The notes under the pieces are model-generated. The model made no database searches, was not told where the DNA came from, and saw nothing but the letters and a program-made list of their open reading frames with translations. Below, one piece after another: positions 1 through 64,000 of a stretch of DNA of 64,000 nt (position 1 is the first letter of the stretch; each line of letters starts with the position of its first letter). The stretch lies in the NCBI RefSeq assembly GCF_023556315.2, contig NZ_CP116221.1:248001-312000 (forward strand), given 5' to 3'. Origin of the DNA: Psychroserpens ponticola. Lineage in GTDB: Bacteria; Bacteroidota; Bacteroidia; Flavobacteriales; Flavobacteriaceae. The translations under genes and the position numbers were made by a program.

Positions 1-289
1 AGCTATTTTAACTGAGCCTAAGAATGCCATTATAAAGCAATACAAAAAATTGTTTGAGATGGATGATATTGAATTTTCAATTACAGATGGAGCACTAGAC
101 TTTATTGTAGATAAGGCTATTGAATATCGATTAGGAGCTAGAGGTTTACGTTCGTTATGTGAAGAGATTTTAACGGATGCCATGTTTGAACTGCCTAGTG
201 GTGATGAGACAAAGTTAAATGTCACAAAAGCGTATGCTGAAAGTAAATTGGAAAAAACAACGTTAAAGAAGTTGAAAGCGGTATCTTAA
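1..289 (+). CDS. clpX: ClpX, ATP-dependent Clp protease ATP-binding subunit (3' end only)
   Basis: Only the last 95 codons are in the window; the frame is open from base 2. The visible part starts with a run resembling ILTEPKNA and [10 protein letters not shown] and ends with the small C-terminal AAA+ subdomain, including [22 protein letters not shown], where GARGLR carries the sensor-2 arginine. ClpX unfolds tagged substrates and feeds them to the ClpP peptidase in the cytoplasm. The ATPase core and zinc-binding domain lie outside the window. The first Met in view (base 50) is internal and not the start. The gene is followed by a good intrinsic terminator. The product is near certain; HslU is excluded by the C-terminal sequence. 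Confidence 0.93.
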
Positions 290-317
290 TTGAGATGTCT
301 ATTTATAGAAAAAAATA

Positions 318-345
318 AAACCACTCTTTTCGGAGTGGTTTTTAT
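318..345 (+). terminator. Intrinsic terminator of clpX
   Basis: AAACCACTC (318-326), a loop of TTTTCG, GAGTGGTTT (333-341), then a T-rich run. It lies 29 bases after the clpX stop codon. Confidence 0.85.
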
Positions 346-607
346 TTGTTTGGATTTAAAAATTAATATTGCGAACAATATCTTTATATTTTCACAAGTT
401 ATTTATAAGGGATAAAATCTAAAATTGTGATTATAATTTCTCTGTATTACTTTGTAAATATAAGCGCAATAAGATGAGATAAAAAACGACTTTTAGCTGT
501 TTTGGATAAACAGATTTAAATACTCGTTATGTGGAAAATTCTGACGCTGTTTGTCGGAAAAATTTGAAAAATGTTTCCACTCGTCGATATATACAATGTT
601 ATTTTAT
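346..607. other. AT-rich intergenic stretch
   Basis: Between the clpX terminator and the 3' end of the GH3 gene, which reads toward it. I see no ORF, tRNA, clear hairpin or repeat here. Two genes converge on this stretch, so no promoter is required. Confidence 0.6.
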
Positions 608-2140
608 TCAACTAATACTGGTTTTACTAGTATTTAGATGAAGCAATTCATCCATGTATTCACGATTGTTAGATAAACGTGGAATCTTATGTTGACCACC
701 AAGTTTGTTATGTTGCTTCAGCCAATCATAAAACAAACGTTCTCTTGCGATATTCACTCTAGGCATATTAAGTGTCATGTCATTATATCGCTTGGCTTCA
801 TAATCGGAATTTAGAGATTGAAGTGTATTATCTAAAAGCTCTTTAAAATAATTAACGTTTTTAGGAGGTCTCTTAAATTCTATTAGCCACTCGTGAGATC
901 CTTTCTCTTTACCTTCCATAAAAATTGGAGCAGCAGTATAATCTACAATTTCTGCGTTTGTAGTTTTGCAGACTATTCGTAAAGCATCTTCAGCATTTTC
1001 AATAATTAATTCTTCGCCAAAGACATTAATATGATGTTTTGTTCTACCAGATACTTTAATTCTGTAAGGGTTTGTTGATGTAAATCGAATAGTGTCACCA
1101 ATTTTATAACGCCAAAGTCCAGCATTAGTAGTAATAATAACAGCATAATTAACGCCAATTTCTACTTCGCTTAGCGGAATCACTTTTATATCTGAAGTGC
1201 CATAAGTTGACATCGGAATAAATTCATAAAAGATTCCATAATCTAACATGAGCAATAATTCGCTACTGTTATTATGATCTTGAATGGCAAAGAAACCTTC
1301 AGATGCATTATAGATTTCATAATATTTAAAATCTGGTTTTGGTAAAATGGCTTTATACTGGTCAACATAAGGTACAAAACTTACGCCACCATGAAAATAA
1401 ACTTCTAGATTTGGCCATATATCAAGTAAACTGTCTTTACCTGTTGCATCTAAAACATTATTGAGTAGTACTAACATCCATGATGGAACGCCAGCCAGAC
1501 TTGTCACATTTTCATTTATAGTTTCATTTACAATAGCTTGCATTTTCGTTTCCCAATCGCTCATTAATGAAACGTTATTACTAGGAGTACTACTAAATTC
1601 CGCCCAAAATGGCATATTGTCGATTAGAATCGCAGACAGATCACCAAAAATAGTTCCGTTTTCTTTATACAATTCTTTACTGCCTCCTAGACGTAATCCT
1701 TTTCCTGTAAATAATTGTGAATCTTCATTATTATTGAGGTACATACAGAGTAAATCTTTACTTGCAGCATAATGGCAATCTTCTAATGATTCTTGACTTA
1801 CTGGAATGAATTTACTTTTTGCATTTGTAGTTCCACTAGATTTTGCAAACCATTTTATAGGAGTTGGCCAAAAGATATTGTTTTCACCTCGTCGAGAACG
1901 TTCTATTACATTTTGATAGTCTTCATAAGATGAAATTGGAATCCGTTCAGAAAATGTACTGTAATTGGTTATCGAGTCAAAGTTATATTGCTTCCCAATT
2001 TCAGTATCTTTTGCTTTAGAAAGAAGCTGAAAAAGTAATTCATTTTGTACGTCATTAGGATATTTTAAAAATAATTCAATCTGATGAAACCGTTTTTTTA
2101 GGAACCATGATGCAATTGAATTTACTAATGGAATCGACAT
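608..2140 (-). CDS. GH3 family acyl-adenylating enzyme
   Basis: The 510-residue protein belongs to the GH3 branch of the ANL (acyl-adenylate forming) superfamily, first known from plant auxin-amido synthetases. The phosphate-binding loop is seen as KSSGTTNAKSKFIPVS near residues 95-110. The second motif, WRYKIGDTIRF, is followed by IKVSGRTKHHINVFGEELI near residues 345-380, typical of the AMP-binding region before the C-terminal lid. Bacterial GH3 proteins are expected to adenylate a carboxylic acid and pass it to an amine, but the substrates of the Bacteroidota members are not known. It stands alone, divergent from the DUF2797 gene. The family call is firm; the reaction is inference. Confidence 0.85.
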   Translation of the reverse strand: MSIPLVNSIASWFLKKRFHQIELFLKYPNDVQNELLFQLLSKAKDTEIGKQYNFDSITNYSTFSERIPISSYEDYQNVIERSRRGENNIFWPTPIKWFAKSSGTTNAKSKFIPVSQESLEDCHYAASKDLLCMYLNNNEDSQLFTGKGLRLGGSKELYKENGTIFGDLSAILIDNMPFWAEFSSTPSNNVSLMSDWETKMQAIVNETINENVTSLAGVPSWMLVLLNNVLDATGKDSLLDIWPNLEVYFHGGVSFVPYVDQYKAILPKPDFKYYEIYNASEGFFAIQDHNNSSELLLMLDYGIFYEFIPMSTYGTSDIKVIPLSEVEIGVNYAVIITTNAGLWRYKIGDTIRFTSTNPYRIKVSGRTKHHINVFGEELIIENAEDALRIVCKTTNAEIVDYTAAPIFMEGKEKGSHEWLIEFKRPPKNVNYFKELLDNTLQSLNSDYEAKRYNDMTLNMPRVNIARERLFYDWLKQHNKLGGQHKIPRLSNNREYMDELLHLNTSKTSIS

Positions 2141-2161
2141 TTTTATAGTATCTTTATGGTT

Positions 2162-2320
2162 GGTTTTATCTTAGGCTTTTTGATTTGCTGCAAAATCATC
2201 TTTTATTTCCATATTTTGTCTTTTTATTACAGCGTAGCGATGCTATGATGTTCAAAAAAGCCTTCATCTGAAAATAAATCCTTGACTTTTCGCTTAAACA
2301 AAAAAGCCTAAGATGAAACC
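2162..2320. repeat. Inverted repeat, arms about 20 bp, about 120 bp apart
   Basis: GGTTTTATCTTAGGCTTTTT (2162-2181) faces the reverse complement of 2300-2320, which reads GGTTTCATCTTAGGCTTTTTT. A weaker similarity runs inward for about 20 more bases. A third AGGCTTTTTTG copy lies inside at about 2253-2263 on the minus strand. The segment fills most of the gap between two divergent genes and carries no ORF. It may be a MITE-like remnant or a large regulatory hairpin. Confidence 0.6.
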
Positions 2321-2344
2321 ATTAAAAATAATACTTTTTTTTAT

Positions 2345-3139
2345 ATGTTTTACCAAGGTGTTTTAACAAAGATGGAAACAGAGTTTGCTGAGCCTATTCA
2401 ATATTATTTGGTGCTAGAGAGTGATTTCTTGAATATGAATCAGTTACTCGGAAAAACCATTACTTTGGAATTTATAAAACATCAGTGTTTAAAATGTGGA
2501 TTAGATAAACCTATTTACCGACAAGGCTTTTGCAAACAAGATTTTTTCGATATTCCTCAAGCTGGTGATTGGATTATGAGACCCGAATTGAGTACAGCGC
2601 ATTTAGGAAAAGAAGATCGTGATTTGGAATACGAAAAGAGAGTACAATTACAACCACATATTGTATACCTAGCCAATTCAAGTAATGTTAAAGTTGGTGT
2701 GACTAGAAAAACGCAAGTGCCAACACGTTGGATTGACCAAGGTGCTCATGAAGCTATTGAAATTGTTGAAGTGCCTAATCGATATCTCGCAGGAATTACA
2801 GAAGTTGCTCTTAAAGATTATGTTGCTGATAAAACCAATTGGCGAAAAATGTTGAAGAATGATGTTGAAGATGAAAATTTAGTAGAATGGCGTGAACGAC
2901 TTAAATCACACATACCTGAAGAGGCTCAAGATTATTTTATTGCTTCTAATACTGAAACTATTATTGATTTTCCAGTTTTGAATTATCCCGAAAAACCTAA
3001 AAGTCTTAATATTGAAAAAGAACAGACTTTTACTGGTAAATTGGTAGGTGTTAAGGGACAGTACCTCATTTTTGATGATGATACCGTTTTTAATATTAGA
3101 AGTAATGAAGGCTTGGTCGTGAAGTTTACAATTATCTAA
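2345..3139 (+). CDS. DUF2797 domain-containing protein
   Basis: A 264-residue soluble protein of the DUF2797 family, function unknown. The N-terminal part has a CLKCG...C...C group (residues about 48-65) that could bind a metal. The middle holds the family hallmark: VYLANSSNVKVGVTRKTQ, then PTRWIDQGA, then a glutamate in AGITEVALKDY. This Y...GxT...R...E order resembles the GIY-YIG nuclease fold, which is my inference. The ATG at 2345 gives the expected N-terminus. Its last four bases overlap the end of the convergent LysE gene. Confidence 0.8.
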   Translation: MFYQGVLTKMETEFAEPIQYYLVLESDFLNMNQLLGKTITLEFIKHQCLKCGLDKPIYRQGFCKQDFFDIPQAGDWIMRPELSTAHLGKEDRDLEYEKRVQLQPHIVYLANSSNVKVGVTRKTQVPTRWIDQGAHEAIEIVEVPNRYLAGITEVALKDYVADKTNWRKMLKNDVEDENLVEWRERLKSHIPEEAQDYFIASNTETIIDFPVLNYPEKPKSLNIEKEQTFTGKLVGVKGQYLIFDDDTVFNIRSNEGLVVKFTII

Positions 3140-3756
3140 ACACTTAATTTGATTGCTTGGACGATTCCTATTAAGATTAGTAAAATTCCAGTAGCTTTAT
3201 TAATAACAGCAGTAATATTCTGTACTTTGTTTTTAATCCTAATACTAAATATGCTATATAGGTATAAGGTGATGAGTTTTCCAAAATAAACACCAGCGAA
3301 GAACAAAAAAAGAATTAGCAAAGGTGAACCCAATGATAGCGTAAAGTCGTTATTATTAATAATTCCGAAGGCAACAATCCAATAAATTAATACAGGTGGA
3401 TTTAATACGCCTAAAAGAAAACCAGTAGTATATTTTGAAGTGTTAAGTTTGTTTTTTTTAGTTGTTTTTTCTTTATTCTTTTTAAATAGTAAAAAACTGC
3501 CAGCTATCATTAAGATGATAACGATTAGAATTTGAATCCACATATTTTGATCAAAAAAATCACGAACAACCATATTACAATGTAATGCGTAATACGATAA
3601 AATAACCTCTCCAATTCCTGCAGCTATAGCGATTTTAAACGCTTGTTTCGCATTTTGCTTTATGGTAGTGTTTATGACTGCAATATTTGAAGCGCCTAAA
3701 GGTAAAGCTCCAATTATACTAGCTGAAATTCCGATAAGAAAATATAGAACAATCAT
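3136..3756 (-). CDS. LysE family amino-acid/metabolite exporter
   Basis: This 206-residue inner-membrane protein has about six hydrophobic segments and the family N-terminal signature near IGISASIIGALPLGASNIAVI. LysE/RhtB proteins export amino acids or related small molecules by proton exchange; the substrate cannot be read from sequence. A short charged cytoplasmic loop (KKNKEKTTKKNKLN) separates the first and second halves, as in the family. The gene ends inside the last codons of the DUF2797 gene (convergent 4-base overlap). It lies downstream of rpsU but is separated from it by a terminator, so it probably has its own promoter. Confidence 0.85.
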   Translation of the reverse strand: MIVLYFLIGISASIIGALPLGASNIAVINTTIKQNAKQAFKIAIAAGIGEVILSYYALHCNMVVRDFFDQNMWIQILIVIILMIAGSFLLFKKNKEKTTKKNKLNTSKYTTGFLLGVLNPPVLIYWIVAFGIINNNDFTLSLGSPLLILFLFFAGVYFGKLITLYLYSIFSIRIKNKVQNITAVINKATGILLILIGIVQAIKLSV

Positions 3757-3800
3757 GTGTGGTTTGTAGGATGGGTTTTAAAAAACTTACAAACTGGACA

Positions 3801-3838
3801 TAAAAAAAGCATACTTCATAAAAAGTATGCTTTTTTTC
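3801..3838 (-). terminator. Terminator of the rpoD-rpsU unit
   Basis: Almost perfect hairpin: AAAAAAAGCATACTT (3802-3816), short loop, AAGTATGCTTTTTTT (3823-3837). It lies 18 bases beyond the rpsU stop on the minus strand and has U tracts in both directions. Confidence 0.85.
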
Positions 3839-3854
3839 TTTTAAGAAAAAACTA

Positions 3855-4049
3855 CTAAATATCTTCTTGATCTCTTAAACCTTGAATATATCCAGCTTTT
3901 TGAATTTCTCTTCTTCTTTTTACAGAAGGCTTAGTGAAAAATTGATTTTCACGAATGTTTTGCATCGTTTTTACGTTACGGTGTTTTCTTTTGTAACGCT
4001 TTAAAGCACGTTCGATACTTTCTCCTTCTTTTACTAATATCTTAATCAT
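3855..4049 (-). CDS. rpsU: 30S ribosomal protein S21
   Basis: A 64-residue basic protein with the S21 pattern: MIKILVKEGESIERALKRYKRK followed by KPSVKRRREIQKAGYIQGLR. The acidic tail (RDQEDI) is usual in Bacteroidota S21. S21 binds the 30S platform near the anti-Shine-Dalgarno end of 16S rRNA. It follows rpoD after a gap of 23 bases, with a strong terminator behind it, so the two probably form a unit. In Proteobacteria rpsU precedes rpoD; here the order is reversed. Confidence 0.95.
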   Translation of the reverse strand: MIKILVKEGESIERALKRYKRKHRNVKTMQNIRENQFFTKPSVKRRREIQKAGYIQGLRDQEDI

Positions 4050-4072
4050 CTACTTGTTTTAATGTTTATAAA

Positions 4073-4936
4073 TTATCCTAAATATGTTTTTAATATTTTA
4101 CTTTTAGAATCCTGACGTAAACGCCTGATTCCTTTTTCACGTATTTGTCTAACACGCTCTCTTGTTAAATCAAAGGTTACTCCAATTTCATCAAGAGTCA
4201 TTGGTGGTTCATCACTTAAACCAAAATTTAAACGTATCACATCACTTTCTTTTTGAGACAACGTGTCTAAAGCTCTGTTGATTTCAACGTTTAATGATTC
4301 TTTCATTAAATCACGATCTGGGTTTGGTGACTCACCAGATTTAACAACATCATATAAGCTAGACGTTTCTCCTTCTTTTAAAGGCGCATCCATTGATAAA
4401 TGGCGACCTGAATTTTTCAGAGATTGTTTTACTTCAGAAACTGTCATATCCAACTCAAGAGCAATTTCTTCCGCACTAGGTGCTCTTTGATGCGATTGCT
4501 CTAAAAATGAAAACGCTTTATTGATTTTATTTATTGAACCAATTTTGTTCAAAGGTAATCTAACTATTCGAGATTGCTCTGCTAAAGCTTGTAAAATTGC
4601 TTGTCTAATCCACCAAACAGCATAAGAGATAAACTTAAATCCTCTGGTTTCATCAAAGCGTTTTGCAGCTTTTACAAGACCAGCATTTCCCTCGTTTATT
4701 AAGTCCGGAAGTGTAAGTCCTTGATTTTGATATTGTTTAGCAACAGAAACTACGAAACGTAAGTTAGCCGTTGTAAGCTTATCTAAAGCAGCTTGATCTC
4801 CTTCTCGTATTCGCTGAGCGAGTTCAACTTCTTCCTCAGCAGTAATCATAGGTAACTTGCTGATGTCTTGTAGGTATTTATCTAGTGATTTAGATTCGCG
4901 GTTGGTAACTTGTTTGGTAATTTTTAATTGCCTCAT
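4073..4936 (-). CDS. rpoD: RpoD, primary sigma-70 factor (Bacteroidota type)
   Basis: The 287-residue length is typical of the housekeeping sigma of Bacteroidota, which lacks region 1.1 and the large non-conserved insert. Region 1.2 ([20 protein letters not shown]) is followed by region 2 with [17 protein letters not shown] and the -10 recognition helix [16 protein letters not shown]. Region 3 includes [18 protein letters not shown]. Region 4 contains [26 protein letters not shown]. This sigma reads the TAnnTTTG-type -7 elements found at several promoters in the window. The ATG at 4936 fits the family start ([15 protein letters not shown]). It is followed by rpsU. Confidence 0.96.
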
Positions 4937-5076
4937 ATATTCTGTCTTATTTTAAAAGTTCGCAAGAGCTCAATGTAACTTTTAATTTGACAAAAGCAAA
5001 TAATTGAGCACTTCTTTATGAAAAAAAGCCAAAAACTAGTGATTTTAACTTTTTTTTAGGTTTTGACGTTGATAAA

Positions 5077-7719
5077 TCAGTTGTTTTTAGTTGAATCTTT
5101 CTGTTTCTTTTTTCCTCCAAGAAGATTGTCTAAAATTCCTTTTACACCATCTTTAATTGGGTCTTTAGTTTTTGTACTATCAGTTGTTGTCGATGTCGAA
5201 TCTTTAGTAGTATCATTCTTATTACCTCCTAAAAGGCCACCTAGTAAATCTTTAACTTGATCTTTTCCTTTATTTATAATTTTTTGCTTTTCAATTTCAA
5301 TAAGTTGCTTTGTAAGGTTAGAAACACCACTTGATAAATCTGTTTTTACTTTCGGGCTCGTATAATTGCCAGTAATATTTGCTGTCACTGGAATGGTAAT
5401 CTTATTAGTGTCATTATCATTTATTTTGCCAATTAAGCGATTAACATCACTTCCTAAATATTTTGCGGGAACATTAAATACTGCATTATAATTTATGGTT
5501 TGGTCAAACGAATGAGAACCTGAAACTTGAATTGCTATATCTTCATATTTAAGATTGAAAGGTTTTACACTTACGTTTCCATCGGCAAAATCTAAATTTG
5601 CTTTTAAGTCTTTTAAGTCTAGCTTACTAAAATCTATAAAACTTAATTCGCCTTCAAGTTTACTCAATACTGAGCCTTCTTTTGGGTCGATATTAGTTGT
5701 TAATAATTCTGCGAAAGCATCACCAGTAACAGTACTAAGGTTAGGAGAGAATTCACTATCTAATGTGCCTTGAAGATTTATCGATGTATTTAATTTACCT
5801 TGAATCGCTTTTGCTATAGGTGCTAATTTTTGAAGTAAGTCTAACCCTTTAAATGATTTTGAGATGTCAAATCCGTCAGCACCTAGATTCAAATTAAAAA
5901 CTGGAGTATCTGTTTTTGTTGAAACCTTACCAGCTATTGCTAGATTGCCATCAAATATTTTACTTGTCATATTTTGAAGATTGGCTTCTTGGTCTTTTAT
6001 GATAAGCGTTCCTTTGACATCATTTAATGTCAAATCATCGTAAACAACAGTTTTAGCATTTGCATTAATTGTACAATCTAAGAAATCTGGAATCTTAAGC
6101 GATTCAGAATCTGATGTTGTTTTATTTGATGCTTCTGACGCTGTTTCATCTTCAACCATAAAATCACTCAAAACAAAGGTATTAGAATTTACATCAAATT
6201 GACCTTGTAGCTTTTTATCGCTTAGTAAAAATCCGAGCAAGTTTTTAATATTTCCAGTTGCTGTGAAATCACTTGTTCCTGTTTTTGCATTAAAGCTATT
6301 AAGCTTAACAGTGCCAGGATTGAAAGTCACATCTGCTTTACTAATTTGTATAGGATTTACGATATCTTCGGAAGAGAATACAAAGTCGGTAATACTCATC
6401 GATCCGTTGTTTTTAATACGATTATATGCATTGGTTTCAATTGCATTCATATCAAATTGAGTATTGAGTTTTGTTTTTAAAATTCCGCTTAATTCCTTAT
6501 CAAAATCTATTGGATATGCTTTAGTTAGATTTCCAAGATTAAGTGTGCCATCAATATCTGCATTGACAAAGATATTTTTTGTGATGTTCTTTACTATTGC
6601 AGATCCTTTAAAGACATCATCATCAATTTTAAAGTTGAGTGTTTTAATATCTACAAATGTATCGTCAGCTAATCCAGTTTCGTTTTTAATAGCTGTATCA
6701 ATTATAATATTTCTAATTCCTTTAGGTAAATCAGGATACTTAAATGAAGCATTTTCTGAAATAATACGAATGTCTAAGGTTGGAATGGTTTCTTCGGTTA
6801 TTTTACCTTTAACGATACCATTAATTTTAAAATTCCCCGTAGTTTCTACGCTTTCAATGTTTTTAGAATACGCTTCAGGAATCACAGCTAAAAAGTCTTT
6901 AAAAGATGATCCTGAATTTTCAAAGGCGATATCAATATCTTGACCTTCTTCTATAAGCTGAACATAACCTTTAAACTCTAGTGGTAGCTGATTAATATAT
7001 GCTTTGTTGTCTTTAAACGTATATTTTTGATTGTTAAGATCTAAGCCAATTAAAGCATCTAATTTTATACTATTATTATTGAGGTATTTTGAGCTATCCA
7101 CACTCATACTCACATTGGTTGTTGTTTCAGTATCGAGTTCTGAATTTTCTGCAGAAAAGGTGCCGTGACCAAAATGATTCAATTCGGTTAAATGCAATTC
7201 TATTTTCGAAATCGCATCTAAATAGGTAATTGCACTATTGTTGATTGCATAGTCTTCAATATCAAACGAAAAACTATTACTGATTTCTTCCGTTTTTACA
7301 GAAGTAGTTTCATCTTCTTTAGTGATATCGTAATTATTATTACCTAATGCGTCAGTTTTGAGCGTGACTAAGGCTTCATCTATTATTATTGAATTAACAA
7401 CAATAGGTTCTTCACTTGACGTTTTAAAGAGTTCATTTACAGACATTGTAAATGCAATATTTTTTGATGTCACAAAGGTCTCTCCTTCAAAAGGTTTGAA
7501 GTTGGTAATCACCAAGTCTTCGATCTCTACATGTGCCTGCGGAAAACTACGAATTAAGCTTAAACTTACATCACTAAATTCAACTTGAGCGTTTACATTT
7601 TCATTTATAAAACGCTTAACCATGTCTTTAATTTGCGACTGAAATGCAAAAGGAATGGCTAATAAAAGGAAGAATATAATTAGTATAGAGATGCCTATAA
7701 TCTTGAGTGCTTTTTTCAT
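5077..7719 (-). CDS. AsmA-like protein, envelope
   Basis: The 880-residue protein has one N-terminal membrane helix (about residues 6-27) followed by a long periplasmic, beta-rich region of the AsmA/TamB-like type. The family start is seen as FINENVNAQVEFSDVSLSLIRSFPQAHVEIEDLVI. The last 60 residues are low in complexity, rich in Lys, Thr, Ser and Gly (TKDSTSTTTDSTKTKD and two LLGG motifs). AsmA-like proteins are thought to form bridge-like channels for phospholipids between the inner and outer membranes; the role of this copy is inference. It stands alone upstream of rpoD on the same strand, separated by 140 bases. Confidence 0.85.
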   Translation of the reverse strand: MKKALKIIGISILIIFFLLLAIPFAFQSQIKDMVKRFINENVNAQVEFSDVSLSLIRSFPQAHVEIEDLVITNFKPFEGETFVTSKNIAFTMSVNELFKTSSEEPIVVNSIIIDEALVTLKTDALGNNNYDITKEDETTSVKTEEISNSFSFDIEDYAINNSAITYLDAISKIELHLTELNHFGHGTFSAENSELDTETTTNVSMSVDSSKYLNNNSIKLDALIGLDLNNQKYTFKDNKAYINQLPLEFKGYVQLIEEGQDIDIAFENSGSSFKDFLAVIPEAYSKNIESVETTGNFKINGIVKGKITEETIPTLDIRIISENASFKYPDLPKGIRNIIIDTAIKNETGLADDTFVDIKTLNFKIDDDVFKGSAIVKNITKNIFVNADIDGTLNLGNLTKAYPIDFDKELSGILKTKLNTQFDMNAIETNAYNRIKNNGSMSITDFVFSSEDIVNPIQISKADVTFNPGTVKLNSFNAKTGTSDFTATGNIKNLLGFLLSDKKLQGQFDVNSNTFVLSDFMVEDETASEASNKTTSDSESLKIPDFLDCTINANAKTVVYDDLTLNDVKGTLIIKDQEANLQNMTSKIFDGNLAIAGKVSTKTDTPVFNLNLGADGFDISKSFKGLDLLQKLAPIAKAIQGKLNTSINLQGTLDSEFSPNLSTVTGDAFAELLTTNIDPKEGSVLSKLEGELSFIDFSKLDLKDLKANLDFADGNVSVKPFNLKYEDIAIQVSGSHSFDQTINYNAVFNVPAKYLGSDVNRLIGKINDNDTNKITIPVTANITGNYTSPKVKTDLSSGVSNLTKQLIEIEKQKIINKGKDQVKDLLGGLLGGNKNDTTKDSTSTTTDSTKTKDPIKDGVKGILDNLLGGKKKQKDSTKNN

Positions 7720-7834
7720 AAAATGATATCAATTCTAATTTGTGTGTAAATATATACGAAGCTAGTTTCACTTTAGACCAATCTATATTAAAGTTTAGCA
7801 AAATTTTAACCCAATTGATGAGATTATTGCCTGA

Positions 7835-8539
7835 TTAGATCAATTCAATTTCTTCATTGACTTTTAAGCCAAAACGTTTTCTGAAAAGATACACACCTAA
7901 ATATAAAAATGGCGTATCTAATGCTGCAACGATTACTTTGAATAGAAAGCCACTGATGAGTAAGCCTTCGAAGTTTTTCCAAGGAATAATTCCAAACGAA
8001 CATAATAATGTTAAAATGGTAAACGTATCTACAAACTGAGAAAACCAAGTTGAAAAATTATTTCTTAACCAAAGGTGTTTACCTTTAGTAAGATGCTTCC
8101 AAAAATGATAGATTTGAATATCTACAAATTGTGCAAACAAATAGGTAATCATACTTGCAAATACTGCTATCGCTGAATTACCAAATACATTTGAAAACGT
8201 TTCGTCATTAACATACGACCAAGAGGTTGCTGGCATATTACTTGACACTAAAATGATAAATAATGAAAATAGAGATGCAAAAATTCCAGATACAACGACT
8301 TGGTTCGCTCTCTTTTTTCCGTAAATCTCACTAATTAAATCTGTAATTAAAAATGTAATAGGATAAGGAAGTATGCCAACAGAAATCTCAAATAACTTGG
8401 CACCAAAAATTTCTACATCAAATGGATACCAATAAAAAAACTTTTGAAATATAAGATTTGAAACGACTAAAGACGTGATAAACAGAGCAGCTAAGAACAA
8501 ATAGATTTTTTGTGCAGCTAGTTTATCTTTTAAGGTCAT
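7835..8539 (-). CDS. Queuosine precursor transporter, YhhQ/VUT family
   Basis: A multi-spanning inner-membrane protein of the YhhQ (DUF165) family, which takes up queuosine precursors such as preQ0/preQ1. The family hallmark is seen: LPYPITFLITDLISEIYGKKRANQVV, and later NNFSTWFSQFVDTFTI. The frame is open to base 8608, but I choose ATG 8539 (234 residues, MTLKDKLAAQKIYLFLAAL). The longer form would overlap the divergent folK gene and add an unusual leader before the first helix. I looked for a preQ1 riboswitch before this start and saw none. Confidence 0.85.
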   Translation of the reverse strand: MTLKDKLAAQKIYLFLAALFITSLVVSNLIFQKFFYWYPFDVEIFGAKLFEISVGILPYPITFLITDLISEIYGKKRANQVVVSGIFASLFSLFIILVSSNMPATSWSYVNDETFSNVFGNSAIAVFASMITYLFAQFVDIQIYHFWKHLTKGKHLWLRNNFSTWFSQFVDTFTILTLLCSFGIIPWKNFEGLLISGFLFKVIVAALDTPFLYLGVYLFRKRFGLKVNEEIELI

Positions 8540-8609
8540 AAATTGTGAATAAATACTTACTGTAAATATAAGATAAAACGGATTTCTTTTCATTATTTTG
8601 GCATTCATT

Positions 8610-9740
8610 ATGAATTCACCTAACCACGTTTACATAGCTCTTGGAAGTAATAAAGGCGACAGAATTAAACATCTGCAGGACGCTGTGAATTTGATTTTTG
8701 AAGAAATTGGAAAAGTGAATAGCATTGCTAAAGTCTATAATACTCCAGCTTTTGGGTTTGAAGGCGATGATTTTTTAAACACCTGTCTCTATGCTGAAAC
8801 TGAATGTTCTGCGGAAGCTGTTTTAGACAAACTGTTGCAAATTGAAACCAAATTAGGACGTTCAAGAACAATTTCTGAAACCTATGAAGCCAGAACGATT
8901 GACTTAGACGTGTTGTTTTATAATGATGAGATCATAGATTCAAAAACACTGAAGGTTCCGCATCCTGAATTGCAAAAACGAAAGTTTGTATTACATCCTT
9001 TACATGATATCGCTTCAAAGTTGAAACATCCTGTTTTGGAACAAACGGTTGCAGAGTTATTAGAAGCCTGTGAGGATGTTAGTGATATTGTACCAATTAA
9101 GATTTGGTTGAAGAATCCAACAAAGCGATTTAATTTTTCGAATCAGAATTATATTGCTATTGAAGGAAATATTGGAGCTGGTAAAACAAGTTTGGCTTAT
9201 AAAATATCACAAGATTTTAATGCTAAGTTGATTTTAGAGCGTTTTGCGGATAATCCGTTTTTGCCAAAATTTTATGAAGAACCACAGCGTTATGCGTTTA
9301 CTTTAGAAATGTCTTTTCTTGCCGATCGTTATCAGCAAATAAGTGATGATTTATCACAATTAGATTTGTTTAAAGATTTTATGGTAAGTGATTACGATAT
9401 TTATAAGTCGCTTATTTTTTCAAAAATCACGTTGCCTGAAGATGAATTCAAACTCTATAGAAAACTATTTTATTTGATGTATAAGGACATTGCAAAACCA
9501 GATTTATATGTCTATCTCTATCAAAACACAGAGCGTTTACAAGAGAATATCAAAAAACGTGGTCGTGATTACGAACAAAATATTGAAAGTGAATACTTAG
9601 AGAAAATTAATTCAGGCTATTTAGACTTTTTAAAAAATCAGACCGAACTCAATGTGAAAATCATTGATGTTTCTGAAAAGGATTTTGTGAAAAATCGAGC
9701 AGACTATTTGTGGCTGCTTAATGAGATTTGTACTGCATGA
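8610..9740 (+). CDS. folK: Bifunctional HPPK (FolK) / deoxynucleoside kinase fusion
   Basis: Residues about 1-160 are 6-hydroxymethyl-7,8-dihydropterin pyrophosphokinase of folate synthesis: YIALGSNKGDR at the N-terminus, FLNTCLYAETE, and the catalytic RTIDLDVLFYND near residues 94-105. Residues about 175-376 are a deoxynucleoside kinase: P-loop GNIGAGKTS near 186, an acidic ERFADNPFLP stretch, and the arginine-rich lid KKRGRDYEQ. The second domain phosphorylates a deoxynucleoside. ATG 8610 is preferred over the TTG at 8598. The stop overlaps the next gene start (ATGA). There is no frameshift between the domains, and such fusions occur in Flavobacteriaceae. A separate kinase lies at 44359. 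Confidence 0.9.
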   Translation: MNSPNHVYIALGSNKGDRIKHLQDAVNLIFEEIGKVNSIAKVYNTPAFGFEGDDFLNTCLYAETECSAEAVLDKLLQIETKLGRSRTISETYEARTIDLDVLFYNDEIIDSKTLKVPHPELQKRKFVLHPLHDIASKLKHPVLEQTVAELLEACEDVSDIVPIKIWLKNPTKRFNFSNQNYIAIEGNIGAGKTSLAYKISQDFNAKLILERFADNPFLPKFYEEPQRYAFTLEMSFLADRYQQISDDLSQLDLFKDFMVSDYDIYKSLIFSKITLPEDEFKLYRKLFYLMYKDIAKPDLYVYLYQNTERLQENIKKRGRDYEQNIESEYLEKINSGYLDFLKNQTELNVKIIDVSEKDFVKNRADYLWLLNEICTA

Positions 9741-10222
9741 TGAAACATCGTATTGAAGTTATTGAAGATCGATTGATTGTTGGTATGAAAACCCAAACAT
9801 CTGTTTTAACTATAAATGAAAAGACGAAGCAATTAGCAAAATTGTTTATGCCTAGACGACATGAAGTAGCTTCAAGAATTGGGGAACATGTGTTTTCTAT
9901 TCAAGATTATGGTGACAATTATTCGCCTACTGATTTCAATTCAGAATTTGATAAATGGGTTGCAGTAGAGGTTAAAGACAGTAATGATTTACCTGAAGGA
10001 ATGGATTCATTTATTATAAAATCTGGAACCTATGTTGTATTCAGTTTTAAAGGTTCTGTTTCTGAGTTTCCAAAAAGTAGAGCTTATATCTTTCAAGAGT
10101 GGTTGCCTAATTCTGAATATCAATTAGATCCAAAAGCACATTTTGAAATTTTAAGTGAAAATTATAGTAAAGATCTTCAGAATATTGAAGAAGATATTTG
10201 GATTCCTGTTAGGAAGAAATAG
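9737..10222 (+). CDS. GyrI-like / AraC effector-binding-fold protein
   Basis: A 161-residue soluble protein. IEVIEDRLIVGMKTQTSV at the N-terminus, then IGEHVFSIQDYG, KSGTYVVFSFKGSVSEFPKS and FQEWLPNSEYQLDPKAHFEIL fit the GyrI-like small-molecule binding fold found alone or at the end of AraC regulators. No DNA-binding domain is present, so it may be a stand-alone ligand-binding protein or hydrolase. The start overlaps the stop of folK in an ATGA arrangement (ATG 9737; 9740 is also possible), so the two are probably translated together. The 3' end overlaps the convergent methyltransferase gene by 14 bases. Confidence 0.7.
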   Translation: MMKHRIEVIEDRLIVGMKTQTSVLTINEKTKQLAKLFMPRRHEVASRIGEHVFSIQDYGDNYSPTDFNSEFDKWVAVEVKDSNDLPEGMDSFIIKSGTYVVFSFKGSVSEFPKSRAYIFQEWLPNSEYQLDPKAHFEILSENYSKDLQNIEEDIWIPVRKK

Positions 10223-10748
10223 AATTCATTTTACTAAATACATCCCAAACCACAACACCACAACTCACTGAAATGTTTAATGAGTGTTTGGTTCCAAATT
10301 GTGGAATCTCAATTACAACATCACTTGCATTAACCACATCTTGAGTCACGCCTTTTACTTCATTTCCAAAGACTAAAGCATATTTTTGATTGGCTTTAGG
10401 TTTAAAATCGTTTAGCATTGTCGCGCGTTCAGCTTGTTCAATGCTTATTATTGATGTGCCTTCAGTTTTTAATTTATCAACTAATTCGATAGTGTGTTCA
10501 ACATATTCCCAATCTACGGTTTCTGTACTTCCTAAAGCTGTTTTTCTAATGTCATTATGAGGAGGTGTTGCCGTGATTCCACAGAGATAAATTTTTTCAA
10601 CTAAAAATGCATCACTAGTTCTAAATACTGAACCAATATTGTTTAGACTTCTAATATTGTCAAGAATAATAATAAGAGGTGTTTTTTCTGCCAATTTAAA
10701 TTCGTCGACATTTAATCGGTCAAGTTCGCTGTTTTTTAGTTTTCTCAT
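10209..10748 (-). CDS. SpoU/TrmH family RNA 2'-O-methyltransferase
   Basis: This 179-residue protein has the three SPOUT motifs: motif 1 in LDNIRSLNNIGSVFRTSDAF, motif 2 in ALVFGNEVKGV, and motif 3 in IPQFGTKHSLNISVSCGVVVWD. It should place a methyl group from S-adenosylmethionine on a ribose 2'-OH in tRNA or rRNA, working as a knotted dimer. There is no N-terminal substrate-binding extension, which favours a tRNA enzyme of the TrmL/TrmH type, but the target cannot be fixed. It converges with the GyrI-like gene, overlapping by 14 bases, and diverges from mutS. Confidence 0.85.
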   Translation of the reverse strand: MRKLKNSELDRLNVDEFKLAEKTPLIIILDNIRSLNNIGSVFRTSDAFLVEKIYLCGITATPPHNDIRKTALGSTETVDWEYVEHTIELVDKLKTEGTSIISIEQAERATMLNDFKPKANQKYALVFGNEVKGVTQDVVNASDVVIEIPQFGTKHSLNISVSCGVVVWDVFSKMNSISS

Positions 10749-10763
10749 TTCAAAATCATCTTT

Positions 10764-10798
10764 CTGTCATTGCGAGGACGAAAGACGTGGCAATCTCC
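10764..10798. repeat. REP-like dispersed repeat (TGTCATTGCGAGG type)
   Basis: TGTCATTGCGAGGACG, then a short spacer, then ACGTGGCAATCTCC. The outer ATTGC and GCAAT pair. It lies in the 170-base gap between divergent trmH-type and mutS genes. The sequence resembles a short repeat seen many times in Bacteroidota genomes; this is from memory and needs a genome search. Confidence 0.5.
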
Positions 10799-10918
10799 TA
10801 GCTTAGTTGTTAAAATCTAGTCTTAATTGTAGATAACTTATAAGGTTACCATTTTCTAAAACTTCAAATTATAAGTACTTTAGCAGTCTTACAATGTTCA
10901 CAAAAATACACAAAACCA

Positions 10919-13531
10919 TTGGCTAAAAAAGTAAAAAAGGAAACACCATTAATGAAACAGTACAATGCTATCAAAGCAAAGTATCCTGATGCATTATTAT
11001 TGTTTAGAGTAGGAGATTTTTATGAAACCTTTGGTGAAGATGCTGTAAAAGCGTCTAAAATTTTAGATATTATTTTAACCAAAAGAGGCGCTGGTAGTCC
11101 GACCGAAATTGAATTAGCAGGTTTTCCACACCATTCTTTAAATACGTATTTACCTAAATTGGTGAAAGCTGGTTGTCGTGTTGCTATTTGTGATCAACTT
11201 GAAGATCCGAAGCAAACCAAAACCATTGTAAAACGTGGTGTTACCGAATTAGTTACTCCAGGTGTTGCGCTGAATGATGATATTTTACATTCTAAAACCA
11301 ATAATTTTTTAGCGTCTGTTTATTTTGGATTGCATGCTGTTGGAGTGTCATTTTTAGATGTGTCTACAGGTGAGTTTTTTATATCTCAAGGCAACGAAGA
11401 ATATATAGATAAGTTACTTCAGAATTTTAAACCAAGTGAAGTATTGGTGTCAAAGCCTAATAAGTTAAAATACAATACTGCTTTTGGGAACGATTTTCAT
11501 GCTTTTTATTTAGAAGATTGGGTGTTTCAAGATGATTATGCTAATGAAACGTTACTGAAACATTTCAATACAAAATCATTAAAAGGTTTTGGGATTGAAG
11601 ACTTATATGAAGGGATTGTAGCTTCTGGTTCAATTTTACATTATTTAAGCGAAACACAGCATCATAAATTACAACACATTACCTCTATACAACGCTTAAC
11701 TAAAGGTGAGCATGTTTGGATGGATCGTTTTACGATTAAAAATTTAGAGCTGTATCAATCTAATAATCAGAATGCAGTGACGTTGGTGGATGTGATTGAT
11801 AAAACGATTTCACCAATGGGTGGACGACTACTGAAACGTTGGTTGGCTTTGCCTTTAGTGAATCTTGAAAGTATTAAACATCGGCACGACGTAGTTGAAT
11901 TTCTTAATGAAGATATAACATTATTGACTAAGTTTCAGCATCAATTGAAGCAAATTGGAGATATTGAACGCTTGATTTCAAAAGTTGCTACAGTTAAAAT
12001 AAGTCCGAGAGAAGTCGTTCAACTTAAAAATGCTTTGGAAGCTATTGTGCCAATAAAAGCATTAGCGGTTCAGTCTAAAAATAAGGCATTACAATATTTA
12101 GGAGAACAAATGGATGCTTGTGATGAACTTCGTGAGCGTATTAAAGCAACTTTAAATGAAGAAGCTCCAGTTAATATTTTAAAAGGAAATACGATTTCTT
12201 CAGATTTTTCTTCTGAGTTGAAAGAACTTCGAGATCTTTCGGCTTCTGGCAAAGAGTATCTAGATAAAATGCTAGAACGTGAAAGTGAACGTACTGGAAT
12301 AACATCTCTAAAGATAGCTTCCAATAATGTGTTTGGTTATTATATTGAAGTGCGTCATACACATAAAGATAAAGTTCCCGAAGAATGGATACGTAAGCAA
12401 ACTCTAGTTAGCGCAGAGCGTTATATTACAGAAGAACTTAAAGAGTACGAGACTAAAATTTTAGGCGCAGAAGAACGTATTTTGGCTATTGAGCAACAGT
12501 TGTTTGCTGAGTTGATTCATTGGATGATTGGTTTTATAAAACCTGTTCAGAAAAATTCGGCACTTATTGCTCAGTTGGATTGCCTTTGTGGTTTTTCAAA
12601 GTTGGCTATCGATCATAATTATGCGAGACCAATACTTACTGAAACGTATGAGCTAGATATCAAAAACGGAAGACATCCAGTTATAGAAAAACAATTGCCA
12701 CATAGCGAGCCTTATATTGCAAATGATGTGTATTTAGATCGTGAAAAGCAACAAATCATTATGATTACTGGTCCGAATATGTCTGGTAAATCTGCTATTT
12801 TACGTCAAACGGCATTAATTGTGTTGTTGGCGCAAATGGGAAGTTTTGTGCCTGCTGAAAGTGCAACGATTGGATTAACCGATAAGATTTTTACAAGAGT
12901 AGGAGCAAGTGATAATATCTCAATGGGTGAATCGACTTTTATGGTTGAAATGAATGAAACCGCTTCTATTTTGAATAATATATCAGATAGAAGTTTGGTG
13001 TTGTTAGATGAAATTGGAAGAGGTACTAGTACTTACGATGGTATTTCTATTGCTTGGGCAATTAGTGAGTATTTACATGAACATCCAAGCAGAGCTAAGA
13101 CGTTGTTTGCTACGCATTATCATGAGTTAAACGAAATGTCTGAAACGTTTGAACGTATCAAAAATTTCAATGTATCTGTAAAAGAATTAAAAGATAATGT
13201 GTTGTTTTTAAGAAAGCTTGTTGAAGGAGGAAGTGAGCATAGTTTTGGTATTCATGTAGCAAAGATGGCAGGAATGCCACAACAAGTGATTCATCGTGCA
13301 AATAAAATATTAAAGCAACTTGAAAAATCACATTCTAGTGAAGAATTAACAGATAAAGTAAAAAGGCTAGAAAATGATATGCAATTGAGTTTTTTCAATT
13401 TGGATGATCCTCTTTTAGAGCAGATTAAAGATGAAATAGTTAATATTGATATTGACACTTTAACACCAGTTGAGGCCTTAATGAAGCTGAATGAAATAAA
13501 GCGTATGTTGCTGAAAAAGAAACATGCATAA
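10919..13531 (+). CDS. mutS: DNA mismatch repair protein MutS
   Basis: An 870-residue MutS that recognises base mismatches and recruits MutL. The mismatch-reading FYE motif is at residues 34-36 ([14 protein letters not shown]). The ATPase has Walker A GPNMSGKS near residue 618, [16 protein letters not shown] as Walker B, and FATHYHEL as the H-loop. The C-terminus ends in [10 protein letters not shown] after a short dimerisation tail. The start is TTG 10919, giving [15 protein letters not shown]; no ATG precedes the conserved N-terminus. It stands alone, followed by the tRNA pair. Confidence 0.96.
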
Positions 13532-13559
13532 AAATATCTAAGTTTTTTTTTAAAAAGGC

Positions 13560-13589
13560 TTTGCTTTTCTGATAAAAGTCTTAAATTTG
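13560..13589 (+). promoter_or_regulatory. Promoter of the tRNA-Gly/tRNA-Leu unit
   Basis: A near-ideal Bacteroidota promoter: TTTG at 13560-13563, an 18-base spacer, and TAAATTTG at 13582-13589 (consensus TAnnTTTG). Transcription would start near 13596, about 33 bases before the first tRNA. Confidence 0.75.
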
Positions 13590-13628
13590 CCCTCGCAATA
13601 ACAAAGAACGTTCTTATACATTGCTAAT

Positions 13629-13700
13629 GCGAAAGTAGCTCAGGGGTAGAGCATCACCTTGCCAAGGTGAGGGTCGCGGGTTCAAATCCCGTCTTTCGCT
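13629..13700 (+). tRNA. tRNA-Gly (anticodon GCC)
   Basis: A 72-base cloverleaf. The acceptor GCGAAAG pairs with CTTTCGC. The anticodon stem-loop CACCT-TGCCAAG-GTG carries GCC. The T arm is GCGGGTTCAAATCCCGT. The discriminator base is T and the CCA end is not encoded. It reads codons GGC/GGU. Confidence 0.95.
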
Positions 13701-13745
13701 CTACACTTAAAAATATACCAATTTGTACGTCTAGTACATCTAAAT

Positions 13746-13829
13746 GCTGAAGTGGTGGAATTGGTAGACACGTTGGACTTAAAATCCAATGTCCATTAGG
13801 ACGTACGGGTTCAAGTCCCGTCTTCAGTA
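13746..13829 (+). tRNA. tRNA-Leu (anticodon TAA)
   Basis: An 84-base class II tRNA. The acceptor GCTGAAG pairs with CTTCAGT (one G-U pair). The anticodon stem TTGGA/TCCAA encloses CTTAAAA, with anticodon TAA for UUA codons. A variable arm, TGTCCATTAGGACGT, and T arm ACGGGTTCAAGTCCCGT follow. CCA is not encoded. It lies 45 bases after tRNA-Gly, probably in one transcript. Confidence 0.95.
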
Positions 13830-13835
13830 CAAATG

Positions 13836-13868
13836 AAAAGCCGAAACATATGTTTCGGCTTTTTTGTT
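13836..13868 (+). terminator. Terminator of the tRNA unit
   Basis: AAAAGCCGAAACA (13837-13849), a tiny loop, then TGTTTCGGCTTTTTT from 13851. It begins 7 bases after tRNA-Leu. Confidence 0.88.
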
Positions 13869-13884
13869 TTAAATGTATACCTAT

Positions 13885-13918
13885 AAAAAAAGATCTGATA
13901 AAATCAGACCTTTTTTTA
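13885..13918 (-). terminator. Terminator of the LEA-like lipoprotein gene
   Basis: On the minus strand: AGGTCTGAT, loop TTT, ATCAGATCT, then a run of T. One G-U pair makes it fit the minus strand better than the plus. It lies 24 bases beyond the lipoprotein stop. Confidence 0.75.
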
Positions 13919-13941
13919 TAAAAGCAACGTTAAGTTTAAGT

Positions 13942-14379
13942 TTAGTTGTCTTTTTTAACTTTATCAACAGCATCATTTAATGCGTCTTTACCTTTTTCTT
14001 TGGCTTTGTCTACAGCGTCACTTGCCATATCTTTACCTTTTTCTTTAGCTTTATCAACAGCATCATTTACTGCATCTTTAGCATCACCTTTAGCTTTGTC
14101 AACAGCATCATTTACAGCATCTTTAGCTTTGTCGGCAGCATCAGCAGCTCCTTCTTTAACTGAGTCTACTGCATCTCCAGCAGCATCACTTGCAGCATCT
14201 GCAGCGTCATTTACTGCTTCTCCAGCAGCATCTGCAGCATTTTCGATTGCATCACCAGCTTCTTCAGCAGCATTTTCAACAGCATCAGCAGCACCTTCAG
14301 CTCCTTCTTTTGTTTCTCTACATGATACTGATACTACAAGTGCCAATACCAATGCGATGTTTAATAATAATTTTTTCAT
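13942..14379 (-). CDS. Repetitive LEA-like/apolipophorin-like lipoprotein
   Basis: A 145-residue protein with a signal peptide ending in the lipobox VSVSC (Cys20), so it is probably lipid-anchored. Residues 25-78 are an Ala/Asp/Glu-rich stretch with repeats such as AGDAIENAADAAGEAVNDAA. From about residue 87 there are four units of about 15 residues: DAVNDAVDKAK plus KGK-type linkers. The pattern predicts long amphipathic helices, like group 3 LEA proteins and apolipoproteins. No Trp, Tyr, Phe or His is present in the mature part. A role in stress protection or envelope binding is inference. A -7-like TAATTTCG lies at 14411-14418. Confidence 0.75.
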   Translation of the reverse strand: MKKLLLNIALVLALVVSVSCRETKEGAEGAADAVENAAEEAGDAIENAADAAGEAVNDAADAASDAAGDAVDSVKEGAADAADKAKDAVNDAVDKAKGDAKDAVNDAVDKAKEKGKDMASDAVDKAKEKGKDALNDAVDKVKKDN

Positions 14380-14492
14380 TGTAATAGTTTTAGTGTTAAT
14401 TAATAATACACGAAATTAATAAGTTATATTGAAAAGACCTTAAAAAAATTAACTTTTTGTTAACAGGCTTAGGTTTTACTTTAATTTCAGTC

Positions 14493-15719
14493 TTATATAC
14501 GTATGTAATCCATGATTTGGTTTACAGCTCCTTTATTTTTTTTAATGAAGTTTTCGTTTAGTGTTCCAACTTTTAATCTTTTTTCTGAAGAGTTGATTAG
14601 GTTATCTAGTCCGTTTTTAAGCGTGTTTTTACTGCTTACAGTTAGTACGCCTCCATTTTTTATCATTGTTTTTGCTTCTGGAAATTTGTCATAGTTATTA
14701 CCAATAATAATTGGAATACCGAATACTGCTGGTTCTAAAATATTGTGAAGACCAGTCGTTCCCATTGCTCCACCTACATAAGCAATGTCTGCATAACTGT
14801 ATATTTTAGATAACAATCCTATGGTGTCTATGATGAATACTGAATAGCCAATAACTTCTTTACGATTCTTTTCGGAAAATAATACATAATCAAGCTCTAG
14901 CTTTTTTGTAATATTATCAATTTGAACTTTATTGATATTATGAGGAGCAATAATAAATTTTAAATGTTTTGAAGCAGTCTTATTTATATAATCTATTAGA
15001 ATGGATTCATCTTCAGGCCATGAACTACCAATAACAACACATAGGCTATCGCCTTTAAATTCTGAAATAAAACTCAAATCATTATTTTGTATTAGCTGAT
15101 TTGAAACACGATCATATCTAGTGTCACCAGAAATCGTAACATTTGTTATGCTAATATTTTGGAGTAATTTTTTCGAATTTTCATCTTGTACAAAAATATG
15201 TTCAAACACTTGCAAAGCTTTCCGAAGGTGATTGCCATACCATTTAAAATAGGAATGTTTTTTTCTGAATAATGCAGAAATCAAAATAGCACGTTCATCT
15301 CTTCTTTTTAATTCATATAAAATATTGGGCCAAATATCGTATTTCACAAACACGGTAAATTCTGGATTAACAATGTTTAAAAATTGTTTTGCATTTAATT
15401 TTGTGTCTAAAGGTAAATATGTAACAATGTCTGCAATAGGAGTGTTTTTTCGGATTTCATATCCTGAAGGAGAAAAAAAAGTCAATACTATTTTATACGA
15501 AGGGTAATTAGTTCTAATTGATTCAAATACTGGTAAGCCTTGCTCATATTCACCTAATGAGGCACAATGAAACCAAATAGTTTTATCATTTGGAGATAAG
15601 TTTTTCTTCAATAATTTAAAAGTTTGACGACGTCCTTCAACACCTTTTTTAATCTTTAAATTAAAAAATGCAAGAATTTTTAAAATGAATGAAAGTATAT
15701 GTATTCCTAAATTATACAA
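14493..15719 (-). CDS. kdtA: 3-deoxy-D-manno-octulosonic acid (Kdo) transferase
   Basis: A 408-residue GT30 glycosyltransferase (WaaA/KdtA) that moves Kdo from CMP-Kdo to the lipid A precursor at the inner face of the cytoplasmic membrane. An N-terminal membrane anchor (HILSFILKILAFFNL) is followed by the family block WFHCASLGEYEQGLPVF. Later come FVKYDIWPNILYELK, VIGSSWPEDE and YVGGAMGTTGLHNILEPAVFGIPIIIG. The start codon is TTG 15719; a stop codon lies in frame just before it. The gene is divergent from the aminotransferase-galE pair, so three envelope-sugar genes sit together. Confidence 0.92.
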   Translation of the reverse strand: MYNLGIHILSFILKILAFFNLKIKKGVEGRRQTFKLLKKNLSPNDKTIWFHCASLGEYEQGLPVFESIRTNYPSYKIVLTFFSPSGYEIRKNTPIADIVTYLPLDTKLNAKQFLNIVNPEFTVFVKYDIWPNILYELKRRDERAILISALFRKKHSYFKWYGNHLRKALQVFEHIFVQDENSKKLLQNISITNVTISGDTRYDRVSNQLIQNNDLSFISEFKGDSLCVVIGSSWPEDESILIDYINKTASKHLKFIIAPHNINKVQIDNITKKLELDYVLFSEKNRKEVIGYSVFIIDTIGLLSKIYSYADIAYVGGAMGTTGLHNILEPAVFGIPIIIGNNYDKFPEAKTMIKNGGVLTVSSKNTLKNGLDNLINSSEKRLKVGTLNENFIKKNKGAVNQIMDYIRI

Positions 15720-15793
15720 TATATAAACGTTTACGTTACTGCTAAAATACTGTTCTTTAAAATAATTTCATTGCTTAATGCTAATGAATTTCG

Positions 15794-15801
15794 TAATTTC
15801 G
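15794..15801 (+). promoter_or_regulatory. -7-like element, possibly giving a leaderless mRNA
   Basis: TAATTTCG, one base from the TAnnTTTG consensus, with only six bases before the ATG at 15808. If used, transcription would begin at or next to the start codon. Confidence 0.35.
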
Positions 15802-15807
15802 TCTTGT

Positions 15808-16941
15808 ATGAAAAAAATTCAAATGGTTGACCTTAAAGGTCAATATAGCAAAATAAAAGCTGAGGTTGATAGCTCTGTTTTAGAGGTATTAGATTCTACA
15901 GCATATATAAATGGACCTAAGGTTCATGAGTTTCAGAAAAATCTTGAAGCGTATTTAGGTGTTAAACATGTGATTCCTTGTGCTAATGGTACAGATGCTT
16001 TGCAAATTGCCATGATGGGATTAGGTTTGAAGCCAGGAGATGAGGTGATTACTGCAGATTTTACATTTGCAGCAACTGTTGAGGTTATTGCATTGTTACA
16101 ATTGACTCCAGTTTTAGTAGATGTTGATCCAATCACATTTAATATAGATGTTGATGCTATTAAAAAGGCAATCACTCCCAAAACTAAGGCTATAGTTCCT
16201 GTTCATTTGTTTGGAATGTGTGCCAATATGGAAGCTATTATGGAGATTGCAAAAGAACATAATCTCTACGTTATTGAAGATAATGCGCAAGCCATTGGCT
16301 CAACATATACCTATAGTGATGGTCGAAAAGTAAAAGCTGGAACTATTGGAGATGTGGCTTCGACATCATTTTTTCCATCTAAAAATTTAGGCTGTTATGG
16401 AGATGGTGGAGCTATTTTTACTAATGATGACGATTTAGCACATACGATTAGAGGTGTTGTAAATCATGGAATGTACGAGCGTTATCACCATGATGTCGTT
16501 GGTGTGAATTCACGATTAGATTCAATTCAAGCTGCCATATTAGATATTAAACTCAAAAATTTAGATCGTTATAATAATGCAAGGCTAAAAGCGGCAAATG
16601 CTTATGATGATGCTTTTAAAGATCATGATAATATCATCACTCCTTATAGAGAAGATGTTGAAAACTGTCACGTCTTTCATCAATATACACTTAAGATTTT
16701 AAATGCAGATAGAGATGCTTTGGTGAAACACTTAAATGAACAAGGCATACCTTGTGGTGTGTATTATCCAATTCCTTTGCATTTACAAAAGGCATATCAA
16801 GACTCTAGATATAATGAAGCTGATTTTACGGTCACTAATCAATTGGTAAAAGAAGTAATTTCATTGCCAATGCATACAGAATTAGATGATGAGCAAATTG
16901 AATTCATTACATCTACTGTTATTAATTTTGTAAACTCTTAA
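15808..16941 (+). CDS. DegT/DnrJ/EryC1/StrS family sugar aminotransferase
   Basis: A 377-residue PLP enzyme that adds an amino group to a nucleotide-linked keto sugar. The N-terminus is MKKIQMVDLKGQYSKIKAEV. The substrate loop is ANGTDALQIAMMGLGLKPGDEVI. The cofactor aspartate lies in VIEDNAQAIGSTY, and the Schiff-base lysine in SFFPSKNLGCYGDGGA. VNSRLDSIQAAIL is also typical. ATG 15808 replaces the ATG at 15778, which would add ten unconserved residues. galE follows after four bases, so they form an operon for an amino sugar of the lipopolysaccharide or a glycan. The exact substrate is unknown. Confidence 0.9.
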   Translation: MKKIQMVDLKGQYSKIKAEVDSSVLEVLDSTAYINGPKVHEFQKNLEAYLGVKHVIPCANGTDALQIAMMGLGLKPGDEVITADFTFAATVEVIALLQLTPVLVDVDPITFNIDVDAIKKAITPKTKAIVPVHLFGMCANMEAIMEIAKEHNLYVIEDNAQAIGSTYTYSDGRKVKAGTIGDVASTSFFPSKNLGCYGDGGAIFTNDDDLAHTIRGVVNHGMYERYHHDVVGVNSRLDSIQAAILDIKLKNLDRYNNARLKAANAYDDAFKDHDNIITPYREDVENCHVFHQYTLKILNADRDALVKHLNEQGIPCGVYYPIPLHLQKAYQDSRYNEADFTVTNQLVKEVISLPMHTELDDEQIEFITSTVINFVNS

Positions 16942-16945
16942 ACTA

Positions 16946-17968
16946 ATGAAAAAAATACTTGTAACTGGTGGATTAGGTTTCATTGGTTCACATACTGTTG
17001 TTGAATTACAAAATGAGGGTTATGATGTTGTTATAATAGATGACTTATCAAATTCTACTATAGAGGTGATTGAAGGTATTACTGCTATTACTGGAAAAAC
17101 TCCAATTTTTGAAAAGTTAGATTTAAAAGAAAAAGCTTCAGTTGAGCGCTTTTTTCAAAAACATAATGACATTTCTGGAGTTATTCATTTTGCAGCAAGT
17201 AAAGCTGTTGGTGAAAGTGTTGAAAAACCATTGTTGTATTATGAGAATAATCTAAATACACTTATTTATATACTAAAAGATGTACTTAAACTTAATTCAT
17301 CCAATTTTATTTTTAGTTCATCATGTACAGTTTATGGACAAGCTGACGACATGCCAATAACAGAAAGTGCGCCAGTTAAATCTGCTGAATCGCCTTATGG
17401 AAACACAAAGCAAATTGGAGAAGAGATCATTAAAGATACTTGTAAAGTAAATGATAATTTAAATGCAATTGCATTGCGTTATTTCAATCCGATAGGTGCT
17501 CATCCTTCTGCTAAAATAGGTGAATTACCAATTGGAGTGCCTCAAAATCTAGTGCCATTTATTACGCAAACAGGAGCTAAACTTCGTGAATGTTTGTCTG
17601 TTTTTGGTAATGATTATGAAACACCAGATGGAACTTGTATAAGAGATTATATTCATGTTGTTGATCTTGCAAAAGCTCATGTGGTAGCTTTAGAGCGCCT
17701 TTTAGAGTCTAAAAATCAGTCTAATTATGAAACGTTTAATGTCGGAACAGGAGTTGGTAGTTCTGTGTTAGAAGTGATTCAATCTTTTGAAAAAGTTTCT
17801 GGGCAATCTCTTAATTATAAGATTGCACCAAGACGTGAAGGTGATATTGAGAAAGCTTTTGCAAATACTGAAAAAGCAAATAATGTTTTAGGCTGGAAAG
17901 CTAATTCTACACTTGATGATGCGATGCTTTCAGCTTGGAAATGGGAGAAAATCATTAGAAATCTATAA
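16946..17968 (+). CDS. galE: UDP-glucose 4-epimerase
   Basis: A 340-residue extended short-chain dehydrogenase. The NAD loop is VTGGLGFIGSHTVVEL, the serine region FIFSSSCTVYGQ, and the catalytic Tyr-Lys pair SPYGNTKQIGEEI. The downstream RYFNPIGAHPSAKIGE and DGTCIRDYIHVVDLAKAH blocks are specific for GalE, which interconverts UDP-glucose and UDP-galactose. It lies four bases after the aminotransferase, in the same operon. Length and motifs are complete. Confidence 0.95.
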   Translation: MKKILVTGGLGFIGSHTVVELQNEGYDVVIIDDLSNSTIEVIEGITAITGKTPIFEKLDLKEKASVERFFQKHNDISGVIHFAASKAVGESVEKPLLYYENNLNTLIYILKDVLKLNSSNFIFSSSCTVYGQADDMPITESAPVKSAESPYGNTKQIGEEIIKDTCKVNDNLNAIALRYFNPIGAHPSAKIGELPIGVPQNLVPFITQTGAKLRECLSVFGNDYETPDGTCIRDYIHVVDLAKAHVVALERLLESKNQSNYETFNVGTGVGSSVLEVIQSFEKVSGQSLNYKIAPRREGDIEKAFANTEKANNVLGWKANSTLDDAMLSAWKWEKIIRNL

Positions 17969-18153
17969 TAATTCCTTAGAATTGAATTATAAATTTGATA
18001 ATGATAGGCGGTTTAATTATTGATCTGCTAATTTTTAAGGTATTTTATTATTAGTTTTTGATTTAACAAATTGATTAACAGTGATTTAGTTCTTTTTGTT
18101 TGTGCTTTGGTTTTCCTTTTTGTTTATTTGAAACTAATGATAAATGAAAACCA

Positions 18154-18345
18154 ATGAAATTGATTAGTATTAAAAGAGAAACAAAACCTGAAGTTAGGTT
18201 CACTCCAAAAATGGGTGCCTTATCTGTAAAAGTTACTTACATTAAGAAGCAATTTTTGAATATTCCATTCAAAACATTATATAAGTATAGAGAAACTTAT
18301 TATGGAGAAGTAAAAGATTGTGTCAATATTAGTTTAGCGAAATAA
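18154..18345 (+). CDS. Small basic protein, unknown function
   Basis: A 63-residue basic protein, MKLISIKRETKPE at the start and FKTLYKYRETYYGEVKDC near residues 39-56. I do not recognise a domain. It has no signal peptide or membrane helix, one Cys, and a high share of Lys and Tyr. The gene has an ATG start, its own intergenic space, a terminator directly behind it, and normal codon use, which together support a real gene. It converges with lspA, sharing the terminator. Confidence 0.65.
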   Translation: MKLISIKRETKPEVRFTPKMGALSVKVTYIKKQFLNIPFKTLYKYRETYYGEVKDCVNISLAK

Positions 18346-18348
18346 TAT

Positions 18349-18380
18349 AAAAAGCCTCTTCAATTTGAAGAGGCTTTTTT
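18349..18380. terminator. Bidirectional terminator, small-protein gene and lspA
   Basis: AAAAGCCTCTTCAA followed directly by TTTGAAGAGGCTTTTTT: a 13-14 bp stem with U tracts on both strands, placed between two converging genes. Confidence 0.88.
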
Positions 18381-18385
18381 GAGTT

Positions 18386-18883
18386 TTATTTGATTTGTTT
18401 TTTTCTTGAAGATATAAACCATGTATAAATTAAAACAATCATTCCGAACGTAACAGACATATCTGCAACATTAAAAATACCAGTTTTAAAAATACCACCT
18501 AAGTTTATAAAGAAAAAATCGGTTACTTTGCCAAAAGCGATACGATCAAAAACATTGGCAATTCCTCCACCAGCAATACAACTTAATGCAATAGTACTTA
18601 GTTTGTCTAAAGTTTTATTTACTAAAATATAATAGATAAGATAACCCAAGACTAATGTAGGAAGGATTAATAAAAAAACAATTCTTAAGGTGTCATTCAT
18701 GTCACTTCCCATTCCTAGAAAAGCTCCTTTGTTATCGACATATTGCATGATGAACTTCTTTCCAATAAGTTCTTTGATTTCCAGGTATTCAAAATTAGCC
18801 CTAACGAGTACTTTTGAAATTTGATCAATAGTGATATTGAAGATTATAAGCAAAATGATGCCTACATTTCTTGATAATTTCAT
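18386..18883 (-). CDS. lspA: Lipoprotein signal peptidase (signal peptidase II)
   Basis: A 165-residue inner-membrane aspartyl protease with four hydrophobic segments. It cuts the signal peptide from lipid-modified prolipoproteins, such as the one at 13942. The family motifs are in place: TIDQISKVLVR near residue 18, VDNKGAFLGMG near 49, GGGIANVFDR with catalytic Asp113, and GIFNVADMSVTFG with catalytic Asp141. fabD lies directly upstream with a six-base gap, so lspA is probably co-transcribed from the fabD promoter. Confidence 0.94.
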   Translation of the reverse strand: MKLSRNVGIILLIIFNITIDQISKVLVRANFEYLEIKELIGKKFIMQYVDNKGAFLGMGSDMNDTLRIVFLLILPTLVLGYLIYYILVNKTLDKLSTIALSCIAGGGIANVFDRIAFGKVTDFFFINLGGIFKTGIFNVADMSVTFGMIVLIYTWFISSRKKQIK

Positions 18884-18889
18884 AAAATC

Positions 18890-19783
18890 TTAAGCGTTAG
18901 TTTCAAATGTAGCTGAAGCAGTTTCAGATTCTCTATTGATTTTTTTAACTAGACCTTGTAATACTTTACCTGGACCAACTTCAGTAAAATGAGAGGCTCC
19001 ATCTGCTATCATTTGTTGGACAGATTGTGTCCAACGAACAGGAGCAGTTAACTGAGATATTAAATTTACTTTAATTTCATTTTCATCAGTTATTGCAGTA
19101 GCTGTTACATTTTGATAAATTGGACAGTTTGGTTTGCTAAATGTAGTATTTTCAATAGCTGCTGCTAATTCTTCTCTAGCAGGTTCCATCATTGGTGAGT
19201 GAAATGCGCCACCAACAGGTAACACTAAAGCACGTCTTGCTCCAGCTTCTTTCAGTGCTTCGCAAGCTTTGTTAATGGCTTCAACTTCTCCAGAGATCAC
19301 TAGTTGACCAGGACAGTTATAGTTTGCAGCAACCACAACTCCTTCTGTATTTGCACACACATCTTCTACAATATGATCTTCCAAACCTAAAACGGCTGCC
19401 ATTGTACTTGGTTGTAATTCGCAAGCTTTTTGCATTGCTTGGGCTCTTTGCGAAACTAATTTTAATCCATCTTCAAAAGTTAAAGCTCCAGCTGTGACTA
19501 ATGCAGAAAATTCTCCAAGAGAGTGACCAGCAACCATATCTGGTTTAAAACTGTCACCTAGTGTTTTTGCTAAAATTACAGAATGTAAAAAGATAGCTGG
19601 CTGTGTGACTTTAGTTTCTTTTAAGTCTTCAGCAGAACCTTCAAACATGATGTCCGTAATATGAAACCCTAAGATGTCATTTGCTTTTTCAAAAAGTTCT
19701 TGTGCTAAAGGTGAGTTTTCATAAAGGTCTAATCCCATTCCTGAGAACTGAGCACCTTGACCTGGAAATATATATGCGTTCAT
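18890..19783 (-). CDS. fabD: Malonyl-CoA:ACP transacylase
   Basis: A 297-residue enzyme that moves malonyl from CoA to acyl carrier protein for fatty-acid synthesis. Motifs: FPGQGAQFSGMG at residues 6-17, the nucleophile elbow GHSLG with Ser88, and AFHSPMMEPA with the catalytic His. The C-terminus is FTEVGPGKVLQGLVKKI. ATG 19783 (MNAYIFPGQG) is chosen over the TTG at 19792. Most flavobacterial fabD genes lie among fatty-acid genes; here the partner is lspA, six bases downstream. Confidence 0.95.
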   Translation of the reverse strand: MNAYIFPGQGAQFSGMGLDLYENSPLAQELFEKANDILGFHITDIMFEGSAEDLKETKVTQPAIFLHSVILAKTLGDSFKPDMVAGHSLGEFSALVTAGALTFEDGLKLVSQRAQAMQKACELQPSTMAAVLGLEDHIVEDVCANTEGVVVAANYNCPGQLVISGEVEAINKACEALKEAGARRALVLPVGGAFHSPMMEPAREELAAAIENTTFSKPNCPIYQNVTATAITDENEIKVNLISQLTAPVRWTQSVQQMIADGASHFTEVGPGKVLQGLVKKINRESETASATFETNA

Positions 19784-19803
19784 TTTAATCAAAATTTATG
19801 ATG

Positions 19804-19811
19804 CAAAAATA
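19804..19811 (-). promoter_or_regulatory. -7 element for fabD-lspA
   Basis: TATTTTTG on the minus strand, an exact match to TAnnTTTG, 20 bases before the fabD ATG. No clear -33 TTTG is seen. Confidence 0.5.
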
Positions 19812-19826
19812 GGAATAATATTGAAC

Positions 19827-21386
19827 TTATAAGTTAGAAGTTGCAGCTTCTGCACAACGTTCGCCATCCATAGCAGCAGAAATAATTCCACCAGCATAAC
19901 CACCACCTTCACCACATGGATAAAGATTAGAAATTTCAGGATGCGCTAAGGTTTCTGTTCTAGGGATATTTACAGGTGATGATGTTCTAGATTCAACACC
20001 TATTACATTAGCTTCTTCAGTATAATAACCATGCATTTTTTCTCCAAATGCTTTAAAACCTTTTCGTAGAGAACTACCAATTAATTTTGGTAACAACGAG
20101 TGCATAGGTGCCGATTTTAAACCTGGTTGATACGATGTTTCATTTAAGTTAGGTGACAATTTCCCTTCAACAAAATCTGTTAATCGTTGTCCTGGTGCAG
20201 ATTGACGCCTTCCGCCAGAAGTGAATGCCAAACGTTCTAAATCTTTTTGATATTCTAAGCCTTTCAATTCTCCAAACGGTTCATATTTATATAAATCGTT
20301 GTCTGCATTAATTTCGACCACAATACCAGAATTTGCAAAGGTATTGTTACGTCTAGAAGGCGACATTCCATTGACAACAACTTCGCCATTTGCAGTTGCA
20401 GCTGGAACAATAAATCCGCCAGGACACATGCAAAAAGAATATACACCTCGATTATTGACTTGTTGCACCAAACTATACGCAGCTGCAGGTAATAATTCAT
20501 CCCGTTTTTCTCCTTTACAATGGTATTGAATGCCATCAATAATATCTTGTGGATGTTCAACGCGAACTCCCATAGCAAACGATTTTGCTTTTAACTGAAT
20601 GTGTTTATCATTCAATAAATAAAATATATCACGAGCTGAATGTCCTGTAGCTAAAATAACTTTTTCAACATCCAATTCATTTCCGTTTTGAAGCTGAATA
20701 GCAACAATTTTATGGTCTTTTAGAGTGAAATCTGAAACTCTGGATTCAAAATGAACTTCTCCACCAAATTTTAAAATAGTTTCTCTAATATTCTGAACAA
20801 CCTTCGGTAATTTGTTAGTCCCAATATGTGGATGTGCATCTACTAAAATTTGATCAGTTGCACCATGAAAGACTAAATTTTCGAATATGCGACGTACATC
20901 TCCACGTTTTAAACTTCGAGTATATAATTTGCCATCACTATACGTTCCTGCTCCACCTTCACCAAAGCAATAATTAGAATCTTCATTAACAAAATGATCT
21001 TGATTAATCGCTTTTAGGTCACGACGTCTGTCTTGAACATTTTTACCGCGTTCTAAAACGATAGGTTTAAAACCTAGTTCAATACAACGAAGCGCAGCAT
21101 ACATGCCTGCAGGTCCAAATCCAATAATATGAATGGGTTTTGCTTTTGAAACGTCTTTGTAATCAAATTGGTAATCTGAGTTTTCAGGAACAGGTTCATT
21201 GATGTAAACTTCAACTTTATAGTTAAACATAATGTTACGTTTACGTGCATCAATAGATTTTCTAAGGATTTTAATTCCGGAGATTTCTGAAGGTTCAATT
21301 CCTAAATCATAAGCTGCTTTGAGGAGCAATCCATTTGGTTTTCCCTCTTGATGTAAATTAATACGTAGTTGTAAAGCTTTAATCAT
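19827..21386 (-). CDS. FAD-dependent oxidoreductase, COG2509 type
   Basis: A 519-residue soluble flavoprotein. After an N-terminal domain of about 85 residues (ALQLRINLHQEG...ISGIKILRKSIDARKRNIMF) comes the FAD-binding GFGPAGMYAALRCIELGFKPIVLERG. The family block NYCFGEGGAGTYSDGKLYTR and the C-terminal NLYPCGEGGGYAGGIISAAMDGERCAE are typical of the uncharacterised FAD-dependent dehydrogenases of COG2509. The natural substrate is not known. A TAATTTCG element ends four bases before the ATG, so the mRNA may be leaderless. It stands alone, divergent from the AHSA1 gene. Confidence 0.88.
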   Translation of the reverse strand: MIKALQLRINLHQEGKPNGLLLKAAYDLGIEPSEISGIKILRKSIDARKRNIMFNYKVEVYINEPVPENSDYQFDYKDVSKAKPIHIIGFGPAGMYAALRCIELGFKPIVLERGKNVQDRRRDLKAINQDHFVNEDSNYCFGEGGAGTYSDGKLYTRSLKRGDVRRIFENLVFHGATDQILVDAHPHIGTNKLPKVVQNIRETILKFGGEVHFESRVSDFTLKDHKIVAIQLQNGNELDVEKVILATGHSARDIFYLLNDKHIQLKAKSFAMGVRVEHPQDIIDGIQYHCKGEKRDELLPAAAYSLVQQVNNRGVYSFCMCPGGFIVPAATANGEVVVNGMSPSRRNNTFANSGIVVEINADNDLYKYEPFGELKGLEYQKDLERLAFTSGGRRQSAPGQRLTDFVEGKLSPNLNETSYQPGLKSAPMHSLLPKLIGSSLRKGFKAFGEKMHGYYTEEANVIGVESRTSSPVNIPRTETLAHPEISNLYPCGEGGGYAGGIISAAMDGERCAEAATSNL

Positions 21387-21390
21387 ATTG

Positions 21391-21398
21391 CGAAATTA
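21391..21398 (-). promoter_or_regulatory. -7-like element, possibly giving a leaderless mRNA
   Basis: TAATTTCG on the minus strand, four bases before the ATG of the COG2509 gene. One mismatch to TAnnTTTG. Confidence 0.35.
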
Positions 21399-21452
21399 GT
21401 TATATTTATTAGGTTTAAAAGTTTAACTTAAGAAATATAAAAACAAGATTGT

Positions 21453-21848
21453 ATGGAATTTACATTAACAACAAATATAAAAGCAACTCCAAAACAAATC
21501 TATAAATCATGGTTAAGTCCACAAAGACATTCTAAAATGACTGGTGGAACAGCTTTTGTGTCTGATAAGGTTGGTGATGAATTTACGGCTTGGGAAGGGT
21601 ATATAACAGGAAAAAATATTGAGTTAAAACCTTATAATAAAATTGTTCAATCTTGGAGAAGTACTAATTTTCAAAATGATGAAAGTGATTCTCAAATTGA
21701 GATTTTACTTTCTGAAGATGGAGAAGAAACAACATTAACATTAAAACATACCAATGTTCCAGAATCTGGTGAGCATTATAAAAAAGGATGGGAAGAACAT
21801 TATTTCACGCCTATGAAAGATTATTTTAAAGCTCTGAATAAACTTTAA
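21453..21848 (+). CDS. AHSA1/SRPBCC domain protein
   Basis: A 131-residue single-domain protein of the AHSA1 branch of the START/Bet v 1-like fold. Typical elements are the N-terminal IKATPKQIYKSWLSPQRHSKMTGG, then FTAWEGYITGKNIELKPYNKIVQSWRS, and the C-terminal helix with KKGWEEHYFTPMKDYF. Such proteins bind hydrophobic ligands or act as small chaperone partners; no specific role can be given. It is a single gene with its own terminator, converging with the ABC/peptidase gene. Confidence 0.85.
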   Translation: MEFTLTTNIKATPKQIYKSWLSPQRHSKMTGGTAFVSDKVGDEFTAWEGYITGKNIELKPYNKIVQSWRSTNFQNDESDSQIEILLSEDGEETTLTLKHTNVPESGEHYKKGWEEHYFTPMKDYFKALNKL

Positions 21849-21867
21849 TATCAAAATAAAAAATCAT

Positions 21868-21907
21868 AAAAAACACCATTTCAATTAATGAAATAGTGTT
21901 TTTTTTA
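21868..21907. terminator. Bidirectional terminator, AHSA1 gene and ABC/M1 gene
   Basis: AAAAAACACCATTTCA, loop ATTAA, TGAAATAGTGTTTTTTTT; one mismatch inside the stem. It sits between two converging genes with U tracts on both strands. Confidence 0.82.
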
Positions 21908-21925
21908 TGTGATACATTTACTATT

Positions 21926-24900
21926 TTATTCTTCTAGACTTATGCTTTTAATATTATCCTTATAAACACGATCTATTAAAATGTGTCTAGGATCAATAGC
22001 TGCTTTTACTGGCAATGAATCTAATTGAACTGTGATTGAAGTTGACTCTTTGTCGATTTTCATTCGTTTTTGTTGGTATAATCGTTCTTCATCACTATCC
22101 ATAAAGAAACCAATATCAATCCAATCGTTTATAGCCGTTTTTACTTCATTTCCTAGACTGTCAGATTTTATTTTAGAACTTTCAATTTCCAGAGTGACTT
22201 CAAATTTGCCATTATCTAATGTCTTATATGTAGCATCTGTTAGTCTATTGTCGTAAAGTGTAATTTCTTTAAACCAATCTTTTATTAAATAGTGTAATGA
22301 ATCTGGTACTTGTGGTTCTAAATAACGTAAGAAATCGTGTGAACTTGGATAAGGAGGTTCCTTGTAACGATATTCTTCTAAGAAACCTTTCATTGCCGTA
22401 TTAACTTTCTCTTCTCCAATGTAATCTTGTAAAGCATACAAAATAACACTTCCTTTTCCGTAGTGGATATAGCCTTGGTTTTCTACTTGATATAAAGGCA
22501 ATTCTTTTTCACGTTCACCACTACGACCACGTAAATAACGATCGTGATTGTATTTAAGAAATTCGCGCATTTTCATTGGATTTTCATTGATGTTTTTTAA
22601 GGTCATTAATGATGAATATTCTGAAAAGCTTTCACTTAGCATTGTGCTTCCCTGCATATAAGCTCCAATAACTTGATGTGCCCACCATTGGTGACCCATT
22701 TCGTGTGCAATTACAGCATCAATAACATTGTTCTCCGTTTCATCTTCTAGATTTATAATAAATCCGAAAGACTCAGCATAAGGCATGGTTCCTGGAAAGG
22801 CTTGCGCGAAATTTGAATACCTAGGAAACTCAATAATTCGAGCTTGTTTGTGGTAATATGGACCAAAATTTTCTGTAAAATATTTTAATGAACGCTCAAC
22901 AGCATCTAACATCATTTCAATATTAACATCATGCTTTTCATCATAATAGATTTCAATATCTATGCCATTCCATTTTCGTTTTGCTATTTCAAATTTAGCA
23001 GACATAAATGAATAGAAGTTTAATGAAGGCGTGTCTGTTTTGTAATGGTAATAATTTCGACCGTTTTCTTCCCATTTTTTAATTAATGAGCCAGGAGCAA
23101 TTGCCGTTTGATCTCCAGAAGTAGAAACTACAGTTTCAACGTTTACGAAATCAGATTGTCCATTAAAAATATAATTTCCCATGTGTAAATCGGTAACACC
23201 TTCTGTAAGTTCTGGCATTCTTTCTTTTTCAGGAAGGTCATATTTTTTACGCGTGTTTTTATCACCTATTTCATAGCTGTCATTATAACCCATGGTTGGT
23301 AAAATATTACCATTATTAATGAAGGTTCCATTTTTAACTACCATTGTATTTCCTCTATCATTGGCAAACCCTTTGGTAATGTATTTGTTATTGACCGTCA
23401 TTGTTATTTTTTCACCTGGTAGCAAAGGAGGACTCAATTTATAGATTGTAAATAAATAGGTCGTGTCTTTATAAACTGCCTTTGAATTCGGAATAATTAA
23501 CTTCGTGTCCCAACCATCATTATTATAAAAATGAAGTGAATCGATTGGAAGTTCTGTCGTATTAGTTAATTCTAAATCGGCTTTAACATGTATATCTCTT
23601 TTATTTGGAAAAATATCTAGATAATACTTAGCATCAGTAATTTTGGGAGATACAATATCTTTATACTTCCCATATTTTTTTTCGTAATCTGCAGACAATT
23701 GTTCTAGAGTATCACTAGAGAAATAAGGGTTTAAAACTTGTGTATTATAATAAACAAATGCAGCAACTCCTAGCCAAGCTACAGCTGTAGTAATTATGAC
23801 AGCTCTATAGCTTTTTGGGACTTCTTTTCTGGCTGTTTTTATGCGACTCCATAATGAGCTTTTAGAACCTCTACTCCAAAGTGCACCAGCAATTAATAAT
23901 CCTAAAAAGGATAATATAATCCAATATAAATTAAACCAAAGTGTGCTTTTTAGTCCAGGACCAAATGCATTCATGTCTGAATAAAAAACTGAAGCACCTC
24001 CACCAATACTTAACATATTAGAACTGATGTCTAAAATACTTAAGATGATATCCCAAACTAATAATACTAATATGGATATAAAGTAACCAATGTATTTATT
24101 ACTAGAAAGGACTTGAATCATAATCATGATGCCACCAAAAACAATGTAAAGCGCAAGGTTTTCGTAGAAGAAATCTAATAGATACACATCTAATTCAACA
24201 CGAGTGAATCCATGAAGTAATTGATAAATTATTGCAATACCAATAAAAAATAAGTTTAATATAGAAGTTATACAAACTAAGGATAAGGCTTTAGCAGCCA
24301 TAGAAATGAATGACGTATGAGCTGTAGCATCAACAACTTCATTTATTTTATGATCTCTATCACGCCATATTAATTCACCGCTAAAAAATATAAGAATAAT
24401 TACGGTAAATATGTTTGTGTTGCCTTTTATCGAGTCTATAAGTTTGTAGGTAAGTGGATAGGATTGTAGTCCGAAAAACTCGAATCCACCACTTAAGTCT
24501 GCAACTAAAATGATAATACAAAAGAGAAATAATATTTTAAAGGTGACACTTTTTATAATACTTAAAAAATTAGTGTAGAAAAAGCTCTTAAATTGTATCC
24601 AATTAGTAGATGCGTTATACGTTGGATTTAACTTTGGTAGCGCAAATACAGTGTCTTTCTTTGAAGGTCTTAATTTTTCTTTCTTGATTTTTTTATTCTT
24701 CTTTTTGAAAGAAAAGCTAAAATAAGAAAGCATTAAAATGATAAGTCCAACTGCTATCCAAATTAGTCGATTCCAAAATAGAATCCCTGAAAAGCCAGGA
24801 CTTATTGTATTTTTTTCTACAGGTGTAAAATACTTGGTTTCTATGCGATACGTGTTAATTCCAAAAATATCTGATAAACCAGCAATAGTTTCATTATCAA

Positions 24901-25507
24901 CATCAGACATTAACGAACCAGAAACAATATAGGCTACAATAATTAATAAGCCACCAACAAATGAGATGACTGTGCTTTTCCATTTGTTAGCCATAGCAAA
25001 GATGACAGCTCCAGCAAGAAACATATTTGGTAAAATAAACAGTAAGTAATTATTCAAAAAGGTTTCAAAATAGAAAGGACCAAAGCGCGCTGGATCTATC
25101 CATTCAAAAACTGAATTTAAAGAAGTTCCTATCAGCATTCCGATAAAAATGCCCAGAAGAGGTAAGGTTGAAACGAATAGAGCGCCTAAAAAGCGACCAA
25201 AAAAGTAACCTGGTTTACTTAAAGGCGTTGCGAAAAGAATTTCATTAAACTCATTATTATGGTCACGTAATGCAGCATTATTAAAAAAGGCAACTGCCAT
25301 TAATAAACTAAAGATGCAAAATATAGTAACGTGAATGGTAATGGTATAAGGTGAATTACGATAGACATTTCCAATGGCTCCTCCAATTTGCACATTATCA
25401 CTAACTGTTGCAAAGAACTCCATTAATGCCAATACGAATATGAAAATATACACCATAGGTTGCTTAAGTGTATATTTTAATTCTGATAAAAAGAATGTTT
25501 TAAACAT
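21926..25507 (-). CDS. ABC-2 type permease fused to an M1-family aminopeptidase
   Basis: A 1193-residue two-part membrane protein. Residues about 1-580 contain two sets of about six membrane helices, like a doubled ABC-2 permease (RDHNNEFNEILFATPLSK at the first cytoplasmic loop). After a further helix near residues 590-610 comes an extracytoplasmic M1 metallopeptidase with the zinc site HEMGHQWW near residue 935 and the third ligand in LSESFSEY. The GAMEN exopeptidase motif is altered to PGTMPYAES. The partner ATPase is 21 bases upstream in the same operon. Such fusions are annotated in Bacteroidota, so this is not an artefact. Transported substrate and peptide target are unknown. Confidence 0.88.
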   Translation of the reverse strand: MFKTFFLSELKYTLKQPMVYIFIFVLALMEFFATVSDNVQIGGAIGNVYRNSPYTITIHVTIFCIFSLLMAVAFFNNAALRDHNNEFNEILFATPLSKPGYFFGRFLGALFVSTLPLLGIFIGMLIGTSLNSVFEWIDPARFGPFYFETFLNNYLLFILPNMFLAGAVIFAMANKWKSTVISFVGGLLIIVAYIVSGSLMSDVDNETIAGLSDIFGINTYRIETKYFTPVEKNTISPGFSGILFWNRLIWIAVGLIILMLSYFSFSFKKKNKKIKKEKLRPSKKDTVFALPKLNPTYNASTNWIQFKSFFYTNFLSIIKSVTFKILFLFCIIILVADLSGGFEFFGLQSYPLTYKLIDSIKGNTNIFTVIILIFFSGELIWRDRDHKINEVVDATAHTSFISMAAKALSLVCITSILNLFFIGIAIIYQLLHGFTRVELDVYLLDFFYENLALYIVFGGIMIMIQVLSSNKYIGYFISILVLLVWDIILSILDISSNMLSIGGGASVFYSDMNAFGPGLKSTLWFNLYWIILSFLGLLIAGALWSRGSKSSLWSRIKTARKEVPKSYRAVIITTAVAWLGVAAFVYYNTQVLNPYFSSDTLEQLSADYEKKYGKYKDIVSPKITDAKYYLDIFPNKRDIHVKADLELTNTTELPIDSLHFYNNDGWDTKLIIPNSKAVYKDTTYLFTIYKLSPPLLPGEKITMTVNNKYITKGFANDRGNTMVVKNGTFINNGNILPTMGYNDSYEIGDKNTRKKYDLPEKERMPELTEGVTDLHMGNYIFNGQSDFVNVETVVSTSGDQTAIAPGSLIKKWEENGRNYYHYKTDTPSLNFYSFMSAKFEIAKRKWNGIDIEIYYDEKHDVNIEMMLDAVERSLKYFTENFGPYYHKQARIIEFPRYSNFAQAFPGTMPYAESFGFIINLEDETENNVIDAVIAHEMGHQWWAHQVIGAYMQGSTMLSESFSEYSSLMTLKNINENPMKMREFLKYNHDRYLRGRSGEREKELPLYQVENQGYIHYGKGSVILYALQDYIGEEKVNTAMKGFLEEYRYKEPPYPSSHDFLRYLEPQVPDSLHYLIKDWFKEITLYDNRLTDATYKTLDNGKFEVTLEIESSKIKSDSLGNEVKTAINDWIDIGFFMDSDEERLYQQKRMKIDKESTSITVQLDSLPVKAAIDPRHILIDRVYKDNIKSISLEE

Positions 25508-25528
25508 GATTAAAATGGTTAGGAATGA

Positions 25529-26413
25529 TTAAACAAGAACGTTTGATGTGTTAATTTTAGAAAAGAAAACATCCTCTAAGTTAGGTGTTACTTGTTCAAA
25601 TCCGTTTTGCGGATTGTCTTCACTATAGATATGAATTAGTGGTTTTCCACCTACCATTTTATTTGAGATAATTTTATATTCGTTAGCATAAGATTCAAGT
25701 TCGTCTCTGCTCACAATTTTTTGGAAAACTTTACTTCGTAAGTCATCAATTGCAGTTTGAGGAGATCCGTGAAAAACGATTTCTCCCAAATTCATTATGG
25801 CCATTTTAGTACATAATTCTCTTACATCATCTACAATGTGCGTCGATAAAATAACGATAACTTCTTTGCCAACATCTGCTAATAAATTATAAAAGCGGTT
25901 TCGTTCGCCAGGATCTAAACCAGCAGTTGGTTCATCTACAATAATCAATTTTGGATTGCCAATCAATGCTTGAGCAATTCCAACACGTTGTTTCATTCCT
26001 CCAGAAAACCCTTTTACAGATTTATTTCGCTTGTCGTATAAATTAACTTTATCTAGTAAATACTTAACCAGTTCTTTTCGTTCAGAACCATTTGTAATTC
26101 CTTTTAATATGGCTAAATGAGTTAATAATTGTTCCGCAGTAATTCTTGGATACACACCAAATTCTTGAGGTAAATAACCTAAGACTTTACGTAATTCTGC
26201 TGGTTGGTTTAAAATGTCAATTTCATCTAATGAAGCGCTTCCTGAATCAGCTTCTTGAAGTGTTGCAAGCGTTCTCATTAAAGATGATTTTCCTGCGCCA
26301 TTTGGTCCTAATAAGCCAAACATTCCGTTTTCGAGTTCTAGATTAACATTGTCTAATGCTTTAACGCCATTCGCGTAAGTTTTCGATAAATTACTGATTT
26401 TTAATGTACTCAT
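25529..26413 (-). CDS. ABC transporter ATP-binding protein
   Basis: A 294-residue nucleotide-binding subunit. Walker A is GPNGAGKS (residues 36-43), the Q-loop is LPQEFGVYP, the signature FSGGMKQR (136-143) and Walker B LIIVDEPTAGLDP (156-168). The H-loop is STHIVDD. The C-terminal 80 residues are a family-specific tail. It should drive the permease/M1 fusion directly downstream (21-base gap) as a dimer at the cytoplasmic face. A perfect palindrome, TTACAATTGTAA (26469-26480), lies 56 bases before the start. Confidence 0.93.
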   Translation of the reverse strand: MSTLKISNLSKTYANGVKALDNVNLELENGMFGLLGPNGAGKSSLMRTLATLQEADSGSASLDEIDILNQPAELRKVLGYLPQEFGVYPRITAEQLLTHLAILKGITNGSERKELVKYLLDKVNLYDKRNKSVKGFSGGMKQRVGIAQALIGNPKLIIVDEPTAGLDPGERNRFYNLLADVGKEVIVILSTHIVDDVRELCTKMAIMNLGEIVFHGSPQTAIDDLRSKVFQKIVSRDELESYANEYKIISNKMVGGKPLIHIYSEDNPQNGFEQVTPNLEDVFFSKINTSNVLV

Positions 26414-26468
26414 TGGAAATTGAAATTTGATTGGTTAATGTAAATAAGACGAAGCTAAGCTAAAAGCG

Positions 26469-26480
26469 TTACAATTGTAA
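26469..26480. promoter_or_regulatory. 12-bp palindrome before the ABC operon
   Basis: TTACAATTGTAA, a perfect palindrome 56 bases upstream of the ATPase start. It has the form of a repressor operator, but no regulator gene is nearby. Confidence 0.3.
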
Positions 26481-26574
26481 TATCTCATACCAAGATACTA
26501 CTTATATATTAAGACGTAATATATTTAAGAATGGTTGCCTAGAACTGAAGTAAAATTAAAATTTTGAACAATGT

Positions 26575-27504
26575 TTATTTTTTCAAATACGTAATAAAAG
26601 AAAATGCATGGGCATGTTTATCATCTGCATCATGAGTAGTTCTACTTACTTCTCTCCATTGTGAAGTATCAATTTCAGGGAAATAAGTATCGGCATTTTC
26701 AAAGTTAGAATGCACACGAGTTAATTCAATTTTATCTACTAAAGGGATTGATTGTTTATAGATTTCACCACCACCAATAATAAAAGGTTGTTTGTCATTT
26801 TTAGAAGCATCAATTGCATCTTCTAAACTATTCACGACTATAACACCTTCTGGAGCTTTATAATTACTTTGTCTTGTAATAACAATATGAATTCTGTTTG
26901 GTAATGGTTTTGGGAAACTTTCAAAAGTCTTTCGTCCCATAATGATATGATGACCATTAGTTAGTGATTTAAATCGTTTTAGATCATCACTTAAATGCCA
27001 AATCAAATCATTGTCTTTACCAATTGCATTGTTCTCACCTGCAGCAACTATTATAGTCAGCTCAGCCGTTTTTTTTTCTGAAATTTCTTGGCTATCAAGA
27101 GTTTCATTATAGGCTTGTGATTTAGCAATTTCTTTTTCTTCTTTTAAGTAGTCTTGTTTAAGTTGTTCAATACGTTTTTGTTGCTTTGATACTAGCACTT
27201 CACGTTGTTGATCTTCCCACTCTTTACCCATAAATTTATGGGTAATGAAAACAGTAATAAAGTGGTATATAAATAAGATTAGCCAAAAACCAATAGCAAA
27301 TACAAACCATTCAAGTCCAGCTATTTTAAAATCTTTACCAATACCTAACAAGGTGTTTGCTAAAATCAAAAAGACAGCTCCAATTAGAAAAAGTACAAAA
27401 TGAACATACAAACGCTTTTTTTGTTTGATGCGTTTTTCTGCAGCTTTAATTAAAGCTAATTGTTCTTGATCTATACCTGGAGTTGTTTTCTTTTTTCCGA
27501 ACAT
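26575..27504 (-). CDS. dfrA: Dihydrofolate reductase with N-terminal 2TM membrane domain
   Basis: A 309-residue protein. Residues 1-140 form a 2TM domain: an amphipathic basic helix (AAEKRIKQKKR), two membrane helices at about 33-54 and 66-89, the FMGKEWEDQQ motif and a charged coiled coil (95-130). Residues 149-309 are DHFR: IIVAAGENNAIGKDNDLIWHLSDDLKRFK, then GRKTFESFPKPLPNR and IIGGGEIYKQ. DHFR reduces dihydrofolate with NADPH to regenerate the cofactor used by ThyA, encoded at 29010. ATG 27504 replaces the TTG at 27522. The membrane anchor should hold the enzyme at the inner membrane; why is unknown. Confidence 0.92.
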   Translation of the reverse strand: MFGKKKTTPGIDQEQLALIKAAEKRIKQKKRLYVHFVLFLIGAVFLILANTLLGIGKDFKIAGLEWFVFAIGFWLILFIYHFITVFITHKFMGKEWEDQQREVLVSKQQKRIEQLKQDYLKEEKEIAKSQAYNETLDSQEISEKKTAELTIIVAAGENNAIGKDNDLIWHLSDDLKRFKSLTNGHHIIMGRKTFESFPKPLPNRIHIVITRQSNYKAPEGVIVVNSLEDAIDASKNDKQPFIIGGGEIYKQSIPLVDKIELTRVHSNFENADTYFPEIDTSQWREVSRTTHDADDKHAHAFSFITYLKK

Positions 27505-27519
27505 AATTATAAATATATA

Positions 27520-27527
27520 CAAATATA
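27520..27527 (-). promoter_or_regulatory. -7 element for the DHFR gene
   Basis: TATATTTG on the minus strand, exact match to TAnnTTTG, 15 bases before the ATG at 27504. It overlaps the alternative TTG start, which supports the shorter protein. Confidence 0.5.
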
Positions 27528-27680
27528 AAGTTATGATTTTTAATGTGAACTTAGTAATGAAGTAAATTAAAAATTATACAGTGCAAGAGAAAACGTTTTC
27601 GTATCAATATAATTGAAAATCAGTGTTTAATAAATAAATTAATGCTTGGTAATTTAATAATTTAAAGGTGTTTTTTATTC

Positions 27681-27721
27681 GTACTTTAAATTAAAGTACA
27701 CTTAATTTTATCAAATTGATA
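27681..27721. promoter_or_regulatory. Two palindromes upstream of the CBM48 gene
   Basis: GTACTTTAA-A-TTAAAGTAC (27681-27699) has perfect 9-bp arms around one base. TATCAA-A-TTGATA (27709-27721) has 6-bp arms around one base. They lie 51-91 bases upstream of the -7 element TACATTTG. Candidate operator sites. Confidence 0.35.
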
Positions 27722-27771
27722 ATTCTTTAATTTATAGTGAATTAATCGTACGAACCTTACAGTTTCTTTTA

Positions 27772-27779
27772 TACATTTG
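27772..27779 (+). promoter_or_regulatory. -7 element for the CBM48 gene
   Basis: TACATTTG, an exact TAnnTTTG match, 23 bases before the ATG. No TTG is seen at the -33 position. Confidence 0.5.
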
Positions 27780-27802
27780 ACCCATAATTTAATTCATATA
27801 TT

Positions 27803-28102
27803 ATGGCAATTACAAAACAATACTTAAAAAGCAAACCAGTTTGTAAAGTAACTTTTACTGTACCTGCTGAAGAAGCGAAAAAGGTAGCAGTTGTAGGAAC
27901 TTTTAACGAGTGGAACACTAAAAAAGCAGTTCAACTTAAGAAATTAAAAAACGGAAACTTTAAAGGGACTGTAGATTTAGAAAAAGATAACTCATATGAG
28001 TTTAGATATCTAGTTGATGGTGCTTATACCAACGATGACCAGGCAGATGCTTACGCATGGAATGATTATGCTTCAGCAGAAAATGGTGTTTTAAATGTAT
28101 AG
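27803..28102 (+). CDS. CBM48-like (isoamylase N-terminal) single-domain protein
   Basis: A 99-residue protein that consists of one early-set/CBM48 glycogen-binding-like domain: KVTFTVPAEEAKKVAVVGTFNEWN followed by AVQLKKLKNGNFKGTVDL and YEFRYLVDGAYTNDDQAD. In larger enzymes this fold binds alpha-glucans; alone it may bind polysaccharide or be a small regulatory partner. No signal peptide is present, so it is cytoplasmic. It is a single gene with its own promoter and terminator, facing thyA's downstream neighbour. Confidence 0.88.
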   Translation: MAITKQYLKSKPVCKVTFTVPAEEAKKVAVVGTFNEWNTKKAVQLKKLKNGNFKGTVDLEKDNSYEFRYLVDGAYTNDDQADAYAWNDYASAENGVLNV

Positions 28103-28121
28103 TTAATTTCGTTATACGACA

Positions 28122-28157
28122 TTAAAAAAAGAGCTTTCAATTTTGAAAGCTCTTTTT
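28122..28157. terminator. Bidirectional terminator, CBM48 gene and TonB-C-like gene
   Basis: AAAAAGAGCTTTCAA (28126-28140), then TTTTGAAAGCTCTTTTT. Long A and T runs flank a 14-bp stem between converging genes. Confidence 0.87.
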
Positions 28158-28178
28158 GTTTTTTGATAAATCACTTAG

Positions 28179-29000
28179 TTAATAAAAATCAAGTGTCATT
28201 AACATGCTAAAAGGTGTGTCAACTTCAATTCCTTCCCAGGTTCCTGGTGCTTTGAATTTTGGTAGGCGCTTGGTTACATTTATGGCTTCAATAGCTATGG
28301 CTTTGTGATTTGCTTTTGCATTGATATTTTTGATTTTTCCGTTTTTACTAATTGTAAATTCTAAAAGAAACTGTGTTGATTTTGCCTGAGGCAATGCACG
28401 ACTAGCCATTTCAATGTCAAAACTCATTTTAATAAAGTTCATGATTTTTCGTTTAGAACATGCTTCTAATTCTAAATTTGTAGCCTCTTTATCGCAACCT
28501 CTATAAATAGGATATCTTGTTTTGCCTTCATTTTTATTTGGAGTAATTTCTACCTTTACAGGTACTGAGTAAGGTACAGCAATTGGTTCTCCATCTCGTA
28601 TTCCAGGAGTCATTTGTGGAATTAAGTTTATAACACGTATGGCTTCAGCTTCTAGATATTCGTCTTCTGCTCTTGCTCTTATGTTAGTGATTTTACCTTC
28701 TTTGTTAATTTTAAAAATTATTGCAATCCGTTTTAATCCAGGCTCTAAATCTGACTCTTCATGCATTTCAGTATTAAAATGATTTTTAAAAAGTTCGTTT
28801 ATTTTTTGAGACATACAATTCATTTTGTTTGTATTGCCTTTTTCGTTTTTACAGCCTTTATAAATAGGAACGTGTTCAATAACCTCTGTAGTGTCTTTTG
28901 TCGTTGACAAAGCATCTAATTCAGATTGATTTAATTTGATTTCTTGACTAAAAACGAGTAGTCCAAATAACATGGAAATAGTAAGAATGAAATATTTCAT
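28179..29000 (-). CDS. Secreted protein with two tandem TonB C-terminal-like domains
   Basis: A 273-residue exported protein (signal peptide MKYFILTISMLFGLLVFSQ). It contains two copies of one unit: PIYKGC...C (about residues 45-62) and PIYRGC...C (about 163-181). Each unit is followed by IIFKINKEGKI or LEFTISKNGKI, a helix with EAIRV or EAINV, and a Pro-rich P...PG strand. This is the TonB C-terminal fold common in Bacteroidota. There is no membrane anchor or Pro-rich spacer, so it is not a normal energy transducer. The two Cys per unit could form disulfides. It lies nine bases after thyA and is likely co-transcribed. Confidence 0.75.
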   Translation of the reverse strand: MKYFILTISMLFGLLVFSQEIKLNQSELDALSTTKDTTEVIEHVPIYKGCKNEKGNTNKMNCMSQKINELFKNHFNTEMHEESDLEPGLKRIAIIFKINKEGKITNIRARAEDEYLEAEAIRVINLIPQMTPGIRDGEPIAVPYSVPVKVEITPNKNEGKTRYPIYRGCDKEATNLELEACSKRKIMNFIKMSFDIEMASRALPQAKSTQFLLEFTISKNGKIKNINAKANHKAIAIEAINVTKRLPKFKAPGTWEGIEVDTPFSMLMTLDFY

Positions 29001-29009
29001 AAAAATAAA

Positions 29010-29834
29010 TTATACAGCCACAGCACCTTTAATGTGTGGATGCGGATTATAATCAACTAAAGTAAAGTCTTCAAAATCGAATTCGAATATATCTTTTACA
29101 TCAGGGTTTAATTTCATTTTTGGTAATGGTCTAATATCGCGAGAGAGTTGTAATTCTAATTGCTCAAAGTGATTACTATAAATGTGGGCATCACCAAATG
29201 TGTGGATAAATTCTCCTGCTTCGTATCCACAAACTTGAGCGATCATCATTGTGAAAAGTGCATAGGAAGCTATATTAAACGGCACTCCTAAAAAAGTGTC
29301 TGCACTACGTTGATATAGTTGACAAGATAATTTTCCATCAGCAACATAAAATTGAAAAAAAGCATGGCAAGGTGGAAGTGCTGCTTTTCCATTTGCTACA
29401 TTGTCGTCAAAGGATTTAGAAGTGTCTGGAAGTACCGAAGGATTCCAAGCAGAAACTAACATACGACGACTATTAGGATTGTTTTTTAATGTGTCGATGA
29501 CATCTTTAATTTGGTCGATATCATCACTATTCCAGTTACGCCATTGATGGCCATAAACTGGTCCAAGGTCACCATTTTTATCAGCCCAAGCATTCCAGAT
29601 TTTTACACCATTTTCTGTTAGGTAATTAATGTTAGTGTCGCCTTTTAAAAACCAAAGCAATTCGTAAATAATAGATTTTAGGTGTAATTTTTTTGTGGTG
29701 ACCATTGGGAAGCCTTCACTCAAATCAAATCGCATTTGATGACCAAAAACACTTTTTGTTCCTGTTCCTGTGCGATCTCCTTTTACGTTTCCTTCTTCTA
29801 AAATACGTTTAACTAAGTCGTGATATTGTTTCAT
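29010..29834 (-). CDS. thyA: Thymidylate synthase
   Basis: A 274-residue enzyme that makes dTMP from dUMP with methylene-tetrahydrofolate. The nucleophile is Cys156 in [12 protein letters not shown]. Other blocks are [43 protein letters not shown] and [12 protein letters not shown]. The sequence has an insert of about ten residues ([11 protein letters not shown]) before the active site, compared with the short enterobacterial form. It produces dihydrofolate, which the DHFR at 26575 recycles. It precedes the TonB-C-like gene. Confidence 0.97.
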
Positions 29835-29837
29835 AGT

Positions 29838-29860
29838 ATTTCCCGCGAAAGTGGGAATCT
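29838..29860. repeat. REP-like palindrome
   Basis: TTCCCGC-GAAA-GTGGGAA, arms with one mismatch, directly before the thyA start codon on the minus strand. The form TTCCCGC/GCGGGAA is a relative of the ATTCCTGC/GCAGGAAT copies at 30017, 33547 and 33590. Confidence 0.55.
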
Positions 29861-29943
29861 CATTAAATTAAACTAAAGCCTTAATGCTGGTTTGTATTTC
29901 AACTATACTCAATAAGTGAGTTCAGCATTGCTAAAGGCGAAAA

Positions 29944-29982
29944 TAAAAAAAAAGCATCAAAATTTAATATTTGATGCTTTAC
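29944..29982 (-). terminator. Terminator of the nupC unit
   Basis: On the minus strand AAAGCATCAAA, loop, TTTGATGCTTTTTTTTT. It lies about 60 bases beyond the nupC stop; a REP palindrome lies between. Confidence 0.82.
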
Positions 29983-30016
29983 TATATATGAGAAGTTATT
30001 AACTATGTTTTATAAG

Positions 30017-30036
30017 ATTCCTGCCAGCGCAGGAAT
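30017..30036. repeat. REP-like palindrome
   Basis: ATTCCTGC-CAGC-GCAGGAAT, perfect 8-bp arms, four bases beyond the nupC stop codon and before its terminator. Confidence 0.65.
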
Positions 30037-30039
30037 TTG

Positions 30040-31830
30040 TTAGCCAATTATCATTCCGGCTATAGTAGCCGAAATTAAAGAGGCCAAAGTTCCGCCAATA
30101 AGTGCTTTCATTCCAAATTTTGATAATGTTTTACGTTGTCCTGGAGCTAAAGAACCAATACCACCAATTTGAATTCCGATAGAAGCAAAGTTCGCAAAAC
30201 CACAAAGCATATATGTTGCCATGATGATTGATTTTTCGTACTTTAAATGCGTTGCATTTGCAGCGTTTTTAAGATCTGCTAATTGAATATAACCAATAAA
30301 TTCACTCGCAGCTAATTTAATACCAAGTAGCTGACCCATAAGCGCCATATCTTCAGTAGCAACTCCAATTAACCACATTAAAGGAGCGAAAATATAGCCT
30401 AGAATAAGTTCGAGAGAGAGGCTTTGATAGGCTGTGTTTCCTGCGATCCAACCGTTTAGATTTGTAATATCTCCAACCCAACCTAGAATGCCATTAGCCA
30501 TAGCAATAAAGGCAACAAATACAAGTAGCATTGCACCTACATTAACAGCAAGTTTCAAACCTTCAGTAGTACCATTTGCAATAGCATCTAAAATGTTTGA
30601 GCCAATTTTTTCTTTTGAAACAGCAACATCTGTATTAACTTTTTCGGTCTGTGGATATAAAATTTTAGAAATTACAATAGCTCCAGGTGCTGCCATAACA
30701 GAAGCTGCTAACAAGTGTTTTGCATAAAACAAACGTAAAGCTTCGTCTTCACCACCTAAAAAACCAATGTAGGCTGCAAGTACAGCTCCAGCAACCGTTG
30801 CCATACCACCAATCATGACTAAAAGCATTTCGGATTTATTCATTTTTTCGAGGTAAGCCTTGATTAAAAGTGGTGCTTCAGTTTGCCCTAAAAAGATATT
30901 TCCAGCCACACTCAAGCTTTCTGCTCCAGATATTTTAAGAGTTTTAGAGAGTAACCAAGCCATTGCTTTTACGACTTTTTGAATAATTCCTAAGTAGAAT
31001 AAAACAGAGGTTAACGCTGAGAAGAAAATAATGGTTGGTAATACTTGAAAAGCGAATATGAAACCATAGGAATTAATATCCATAACTCCGCTAAATAAGA
31101 ACTCACTTCCAGCTCTAGTAAAGTCTAATATGTTTATAAAAACTTGACCTATTGATTCAAAAATATCTTTTACAAAATCAACCTGTAAAACGCATACAGC
31201 AATAACTAGCTGAAATACTAAGCCTATTGCTACGGTTTTCCAATTAATGCCTTTTCGATTACTGCTAAATAAAAAGGCGATTATAAGTAAGGTCATCATA
31301 CCTAGTACTCCACGCCAAATACTGTTAAAACTATAACCTTGACTTTTTATTATGTCGTCTATGGCTTCTCCTTGAACAATATAACTAGGATGTTTATCTG
31401 ATATAAATGTGTAAACATCATTAGAGTTTTTTAAAACTAATTTGGTTTCGTTTTTATTTACAACCTCATAATAGATATCTACTGTAGTAGGAACTTTTTG
31501 TTTAAAAACGATTAAATTATTATTCTGAAGCCAAAATCCTTCGTTAAAATTATTGTTTAGAATGGATGAATACTTTCCATTTTTAGCAAGATTTAAAAAC
31601 TCTTTTCCCTTACTGAAATCAGAATCACCAGTTTTATTTTCTGGATAATTGTCGAAAGTTTCGTGAGATAATAATTGCCAATCATTAATGATTTCATTAA
31701 CTTTTTCAACATTGTTTTCAACTTTTACAATTACAGGCAAACTGTCTGTTGAAACTTCATGAGTCTCTTGACTAAAGCTTGTCGTAAGTCCAAAAAAAAT
31801 AGCTGCAATAGCTAGTAGAAAATGTTTCAT
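30040..31830 (-). CDS. CNT family (NupC-like) nucleoside transporter with lipocalin-like N-terminal domain
   Basis: A 596-residue protein. A signal peptide (to about residue 20) is followed by a periplasmic domain of about 130 residues: INDWQLLSHETFDNYPENK, GKEFLNLAKNGKYSSIL and GFWLQNNNLIVFKQ resemble a lipocalin-like calyx. From about residue 170 it is a concentrative nucleoside transporter with GNIFLGQTEAPLLIKAYL, GGMATVAGAVLAAYIGFL and the C-terminal CGFANFASIGIQIGGIGSLAPGQR. It should import nucleosides with Na+ or H+. The bifunctional nuclease gene lies 12 bases upstream in the same operon. The extra domain is unusual for CNT proteins but no frameshift is seen. Confidence 0.9.
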   Translation of the reverse strand: MKHFLLAIAAIFFGLTTSFSQETHEVSTDSLPVIVKVENNVEKVNEIINDWQLLSHETFDNYPENKTGDSDFSKGKEFLNLAKNGKYSSILNNNFNEGFWLQNNNLIVFKQKVPTTVDIYYEVVNKNETKLVLKNSNDVYTFISDKHPSYIVQGEAIDDIIKSQGYSFNSIWRGVLGMMTLLIIAFLFSSNRKGINWKTVAIGLVFQLVIAVCVLQVDFVKDIFESIGQVFINILDFTRAGSEFLFSGVMDINSYGFIFAFQVLPTIIFFSALTSVLFYLGIIQKVVKAMAWLLSKTLKISGAESLSVAGNIFLGQTEAPLLIKAYLEKMNKSEMLLVMIGGMATVAGAVLAAYIGFLGGEDEALRLFYAKHLLAASVMAAPGAIVISKILYPQTEKVNTDVAVSKEKIGSNILDAIANGTTEGLKLAVNVGAMLLVFVAFIAMANGILGWVGDITNLNGWIAGNTAYQSLSLELILGYIFAPLMWLIGVATEDMALMGQLLGIKLAASEFIGYIQLADLKNAANATHLKYEKSIIMATYMLCGFANFASIGIQIGGIGSLAPGQRKTLSKFGMKALIGGTLASLISATIAGMIIG

Positions 31831-31842
31831 CTGAAAGAGGTT

Positions 31843-32451
31843 TTAGCGTTTAGAAATTTCGTCTCGTATTTTAGCTGCTTTTTCGTAATCTTCATTATTT
31901 ACGGCTTCATCTAAAAGGGTGTTCAGTTCTTTAAGGCTTTTATTTTTGTAGTTGTCTTGAACACTTGCTTCTATTTCTTCAGCAACAAAGTCATCTACTA
32001 AAATACTATCTTGTTCCTCTTCACCTTTTTTAGGATTCACTTTTAAATAAATACCAGCTTTATCTAAAATGTTTTTATAGGTAAATATTGGTGCTTGGAA
32101 ACGTAATGCTAAAGCTATAGCATCACTAGTTCTTGCATCAATAATTTCTTCAATCTTATCGCGCTCGCATATTAAACTTGAGTAGAATACTCCATCAACC
32201 AATTTGTGAATGATGACTTGTTTAACAACAATGTCGAAACGATCTGCGAAATTTTTAAATAAATCGTGAGTAAGTGGTCTTGGAGGTCTGATTTCTTTTT
32301 CTAAAGCGATTGCAATAGATTGAGCTTCAAAAGCTCCAATAACGATTGGGAGTTTACGATCACCATCAACTTCATTCAGAATCAAAGCATATGCGCCATT
32401 TTGGGTTTGGCTATATGAAATTCCTTTTATGTTTAATTTTACTAAGCTCAT
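31843..32451 (-). CDS. Bifunctional nuclease (BFN/DUF151) family protein with UvrB/UvrC motif
   Basis: A 202-residue soluble protein. Residues 1-140 form the BFN/DUF151 domain: LPIVIGAFEAQSIAIALE, PRPLTHDLFKN and DARTSDAIALALRFQAPIF. Residues about 168-202 hold a UvrB/UvrC-type helix pair, LNTLLDEAVNNEDYEKAAKIRDEI. Plant and bacterial members have nuclease activity on RNA and DNA in some reports; the cell role is unclear. It lies between etfA and nupC on the same strand, 12 bases before nupC. With nupC it forms a nucleic acid/nucleoside pair. Confidence 0.88.
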   Translation of the reverse strand: MSLVKLNIKGISYSQTQNGAYALILNEVDGDRKLPIVIGAFEAQSIAIALEKEIRPPRPLTHDLFKNFADRFDIVVKQVIIHKLVDGVFYSSLICERDKIEEIIDARTSDAIALALRFQAPIFTYKNILDKAGIYLKVNPKKGEEEQDSILVDDFVAEEIEASVQDNYKNKSLKELNTLLDEAVNNEDYEKAAKIRDEISKR

Positions 32452-32566
32452 AATATATAAAACGTAAAGAACCGTTTAAATTAGGACTTTACCAACTGCA
32501 AATTGCAGATTTATGACTAAAGAACCAAATCTAAACAGCCCTTTTCAAAACACAATTTAAAAAAAA

Positions 32567-33529
32567 TTATGCGTTTTGAGCTTTAAATGCTTTTAATTTT
32601 TCGATGAGTGTTGGTACAACCTCAAAGGCATCACCAACAATTCCATAATCTGCAGCTTTAAAGAAAGGGGCTTCAGGATCTGTATTGATAACAACTTTTA
32701 CTTTTGAAGCATTGATTCCTGCTAAATGCTGAATAGCGCCTGAAATACCAATTGCGATATATAAATTAGAGGCTACAGGTTTTCCTGTTTGTCCAACGTG
32801 TTCGCTATGAGGTCTCCATCCTAAATCTGAAACTGGTTTAGAACACGCAGTTGCTGCACCTAAAACGTCAGCTAATTCTTCGATCATTCCCCAATTTTCA
32901 GGACCTTTTAAACCTCTTCCTGCAGATACTACAATCTCTGCATCAGCAATGGTTACCTTATCTGTTGCTCTATCTACGGATTCTACTTTTACTCCACTAG
33001 CTGGTATAGAAGGAGAAAACTCTTCAGTAGTTGCACTTCCATTAGATTCCACTAAACCAAATGCATTTTTTGACACACCAACAACTTTCACAGCTGTATC
33101 AATTGTAGTCATATTAAACGCTTTGTTTGTAAACGCAGTACGTTTTACAGTAAATGGTGATGTATTAGAAGGCGCTTCAACAACGTTAGACGCAAAACCA
33201 GCATTTAAACCTATTGCTAAAATAGGCGCTAAGTATTTGCTGTCTGCACTAGAACTTACAATGACGACAGTTGCATTTTCTTGCTTAGCAGCTTGTTCAA
33301 TAGAACTCGCATAAGCATTCGCGTTAAATGCTTTTAAATCGCCATTAGTTATGTTTAATACCTTGTCAACACCATAAGTTCCTAATTCTGATGTGTCATT
33401 TGCATTTATGGCTACAGCAGTTACTGTTGTTCCCATTTGATTTGCTACAGCTTTGGCGTAAGAAGCCGCTTCAAAAGCTGTTTTCTTAAATTTTCCTTGT
33501 TCTGATTCTGTATATACTAAAACTGACAT
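32567..33529 (-). CDS. etfA: Electron transfer flavoprotein, alpha subunit
   Basis: A 320-residue subunit that, with EtfB, carries electrons from acyl-CoA dehydrogenases to the respiratory chain. The C-terminal FAD domain is complete: VVSAGRGLKGPENWGMIEELADVLGA, SEHVGQTGKPVASNLYIAIGISGAIQH and NTDPEAPFFKAADYGIVGD. The N-terminal part is the pseudo-nucleotide-binding domain. etfB is upstream on the same strand, separated by an 86-base gap filled with a pair of REP-like palindromes. Confidence 0.96.
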   Translation of the reverse strand: MSVLVYTESEQGKFKKTAFEAASYAKAVANQMGTTVTAVAINANDTSELGTYGVDKVLNITNGDLKAFNANAYASSIEQAAKQENATVVIVSSSADSKYLAPILAIGLNAGFASNVVEAPSNTSPFTVKRTAFTNKAFNMTTIDTAVKVVGVSKNAFGLVESNGSATTEEFSPSIPASGVKVESVDRATDKVTIADAEIVVSAGRGLKGPENWGMIEELADVLGAATACSKPVSDLGWRPHSEHVGQTGKPVASNLYIAIGISGAIQHLAGINASKVKVVINTDPEAPFFKAADYGIVGDAFEVVPTLIEKLKAFKAQNA

Positions 33530-33543
33530 GTTTTTTATTTTTT

Positions 33544-33612
33544 GTCATTCCTGCGGAAGCAGGAATCTATTTTTATTAATTTTTTTTGGATTCCTGTTTT
33601 CGCAGGAATGAC
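33544..33612. repeat. Pair of REP-like palindromes inside etfBA
   Basis: Copy 1: ATTCCTGC-GGAA-GCAGGAAT (33547-33566). Copy 2: ATTCCTG-TTTTC-GCAGGAAT (33590-33609). The outer flanks, GTC and GAC, are also mirrored, so the pair forms one inverted repeat of about 24 bp per arm. It fills the etfB-etfA gap. Confidence 0.75.
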
Positions 33613-33615
33613 AGT

Positions 33616-34362
33616 TTAAATCGCTTTTGCTTCGTTGTGAAGTAAATTGATCAACTCGTCAACATTGTCTGCATCAACTAAAGTTACAGCACCTTTTGGA
33701 GCTGGCTTTTCAAATTTAACAGTAGATGTCTCTGTTGAAGCATTTGTGGGTTCAACAACAGATAATGGTTTTTGACGTGCCATCATAATCCCTCTCATGT
33801 TTGGAATACGAAGATCACTTTCTTCAACCAGTCCTTTTTGTCCACCTATTACCAAAGGTAAACTTGTTGAGACTGTTTCTTTTCCGCCATCAATCTCACG
33901 CATGGCTGTAGCATTTATGCCATCCACTTCTAAACTAATGCAATTGGTTACAAAATTTGCATTAGTTAATGCTGCAATCATTCCTGGAACCATTCCACCA
34001 TTGTAATCAATAGATTCACGACCTGCAATTACTAAGTCATAACCACCTTCATTAACAATATTTGCTAATTCTTTAGCAACTTGAAATCCATCTTTAGCGT
34101 CTGTATTTACTCTAATTGCTGCATCTGCACCAATGGCCAAAGCTTTACGAAGTGTAGGTTCTGTTTCTGGTCCACCAACATTAACAACAGTAACATTTGC
34201 GCCTTGTTTTTCTTTAAACCACATCGCACGTGTTAAACCAAACTCATCATTTGGATTAATAACAAATTGAACACCATTAGTGTCAAATTTTGTGTCGTTA
34301 TCTGCGAAATTAATTTTTGAAGTCGTATCAGGTACGTGACTAATACATACTAATATTTTCAT
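33616..34362 (-). CDS. etfB: Electron transfer flavoprotein, beta subunit
   Basis: A 248-residue subunit, partner of EtfA. The start MKILVCISHVPDTTSKINF, the adenosine-binding GADAAIRVN and the family block VIAGRESIDYNGGMVPGMIAALT are all seen, as is the loop MREIDGGKETVSTSLPLVIGGQKGLVE that contacts partner dehydrogenases. It is the first gene of etfB-etfA, and the bifunctional nuclease and nupC genes follow on the same strand. It is divergent from pdhB. Confidence 0.96.
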   Translation of the reverse strand: MKILVCISHVPDTTSKINFADNDTKFDTNGVQFVINPNDEFGLTRAMWFKEKQGANVTVVNVGGPETEPTLRKALAIGADAAIRVNTDAKDGFQVAKELANIVNEGGYDLVIAGRESIDYNGGMVPGMIAALTNANFVTNCISLEVDGINATAMREIDGGKETVSTSLPLVIGGQKGLVEESDLRIPNMRGIMMARQKPLSVVEPTNASTETSTVKFEKPAPKGAVTLVDADNVDELINLLHNEAKAI

Positions 34363-34663
34363 ATTGAAATTGTTTATTTTGAGTGTATATTTTTTCTAAT
34401 GCACGAAGATAATTATAATAATTCAGATTTTACTATGCGTGCATAATAAAATTAGTAAAATTTTTAGTTTTATGCTGTTTGTTTATGAATTTCTTAGAAA
34501 TATTAAATGATATCAATAATTATTCAATTTTTTGTGTTTTTAAAAAGAATTATAAGCTTGCTATGAGTATCGAATAGTCTAAAATATAATCTCAATCCCG
34601 TATCGTTGTGTTTTTAAAGTGTTTTCAGCATTAATTTTATATCGTTTTATTAGCAATAATTAT
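34363..34663. other. Intergenic region between etfB and pdhB
   Basis: AT-rich, 333 bases in total, with two divergent starts. An inverted repeat ATGCACG (34399-34405) ... CGTGCAT (34438-34444) lies 37-82 bases before etfB and could be an operator or hairpin. The pdhB -7 element is listed separately. No ORF or RNA gene is seen. Confidence 0.45.
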
Positions 34664-34671
34664 TACTTTTG
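34664..34671 (+). promoter_or_regulatory. -7 element for pdhB
   Basis: TACTTTTG, an exact TAnnTTTG match, 24 bases before the ATG. Confidence 0.5.
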
Positions 34672-34695
34672 CTATTCGATTTAAAAAATTAATAG

Positions 34696-35679
34696 ATGAA
34701 GACAATTCAATTTAGAGAAGCCATTTGCGAAGCCATGAGTGAAGAAATGCGCAGAGATGAAAGCATTTACTTAATGGGAGAAGAAGTTGCGGAATACAAT
34801 GGAGCTTATAAAGCTTCAAAAGGTATGTTAGATGAGTTTGGTGCTAAACGGGTGATTGATACACCAATTGCTGAACTTGGTTTTGCTGGTATCGCTATTG
34901 GTTCTACAATGACAGGGAATCGTCCTATTGTAGAATATATGACCTTTAATTTCTCGTTAGTTGGGATTGATCAAATTATAAATAATGCAGCCAAAATTAG
35001 ACAAATGTCTGGTGGACAATTTAAATGCCCAATTGTATTTCGTGGTCCAACAGCATCTGCAGGACAATTAGCTGCTACGCATTCTCAAGCTTTTGAAAGT
35101 TGGTTTGCTAATACTCCAGGCTTAAAGGTAGTTGTGCCTTCAAATGTTTATGATGCTAAAGGGTTGTTGAAATCGGCTATTCGTGATGACGATCCTGTGA
35201 TTTTTATGGAAAGTGAACAAATGTATGGTGATAAAGGGGAAGTACCTGAAGGAGAATATACAATTCCGTTGGGTGTTGCTGATATCAAACGTGAAGGATC
35301 TGATGTTACTATTGTGTCTTTTGGAAAAATTATTAAAGAAGCATATAAAGCAGCAGACGAGTTAGAAAAAGATGGCATTTCTTGTGAAATTATTGATTTA
35401 AGAACAGTTCGTCCTCTAGATAGAGAGGCGATTATCACTTCTGTTAAGAAAACAAATCGTTTGGTAATTCTTGAAGAAGCTTGGCCTTTTGGTAATGTCT
35501 CAACTGAAATCACATACCTTGTACAATCTGAAGCATTTGACTATTTAGATGCTCCAGTAGTAAAAATTAATACAGCAGATACTCCTGCGCCATATTCTCC
35601 AGTATTACTAGAACAATGGTTGCCAAATAAAGATGAGGTTATTAAAGCTGTTAAAAAAGTAATGTATATCAATGCCTAA
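34696..35679 (+). CDS. pdhB: Pyruvate dehydrogenase E1 component, beta subunit
   Basis: A 327-residue E1-beta that, with E1-alpha, decarboxylates pyruvate using thiamine diphosphate. The start MKTIQFREAICEAMSEEMRRD and GEEVAEYNGAYKASKGML are typical, as are VEYMTFNFSLVGIDQIINNAAK, FRGPTASAGQLAATHSQAFESWF and VILEEAWPFGNVSTEI. Branched-chain 2-oxo acid E1-beta is similar in fold but usually differs in these blocks. pdhA is not adjacent in this window. The next gene is a DUF5686 protein after 78 bases. Confidence 0.9.
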   Translation: MKTIQFREAICEAMSEEMRRDESIYLMGEEVAEYNGAYKASKGMLDEFGAKRVIDTPIAELGFAGIAIGSTMTGNRPIVEYMTFNFSLVGIDQIINNAAKIRQMSGGQFKCPIVFRGPTASAGQLAATHSQAFESWFANTPGLKVVVPSNVYDAKGLLKSAIRDDDPVIFMESEQMYGDKGEVPEGEYTIPLGVADIKREGSDVTIVSFGKIIKEAYKAADELEKDGISCEIIDLRTVRPLDREAIITSVKKTNRLVILEEAWPFGNVSTEITYLVQSEAFDYLDAPVVKINTADTPAPYSPVLLEQWLPNKDEVIKAVKKVMYINA

Positions 35680-35757
35680 TGGTTTTTATAAACCCATCTA
35701 ATAAATCGTGATTTTTTGCGTTAATAAATTTCATTAATACATGTTGCATGATTATTG

Positions 35758-38283
35758 ATGAAGTTTTTGCCTATGAACTTTAAACTATTTCTTTTTTTCT
35801 TTTTCTTCGGAATACTTTTCGGATTCTCGCAAACCAAAGTTAGTGGTTACGTGTTTGATGAATATGACCAGCCAGTTGCTTTTGCTAATGTACTTTTTAA
35901 AGGGTCTACTGAAGGCACTATTACCAATGAAGATGGGCGTTTTTATTTAGAGTCTGAAAACACTTGGGATATAGTCATTATTTCATTTCTAGGCTATGAA
36001 TTGAAAGAGATTGCACTTGATAAGAAAGTAAATTACGATCTCAGATTTGTTTTAAAAGAAGAAGCCGCTGCTTTAGATGAGGTTGTTATTGTTTCAGGAA
36101 AACAATCTAAGAAAGCTTCAGAGAATCCTGCCATTAGAATCCTAAAGAAAATTTGGGAACGCAAACGGAAAAACGGATTAAATCAATTTAAACAATATCA
36201 ATACGATAAATACGAAAAAGTAGAATTTGATCTTAATACTATTGATAGTTCGCTCATAAAAAGCAAATTATTTAGAGGTATGGAGTTTGTTTTTGAAGAA
36301 GTAGATACGTCTAAAATTACTGGTAAAACATATCTGCCAATTTTTTTAAATGAAGCTGTAAGTACGGTTTATGGTGATAATCAATTAAACAAAGTAAAAG
36401 AAGATCTTAAAGGAAATAAGAATTCTGGTTTTAGTAACAATCAAGTAATTATTGATTTTATTGATGATTTGTATGCCGATTTCAATGTATACGATAACTA
36501 TCTTAAGTTTTTTGATAAGAGTTTTGTGAGTCCGTTATCACGTACAGGAATTCAGACTTATAACTATGTGCTTTCCGATAGTGCTTTTATTGATAATAAA
36601 TGGTGTTATAATATTATCTATTATCCTCGACGTAAAAATGAATTGACCTTTAAAGGTGATTTCTGGGTGAACGATTCTACATATGCTATTAAAGATATCA
36701 ATTTACAAGCATCTAAAAGTGCTAACATTAATTGGGTCAAAGAAATTTACATCGAACAAGAATTCGAAGTTTTAAATGATTCTGTCTTCTTAATTAAGCG
36801 TGATTATATGTTGTCTGATTTCGCCTTAAATAAAAAAGAAAAGTCACGTGGTGTTTATGGGAAACGTACAACACTCTACGAAAATTACGTGTTTGATGTG
36901 CCTAAAAGCGAGCCGTTTTATGATGAAGAAGTCTATTTTTTCGATGAAGACATCTATAATCGTGAGGATGAATTTTGGGAACAAAACCGATTTGAGTCTC
37001 TTAATAAAGACGAAAAAGGAGTCTACAAAATGTTAGATACGCTGAAAACTGTGAAGAAGTTTAAGCGACTTTATAATATAGGTAGTATTCTTGCATCTGG
37101 TTATGTGGAATTTCCGAGTCTCAATTTTGATTATGGACCAATATTCTCAACATTTGGATTTAATGATGTTGAAGGATTACGTTTAAGAACTGGAGGACGA
37201 ACTTATTTTGGACGAAATGATTTATGGCGACTAGAAGGATTTATCGCTTATGGTTTTAGAGATGACAAGTTTAAATATGGTATTTCTGGTAAGTGGTTAA
37301 TGGATAAAAAGAGTCGGTGGACCATCTTTGGAGGAAATAGGCGTGATGTAGAACAAATTGGTGCGAGTTTAACAAGTTCTACAGATGTTTTAGGACGTAG
37401 CTTGGCATCATCTTCAGTGATTGGGACAGGCTCAAATGATAAGTTAACTAATATTAGTTTAACCAATCTAGGAATGTCGATTGAACCATCACGTAATTTT
37501 GAAATCCGTGTAGATGGAAGTTTCAGAACATTACGTTCGGCATCACCAACGTTTAGTTTAGATTATAATGACCCTGAATCTAATACTGGGATTTCTTCAG
37601 AAATAAAACAGTTTGAAAGTCGACTTTCAATTGGCTATTACCCAAAGCGACAAATGACAGGTTTTGGAGTAGAGCGTAAGTTTAAAAACGATAATTTTGC
37701 ACGATTGTTTGCACAGCTAAGTCGTGGTGATCGTAATTGGTTTGATAGTGATTTTGATTATACCAAAGTTCAGTTTTCATATATACAACCTTGGCAAGTT
37801 GGTGGTTTTGGTAGATTAACAACTTCGTTAGAAGCAGGAAAAACTTTTGGTGATGTGCCTTTAGGATTATTAAGTGTCGTGCCAGGAAACCAAACCTATT
37901 TTTCAATATATAATACGTTTCCACAACTCGATTTTTATGAGTTTGTGACAGATACTTATACCTCAATGCATATTGAGCATAATTTCAATGGACGTTTGTT
38001 TTCTAGAATTCCATTTTTAAAGAAATACAACTTAAGATTCGTACTAGGGTTAAGGGGTGTTTGGGGAGATTTATCTAATGATAATTTAGCTTTAAATACA
38101 ACTGGAAGTCCAGTTGAGATTCCTCTAATTGCTCCAAATGAGCGTATTTATTATGAATATAGTTTTGGTGTAGCAAACATTTTTAAAGTATTAAGAATCG
38201 ACTTCAATTTTAGAGGGAATTACCTCGATACTCCAGATGCTAGACGTTTTGGTGTTACTGGAAGCTTTGGCTTTTATTTCTAA
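35758..38283 (+). CDS. DUF5686 outer-membrane protein with carboxypeptidase-regulatory-like domain
   Basis: An 841-residue exported protein. Signal peptide to about residue 27, then a CarboxypepD-regulatory-like beta sandwich (about 30-110: VSGYVFDEYDQPVAFANVLFKGSTEGT, TNEDGRFYL, FLGYELKEI). From about 120 it is a DUF5686-type region (NPAIRILKKIWERKRKNGLNQF) and ends in a beta-barrel with the terminal strand RFGVTGSFGFYF. Function unknown; the architecture resembles TonB-dependent receptors without a plug. ATG 35758 and ATG 35773 are both possible; a TTG lies at 35755. Confidence 0.87.
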   Translation: MKFLPMNFKLFLFFFFFGILFGFSQTKVSGYVFDEYDQPVAFANVLFKGSTEGTITNEDGRFYLESENTWDIVIISFLGYELKEIALDKKVNYDLRFVLKEEAAALDEVVIVSGKQSKKASENPAIRILKKIWERKRKNGLNQFKQYQYDKYEKVEFDLNTIDSSLIKSKLFRGMEFVFEEVDTSKITGKTYLPIFLNEAVSTVYGDNQLNKVKEDLKGNKNSGFSNNQVIIDFIDDLYADFNVYDNYLKFFDKSFVSPLSRTGIQTYNYVLSDSAFIDNKWCYNIIYYPRRKNELTFKGDFWVNDSTYAIKDINLQASKSANINWVKEIYIEQEFEVLNDSVFLIKRDYMLSDFALNKKEKSRGVYGKRTTLYENYVFDVPKSEPFYDEEVYFFDEDIYNREDEFWEQNRFESLNKDEKGVYKMLDTLKTVKKFKRLYNIGSILASGYVEFPSLNFDYGPIFSTFGFNDVEGLRLRTGGRTYFGRNDLWRLEGFIAYGFRDDKFKYGISGKWLMDKKSRWTIFGGNRRDVEQIGASLTSSTDVLGRSLASSSVIGTGSNDKLTNISLTNLGMSIEPSRNFEIRVDGSFRTLRSASPTFSLDYNDPESNTGISSEIKQFESRLSIGYYPKRQMTGFGVERKFKNDNFARLFAQLSRGDRNWFDSDFDYTKVQFSYIQPWQVGGFGRLTTSLEAGKTFGDVPLGLLSVVPGNQTYFSIYNTFPQLDFYEFVTDTYTSMHIEHNFNGRLFSRIPFLKKYNLRFVLGLRGVWGDLSNDNLALNTTGSPVEIPLIAPNERIYYEYSFGVANIFKVLRIDFNFRGNYLDTPDARRFGVTGSFGFYF

Positions 38284-38446
38284 CACTATTTATTTTAATC
38301 AAGCATCAACTATGACTAGAGTATGATTTTTATCATATTCAGAATTAATCTTTATGCATATTTTTACGATAGAGTGAATGTAGAGTATGTGTCAACTACT
38401 TTTTTATTCAGACTATAACACATATTATTAACTTAAAGCATTAGTT

Positions 38447-38845
38447 ATGCGAATACAAGTAAAAGATTTTATGTCGACTCCAGTTACAACTGCTCTGGGA
38501 GAGAATACTGTTCTTGAAATTAGAGAACTTATGAAGGAAAAAGGCATTCACGCTATCCCAATTATTTCATCTACTAATGACAAACTAAAAGTTGAAATGA
38601 CTATTCGAGGTATTGTTACTTCTACAGATATAAACAAAGAGATTAATGATGCTATTGCTGTAAGTCAAGTAATGACATCTTCAAATGTACATGTTGTTCA
38701 TGTAGATTCTAGCGCTCAAGCTGCTGCTAAAATGATGATAAGATATAAAGTACATCACATTGTTGTCATGGACGAAGGTGTAATAGTAGGTATGGTTAGT
38801 TCTTTAGATTTTGTAAAATTAGTTGCAGAACATTCAATTGGATAA
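38447..38845 (+). CDS. CBS-domain pair protein
   Basis: A 132-residue protein made of two CBS motifs: VKDFMSTPVTTALGENTVLEIRELMKEKGIHAIPII and VSQVMTSSNVHVVHVDSSAQAAAKMMIRYKVHHIVVMDEGVIVGMVSSLDF. CBS pairs bind adenine nucleotides or S-adenosylmethionine and regulate partner proteins; the partner here is unknown. It has no other domain. It is a single gene between the DUF5686 gene and an unknown gene on the opposite strand. Confidence 0.92.
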   Translation: MRIQVKDFMSTPVTTALGENTVLEIRELMKEKGIHAIPIISSTNDKLKVEMTIRGIVTSTDINKEINDAIAVSQVMTSSNVHVVHVDSSAQAAAKMMIRYKVHHIVVMDEGVIVGMVSSLDFVKLVAEHSIG

Positions 38846-38934
38846 ACAATTATAGATCCTAAAAATTCTTGCGTTTATGTGCTTTAAATATAGTCAGCAT
38901 ATTTGTTTAGAGCAAAGTTAATTAAAGTGAAATG

Positions 38935-39261
38935 TTACCTCTCTAAAAGTTTTTTTGAAACTTTATATGTTGCTGCATACAATAGTTCAGTTTGACTCGT
39001 TTTTAGTGTCTTAAATGCTTTCTTGTACCATTTTGGATCTGTTGCTTTTTTGTTATGATCATCATGTGTGGAATCTGCATTGAATTTTCCATTTAAGTGA
39101 GACTTAATGGTGTAAATGCCAATTCCGAAGTGTTCAACTTGTTTAAGAACAGTTTCGAAATCCGATTCAGAAAAATAATGAATCGCCTCATCGTCGAATC
39201 CATCATTCATGTTTTTTAAATCAGTAAATATCTTTTTTTCTAAAAATTCAGTTTGTTCCAT
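38935..39261 (-). CDS. Conserved-looking hypothetical protein
   Basis: A 108-residue soluble protein with no domain I recognise. It is acidic at the N-terminus (KIFTDLKNMNDGFDDEAIHYF) and basic and helical at the C-terminus (WYKKAFKTLKTSQTELLYAATYKVSKKLLE). It has no signal peptide and no Cys. It is divergent from ppa, with a candidate -7-like TATCTTCG at 39328-39335 on its own strand. The coding frame has normal codon use, and no better frame exists. Confidence 0.7.
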   Translation of the reverse strand: MEQTEFLEKKIFTDLKNMNDGFDDEAIHYFSESDFETVLKQVEHFGIGIYTIKSHLNGKFNADSTHDDHNKKATDPKWYKKAFKTLKTSQTELLYAATYKVSKKLLER

Positions 39262-39444
39262 CTTGAGAGCAACGTGTTTGTTTATGATTTAATTGCTAAG
39301 AGCCAAGATAACAAAAAGAAACAATGCGAAGATAATTCTATAGATTTTTCATGCGAATCTTTTAAACATTCTTAAGGAATTAAATATATATGTTTTTGAA
39401 AACTGTTATTTTCTTGTTTCATAATCAAATGCTCATTTATTTAA

Positions 39445-39474
39445 TTGTCCAAATCAAACAATGCATTATCTTTG
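39445..39474 (+). promoter_or_regulatory. Promoter of ppa
   Basis: TTG at 39445-39447, a 19-base spacer, and TATCTTTG at 39467-39474. Transcription would start near 39480, giving a leader of about 65 bases. Confidence 0.65.
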
Positions 39475-39490
39475 CATCTTGAAATAATGC

Positions 39491-39526
39491 AGACACTATA
39501 AATCAATAGTGTTCTGTTTTTTAAAA
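39491..39526 (+). promoter_or_regulatory. Terminator-like hairpin in the ppa leader
   Basis: AGACACTAT (39491-39499), loop AAATCA, ATAGTGTTCT (39506-39515) with one bulged T, then GTTTTTT. It lies between the ppa promoter and its ATG at 39546, so it could act as an attenuator. Confidence 0.5.
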
Positions 39527-39545
39527 ATTATAAAATAAATTTAAC

Positions 39546-40073
39546 ATGTCAGAAACAGGAGAATTAACTTTCGATGTATTAATCGAAATACCTAAAGGAA
39601 GCCGTAACAAATATGAATATGATTTTACCTTACACAAGATAAGATTTGATCGTATGCTTTTTTCATCTATGATGTATCCTGGAGATTATGGATTCATACC
39701 AGAAACGTTGGCTTTAGACAGCGATCCTCTTGATGTTTTGGTTTTAGGACATCAGCCAACGTATCCAATGGTTGTTATGGAAGTTAGACCTATTGGTGTT
39801 TTTCATATGACAGATGAAAAAGGACCTGATGAAAAAATTATTTGCGTGCCAGTTTCAGATCCTATTTGGAGTAATAATAAAGATATAAACGATTTAAATC
39901 CACATAGATTAAAAGAGATTGAACATTTCTTTAAAGTTTATAAAGATTTAGAAAAGAAAAAAGTTGATACAGGTGGTTGGGGAGATGCTAATGAAGCTAT
40001 AAAAATTTATCATGAATGTGTACAGCGTTATGATGAAAGTGAGCATAAGAAGAAACGTACTTTTACTATCTAA
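39546..40073 (+). CDS. ppa: Inorganic pyrophosphatase, soluble family I
   Basis: A 175-residue cytoplasmic enzyme that splits pyrophosphate. The family I signature is complete: IEIPKGSRNKYEYD, MMYPGDYGFIPETLALDSDPLDVLVLG with the metal-binding Asp residues, and PHRLKEIEHFFKVYKDLEKKKVDTGGW. Its leader has a promoter and a terminator-like hairpin. The membrane pyrophosphatase gene follows after a strong terminator, so two different enzymes for the same substrate are neighbours. Confidence 0.96.
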   Translation: MSETGELTFDVLIEIPKGSRNKYEYDFTLHKIRFDRMLFSSMMYPGDYGFIPETLALDSDPLDVLVLGHQPTYPMVVMEVRPIGVFHMTDEKGPDEKIICVPVSDPIWSNNKDINDLNPHRLKEIEHFFKVYKDLEKKKVDTGGWGDANEAIKIYHECVQRYDESEHKKKRTFTI

Positions 40074-40115
40074 ATGAAATGATTTAAGAATCAATAGTTT
40101 TTTAACATTACACTA

Positions 40116-40156
40116 TTAAAAAAGCAATATCAAGTAATTGATATTGCTTTTTTGGT
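40116..40156 (+). terminator. Terminator of ppa
   Basis: AAAAAAGCAATATCAA, loop GTAA, TTGATATTGCTTTTTT. A 16-bp perfect stem 44 bases after the stop. Confidence 0.9.
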
Positions 40157-40183
40157 AATATATGATTCATTTTACTACTTTTG
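40152..40183 (+). promoter_or_regulatory. Promoter of hppA
   Basis: TTG at 40152-40154 and TACTTTTG at 40176-40183, spacer 21. It lies upstream of ATG 40219 but inside the longer reading frame that starts at 40162, which supports the later start. Confidence 0.6.
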
Positions 40184-40218
40184 CCAAGCTAAAAACTAAT
40201 CAAATAAAAAATTTAAAT

Positions 40219-42663
40219 ATGGAATCATTAATGATTTATATGCCAATAGCTTTGGCGCTTTTAGGATTAATTTACATGCTTGTAAAGAAATCTTGGGTAA
40301 TGAAACAAGACGCTGGAGATGGTAAAATGAAAGAAATTTCAGATCACATCTACGAAGGTGCATTGGCATTCTTAAATGCTGAATATAGATTACTTGCAAT
40401 TTTTGTTGTAATTGTTGCTGCTCTATTAGCAGTTGTCTCTTTTGTAGTGCCAACAACACACTGGCTAATTGTAATCGCTTTTGTTTTTGGAGCTGTGTTT
40501 TCTGCTTTCGCAGGAAACATCGGAATGAAAATCGCAACAAAAACTAACGTTAGAACAACACAAGCTGCTCGTACAAGTTTGCCAAACGCACTTAAAATCT
40601 CTTTTGGAGGTGGAACCGTAATGGGGCTTGGTGTTGCAGGTTTAGCTGTATTAGGTTTAACAGCGTTCTTTATATTTTTCTTTCACTTCTTTATGGGAGG
40701 CGAATGGACTAACACAATGGACATGACTATTGTATTAGAAACATTAGCTGGTTTCTCTTTAGGAGCAGAATCAATCGCATTATTCGCAAGAGTAGGTGGT
40801 GGTATTTATACGAAAGCTGCAGATGTTGGAGCCGATTTAGTAGGTAAAGTTGAAGCTGGTATTCCTGAAGATGATCCTCGTAATCCTGCAACTATTGCAG
40901 ATAACGTTGGTGATAATGTAGGTGATGTTGCTGGTATGGGAGCCGATTTATTTGGATCATATGTAGCCACAGTATTAGCTGCAATGGTTCTTGGTAATTA
41001 TGTGATTAAAGATATGGGTGGATCTATTTCTGATGCTTTTGGAGGTATTGGCCCAATTTTATTACCAATGGCAATTGCTGGTGTAGGAATTATAATTTCT
41101 ATCATCGGAACGATGTTGGTGAAAATAAAAAGTAACGATGCTAAAGAGTCTCAAGTTATGGGAGCTTTAAATATTGGTAACTGGGTTTCTATAATACTAG
41201 TTGCAATCTCTTGTTTTGCTTTAGTGAAATATATGTTGCCTAGTGAAGTTTCAATGGTATTTTTCGGAGAAAATATTGACAAAACAACTGGAGACGCTAT
41301 GCCAATAACTATTTCTTCGATGCGAGTATTTTATGCTACGTTAGTTGGTTTATTTGTAGGTGCTGTGATTTCTTCAGTTACTGAATACTATACAGGATTA
41401 GGGAAAAGTCCAATCTTAAAAATCGTTCAACAATCTTCTACTGGAGCAGGAACTAACATTATCGCTGGTTTAGCAACAGGTATGATCTCTACATTTCCTT
41501 CAGTGTTATTATTTGCTGGAGCAATTTGGGCATCGTATGCATTTGCTGGATTTTATGGTGTAGCTTTAGCAGCTTCTGCAATGATGGCTACAACAGCTAT
41601 GCAGTTGGCTATTGATGCTTTCGGACCAATTTCTGATAATGCAGGTGGTATCGCAGAAATGAGTGAACAAGAACCAATCGTAAGAGAACGTACAGATATA
41701 TTAGATTCAGTTGGAAACACAACTGCCGCAACTGGAAAAGGATTTGCTATTGCCTCTGCAGCATTAACGTCATTAGCTTTATTTGCTGCTTATGTCACGT
41801 TTACTGGGATTGACGGTATTAATATCTTTAAAGCACCAGTATTAGCCATGTTATTTGTTGGTGGAATGGTTCCAGTAGTATTCTCTGCTTTAGCAATGAA
41901 CGCTGTAGGTAAAGCTGCTATGGAAATGGTAGAAGAAGTACGTCGTCAGTTTAGAGATATTCCTGGAATTATGGAAGGTACTGGGACACCAGAATACGAT
42001 AAATGTGTTGATATTTCTACTAAAGCGTCTTTAAAAGAAATGATGTTACCTGGTTTATTAACTATCGGATTTCCATTAGTGATTGCTTTTGTGCCAATGT
42101 TATTTGGTATGGATAATCTTGCTATTGCTGAAATGTTAGGTGGTTATATGGCTGGTGTTACAGTTTCTGGTGTGTTATGGGCAATTTTCCAAAATAATGC
42201 TGGAGGTGCTTGGGATAACGCTAAGAAATCTTTTGAAGCTGGTGTTGAGATTAATGGAGAAATGACTTATAAAGGTTCTGAAGCTCACAAAGCAGCAGTA
42301 ACTGGAGATACTGTTGGAGATCCATTTAAAGACACGTCTGGACCTTCAATGAACATCTTAATTAAATTAACATGTTTAATTGGTTTAGTAATTGCTCCAA
42401 TTTTAGGAGGGCATTCTTCTGAAGAAGGTGTTGCAATGACTGAAGATGTCAATATTGAAATGGTACTAGACTCTAAAGACCTTGCTCAAGCAACCATTAC
42501 TTATTCAATGGTTGAAAACGGAGTGGAAGTGACTAAAGAAGAAACGTTCAAAGGGACTGAAGTTGAAGTTGAAAGAAAGCTAAGAGATTTTGAAAGAACA
42601 AATCAAAATTCTCAAGCAGAAAACAAAAAAATCATTAAAGAAATTGATGTTATTAAAAAGTAA
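40219..42663 (+). CDS. hppA: Membrane-bound ion-pumping pyrophosphatase
   Basis: An 814-residue inner-membrane pump with about 16 helices that couples pyrophosphate hydrolysis to Na+ or H+ export. The active-site block ADVGADLVGKVEAGIPEDDPRNPATIADNVGDNVGDVAGMGADLFGSY is complete. GNTTAATGKGFA carries Ala at the position where K+-independent enzymes have Lys, so it should be K+-dependent. The last 80 residues (after GGHSSEE) are a soluble, charged extension not seen in most family members. ATG 40219 (MESLMIYMPIALALLG) is chosen over 40162 because a promoter lies between. Na+ versus H+ cannot be decided by eye. Confidence 0.94.
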   Translation: MESLMIYMPIALALLGLIYMLVKKSWVMKQDAGDGKMKEISDHIYEGALAFLNAEYRLLAIFVVIVAALLAVVSFVVPTTHWLIVIAFVFGAVFSAFAGNIGMKIATKTNVRTTQAARTSLPNALKISFGGGTVMGLGVAGLAVLGLTAFFIFFFHFFMGGEWTNTMDMTIVLETLAGFSLGAESIALFARVGGGIYTKAADVGADLVGKVEAGIPEDDPRNPATIADNVGDNVGDVAGMGADLFGSYVATVLAAMVLGNYVIKDMGGSISDAFGGIGPILLPMAIAGVGIIISIIGTMLVKIKSNDAKESQVMGALNIGNWVSIILVAISCFALVKYMLPSEVSMVFFGENIDKTTGDAMPITISSMRVFYATLVGLFVGAVISSVTEYYTGLGKSPILKIVQQSSTGAGTNIIAGLATGMISTFPSVLLFAGAIWASYAFAGFYGVALAASAMMATTAMQLAIDAFGPISDNAGGIAEMSEQEPIVRERTDILDSVGNTTAATGKGFAIASAALTSLALFAAYVTFTGIDGINIFKAPVLAMLFVGGMVPVVFSALAMNAVGKAAMEMVEEVRRQFRDIPGIMEGTGTPEYDKCVDISTKASLKEMMLPGLLTIGFPLVIAFVPMLFGMDNLAIAEMLGGYMAGVTVSGVLWAIFQNNAGGAWDNAKKSFEAGVEINGEMTYKGSEAHKAAVTGDTVGDPFKDTSGPSMNILIKLTCLIGLVIAPILGGHSSEEGVAMTEDVNIEMVLDSKDLAQATITYSMVENGVEVTKEETFKGTEVEVERKLRDFERTNQNSQAENKKIIKEIDVIKK

Positions 42664-42680
42664 TATTATTAGATACTACA

Positions 42681-42714
42681 TTAAGCCACATTGAAAAATG
42701 TGGCTTTTTTTATT
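42681..42714 (+). terminator. Terminator of hppA
   Basis: AAGCCACATT, loop GAAA, AATGTGGCTTTTTTT, 20 bases after the hppA stop. Confidence 0.88.
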
Positions 42715-42745
42715 AATTTTAGCTTATAAATTCTAATCGTTTTAG

Positions 42746-43747
42746 ATGAGCTGGTTCAAAAAGGATCCTTTACAAATTGTAATCTTTCAAAGTTATGGTA
42801 CTGATACGCATTTTTATATGCGTGGACGAGCATTTGAGGATGAAACAATTAATCTAGAACAGAAGGGTTTGTTCGGTTTATTTATTAATTCTTGGAAACG
42901 TTTTGAAACCGATGAGATTAAATATGCTGAACTCAAAATCACTTTGCCTAATTCTACGGTTTTAAAAACAACCACAAATGATCATGGCTATTTTAAAATC
43001 GATCAAAAGGTTGATGGTTTAAATGCCCTTGCAAACCAAGAAGGTTGGTTGCATGTAGAAGTATCTTTTAGTGGTGTTAATATTAAACGCAACATTCAAA
43101 ATGAGAATCGGTTTCCTGGCGAATTATTAATTCCTTGTTCTAAAGCCGATTTCGGAATAATAAGCGATATTGATGATACAATACTTCATACTGGAGTGGT
43201 GTCTACTTTAAAGTGGAGAGTGTTAATTAATAGCATTTTTAAAAGTGCGACTAGTCGAATTCCTTTAGAAGGTGCTGCCGAGTTTTATCAAAAGTTACAT
43301 CGAGGTTATTCAGGTGAAAATGCAAACCCAATTTTTTATGTAAGTCATAGTCCATGGAATTTATACCGCTATCTCGATTTCTTTTTAAAGCAAAATAATT
43401 TTCCGAAAGGACCTATATTATTACGAAGTTTTAAAGATATTTTTAAGAAGACTTCTGGTGACCAACCTCAAAAGCATATTGAAATTATAAATATTCTCAA
43501 AACCTATCCGAAGTTAAAGTTCATTTTAATTGGAGATGCTGGAGAGTGCGATGCTGATATTTATTTAGATGTTGCTAACAATTATCCAACTCAAGTGATG
43601 GCCATTTATTTGCGAAGCGTGAAACATAAAAAGAAAATGCAACGCGTCAAATCTTTATTTAAAGATTATAATCAAATTCCTGTGTTGTTAGTCAATAGTA
43701 GTAAAAATGCTATAAAACATGCTCGACAACATGGTTTTATCGCTTAA
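42746..43747 (+). CDS. App1-type phosphatase (DUF2183), possible phosphatidate phosphatase
   Basis: A 333-residue protein. Residues about 60-130 form a beta-sandwich (ELKITLPNSTVLKTTTNDHGYFKID). Residues about 140-330 hold the App1 catalytic region with the HAD-like DxDxT motif FGIISDIDDTILHTG, then VSHSPWNLYRYLDFFL and FILIGDAGECDADIYLDV. Yeast App1 dephosphorylates phosphatidic acid; the bacterial substrate is not proven. No signal peptide. It converges with the CrtO-like gene and overlaps it by 11 bases. Confidence 0.88.
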   Translation: MSWFKKDPLQIVIFQSYGTDTHFYMRGRAFEDETINLEQKGLFGLFINSWKRFETDEIKYAELKITLPNSTVLKTTTNDHGYFKIDQKVDGLNALANQEGWLHVEVSFSGVNIKRNIQNENRFPGELLIPCSKADFGIISDIDDTILHTGVVSTLKWRVLINSIFKSATSRIPLEGAAEFYQKLHRGYSGENANPIFYVSHSPWNLYRYLDFFLKQNNFPKGPILLRSFKDIFKKTSGDQPQKHIEIINILKTYPKLKFILIGDAGECDADIYLDVANNYPTQVMAIYLRSVKHKKKMQRVKSLFKDYNQIPVLLVNSSKNAIKHARQHGFIA

Positions 43748-44195
43748 GAATTCTATCAATTTGTTTTTTGTTCTGTTGTTGCAGTAATGAAGGATAAAGG
43801 TTAAAAATGATATTGCATATAAATAGAATCGCTGCATAAGTTACGTGTCCATCGCGTAATTTTAAAATCATAACGATTAGTATAAAAATGAAGCCAATCA
43901 AATGACCTATTTCAGAATAGGTCATTTCCTTTCTTATATCATGCAATTGAGAAATACTTGGTCTGGACTCAAATTTTAATTTCTGATTAAAGTATTTAAA
44001 GAATGAATTTTTAAGAATCCATTTAAAACTTGTCATTCCGATTGCTCGATAAGTAGATTCCTTTTTTATAAAGTTGAAATGGGAGAATCTTGAGTAGAAT
44101 GCCATGTTTTTAATAGCGTTATTGATTACTAAACCTATGGTCCAAGACGCAAAAACAAATACGATTGAATTAAAAAGATAAATTGAAATTGTCAT
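43737..44195 (-). CDS. CrtO-like membrane protein (glycosyl-diaponeurosporenoate acyltransferase family?)
   Basis: A 152-residue membrane protein with two N-terminal and two C-terminal hydrophobic stretches. The layout resembles staphylococcal CrtO: an N-terminal helix, SRFSHFNFIKKESTYRAIGMTSFKWIL, a charged middle with EMTYSEIGHLIGF and a C-terminal NIIFNLYPSLLQQQNKKQIDRILKR, matching the P...QRYNR.R...LKR end of CrtO. CrtO adds a fatty acyl group to a carotenoid glycoside, but no carotenoid gene is near, so the true substrate is unknown. ATG 44195 is preferred to TTG 44207. The 3' end overlaps the App1 gene by 11 bases. Confidence 0.5.
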   Translation of the reverse strand: MTISIYLFNSIVFVFASWTIGLVINNAIKNMAFYSRFSHFNFIKKESTYRAIGMTSFKWILKNSFFKYFNQKLKFESRPSISQLHDIRKEMTYSEIGHLIGFIFILIVMILKLRDGHVTYAAILFICNIIFNLYPSLLQQQNKKQIDRILKR

Positions 44196-44218
44196 TATTG
44201 TAATCAAGTTCTAACCAT

Positions 44219-44359
44219 GCGTTAAGGATGGAGGTATTGTTGGAGCTCTTTGCAGAGAGCCTTTCGAATACGCTCAAGATAAACTTTTACCGAGAGCCTG
44301 ACATTTTTGTGTTTCTGCAAGATTTTAAACCATGTAGGTGTAAGCAAAATGTAACGCCC
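44219..44359 (-). repeat. Dispersed element, copy A (GGGCGTT ... ATCCTTAACGC)
   Basis: Read on the minus strand it begins GGGCGTTACATTTTGC and ends CTCCATCCTTAACGC, with GTCAGGCTCTCGG and TATCTTGAG inside. Copy B at 53236-53343 shares the ends and the CAGGCT and TATCTT blocks. It starts on the last base of the deoxynucleoside kinase stop codon and includes a hairpin, GCTCT-CTGCAA-AGAGC. No ORF is present. Confidence 0.6.
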
Positions 44360-44973
44360 TAAAATAAGCCGTTAATCTGAGCATCAATTTTATTGATAAT
44401 ATCTCCTAAATCTTCAGGGTTTGCTACAAAATCAAGTGGATCGACATCGATAATCAATAAATTACCTTTGTCATAACCATGAATCCAAGCTTCGTAACGT
44501 TCATTCAATCGGCTTAGATAATCAATGCTAATGGTGTTTTCATAATCACGACCTCTTTTATGAATTTGAGCTACTAAATTCTGAATAGAACTACGTAAAT
44601 AGATCAATAAATCTGGGCCTTCAACGAAAGATTCCATCAGGTCAAAAAGCGAACGGTAATTTTCAAAATCGCGATTGGTCATTAAACCCATAGCGTGTAA
44701 GTTTGGTGCAAAAATATGTGCATCTTCATAAATCGTTCGATCCTGAATAATGTCTTTGCCACTCTTTCGAATTTGAGATACTTGACGAAACCTACTGTTT
44801 AAGAAATATACTTGTAAATTAAAACTCCAACGTTCCATTTGATTGTAAAAATCATCGAGATAAGGGTTGTCCACAACATCTTCAAGCTGAGGTTCCCATT
44901 TGTAATGTTTAGCGAGTAATTTTGTGAGTGTTGTTTTACCAGCACCTATATTTCCTGCAACTGCAACATGCAT
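44359..44973 (-). CDS. Deoxynucleoside kinase
   Basis: A 204-residue enzyme of the dNK/dCK family that phosphorylates deoxynucleosides with ATP. P-loop GNIGAGKTT at residues 7-15, the base-recognition part VVDNPYLDDFYNQMERWSFNLQVYFLNSRF, the DRT motif (IIQDRTIYEDAHIFA), and the lid IHKRGRDYENTIS. It is a paralogue of the C-terminal half of the FolK fusion at 8610. The secreted protein gene at 44976 lies two bases upstream in the same direction, so they are probably co-transcribed. Specificity (dA, dG or dC) is not readable. Confidence 0.92.
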   Translation of the reverse strand: MHVAVAGNIGAGKTTLTKLLAKHYKWEPQLEDVVDNPYLDDFYNQMERWSFNLQVYFLNSRFRQVSQIRKSGKDIIQDRTIYEDAHIFAPNLHAMGLMTNRDFENYRSLFDLMESFVEGPDLLIYLRSSIQNLVAQIHKRGRDYENTISIDYLSRLNERYEAWIHGYDKGNLLIIDVDPLDFVANPEDLGDIINKIDAQINGLF

Positions 44974-44975
44974 AT

Positions 44976-45758
44976 CTAATTGATTTTTAGTTGGTATTTA
45001 TGGAGTTTTTTAAGATCGTAAATATACAAGGTTTCATTGGTCAATAAAAACTGATTTATTAACAATTTTGGAAGATTTATAGGTACAATGTCTTCTTTTT
45101 TCTTGTGTTTGAAATATAAGTGGTCTTCTTTTTTAAAAATAAGATGGCCATTGCTTTTTGTGATTTTGGTAAAACCAGTATTTTCAATTTTTGAAATCAT
45201 GCTTCCAAAGTAATTATATTGATAGAGGTATTTTTTAGTTAGTAGCCAGCAATAATTGTAATCACTTACTAGGTCTAAAACTTCAGATTGCACAGGAACA
45301 GCAGAGAAACGGGTTTTGTTAGTTTTGTAATCGAAGAGTTCCAATTGCTGAAAATCCATATTGAAAACCCAAAGTGTATTATCAAAACCAGTTGAAACAT
45401 GTGATATATTTTTATAAGGGTGGATTGTGTTGAAATCGATTTTGAAAATTTCGGCAAGTCGATTATCTAAAATGACAACCATATTGAAATCTTGATAAAA
45501 CAAATTAATTTTTAGCGGATTAAATGTATTTGCTGTCGTGATTTCGCCTAATTGATAATTGCTGTAATTTATAGATGTACCATTTTTATCTTGCTTGTAA
45601 ATAGTATTGTGTTGCAAGTAGTAAAAGGTTTCGAAATTATCTAAGGCAATAATTTGATCTATTTTTAAATCCGTAGACTTTATAAGTGTCGCATCAATAG
45701 ATTCTTGACTATTGAGTAACATTGAAAATAAAAAATAAATGTAAATTAAGTGTCGCAT
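44976..45758 (-). CDS. Secreted protein, beta-propeller-like, unknown function
   Basis: A 260-residue protein with a signal peptide (MRHLIYIYFLFSMLLNSQ). The rest is rich in short beta strands with aromatic and Asn/Asp turns, repeated about every 40 residues (FETFYYLQHNTIYKQ, NTLWVFNMDFQQLELFDY, YCWLLTKKYLYQYN, TLYIYDLKKLHKY), which suggests a small beta-propeller. I do not recognise a family. It lies between the response regulator gene and the kinase gene, all on the minus strand; the 33-base gap to the regulator and 2-base gap to the kinase suggest one transcript. Confidence 0.7.
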   Translation of the reverse strand: MRHLIYIYFLFSMLLNSQESIDATLIKSTDLKIDQIIALDNFETFYYLQHNTIYKQDKNGTSINYSNYQLGEITTANTFNPLKINLFYQDFNMVVILDNRLAEIFKIDFNTIHPYKNISHVSTGFDNTLWVFNMDFQQLELFDYKTNKTRFSAVPVQSEVLDLVSDYNYCWLLTKKYLYQYNYFGSMISKIENTGFTKITKSNGHLIFKKEDHLYFKHKKKEDIVPINLPKLLINQFLLTNETLYIYDLKKLHKYQLKIN

Positions 45759-45791
45759 TGCAATTTGAAAAGTACAAAAATCAAACCACTT

Positions 45792-46472
45792 TTAGCAGAT
45801 TAATTTATACCCAAAACCTCTAACGTTTAAAATTTGAATAGAATTGTCTCTGTTTAGTTTTTTGCGAAGCTTAGTAATAAAAACATCCATGCTTCTTGCA
45901 TTAAAAAAATCGTCATTTCCCCAAAGTTTATTTAAAATTAATGAACGATCTAGAACTTTGTTTTTGTTCTTTACTAAATGAAATAGTAAATGGGCTTCAC
46001 GATGAGTGAGTTGAACAAATTCATCTCCATTATGTTGTAGTGTTTGCTTTGGGAAATCAAAAGTATAATCACCTATTTGAAGTATTTCAGAGGTTTTTTG
46101 AACTTTAGTTCTATTGAGTAAATTATTAATTCTAACTATCAATTCTTCCATGCTGAAAGGTTTTTTTAGGTAATCATTGCCTCCAATAGTAAATCCTTCA
46201 ACTACATCTTGCGTTTGTGATTTTGCTGTTAAAAAGATAATAGGAATGCTGTCATCAATAGCTCTTATGTCTTTCGCTAAAGTGAAGCCATCTTTTTTTG
46301 GCATCATAACGTCTAAAACTAGAAGTTCAGGGTTTTTAGTTTGGTATGTGTCTAAGGCTTTTTCTCCGTCGTCACATAGTAATACATTAAAGTCTCTTGT
46401 TTCTAAGCTTTCTTTTATAATCTGCCCTAAAGCAGGTTCGTCTTCAGCAAGTAAAATGGTTGTTTTATGCAT
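45792..46472 (-). CDS. OmpR-type response regulator (RprY-like)
   Basis: A 226-residue DNA-binding regulator. The receiver domain has the acidic pocket DE (residues 11-12), phosphoacceptor Asp54 in LLVLDVMMPKKDGF, and LTAKSQ with the conserved Lys. Residues about 130-226 form a winged-helix domain: LTHREAHLLFHLVKNKNKVLDRSLILNKLWG and FITKLRKKLNRD. The start overlaps the kinase stop by eight bases, so the pair is translationally coupled. The likely target is the triple GTTAAC site at 48121-48146. The name is by resemblance to Bacteroides RprY. Confidence 0.94.
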   Translation of the reverse strand: MHKTTILLAEDEPALGQIIKESLETRDFNVLLCDDGEKALDTYQTKNPELLVLDVMMPKKDGFTLAKDIRAIDDSIPIIFLTAKSQTQDVVEGFTIGGNDYLKKPFSMEELIVRINNLLNRTKVQKTSEILQIGDYTFDFPKQTLQHNGDEFVQLTHREAHLLFHLVKNKNKVLDRSLILNKLWGNDDFFNARSMDVFITKLRKKLNRDNSIQILNVRGFGYKLIC

Positions 46473-48081
46473 AAGCTAAGACGATTTTAAATGTTGTTTT
46501 TTGTTTTTCTAGTTGAATTTGAATCGTTCCGTTGTGCTTTTCAATAATCTTTTTAGTGTAGTATAGTCCTATTCCAAACCCTTTAATATCATGTGTATTG
46601 CCTTTAGGAACGCGGTAAAATTTCTCGAAAACACGATCTTTATTGGCTTTTGTAAGTGAGGTTCCATTGTCTGAAACTGAAATTTCTATTTGTGATGATT
46701 TGCTTTTTAGTTGAATTTCAATTTGATTTCCTCCATACTTGAAAGCATTATCAATAATATTATTAATTGCATTTTCAAAATGAAAAATATCGACATTTAT
46801 AAAGACATTGTCATCGATGTCGCAATGGACCAATTTGTCATTTTGTATTTTATGTTTTTCAATAACTGCTGTTATGACTTCTGAAATATTATAACGCTCT
46901 GTATTGAGTTCTAAATTTTCACTGTCAAGCGTTGCGGTTTCTAATAGTTTTTCGACCATAGTATTTAGTTTAGATAATTGTGTGCTTGACATATCTAAAT
47001 AGTTTTTTGTTTTTTCTTTATCGTCAATGACGTTAAAGCTCTGAATGCTTTCTAGTGCGACACCAATGGTTGCGATAGGTGTTTTAAACTCATGAGTGAT
47101 ATTGCTGATTAAATCGTTTTTAACTTCAGATAATTGCTTTTGGTGTTTTATGATTCTCAACAAATAGAATAAGCAACTAATAACAGCAAGGATAAGTAAT
47201 GTAGACAGCGAGATGCCTAAAAAGCTACGTTTGAAAGTTTCACTTACTGGGTTCTTAAAGTTTAGTGTGATAATTTCATCTGCTTTTAAATAGGTTGTTT
47301 TTGCGTTCTTTTTTATAGGGAATTCAGCTTGATTATTAATTTTAGACGAATGTAAAGTGTCTTTATTTTTTAAATGAGTAACATAAAAATCATTAGAAAC
47401 ACCTTTGTTTTTCAATTCAGAAATAAGTAAAGAATCTAACTTTTTATAATCTAAAGAGTCTTGTTGCATAGCAATATAAATAGTAGAAAGCCCTTTAATT
47501 AGTTTTAAACTATCTCTCGATTTTTTGCCCCAAAACACCTTGTTAGCTGTGATTGATTTTGCGTTTTTGTCAAAGGTTAATCCTCTTTTATTGTCTTTAG
47601 AAAGCTGTGTGAATTTTTCAGTTTTTAAGGTGTCTCCAGAAGCTGTTTCTTTATTAAAATAGTCTTCGTAAGAATCAAACATGTCATTAATATACATGTT
47701 GTCTATACTGTCTAAATCGGATTGGTCGTTTCCAGAAATATCAATAGTTGTAATCTTAAATATAGAATCGTGACCTGTGTTTTGTTCTTTTATGGTTTTG
47801 ATTTTAGTTTTAAATGGTTTTAATATGGTGTCCCAAGCAACATGACTAAAATCGGTTTTGTCATTGGTGTCAGTCGAATTTATAACGGTTAGAAAATTCT
47901 TTTTAGAAAGGGTTGTGTAATACGTTTCTACGGCATTGTCTAAACTCCATTGTATGTCATTATAAACCTGTTGTTTATTGGTTTGATAATTTTTGTAATT
48001 CCAAAATACCTGAATAGCAATCGTGCTAATAATCACAAAAACAATAAGATATAAGATGTATTGATAGCGTTTATCATTCAT
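46465..48081 (-). CDS. Sensor histidine kinase (RprX-like)
   Basis: A 538-residue inner-membrane kinase. Membrane helices are at about residues 9-28 and 287-310, enclosing a 260-residue periplasmic sensor with no family I can name. The H-box holds His330 (SNITHEFKTPIATIG). N-box, G1 and G2 follow: NAINNIIDNAFKYGG, VSDNGTSL and KGFGIGLYYTKKI. It precedes the regulator gene. A TACATTTG -7 element ends four bases before the ATG, so the mRNA may be leaderless. The gene reads away from the secreted protein/GLPGLI unit, whose products share the periplasm with the sensor. Confidence 0.94.
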   Translation of the reverse strand: MNDKRYQYILYLIVFVIISTIAIQVFWNYKNYQTNKQQVYNDIQWSLDNAVETYYTTLSKKNFLTVINSTDTNDKTDFSHVAWDTILKPFKTKIKTIKEQNTGHDSIFKITTIDISGNDQSDLDSIDNMYINDMFDSYEDYFNKETASGDTLKTEKFTQLSKDNKRGLTFDKNAKSITANKVFWGKKSRDSLKLIKGLSTIYIAMQQDSLDYKKLDSLLISELKNKGVSNDFYVTHLKNKDTLHSSKINNQAEFPIKKNAKTTYLKADEIITLNFKNPVSETFKRSFLGISLSTLLILAVISCLFYLLRIIKHQKQLSEVKNDLISNITHEFKTPIATIGVALESIQSFNVIDDKEKTKNYLDMSSTQLSKLNTMVEKLLETATLDSENLELNTERYNISEVITAVIEKHKIQNDKLVHCDIDDNVFINVDIFHFENAINNIIDNAFKYGGNQIEIQLKSKSSQIEISVSDNGTSLTKANKDRVFEKFYRVPKGNTHDIKGFGIGLYYTKKIIEKHNGTIQIQLEKQKTTFKIVLAYA

Positions 48082-48085
48082 AATT

Positions 48086-48093
48086 CAAATGTA
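48086..48093 (-). promoter_or_regulatory. -7 element for the sensor kinase gene
   Basis: TACATTTG on the minus strand, exact TAnnTTTG match, four bases before the ATG at 48081. The triple GTTAAC box lies 28-60 bases upstream. Confidence 0.5.
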
Positions 48094-48120
48094 AATGTTA
48101 ATAGACGCAAAAACTAATCG

Positions 48121-48146
48121 GTTAACACACGTTAACATTGGTTAAC
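48121..48146. promoter_or_regulatory. Triple GTTAAC operator with 10-bp period
   Basis: GTTAAC at 48121-48126, 48131-48136 and 48141-48146, each separated by four bases (ACAC, ATTG). One site per helical turn is the arrangement used by OmpR-family regulators. The boxes lie between a -7 element for the kinase gene (48086-48093, minus) and one for the secreted-protein gene (48169-48176, plus), so they can act on both. GTTAAC is itself symmetric, so orientation is not fixed. Confidence 0.65.
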
Positions 48147-48168
48147 TAAAAGCCATGAAAGGCACAAT

Positions 48169-48176
48169 TATATTTG
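48169..48176 (+). promoter_or_regulatory. -7 element for the small secreted protein/GLPGLI/barrel unit
   Basis: TATATTTG, exact TAnnTTTG match, with no -33 TTTG. The lack of a -33 box and the position of the GTTAAC boxes 23-48 bases upstream suggest an activator-dependent promoter. Confidence 0.5.
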
Positions 48177-48204
48177 CAGAGTACTAATCATAAAATCAAT
48201 ACAT

Positions 48205-48573
48205 ATGAAATCAGTAATTACAATTCTATTCCTATTATTAGCAACAATTAGTTTTGCTCAGCCACAAAATTTTAATGATTCGGAACCATTACAAATAACT
48301 AAGTTTTCCGATTTTAAAATTTCAATGACAGTAGATTCTGCGTCAGATATAGAATCTACATTTAAATTGAAAGATATCAAAGATGTTTTAAATGATGTAA
48401 GTGAAGATGAAAACATATCGTTTGAAATTATTTGCAATGGAAATCAAATATCTAAAGGAGAAAAAAGTAAAGTATCATACAAGGTGAAAGGTAATACTAA
48501 TAATCTAAAGCCTTTTTTGAAAACGATAAAAAAGATTAGAAAAGGAGCAATTAACTATTATAAAAACAAATAA
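48205..48573 (+). CDS. Small secreted protein, unknown function
   Basis: A 122-residue exported protein: signal peptide MKSVITILFLLLATISFAQ, then about 100 residues rich in charged residues (FKISMTVDSASDIESTFKLKDIKDVLNDVSEDENISFEIICNGN). No domain is recognised. It has one Cys. It is first in a unit with the GLPGLI gene two bases downstream, divergent from the two-component system. The position suggests a periplasmic role linked to the sensor, for example as an accessory or feedback factor; this is inference. Confidence 0.75.
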   Translation: MKSVITILFLLLATISFAQPQNFNDSEPLQITKFSDFKISMTVDSASDIESTFKLKDIKDVLNDVSEDENISFEIICNGNQISKGEKSKVSYKVKGNTNNLKPFLKTIKKIRKGAINYYKNK

Positions 48574-48575
48574 TA

Positions 48576-49391
48576 ATGAAAGTATACATGAGTTTTTTAG
48601 TCGCTGCAATACTTTTAGTAGTAACAAAAATGGATGCGCAAGAATTTAAAGGAAAGGCCATATATAAATCACATCGTAAAGTGGATTTAAAAATGGATGA
48701 CAATGACAAGAATTCTGAAATGAAAAAGCAGATTCAAGAACAATTGAGAAAACAATTTCAGCAGGAATACACACTAACTTTTGATCAATATCAATCTCTT
48801 TATAAAAAGAATGAAAAATTAGCAGCTCCAGCACCAGCTTCTAATGGAATTCAAATTACGATTTCTGAAGGATCTGATCTTTTGTATAAAAACATCAAAG
48901 AGAAGCGTTTTGTAAATCAAACCGAAATTTACGGCAAGCAATTCCTTATTAAAGATAGTTTAATAACTAAGAGTTGGACATTGGTAAATGAGACCAAAAA
49001 CATAGGAATTTACACATGCTTTAAGGCGACTTTTTCAGAAACTTATGAGACGCAAACAATTACAGAAGAAGGTAAGTTAGATAAAGTTGCTAAAGATCGA
49101 CTTACTACAGCTTGGTATACGCCACAAATTCCGATTAATAATGGTCCAGAAGATTTTAATGGTTTGCCTGGTTTAATTCTTGAAATTAATGATGGAGAAT
49201 TAACTTTAGTTTGTACTAGAGTCGTGATGAATCCAGATGAATCAATAGACATAAAAGAGCCAAAAAAAGGAAAAGAAGTCACTCAGGCTAAATTTGACGA
49301 AATAATGGATAAGAAAACGGAAGAGCAAATGGAAAACATGAGATCAAGAAGAGGTGATGGTGAAAAAGTGATGATTAAAATTGGTGGATAA
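48576..49391 (+). CDS. GLPGLI family protein 1
   Basis: A 271-residue exported protein (signal peptide to about residue 22, MDAQEFKGKAIYKS). The family motif is seen as FNGLPGLILEINDGELTLVCTRVVM near residues 205-230, preceded by TAWYTPQIPINNGPE. GLPGLI proteins are Bacteroidota-specific and of unknown function, often beside outer-membrane beta-barrel proteins. It lies two bases after the small secreted-protein gene and 115 bases before its paralogue. Both GLPGLI proteins share the order FKGKAIYKS / FQGQAIYQT, FYGKQFLIKDSL / FFGKQFLVKDSL and YTCFKAT. Confidence 0.9.
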   Translation: MKVYMSFLVAAILLVVTKMDAQEFKGKAIYKSHRKVDLKMDDNDKNSEMKKQIQEQLRKQFQQEYTLTFDQYQSLYKKNEKLAAPAPASNGIQITISEGSDLLYKNIKEKRFVNQTEIYGKQFLIKDSLITKSWTLVNETKNIGIYTCFKATFSETYETQTITEEGKLDKVAKDRLTTAWYTPQIPINNGPEDFNGLPGLILEINDGELTLVCTRVVMNPDESIDIKEPKKGKEVTQAKFDEIMDKKTEEQMENMRSRRGDGEKVMIKIGG

Positions 49392-49506
49392 TTAAGTTTA
49401 ATTATTTAATAAAATTTTAACTTTTTCGAATTTAACTATTTAATGTTTTTAGAGTCTTACATATTTTAATGGGTTAATTTTACCCACAAATAAAATATAG
49501 GATATC

Positions 49507-50418
49507 ATGACTCAATTTATCACAAGAATTTGTACTGTTTTCTTTGTATTAGTAACAACAGTAATTTCAGCGCAACAAGACTTTCAAGGACAAGCAATTT
49601 ATCAAACCAAAACAACTGTAGATATGAGTAATTTTGGTGGAGGACAAATGAGTGATCAGCAAAAAAAGCAAATTGCTGAACGTATGAAAAGTATGTTAGA
49701 AAAAACATATATCCTTAATTTTAATCGAAGTGAATCTACATACAAGGAAGAAGAAAAATTGGATGCTCCTGGTGTTGGAGGTGGTCGTATGAGGGGCTTT
49801 ATGAGTAGTTTTACTGGTGGTCCTCAATATAAAGACATTAAAGAAAATGTGATTCTGCAAGAACAAGAGTTTTTTGGTAAACAATTTTTGGTTAAAGATT
49901 CATTGCCAAAATTAGAATGGAAACTAGGTAGTGAAACAAAGAAGATTGGACAATATACTTGTTTTAAAGCAACGGCTACAAAGTCTGTTGATGAAATGGA
50001 TTTTATGAGCATGCGTAGACGAGGAAGAAATAATGATGATAAGAAAGAAGACGAAAAGAAAGAAGGTGAGGAAATTACAGATACTACAAAAACAGAATTA
50101 GATAATCCATTAGATGAACTTGAGACTCCAAAATTTGTTGTAGTTACGGCTTGGTACACACCTCAAATTCCTGTTAGTACTGGACCTGGTGAATATCATG
50201 GGCTTCCAGGATTAATTCTAGAAGTTCAAGCAGATAAAACCGTTATGCTCTGTACTAAAATAGTAATGAACCCTCAAGAAAAAGAGGGAATTAATAAGCC
50301 TGAGACTGGAGAAGTCGTTACTCGTGAAGCGTACAATACCATAATGAAAGAGAAAATTGAAGAGATGAGAGAAATGTATGGTGGTCGTGGTGGACGAGGA
50401 GGTGGACGAAGAAATTAA
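49507..50418 (+). CDS. GLPGLI family protein 2, with Gly/Arg-rich tail
   Basis: A 303-residue exported paralogue of the preceding gene. Signal peptide to about residue 22, N-terminal FQGQAIYQTKTTVD, motif YHGLPGLILEVQADKTVMLCTKIVM near residues 235-260. It differs from protein 1 by an acidic/basic insert of about 40 residues (RRRGRNNDDKKEDEKKEGEE) and by a C-terminus of Gly and Arg (GGRGGRGGGRRN). The role is unknown. The beta-barrel gene follows after 60 bases. Confidence 0.9.
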   Translation: MTQFITRICTVFFVLVTTVISAQQDFQGQAIYQTKTTVDMSNFGGGQMSDQQKKQIAERMKSMLEKTYILNFNRSESTYKEEEKLDAPGVGGGRMRGFMSSFTGGPQYKDIKENVILQEQEFFGKQFLVKDSLPKLEWKLGSETKKIGQYTCFKATATKSVDEMDFMSMRRRGRNNDDKKEDEKKEGEEITDTTKTELDNPLDELETPKFVVVTAWYTPQIPVSTGPGEYHGLPGLILEVQADKTVMLCTKIVMNPQEKEGINKPETGEVVTREAYNTIMKEKIEEMREMYGGRGGRGGGRRN

Positions 50419-50478
50419 TAACTAAACCAAAGTTTCAATTTTCCGAAGTGAAATAATCAAAGAAACAAAATTCAATAC

Positions 50479-53229
50479 ATGAGAAATTTAATTTTACTCG
50501 CGTTACTGCTAGTGACAAGCATAACTAGTGCGCAAATTACAGTGCAAGGTGTCGTAAAAGACAGTTTGGGAGCTCCTCTTGAGTTGGCTAATATTATAGC
50601 TATTAATAAAGCAACAAAGGCGATGGGTTCCTACGCGATATCAAATGATAAAGGCAGATTTAAGCTTGATTTAGATATGAATACAACCTATACAATTCAA
50701 GTGAGCTATATTGGAATGAAATCGCTTTCCGAAGAAATAGCAACCAAAGAAGATGATATTACAAAAAACTATACTCTTGAATACGATAATGCTCTTGATG
50801 CTGTTGAATTAACTTACGAAATGCCAGTAACCATTAAAGGTGATACTTTAGTGTATAACGCAGATTCGTTTAAAGATGGTTCTGAACGAAAACTAGAAGA
50901 CGTTCTCAAGAAATTACCAGGTGTCGAAATTAATGACGATGGGCAAATTGAAGTCGAAGGTAAAGTCGTCAATAAATTAATGGTTAATGGAAAAGATTTT
51001 TTTGATGGTGATTCGAAATTGGCAACAAAAAATATTCCGTCAAATGCAGTTGATAAGATACAAGTGTTGCGTAATTACTCTGAAGTTGGGCAATTAAGAG
51101 GTGTGCAAAATAATCAAGATAATGTTGCCATAAATATAAAACTTAAAGAAGGAAAAGAAAATTTCTGGTTTGGAGATGTAACAGCTGGAGTAGGAGTTGC
51201 TACAGATGATGAATTGTATTTGGTTCAGCCTAAACTGTTTTACTATAGTCCCAAATACAGTGTCAATGTCATTGGTGATTTAAATAATATTGGAGAAGTG
51301 GCTTTAACGAATCGCGATATTAGAAATTTTGGAGGCGGATTTAGGCGTCCTAGTCAGAGTAGTGGAACAAGTATTAATTTAGGCGATAATGGACTTGGAG
51401 GATTAACAAGTATTGCTAATGCTCAAGAAATTGAATCAAAACTCGGAGCTGCTAACTTTAGTTACTCACCAAATAAGGCTTTAGACCTAAGCGGATTTTT
51501 TATCTACAATAGCAGTCGTTTACGAACTCGTGAAGAAAGTTTTGTAAGATATATCGATTCTGATTTAGGAATTCCTAATGAAGAAACCGTTCAAACAGGA
51601 AGAGAAGCATCTAATCAAGGCATCGCAAAATTAAGTGCGTCGTATAAACCGAATGCTAATAATCAATTAGATTATGATCTTTTAGGACGCATGTCTAGTG
51701 ATTCAGAAATGCAAAGCGAAGTGTCGTCTGTTGTTGGTAGTACAGATCAAATAGACGAAGTAAATCCGTTTAGTATCAATCAAAACCTGAACTATTATTA
51801 CACGTTAAACGAGAAAAATATTTTTGCTCTAGAAGCACAGCACCTTATAAAAGACGAAGATCCTTTTTACAATGCAATGCTTGTCAATGATCCTACAAAT
51901 AACTTTGATGCTCCTCAAGATCAAGATGCATTTGATGGCACTGCTGATGCTTTAGGAATTGATAGAGATCAATTTGGGTATAACCTAAATCAAAACAGAC
52001 GTATCAAGTCCAATCAATTAGACGCTAAATTAGATTACTACTATATTTTAAATAATAAGAGTAATATTAACCTAACCTTAGGTACGATTTTAAGCAATCA
52101 AAAATTTAATTCTAATATTTTTCAGTTTTTAGATGATGGTTCATATCTAGATCCAGTAGCAACATTAGAAGATGGTGATGGTAATCTTTTACAAAATGAA
52201 AACGATACAGAGTATAATTTTAGTGATGTGTATTTAGGATTCAGATATCGTGTTAAAACAGGAAAATTCACCATAACTCCAGGCTTTTCTTTACACGCTT
52301 ATGGAAATAAAAACACACAGTTTGGCGTTGAGCATAAAGACAATTTCTTTAGGGTAATGCCAGAATTTGAAACACTTATTCAGTTTAAAAAGAGTGAAAG
52401 TTTAACCTTCAGTTATAACATGAGCAACTCTTTTACAGATGTAACGAATTTAGCTGAAGGCATAGTTTTAAATAGCTTTAGTAACATTAGTTATGGTAAT
52501 CCTGAATTGCAAAACTCATTATCACATAATTTGAGTTTGAGATATTTCAGTTTTAACCTTTTTAATTATACTAATGTGTTTGCTTTTGCAAATTATAGTA
52601 AGAATATAGATCAAATTAGAAGCGAAACAAATTTTGATAATGTGATTAGAACAAGTTCATATTTCAACTCTAACTTTGCCGATGAATCCGCAAGTGTGTT
52701 TGGTCGTGTTGAGCGAACTTTCAAAAAGATTAGAGCAAGATTGGGAGCGCGTTTTTCTTATGCGAAACAAAATCAAATTGTTCAAGGAGAGCAAACCGTT
52801 AACCAAAGTTTTACTCAAAGTTATTCGCCAGAGTTACGTACCAATTTTAGAGAAGCACCAAATGTGCGTTTAAAATATGATTATTCTATTAGTAAAAACG
52901 ACCAAGGCTCAACATCTACCAAGTTCATTACAAATTCTCCTTCAGTTGAGTTTGATGCTTACATCTGGAAATCAGTAACATTCAGAACAGACTATACCTA
53001 TACCAATCAGGATGATGGTGTAAGACCATCTCAGTCGTTCCAAACTTGGGATGCGAGTTTAGCATATAGAAAAGATAAAGATGCCAAATGGGAATATGAA
53101 GTCAAAGCGTCTAACTTGTTAGATATCGATTCTAAAGTCAATAACAGCTCAAGTAATATTTCAGTATTTAACTCAGAGACCTTTATACAGCCTAGGTTTG
53201 TAACGTTTAGAGTGGTTTATTCATTGTAG
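50479..53229 (+). CDS. Outer-membrane beta-barrel protein with carboxypeptidase-regulatory-like domain (TonB-receptor-like)
   Basis: A 916-residue outer-membrane protein. Signal peptide to about residue 19, a CarboxypepD-regulatory-like domain (ITVQGVVKDSLGAPLELANIIAIN, YAISNDKGRFKLDL, VSYIGMKSL), then a plug-like part (KGDTLVYNADSFKDGSERKLEDVLKKLPGVEINDDGQIEVEGKVVNKLMVNGKDFFDGD) and a barrel that ends with FVTFRVVYSL. It resembles the OMP_b-brl_3/TonB-dependent receptor-like proteins that accompany GLPGLI genes. No TonB box is obvious. It closes the unit 48205-53229 and is followed by a dispersed element and a terminator. Substrate unknown. Confidence 0.9.
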   Translation: MRNLILLALLLVTSITSAQITVQGVVKDSLGAPLELANIIAINKATKAMGSYAISNDKGRFKLDLDMNTTYTIQVSYIGMKSLSEEIATKEDDITKNYTLEYDNALDAVELTYEMPVTIKGDTLVYNADSFKDGSERKLEDVLKKLPGVEINDDGQIEVEGKVVNKLMVNGKDFFDGDSKLATKNIPSNAVDKIQVLRNYSEVGQLRGVQNNQDNVAINIKLKEGKENFWFGDVTAGVGVATDDELYLVQPKLFYYSPKYSVNVIGDLNNIGEVALTNRDIRNFGGGFRRPSQSSGTSINLGDNGLGGLTSIANAQEIESKLGAANFSYSPNKALDLSGFFIYNSSRLRTREESFVRYIDSDLGIPNEETVQTGREASNQGIAKLSASYKPNANNQLDYDLLGRMSSDSEMQSEVSSVVGSTDQIDEVNPFSINQNLNYYYTLNEKNIFALEAQHLIKDEDPFYNAMLVNDPTNNFDAPQDQDAFDGTADALGIDRDQFGYNLNQNRRIKSNQLDAKLDYYYILNNKSNINLTLGTILSNQKFNSNIFQFLDDGSYLDPVATLEDGDGNLLQNENDTEYNFSDVYLGFRYRVKTGKFTITPGFSLHAYGNKNTQFGVEHKDNFFRVMPEFETLIQFKKSESLTFSYNMSNSFTDVTNLAEGIVLNSFSNISYGNPELQNSLSHNLSLRYFSFNLFNYTNVFAFANYSKNIDQIRSETNFDNVIRTSSYFNSNFADESASVFGRVERTFKKIRARLGARFSYAKQNQIVQGEQTVNQSFTQSYSPELRTNFREAPNVRLKYDYSISKNDQGSTSTKFITNSPSVEFDAYIWKSVTFRTDYTYTNQDDGVRPSQSFQTWDASLAYRKDKDAKWEYEVKASNLLDIDSKVNNSSSNISVFNSETFIQPRFVTFRVVYSL

Positions 53230-53235
53230 TATTTT

Positions 53236-53343
53236 GGGCGTTCAGCTTTAACGAAAAAAGTCAAACTAGCAGTAGAACCTGCAGGCTATTCGCTGTATCT
53301 TTTTTGAAAAAACAAAAAAGGATGCCGCTACTATCCTTAACGC
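53236..53343 (+). repeat. Dispersed element, copy B (GGGCGTT ... ATCCTTAACGC)
   Basis: Starts GGGCGTTC seven bases after the barrel-gene stop and ends CTACTATCCTTAACGC. Inside, CTTTTTTG-AAAAAA-CAAAAAAG forms a hairpin flanked by imperfectly matching arms, GGCTATTCGCTGTATC and GGATGCCGCTACTATCC. No ORF. Similar sequences recur in flavobacterial genomes as I recall; copy A lies at 44219-44359 in the opposite orientation. Confidence 0.65.
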
Positions 53344-53345
53344 AT

Positions 53346-53381
53346 AAAAAAGCTTTCTCTAAATAAGAAAGCTTTTGTTTT
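53346..53381 (+). terminator. Terminator of the secreted-protein/GLPGLI/barrel unit
   Basis: AAAAGCTTTCT, loop CTAAATA, AGAAAGCTTTTGTTTT, directly after element copy B. Confidence 0.8.
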
Positions 53382-53493
53382 ATGAAATATATATGTGGAT
53401 CTATCTCTTAAAACACCGTTATCCTTAAAAATGTTTTAATCAATGTCGTTTGTGTTTAGTAGATGCAAAACCTTTAAAAAGGTTGCGTTGGGT
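53382..53493. other. Intergenic remainder between two terminators
   Basis: The gap from the barrel-gene stop to the metK 3' end is 324 bases and holds element copy B and two terminators. In this remaining part I see only a short TTTAAAAAGGTT-like stretch and no ORF. Confidence 0.5.
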
Positions 53494-53527
53494 TCAAAAA
53501 AACCTCTAAGATGAACTTAGAGGTTTT
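53494..53527 (-). terminator. Terminator of metK
   Basis: On the minus strand AAAACCTCTAAG, loop TTCAT, CTTAGAGGTTTTTTTG. Perfect 12-bp stem 27 bases beyond the stop. Confidence 0.9.
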
Positions 53528-53553
53528 AAATAATTTGTTGTTTATTGTAGTGT

Positions 53554-54807
53554 TTACAATCCAAAAGCAGATTTCACCATATCTACATAATCTAATTTTT
53601 CCCAAGTAAATAATTCTACATCTAATGTAATCGTTTCGCCATGAGGTTGGCTAAATGTTTTGCTAACTGTTTCTGCATCTCTTCCCATATGACCATAAGC
53701 CGCAGTTTCGCTATACATTGGCTGACGAAGTTTTAAGCGTGATTCAATGGCTGCTGGTCGCATATCGAAAATTGCAGTAATCTTTTCAGCAATTTCTCCA
53801 TCAGTAATATTAAACGGACAAGTGCCATAAGTGTCTACAAATATTGAAGTCGGTTCTACAACACCAATAGCATAACTTACTTGAACTAAAATTTCATCAC
53901 AAATACCAGCTGCAACCATGTTTTTTGCAATATGTCTTGTGGCATAAGCAGCACTTCTGTCAACTTTACTTGGATCTTTTCCAGAGAAAGCACCACCACC
54001 ATGAGCACCTTTTCCGCCATAAGTATCAACTATAATTTTGCGGCCAGTTAATCCTGTATCACCATGTGGTCCTCCAATTACAAACTTTCCTGTTGGATTA
54101 ATATGATAGGTGATATCATCATTAAATAATACTTGAATGTGTTCTGGTAATTTTGCTACAACTCTTGGTATTAAAATATCAACAATATCTTTTCTGATTT
54201 TAGCTAACATGTCCTCATCTTCATCAAAATCATCATGTTGGGTAGATACAACAATAGCATCTATACGTTGCGGCAAGTTGTCATCGCTATATTCAATTGT
54301 TACTTGACTTTTAGAATCGGGACGTAAATAGGTGATGTCGTTATTTTCTCGTCTAAGTTCTGCAAGTTCTTTTAAAATTCTATGTGATAAATCTAAAGCT
54401 AAAGGCATGTAGTTTTCAGTTTCGCGAGTGGCATAACCAAACATCATTCCTTGATCTCCTGCGCCTTGTTCATCTTTGCTAGCTCTATCTACACCACGAT
54501 TAATATCTTCAGATTGTTCATGAATAGCAGAAAAAACACCACAAGAGTTGCCATCAAACATGTATTCGCTCTTCGTGTAGCCGATTTTGTTAATCGTATC
54601 ACGAGCAATTTTTTGAACGTCTAAATACGTGTTCGATTTCACTTCGCCAGCTAATATAACTTGACCAGTAGTTACTAAAGTTTCACATGCTACTTTAGAT
54701 TCGCTATCAAACGCTAAAAAGTTGTCTATTAATGCATCGCTAATTTGATCTGCGACTTTATCTGGATGTCCTTCTGAAACACTTTCCGAAGTAAATAAAT
54801 ATGCCAT
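53554..54807 (-). CDS. metK: S-adenosylmethionine synthase
   Basis: A 417-residue enzyme that joins ATP and methionine to S-adenosylmethionine. The signatures are complete: [18 protein letters not shown] near residue 10, [21 protein letters not shown] near 120, and [24 protein letters not shown] near 270. The C-terminus ends [29 protein letters not shown]. The gene is preceded by a candidate SAM-II-type riboswitch and a -7 element, so the product may repress its own synthesis. Confidence 0.97.
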
Positions 54808-54872
54808 AATCTCTAAATATTTGTTTCTAATATGTTGTTAAGATTGCTTGGTCGCTAGAGAAGTTATAAACT

Positions 54873-54945
54873 AACTGCTTTAGCATTTTTTGTATACTGT
54901 TTTTTTAGTATTAGAGGTTGCAATCAGAACAAATTTTTCCTCTTT
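54873..54945 (-). promoter_or_regulatory. Candidate SAM-II-type riboswitch (long-loop form) of metK
   Basis: On the minus strand: P1 is AGAGG (54939-54943) with CCTCT (54913-54917), enclosing AAAAATTTGTTCTGATTGCAA. Then AATACTAAA, a small inserted hairpin ATACT/AGTAT (54907-54911 with 54894-54898), and finally ATGCTAAAGCAG. The conserved SAM-II marks ATTTG, TTGCAA after P1, TAAA and GCTAAA are all present in order. A CTG/CAG pair can form the pseudoknot. It begins about 10 bases after the predicted transcription start and ends 65 bases before metK. Confidence 0.65.
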
Positions 54946-54957
54946 TTTTATTGAAGA

Positions 54958-54965
54958 CAAAAATA
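54958..54965 (-). promoter_or_regulatory. -7 element for metK
   Basis: TATTTTTG on the minus strand, exact TAnnTTTG match. The transcript would start near 54952, just before the riboswitch P1 stem. Confidence 0.5.
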
Positions 54966-55004
54966 CATATAATATTGAAACTAGAAAATGCTTAATTAAA
55001 GGAA

Positions 55005-55038
55005 TTAAAAAGCCTTTAACAATGATGTTAAAGGCTTA
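55005..55038 (-). terminator. Terminator of the porin-glnK-amtB unit
   Basis: On the minus strand AAGCCTTTAACA, loop TCAT, TGTTAAAGGCTTTTTAA. Perfect 12-bp stem 26 bases beyond the amtB stop. Confidence 0.88.
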
Positions 55039-55063
55039 AAAACTAATAAAACTAATTCACACG

Positions 55064-56305
55064 CTAATGTTCGTTTAATCTAAAGTCTGGATAGGCGTCC
55101 ATGCCGTGTTCATGAGCATCTAGACCTTCTAATTCTTCTCGTTCTGAAACTCTAATGCCAACTGTCTTTTTCATAATAAAAATGATTAAGAATGAAGAGA
55201 CAATACAGATGCCTGCATACGATACAACTCCAATAAGCTGACTTACAAATTGTGCGCCTCCAGCCAAAGCTCCAAAAATTCCAACAGCTAAAGTTCCCCA
55301 AATACCGCAAACTAAATGTACAGCAATTGCTCCTACAGGGTCGTCAAGTTTTAATCTGTCAATTAGAGATACTGCGAATACTATAATAGCTCCAGCAACG
55401 GCTCCAATTATAATAGCATCTGTTGGATTCATTTGATCTGCTCCAGCAGTAATTCCAACTAATCCACCTAGAATTCCATTTAGAAACATGGTTAAGTCTA
55501 AGTTCTTGAATTTTAGTGTAGATACTAGAGCTGCTACAACACCACCTGATGCTGCAGCCAAACAAGTTGTAACTAATGTTAGCGATGTTAATCCTGGATC
55601 TGCAGATAATACTGAGCCACCATTAAATCCAAACCACCCTAACCATAGAATAATAACACCAGCTGTTGCTAATGGAATATTGTGACCAGGAATTGCTTGT
55701 AGTTTCCCGTCTTTGAACTTCCCGATTCTTGAGCCTAGTAAACATACAGCTACTAAAGCTGCCCATCCTCCAACTGAGTGGACTAATGTTGAGCCTGCAA
55801 AATCATAAAATGGAGTTTCTAATGTTTGCAAAAATCCGCCTCCCCATTTCCAAGAACCAGCAATAGGATAAATTAACCCAACGTAAATAACAGTAAATAC
55901 CATAAATGGTCCAATTTTCATTCGTTCTGCAACAGCTCCAGAAACAATGGTTGCTGCTGTTGCTGCAAACATACCTTGGAATAAGAAATCTGTCCAATAG
56001 GTGTAGCCTTCATTGTATGCTAAATCTAAAGTTCCAGCATCAGTTAGAGGCGAGTCTAAGCCGAATCCGGCAAATCCGAAGATTCCAATATCTCCTTCTG
56101 CAAAACCAGGATACATTAAGTTGAATCCGACTAAACAATACAGAAGTAGACCAACTGTTATGATAAAGATGTTTTTGAATAAAATATTGATTGTATTTTT
56201 TTGACGTGTTAGTCCAATTTCTAAAAATGCAAATCCTAAATGCATAAAGAAAACGAGTGCAGTACAGATCATCATCCATACATTATTTGTAGTAAGTAAT
56301 TCCAT
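55064..56305 (-). CDS. amtB: Ammonium transporter, Amt family
   Basis: A 413-residue inner-membrane channel with 11 helices. Typical segments: WMMICTALVFFMHLGFAFLEIGLTRQKN at the N-terminus, YPIAGSWKWGGGFL and FAGSTLVHSVGGWAAL with the first pore His, and AIAVHLVCGIWGTLAVGIFG with the second His. The cytoplasmic tail (RVSEREELEGLDAHEHGMDAYPDF) is the typical Amt end. It lies four bases after the P-II gene, the classic arrangement in which GlnK closes AmtB when nitrogen is in excess. Confidence 0.96.
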   Translation of the reverse strand: MELLTTNNVWMMICTALVFFMHLGFAFLEIGLTRQKNTINILFKNIFIITVGLLLYCLVGFNLMYPGFAEGDIGIFGFAGFGLDSPLTDAGTLDLAYNEGYTYWTDFLFQGMFAATAATIVSGAVAERMKIGPFMVFTVIYVGLIYPIAGSWKWGGGFLQTLETPFYDFAGSTLVHSVGGWAALVAVCLLGSRIGKFKDGKLQAIPGHNIPLATAGVIILWLGWFGFNGGSVLSADPGLTSLTLVTTCLAAASGGVVAALVSTLKFKNLDLTMFLNGILGGLVGITAGADQMNPTDAIIIGAVAGAIIVFAVSLIDRLKLDDPVGAIAVHLVCGIWGTLAVGIFGALAGGAQFVSQLIGVVSYAGICIVSSFLIIFIMKKTVGIRVSEREELEGLDAHEHGMDAYPDFRLNEH

Positions 56306-56309
56306 AGTT

Positions 56310-56648
56310 TTATTTTAAAGTGTTTCCTCCTTTTTCTCCTGTTCGTATCCTGTAAACTTCTTCGATATGTGAGACGAATATTTTTCCATCTCCAACTTCA
56401 CCAGTTGAGCCTGCTTCTAGTATGGCTTTTATGGTGATTTCTTCGAAATCATCATTTACAACTATTGATAGATAACGACGTTGAATGTCGCTTGTGCTAT
56501 AGGATACTCCTCTGTAAACATGACCTTCTTTTTCATTACCCAATCCGGTAACATCCCAATAAGAGAAGAAGTTTACACCAACTTCATGTAGTGCTTTTTT
56601 TACGGTAGAAAATTTCGATTTTCTAATAATTGCTTCAACTTTTTTCAT
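56310..56648 (-). CDS. glnK: P-II family nitrogen regulatory protein (GlnK-like)
   Basis: A 112-residue trimeric sensor of 2-oxoglutarate and ATP/ADP. The start MKKVEAIIRKSKFSTVKKALHEVG and the C-terminal GEVGDGKIFVSHIEEVYRIRTGEKG fit the family. The T-loop reads VTGLGNEKEGHVYRGVSY: one residue shorter than GlnB of Escherichia coli, with the tyrosine of the uridylylation site at position 50 and Glu or Asn where Gln39 stands. Gln39 helps hold 2-oxoglutarate, so ligand response may differ. It sits between the porin (11-base gap) and amtB (4-base gap). Confidence 0.94.
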   Translation of the reverse strand: MKKVEAIIRKSKFSTVKKALHEVGVNFFSYWDVTGLGNEKEGHVYRGVSYSTSDIQRRYLSIVVNDDFEEITIKAILEAGSTGEVGDGKIFVSHIEEVYRIRTGEKGGNTLK

Positions 56649-56659
56649 TTTGATTTGTG

Positions 56660-57649
56660 TTAGTTAAAATTGTATATCGCTGCAACGACGAATGATGCTA
56701 GGCTTTCTGTTGGCATGTAGTCTGAATCATAAAATGGAGTAGCATTTGACCAAGAATCAAATCGTATTTCTGGTTTTATGGTTAAATCGTCAACAGAGTA
56801 ACTGCCAGTTAGTGTTAAATCAAAAGCGCTAGGCAAATCGTTTCCGTCACCATGCCATGCAAAATATTCTCCTCTAAAACCAAGAGCAAATGTTTCATTA
56901 AAACGGTATTGTGGATAAAGAGTGCCTCCATAAAAACCTGTGCCATCATTGTCTTGATATGCTGCATTAATTCCTAAGTAGAAATCATCAGAGATATCAA
57001 AACCACCTGTGTAATCAATTTCAAAACCTAAAACAGCTTTTGAATCATAGTATAGATTTAAGTATTGACCAGAATATCCAAGTTGAGCGCCAAATGCATA
57101 ATCGCCAGTTGCATTATTGTTGGTGTCTGTAGGATTCATTACGGCTAACATTAAACTAAAATCATCAGATAGCTCAAAATCTGCTTTTAAGCCAACATGC
57201 GAAAAAGGGCCACTTGCAAATAGGTATGAAGTGCTATAATTAAAATTTCCTGTTGGTGAAATCACTTCATATCCTAGAAAGGTATTAAAACGACCAAAAG
57301 TTAAGGTTGTTTTTTTCGAAAGATTCCAGTAGGCATATAGCTGATTTACATATAAAGCATCTGATCCTACAGCTTGATCTCCTCTTGGGCCAAATACTAA
57401 GTCTGCTACTGCTCCTACTTTTCCGTTTTCATATGATGCAATAACATTTGCCATTCCTAAAGCAAACCCTGTTTGATCTGCAAATGATGCTGGTGACTGT
57501 GTTATTGTATCACTTGCGGTTAAATTTGTTCTAAAGTACGCGTCTAAACTTCCTGTTACTGAGAATTTTTTTTCGGAAACTTCTTCGGTTTCTTGAGCTG
57601 ACAAAGTTGTTGATACTATTAAAAATGTTAAAGTGAATAGTTGTTTCAT
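56660..57649 (-). CDS. BBP2/OmpL-like outer-membrane porin
   Basis: A 329-residue exported beta-barrel. Signal peptide to about residue 19. Typical family parts: FSVTGSLDAYFRTNLT, LYVNQLYAYWNLSKKTTLTFGRFNTFLGYEVISP, NFNYSTSYLFASGPFSHVGLKADF and the terminal strand SLASFVVAAIYNFN. It probably forms a diffusion pore for small solutes. It is the first gene of an operon with glnK and amtB, which suggests a role in ammonium or nitrogen solute passage across the outer membrane, by context only. Confidence 0.85.
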   Translation of the reverse strand: MKQLFTLTFLIVSTTLSAQETEEVSEKKFSVTGSLDAYFRTNLTASDTITQSPASFADQTGFALGMANVIASYENGKVGAVADLVFGPRGDQAVGSDALYVNQLYAYWNLSKKTTLTFGRFNTFLGYEVISPTGNFNYSTSYLFASGPFSHVGLKADFELSDDFSLMLAVMNPTDTNNNATGDYAFGAQLGYSGQYLNLYYDSKAVLGFEIDYTGGFDISDDFYLGINAAYQDNDGTGFYGGTLYPQYRFNETFALGFRGEYFAWHGDGNDLPSAFDLTLTGSYSVDDLTIKPEIRFDSWSNATPFYDSDYMPTESLASFVVAAIYNFN

Positions 57650-57661
57650 TGAAATTTATTT

Positions 57662-57777
57662 TTAAGGGTTATATCAATGCTAAACTATGTAATTTTAATT
57701 TATACCTATAAAAAATTAGGGTAAATAATGTTATTTTTATTGATTTACGTATTTATACCCTTAAAAATTTAGGGCTA
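57662..57777. promoter_or_regulatory. Three related CCCTTAA-type boxes between the nitrogen operons
   Basis: Box 1: TTTAAGGGTTATA at 57661-57673. Box 2: TACCTATAAAAAATTAGGGTA (57703-57723, imperfect palindrome). Box 3: TACCCTTAAAAATTTAGGG (57756-57774). Each has CCC(T)/AGGG ends around an A/T core. They lie 12-125 bases upstream of the porin start, and box 3 is just upstream of TAAATTTG (57782-57789) reading toward gltB. Confidence 0.4.
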
Positions 57778-57781
57778 GTTT

Positions 57782-57789
57782 TAAATTTG
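57782..57789 (+). promoter_or_regulatory. -7 element that may serve gltBD
   Basis: TAAATTTG, exact TAnnTTTG match. If used, the gltB leader would be about 300 bases long; in it I see AAAAGCGCTTTT (57838-57849) before a T run but no ORF. A nearer promoter cannot be excluded. Confidence 0.35.
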
Positions 57790-58092
57790 CATGAAATTAT
57801 GTAAAATTGATAATCGCTACTTTGAGTAATTTGATTCAAAAGCGCTTTTTTTTTAAGAAATGTTTTGTGTTTTTCTCTTTTTGCAAGTGTTTTCTTAAAG
57901 AAGTATAAATTTTATTGAATTTTATTCATTGATGTATTTGTAGTTTATATGGCTGTAAATTATCGACTTTACAATTAAATAAGATCATTTTATGAATTCT
58001 TGAAAAGTGATTCTACTTTTTTTATTATAACAATAATCCCAATATATTAGAGAAATTATCTAGCGCGAAATGTGCTAAAAAAATCTATAGTT

Positions 58093-61000
58093 ATGTTAAA
58101 ACAACAAGGGCTTTATTATCCAGAATTTGAACACGATAATTGTGGTGCAGGATTTATTTGTAGTTTAAAAGGAAATAAATCAAATTCTATAATTCATAAA
58201 GCACTTGAGATTCTAGAAAAATTAGAACATAGAGGAGCTGTGAGTTCTGATGGTAAAACTGGTGATGGAGCAGGCATTTTAATTGATATTCCTCACGACT
58301 TCTTTGTTGCAAACTGTGATTTTAATTTGCCGCAATTTGGAGAATATGCAGTAAGTAATGTTTTTCTACCCAAAAAAGAAAATCAACGACAGTATTGCAT
58401 TGAAAAGCTTGAGTATTTTATGATAACTCAAGGGCTTGAAATTTTGGGATGGAGAGATGTTCCTGTAGATACTTCAGTTATTGGAGAAATTGCAGGGCAA
58501 ACGGAACCCTTTATTAAACAAATATTTATAGGAAAGTCTAATAAAAAACAATCCGATTTTGAGTTTAATTTAAAGTTGTTTACTGCAAGAAAACAGGCGG
58601 AACATAATATTAATAAGTCAAAGTTATCAGAGAGCTCTCGTTTTTATCTTCCTAGCCTTTCAACTAAAACAATCATATTTAAAGGACTATTAATTCCTGA
58701 AGATATAAAATTGTATTATACCGATTTACAAGATTCAACTCTAGTAACTAGGCTTGCTTTAGTTCATCAACGTTTTTCTACCAATACATTTCCAACTTGG
58801 GATTTAGCACAGCCATTTCGATATATGTGTCATAATGGTGAAATTAATACGCTTCGCGGAAATGCGTCTCGGATATTATCACGACAAGAATTGATGGAGA
58901 GTGAATGGTTTGGTGACGATATAAAAAGCATATTTCCTGTCATTCTTCCAGGTAAATCTGATTCGGCTTCCATGGATATGGTAGTCGAATTATTATTAAT
59001 GACAGGACGTTCTTTGCCTGAAGTTATGATGATACTTGTGCCTGAAGCTTGGGAGAAAAACCCAGATATGTCTGATGTTAAAAGAGCTTTTTATGAATTC
59101 AACTCTTGTATTATGGAGCCTTGGGATGGGCCAGCTTCTATTCCGTTTACTGATGGGAATTACATAGGTGCTGTTTTAGATAGAAACGGATTACGCCCTT
59201 CGAGGTATTCTGTTACAAAAGACGGATTTGTAATTATGTCTTCTGAAACTGGAGTTATTGAAATTAGCCCAAAAAACATTGAACATCATGGACGTCTTGA
59301 ACCAGGGAAAATGTTTTTAGTGGATATGAATCAAGGTAGAATCATTAATGATGAGGAAATTAAAAATGATATTGTTTCTAAACATCCTTATAAAAAATGG
59401 TTGGATAAAAATTTAGTTCATCTAGCAGATATTCCTGCAAAAAAAGGAGAAATAAAACACAAAGAAGATGCTTTAAATAAGCGACAAATTGTTTTTGGTT
59501 ACACTGAAGAAGATTTGAGTACAATCATTAAACCAATGGCTCAAAATGGTAAAGAACCCATTGGCTCAATGGGAAATGATACACCAATTGCTGTATTATC
59601 TGAAAAACCGCAGTTAATATATAACTACTTCAAGCAACTGTTCGCACAAGTTACAAATCCACCTCTTGATGGAATTAGAGAACAACTAATTACAGATATT
59701 AGTTTAACTCTTGGTAGTGATATCAACGTATTTAAAATTAATGAAGATCAATGTCGCAAGTTGAAAATTCAAAACCCTGTAATTTCTAAGCATGATTTAG
59801 ATAAGATTAAAAATTATACTGATAACCCTGATTTTGTAGTCACCAATATTTCAATCTTATATGAAGTTGATAAAGGCTTAAACGAATTAGAACGATCACT
59901 TTTTAATATTGTTAAACTAGCTTCAAAAGCGATTGATGAAGGTGGAAATATTATAATTTTATCAGATAGAGGTGTGACTAAAAAAATGGCGCCTATTCCA
60001 GCATTGTTAGCGTGTTCTTATGTTAATCATGAACTATATAAAATAGGAAAACGAGCTAGAGTAAGTTTAATAATTGAATCTGCTGAACCTCGTGAAGTTC
60101 ATCATTTTGCGTTATTGTTCGGTTATGGAGCAAGTGCAATAAATCCGTATATCGTAAATGAAATAGTTTACAATCAAGTTAAAGATAAAGAAATCGAAGG
60201 TTTAGAATACCTTTCAGCTATTAAGAATTACAACAAAGCTGTTGGTATGGGAATCCTGAAAGTCATGAACAAAATAGGAATTTCTACCCTCAACTCTTAT
60301 CGTGGTTCACAGCTATTTGAATGTGTTGGATTAAATACAAAAGTGGTTCATAATTACTTTCCAAATACCATTACTAGAATTCAAGGGATAGGATTGAGGG
60401 AAATTGAAAAAGAGATTTGTAAGCGTCATAAAAACGCCTATAAAACGGATGCTGTTGATGCTAATCTGAATTTGGAATTTGGTGGACAATATAAATGGAG
60501 ACGACAAGGCGAAAAACATGCCTTTAATCCTTTAACTGTTGCAAAATTACAAGAAGCTGTTCGGAGTAATAAGCATAAAACCTATAAAGAATATTCATCA
60601 TTAATTAACGAGCAAACCAAACAATTAATGACCATTCGTGGTTTGTTTGAGTTTACAAATTATGACCCAATTCCAATAGACGATGTTGAGCCTTGGACAG
60701 AAATTGTAAAACGATTCAAAACAGGAGCGATGTCTTATGGTTCTATTAGTAAAGAAGCTCATGAGAATTTAGCGATTGCCATGAATCGTATTGGAGGTAA
60801 AAGTAATTCTGGAGAAGGTGGAGAAGATGAAGAGCGTTTCTACAAAGATTCTAATGGTGACTGGAAAAATTCAGCAATTAAACAAGTGGCTTCTGGTCGT
60901 TTTGGAGTCACGTCTAATTACTTAACTAATGCTTCAGAGATACAAATTAAAATGGCTCAAGGCGCGAAACCTGGTGAAGGTGGACAATTACCTGGTCCGA

Positions 61001-62598
61001 AAGTGAATCCTGATATTGCTAAAACTAGAAATTCTACGCCTTATGTTGGTCTTATTTCACCTCCTCCTCATCACGATATTTATTCTATTGAAGATTTATC
61101 ACAATTAATCTACGATTTAAAATCAGCTAATAGAGCAGCTAGAATTAATGTGAAACTTGTTTCCGAAGTTGGAATTGGTACTGTCGCTGCTGGTGTTGCG
61201 AAAGCTAAAGGTGATGTGATTTTAATTTCTGGTCATGATGGTGGAACAGGAGCTTCGCCATTAACATCATTGAAACATGCAGGTTTACCTTGGGAATTAG
61301 GTCTCGCCGAAGCACAACAAACCTTAGTAATGAACGATTTGAGAAATCGTGTGGTTTTAGAGTGTGATGGACAATTAAAAACCGGACGTGATGTCGCCAT
61401 TGCTTGTCTTCTTGGTGCTGAAGAATTCGGTTTTGCTACTGCACCTTTAGTAGCTTCGGGTTGTGTAATGATGCGAGTTTGTCATCTTAATACCTGTCCT
61501 GTTGGTATAGCAACTCAAAATCCTGACCTACGGAAAAAATTCAAAGGAAAGCCTGAACATGTTGTCAATTTTATGTATTTCGTTGCTCAAGAATTACGTG
61601 AGATTATGGCGCAATTAGGTTTTAGATCTGTTGATGAAATGGTTGGTCAAGTTCAAAAACTAGATCGAAATAAAACCATTGAACATTATAAAGCCCTCGG
61701 ATTAGATTTGTCTCCAATTTTACATCAAGTTCACGTACCTTCTGGAACTAAATTTCATAATACGGAATCACAAGATCACAATTTAGAAAAAACATTAGAT
61801 TTTAAGATCATAAGTCGTGCACATCCCGCTTTATTCAGAAAAGAAAAAACAGTTTTAGATTGTAAAATCACGAATATGGATCGCGCTTTTGGAGCCATAC
61901 TAAGCAATGAAATTTCTAAAATATATGGTGCTCAAGGGCTTCCAGATAATACACTAAAAATTAATTTTACAGGTTCTGCAGGACAAAGTTTCGGTGCTTT
62001 TGCGACGAATGGACTAACCTTGGTAATTAATGGTAATTCTAATGATTATTTAGGAAAAGGCTTATCAGGAGCAAAGCTCGTTGTTAAAGTTCCTGATGAA
62101 GCTACTATTGTTCCTGAAGAGAATATCATTATTGGAAATGTAGCATTATACGGAGCCACTTCTGGTGACGTTTATATTAATGGGAAAGCTGGAGAACGTT
62201 TCTGTGTTAGGAACTCAGGAGCAAAAGCAGTAGTTGAAGGTATTGGAGATCATGGTTGTGAATATATGACTGGTGGAATTTCAGTCGTTTTAGGAGAAGT
62301 AGGTCGAAATTTCGGAGCTGGAATGAGTGGAGGAATTGCTTATATATATAATTCAAAAGGAACATTTCATAAGCATTGTAATGCAGAAGGATTAAACCTT
62401 GATCCTGTTACTATTCCTGAAGATATTTTTGAATTAAAAGATTTAATTGAAAATCATTACAATGCAACGCTGAGTCCATTAGCACAACGAATACTGGAAA
62501 ATTGGCAAAACGAATTGCCGAAATTTGTAAAGGTTTTACCTGAAGAATACAAACAAGCATTAATTCGATTGGAACAAGAAAACACAATAAACGCATAA
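58093..62598 (+). CDS. gltB: Glutamate synthase, large (alpha) subunit
   Basis: A 1501-residue enzyme that makes two glutamates from glutamine and 2-oxoglutarate. The amidotransferase nucleophile is Cys17 after a 16-residue propeptide ([12 protein letters not shown]). The central and FMN domains contain [24 protein letters not shown] and [18 protein letters not shown]. The 3Fe-4S cluster is [20 protein letters not shown] near residue 1123-1140. The C-terminal beta-helix (GALFAN-type, [17 protein letters not shown]) is complete. ATG 58093 is chosen over GTG 58072 because it gives the short propeptide. gltD begins four bases later. Confidence 0.97.
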   Translation: [1501 protein letters not shown]

Positions 62599-62602
62599 GA
62601 CG

Positions 62603-64000
62603 ATGGGAAAAACTACAGGATTTTTAGAATTTGAAAGAGTTGATGAAACTTATGTAAAGGTTGAAAAACGACTGAAAAATTATAAAGAGTTTACCATTCC
62701 GCTTGAGGAACGAAAACTTAAAGATCAAGGTGCAAGATGTATGGATTGTGGAATCCCATTTTGTCATAGTGGTTGTCCTTTAGGTAATCTCATACCTGAT
62801 TTTAATGATAAAGTCTATCAAGGTCGATGGAAAGAAGCTGCTCAAATTTTGCATTCAACTAATAATTTTCCAGAATTTACAGGTCGATTATGTCCTGCGC
62901 CTTGTGAGGAAGCGTGTGTGTTGGGAATAAATGAAGATCCAGTTTCAATTGAAAATATTGAAAAAAATATTGTAGAAACTGCTTTTGAAGAAGGCTGGAT
63001 TAAAGCAAATCCGCCAAAAACGAGAACTAATAAAAAAGTAGCAATTATTGGTTCTGGTCCTTCTGGATTGGCAGCTGCTCAACAATTAAATCGTGCTGGA
63101 CATAGTGTTACGGTTTTTGAGCGTGATGCTAAGGCTGGTGGTTTGTTGAGATATGGTATTCCCGATTTTAAGTTGGAAAAACATGTGATTGATAGGCGTT
63201 TAAGCATCTTAAAAGAAGAAGGTATTAATTTTAAAACCAATGCCAATGTTGGAAAAAATATTAGTGTTGAAACTATAAAAGCCGATTTTGATGCTGTTTT
63301 GCTTTCTGGAGGAGCAACCGTAAAACGCGAGATTCCTATTAAAGGGAATCATCTTAAAGGTGTGGTGCAAGCTATGGATTTTTTAAAATTGAATAATCAA
63401 TATGTTGATGGTTTAATTGGGTTTGAAGAAGTTATTTCAGCAAAAGATAAAAATGTCATTGTGATTGGAGGAGGTGATACTGGTTCAGATTGTATTGGTA
63501 CAAGTAATCGTCATGGTGCACATTCTGTAGTCAATTTTGAGATTTTAAGTAAGCCATCTAAAGGTCGACCAGCAAATCAACCATGGCCATATTGGCCAAT
63601 GAGATTGAAAACAACATCGTCTCATCAAGAAGGTGTTGAACGTTACTTTAGTATTTCCACTAAAGAGTTTTTAGGAGATAAAAACGGAAATTTAATCGGT
63701 TTAAAAACAGTTGAAGTGGAATGGGTTTTTAGAGAAGATGAACGGCCAGAGTTAAAAGAAATTCCAAATACAGAAAAAGAATGGAATTGTGATTTAGTCT
63801 TACTAGCACTTGGTTTTACTGGTGCTGAAAAAACACTTGCTGAGCAATTTGGATTAGAAATGGATTACCGAACCAATATCAAAGCTACAACTAAAAATTA
63901 TGCAACAAATATGAAAGGTATTTTTACAGCTGGAGATATGAGACGTGGACAATCATTAATTGTTTGGGCGATTTCTGAAGGTCGTCAGGCGGCTCATCAT
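62603..64000 (+). CDS. gltD: Glutamate synthase, small (beta) subunit (3' end outside the window)
   Basis: The first 466 codons are visible and open to the end of the window. GltD passes electrons from NADPH to GltB. Cysteine clusters for two 4Fe-4S centres are at residues about 46-58 (CMDCGIPFCHSGCPLG) and 96-107 (CPAPCEEACVLG). FAD binding is VAIIGSGPSGLAAA near 149, and NADPH binding IVIGGGDTGSDCIG near 287. The last visible residues GIFTAGDMRRGQSLIVWAISEGRQAAHH are the C-terminal FAD motif, so only a short piece is missing. It forms an operon with gltB (4-base gap). Confidence 0.96.
   Translation, partial: MGKTTGFLEFERVDETYVKVEKRLKNYKEFTIPLEERKLKDQGARCMDCGIPFCHSGCPLGNLIPDFNDKVYQGRWKEAAQILHSTNNFPEFTGRLCPAPCEEACVLGINEDPVSIENIEKNIVETAFEEGWIKANPPKTRTNKKVAIIGSGPSGLAAAQQLNRAGHSVTVFERDAKAGGLLRYGIPDFKLEKHVIDRRLSILKEEGINFKTNANVGKNISVETIKADFDAVLLSGGATVKREIPIKGNHLKGVVQAMDFLKLNNQYVDGLIGFEEVISAKDKNVIVIGGGDTGSDCIGTSNRHGAHSVVNFEILSKPSKGRPANQPWPYWPMRLKTTSSHQEGVERYFSISTKEFLGDKNGNLIGLKTVEVEWVFREDERPELKEIPNTEKEWNCDLVLLALGFTGAEKTLAEQFGLEMDYRTNIKATTKNYATNMKGIFTAGDMRRGQSLIVWAISEGRQAAHH

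Follow-up and report, generated by a model that had tools for sequence, protein, structure and literature searches.

Direct-repeat operators are known for response regulators of the OmpR/PhoB type. The pho box bound by PhoB is an operator that stands in for an upstream promoter element, the CpxR box belongs to the cpxP-cpxRA locus, where a small secreted protein is encoded divergently beside an autoregulated two-component system, and the repeats of the ArcA box carry the letters GTTAA. ArcA sites of Escherichia coli with three repeats exist, two of them footprinted at 33 and 37 bp, and the repeats lie 11 bp apart centre to centre, according to the accessible excerpt of PMC3798270. For PhoP of Riemerella anatipestifer, the excerpted account gives a DAP-seq motif with the core TTTAACA, 583 peaks and GLPGLI genes among the targets (PMC9603813), and the available part of another report states that deletion of PG0720 in Porphyromonas gingivalis alters two GLPGLI genes (PMC8757827). 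Term searches found no binding motif in two papers on RprY and no motif of the kind described below in one on Porphyromonas HaeRS. We know of no function for GLPGLI genes.

The window analysed here, a stretch of 64,000 nucleotides from Psychroserpens ponticola, contains three GTTAAC boxes at 48121, 48131 and 48141. The boxes have a period of 10 bp and sit in a 123-nt gap between the start of a sensor kinase gene (48081, minus strand) and that of a gene for a secreted protein (48205, plus strand). The initial annotation, made from the letters of the window, had pointed out this triple and had placed a sensor kinase on the minus side, its response regulator (RR) at 45792-46472 and a secreted-protein/GLPGLI/barrel unit on the plus side; the boxes are where it put them and lie far beyond chance, and the gene calls were borne out. 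The features of the locus are as follows.

45792..46472, minus strand: RR of the OmpR/PhoB family, which presumably binds the operator; among NCBIfam models RprY comes nearest, with a score under its cut-off.
46465..48081, minus strand: sensor histidine kinase (HisKA, HATPase_c by domain search); H330 is invariant in 66 aligned sequences.
48086..48093, minus strand: putative -7 element TACATTTG for the kinase and regulator genes; 27 nt separate it from box 3, and the kinase ATG follows after 4 nt.
48121..48146: putative operator of three half-sites spaced by 10 bp, reading GTTAACCAAT GTTAACGTGT GTTAAC on the kinase (minus) strand; taken from the window sequence and from conservation in relatives.
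48121..48126, minus strand: box 3, the kinase-proximal half-site, whose final base is C in 62% and G in 34% of relatives (logo).
48131..48136, minus strand: box 2, the middle and most invariant half-site; in the logo, each base of GTTAA reaches 99-100% and the final C 95%.
48141..48146, minus strand: box 1, the half-site nearest the operon, occupying the -33 position in its promoter; it stays with the operon in 5/5 separated loci.
48147..48168: 22-nt spacer from box 1 to the operon -7 element, conserved in length and for the most part not in sequence.
48169..48176, plus strand: putative -7 element TATATTTG that would serve the secreted-protein/GLPGLI/barrel operon; a -33 element was not seen.
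48205..48573, plus strand: secreted protein of 122 amino acids that matches no family, encoded by the first gene of the presumed target operon.
48576..49391, plus strand: GLPGLI family protein 1 (TIGR01200, PF09697).
49507..50418, plus strand: GLPGLI family protein 2 (TIGR01200, PF09697).
50479..53229, plus strand: outer-membrane beta-barrel protein with a carboxypeptidase-regulatory-like domain; PF14905 scores slightly under its cut-off.

The genome of 4.03 Mb has the exact triple at this one place, and a first-order Markov model expects 1.4e-6 such 10-bp-spaced triples per 64 kb. The single box GTTAAC is found 8 times in the window as compared to a mean of 17.9 in dinucleotide shuffles, and the paired form GTTAACN4GTTAAC occurs at three places genome-wide, two of which are at 48121-48146. 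When up to three mismatches were allowed across the whole genome, the triple gave three matches per strand, which fall in two regions, the site itself (0 mismatches) and G000:C1:2599840-2599875 (1 and 3 mismatches). A reversed control pattern gave five matches in the same genome at the same tolerance, indicating that loose triple matches are at chance level and that merely the two best stand out. The second cluster (L183:3840-3880; 1 mismatch) adjoins a tiny open reading frame of about 28 codons, as judged by eye. Near it lies CGTCTATAGAGTATAAACAATC, which is present in just 2/23 genomes of the genus; G201:C7 has three copies at intervals of about 580 bp and G201:C23 one copy with one mismatch.

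Absence from the orthologous loci of close relatives had been named in the initial annotation as counting against a regulatory site. Instead, the site stands at the same locus in 23/23 genomes of the genus. The composite pattern (three TTAAC half-sites, 22 nt, nAnnTTTG) was found without mismatch once per genome, each time with the kinase on one side and the secreted-protein or GLPGLI genes on the other. Five additional composite matches turned up over the 23 genomes, all with two mismatches, and the reversed control, at up to two mismatches, also gave five. In the source genome this is the sole place that matches the full composite promoter, and the RR looks local there. A large regulon of triple-box sites was rejected by the genome-wide triple and the genus-wide composite searches. 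The other GTTAACN4GTTAAC places in genus genomes that lie inside open reading frames (G202:C54, G217, G201:C62, G209:C41, G211 and the second place in G199) look like chance.

Beyond the genus, the best match within 500 nt upstream of the kinase had 0, 1, 2 or 3 mismatches in 27, 44, 15 and 5 of 94 family loci, with three worse, where the exact-match share is lowered because the loci L147 and L149 onward were taken where an RR locus lacked the exact triple. The same search in 74 named loci, drawn from the best 80 of 589 relatives, gave 0, 1 or 2 mismatches in 34, 31 and 5, with four worse. In sum, at most 3 of 18 positions mismatch in 91/94 family and 70/74 named loci, and the reversed control never had fewer than four. 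The search of related genomes proposed at the outset thus located the site at most orthologous loci in the family and beyond it: 12 of the 70 named fragments are Cytophagales-type or Pedobacter, outside the Flavobacteriaceae. Kinase start codons were set by script. Loci without a kinase match or upstream DNA were dropped (L145, L148, L177, L182, L201, L206, L232, L251, L256 and L257), G194, G112 and G170 were left out as the gene lies near a contig start, and G313 has no such stretch.

The two sets overlap in species, and removal of duplicates from the 161 fragments (91 family, 70 named) left 149 distinct sites. Their logo on the kinase strand reads GTTAACnAGT GTTAACGWGT GTTAAsC. In most of them GT stands before boxes 2 and 3, and boxes 1 and 3 vary in their last base. 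The half-site is accordingly polar, reading about (A/T)GTGTTAA on the strand of the kinase, and the site consists of direct repeats, not of three palindromes. The logo shows these half-sites one helical turn (10 bp) apart, in the form of OmpR/PhoB-type operators. At least four mismatches were counted, among the loci listed, in L166, L176, L226 and L246, in which the two units are separated, in L144, in which they are adjacent, and in L269 and L271. L144 counts against full generality, as it has two boxes although the units adjoin; by hand count, these lie 22 nt from the operon -7 element and 41 nt from the TTTG of the kinase, which looks like a loss of box 3. L269 and L271, both Bacteroidales records, have the kinase-side pair alone, with TTTG at 31 nt in L271 and absent in L269. 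A longer run of boxes lies upstream of the kinase in Pedobacter panaciterrae (L270), four in register and a further pair.

The Bacteroidota promoter consensus, TAnnTTTG with an upstream TTTG/TTG, is quoted in the accessible part of PMC2483708. Both sides of the locus match the -7 element; the -33 element is not seen on the operon side and gives no clear signal on the kinase side. The initial annotation had put the plus-side -7 element 22 bases from the boxes, where TATATTTG indeed lies, and had noted a plus promoter devoid of a -33 box, in keeping with the lack of TTG at that distance; its figure of 28 bases for the minus side needs correcting to 27 between TACATTTG and the boxes. Promoter spacing played no part in choosing or aligning sites. 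On the operon side, TTTG follows box 1 at exactly 26 nt in 145/149 distinct sites (the exceptions are L029, L134, L135 and L270), and nAnnTTTG begins 22 nt from box 1 in 133/149. TTG occurs in the operon-side -33 range in 8/149, which is to be read as absence and not as depletion, since box 1 fills half of that range and the 27% background given below is no fair yardstick for it. The kinase side is looser, with TTTG at a distance from box 3 of 30 nt in 19, 31 nt in 72 and 32 nt in 42 of the 149 sites, half a helical turn out of phase with the operon side, and TTG in its -33 range was found in 43/128 as compared to a background, taken from the operon side, of about 27% for a 10-mer. The kinase -7 element lies just 4 nt from the ATG (48081-48093), and the logo of relatives shows a similar layout; the mRNA of kinase and regulator may thus have hardly any leader.

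The distribution of the triple follows the regulator. Among 397 Flavobacteriaceae genomes, 124 carry an RR ortholog (E up to 1e-65) and 51 the exact triple; all 51 are RR-positive, whereas 0/273 RR-negative genomes have it. The triple lies 1.5-2.7 kb upstream of the RR gene in 50/51, the exception being G296, where it is on another contig. GLPGLI genes are present in 163 of 199 genomes of a family sample, including all 65 that are RR-positive, and among these GLPGLI-bearing genomes the exact triple occurs in 27/65 with RR and 0/98 without. The phyletic pattern of the triple therefore tracks RR, not the GLPGLI genes, and a GLPGLI-specific regulator unlinked to RR was rejected on the same 0/98. 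A looser triple (GTTAANNNNNGTTAACNNNNGTTAA) was found in 15/295 genomes of the class; among the matches listed, nine of the 15 lie within about 3 kb of an RR match (down to 48% identity) and six lie away from any. Two family genomes, G202 and G296, have an exact triple at a place other than the main locus, and these could possibly be extra regulon members. The one in G202 (L184:3875-3900) adjoins a lipoprotein that resembles, by eye, a retropepsin-type aspartyl protease, and the one in G296 (L148:1644-1669) lies between a gene for a secreted 264-aa protein and another gene.

Loci in which the two units have drifted apart and boxes accompany each of them offer ready-made evidence on how the operator is used. 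Kinase and GLPGLI genes are apart in L226, L246, L176, L166 and L017, which came from 11 loci chosen for poor scores or distant GLPGLI matches. All five separated GLPGLI operons keep the three boxes with a -7 element at exactly 22 nt, and in three of the five (L226, L246 and L176) the separated kinase keeps a pair that corresponds to boxes 2 and 3 and has TTTG 31-32 nt away. L166 and L017 have a kinase without any box, which indicates that autoregulation is not universal. Given that separated units can have boxes of their own, the putative operator is modular, and its arrangement in these loci points to separate use by both promoters. The same comparison supports boxes 2 and 3 as a site for autoregulation.

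The RR gene overlaps that of the kinase, and its product scores above cut-off for a receiver domain (PF00072, 101.6 bits) and a Trans_reg_C winged helix (PF00486, 70.5 bits). Among the best 80 of 589 named relatives, the phospho-acceptor motif D[VI][MN][ML]P is present in 79/80 and the nearly invariant recognition-helix motif RSMDVFI[TS]KLRKK in 73/80; the phospho-acceptor aspartate is D54 in the window protein, by counting. The best NCBIfam model is RprY (NF051850, 268.9 bits; next model 183.7), against which six relatives score 253-284.5 bits. Identity with RprY was rejected, the curated cut-off being 370 bits, and RR is RprY-like, not RprY. In the kinase structure model, mean pLDDT is 70.7, and residues 70-154, part of the sensor region, fall under 50. 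The GLPGLI proteins score 194.3 and 172.1 bits against TIGR01200 (cut-off 50), and the two genes found in the genome both lie within the operon at 48205-53229. A weak match of GLPGLI protein 2 (49507-50418) to the PNGase F-II N-terminal domain stays under the cut-off. Secreted proteins of about 120 amino acids, of the family of the 48205-48573 product, head the operon in many genera. For the 122-aa protein, we found no Pfam match at 0.001 and, by sequence or fold search, no PDB match at E 0.001 and nothing convincing; its fold is predicted with confidence as E-HH-EE-H (pLDDT 86.9). The Spy/CpxP fold is all-helical. A place among CpxP-like feedback proteins was not supported, given the lack of a Pfam match and the predicted fold.

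From these sequence comparisons we propose, with a probability of roughly 0.86, that the three boxes form the operator of the RR encoded at 45792-46472, through which it would switch on the secreted-protein/GLPGLI/barrel operon, while boxes 2 and 3 would control the kinase-regulator operon. Phosphorylated RR would bind head to tail on the (A/T)GTGTTAA repeats, with a protomer on each helical turn. At the operon promoter, it would occupy the -33 position, 22 nt from the -7 element, and recruit RNA polymerase, a role we infer from geometry and by analogy with PhoB and ArcA. The near-invariant 22-nt spacing and the lack of a -33 element on this side fit activation, and an active kinase would switch on the operon, if indeed the plus-strand genes are one transcript. 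For the kinase unit itself, control through boxes 2 and 3 would probably give positive feedback, although activation is less certain there, as the spacing is looser and half a turn off and the kinase has kept just boxes 2 and 3 in three separated loci. The first suggestion, an OmpR-type activator site for both units, thus stands insofar as the pattern follows RR and each separated unit can carry a copy, and is less secure for activation of the kinase unit.

The nearest competing explanation shares the activation of the GLPGLI operon and has RR repress its own kinase-regulator operon via boxes 2 and 3, in a negative loop. Seen from the kinase promoter, the repeats run in the reverse direction, and the distance from box 3 to the kinase -7 element is 27 nt as compared to 22 nt on the operon side, half a helical turn off; in Bacillus subtilis PhoP, TTAACA boxes differ in strand orientation between activated and repressed promoters. 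However, box 3 is upstream of the -33 region, where bound RR would be no obvious block to polymerase, and the kinase promoter lacks a clear -33 element to fire unaided, given its 43/128 TTG count, so that we consider repression rather unlikely. Binding of the boxes by some transcription factor other than the neighbouring RR appears far less probable still. Different OmpR-type regulators do recognise such repeats, as the excerpted accounts of Riemerella PhoP, with its TTTAACA core, and of ArcA, with its direct repeats, indicate. Yet no RR-negative genome of the family has the exact triple, the 98 with GLPGLI genes included, the triple is at the RR locus in all but one of its holders, and a global regulator would have many sites, whereas the perfect composite is found once per genus genome. 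That the repeats are chance or non-regulatory sequence we regard as negligible: the units are indeed short palindromes and the DNA is AT-rich, but a chance origin of the triple was rejected by the Markov expectation and by conservation, the 149 distinct sites having near-invariant boxes and fixed promoter spacing amid flanking bases that mostly vary.

Activation of the operon by RR, with boxes 2 and 3 controlling the kinase unit, may be part of a wider scheme that we offer as possible but tentative. It would be a modular bidirectional switch, conserved in Flavobacteriaceae and Cytophagales and present with two boxes in Bacteroidales, in which boxes 1 and 2 serve the operon, boxes 2 and 3 serve the kinase and box 2 is shared, so that two RR dimers might compete or cooperate. 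The circuit would be closed and private, with one RR and one composite promoter per genome, and the secreted products might report envelope state to the kinase. The locus ties a subset of GLPGLI genes to one dedicated two-component system, a regulator open to testing. Its promoter code is readable, three half-sites, 22 nt and a -7 element, and provides a pattern by which the target operon can be found in further genomes. The promoter would also serve as a clean reporter for finding the kinase signal and as a small, naturally occurring model for Bacteroidota promoters that depend on an activator in place of the -33 element.

No description of the triple-box site was found among the best-ranked matches in the open-licence literature, in agreement with the initial annotation, which knew of none; the site belongs to the known OmpR/PhoB-type direct-repeat operators and is itself without an earlier description found there. 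With the ArcA box, as described in the excerpt of PMC3798270, it shares direct repeats, sites with three repeats and the OmpR/PhoB family. The ArcA repeats are spaced by 11 bp as opposed to 10 bp at 48121-48146, and the triple does not fit an ArcA box in this respect. ArcA is also global, with many of its targets repressed, whereas RR is apparently local and sits at an activator-type position. The likeness to Riemerella anatipestifer PhoP extends to a Bacteroidota response regulator, a TTAACA-like core, autoregulation and GLPGLI targets, and the difference lies in its 583 peaks and in the triple-box/22-nt architecture, which was not found in the accessible portion of PMC9603813. RprX/RprY of Bacteroides and Porphyromonas is close in that RprY is the best NCBIfam match of RR, and differs in that this match is below cut-off. 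As compared to PhoB and CpxR, the locus has another half-site and other envelope genes, and its operator is set at a Bacteroidota -7/-33 promoter.
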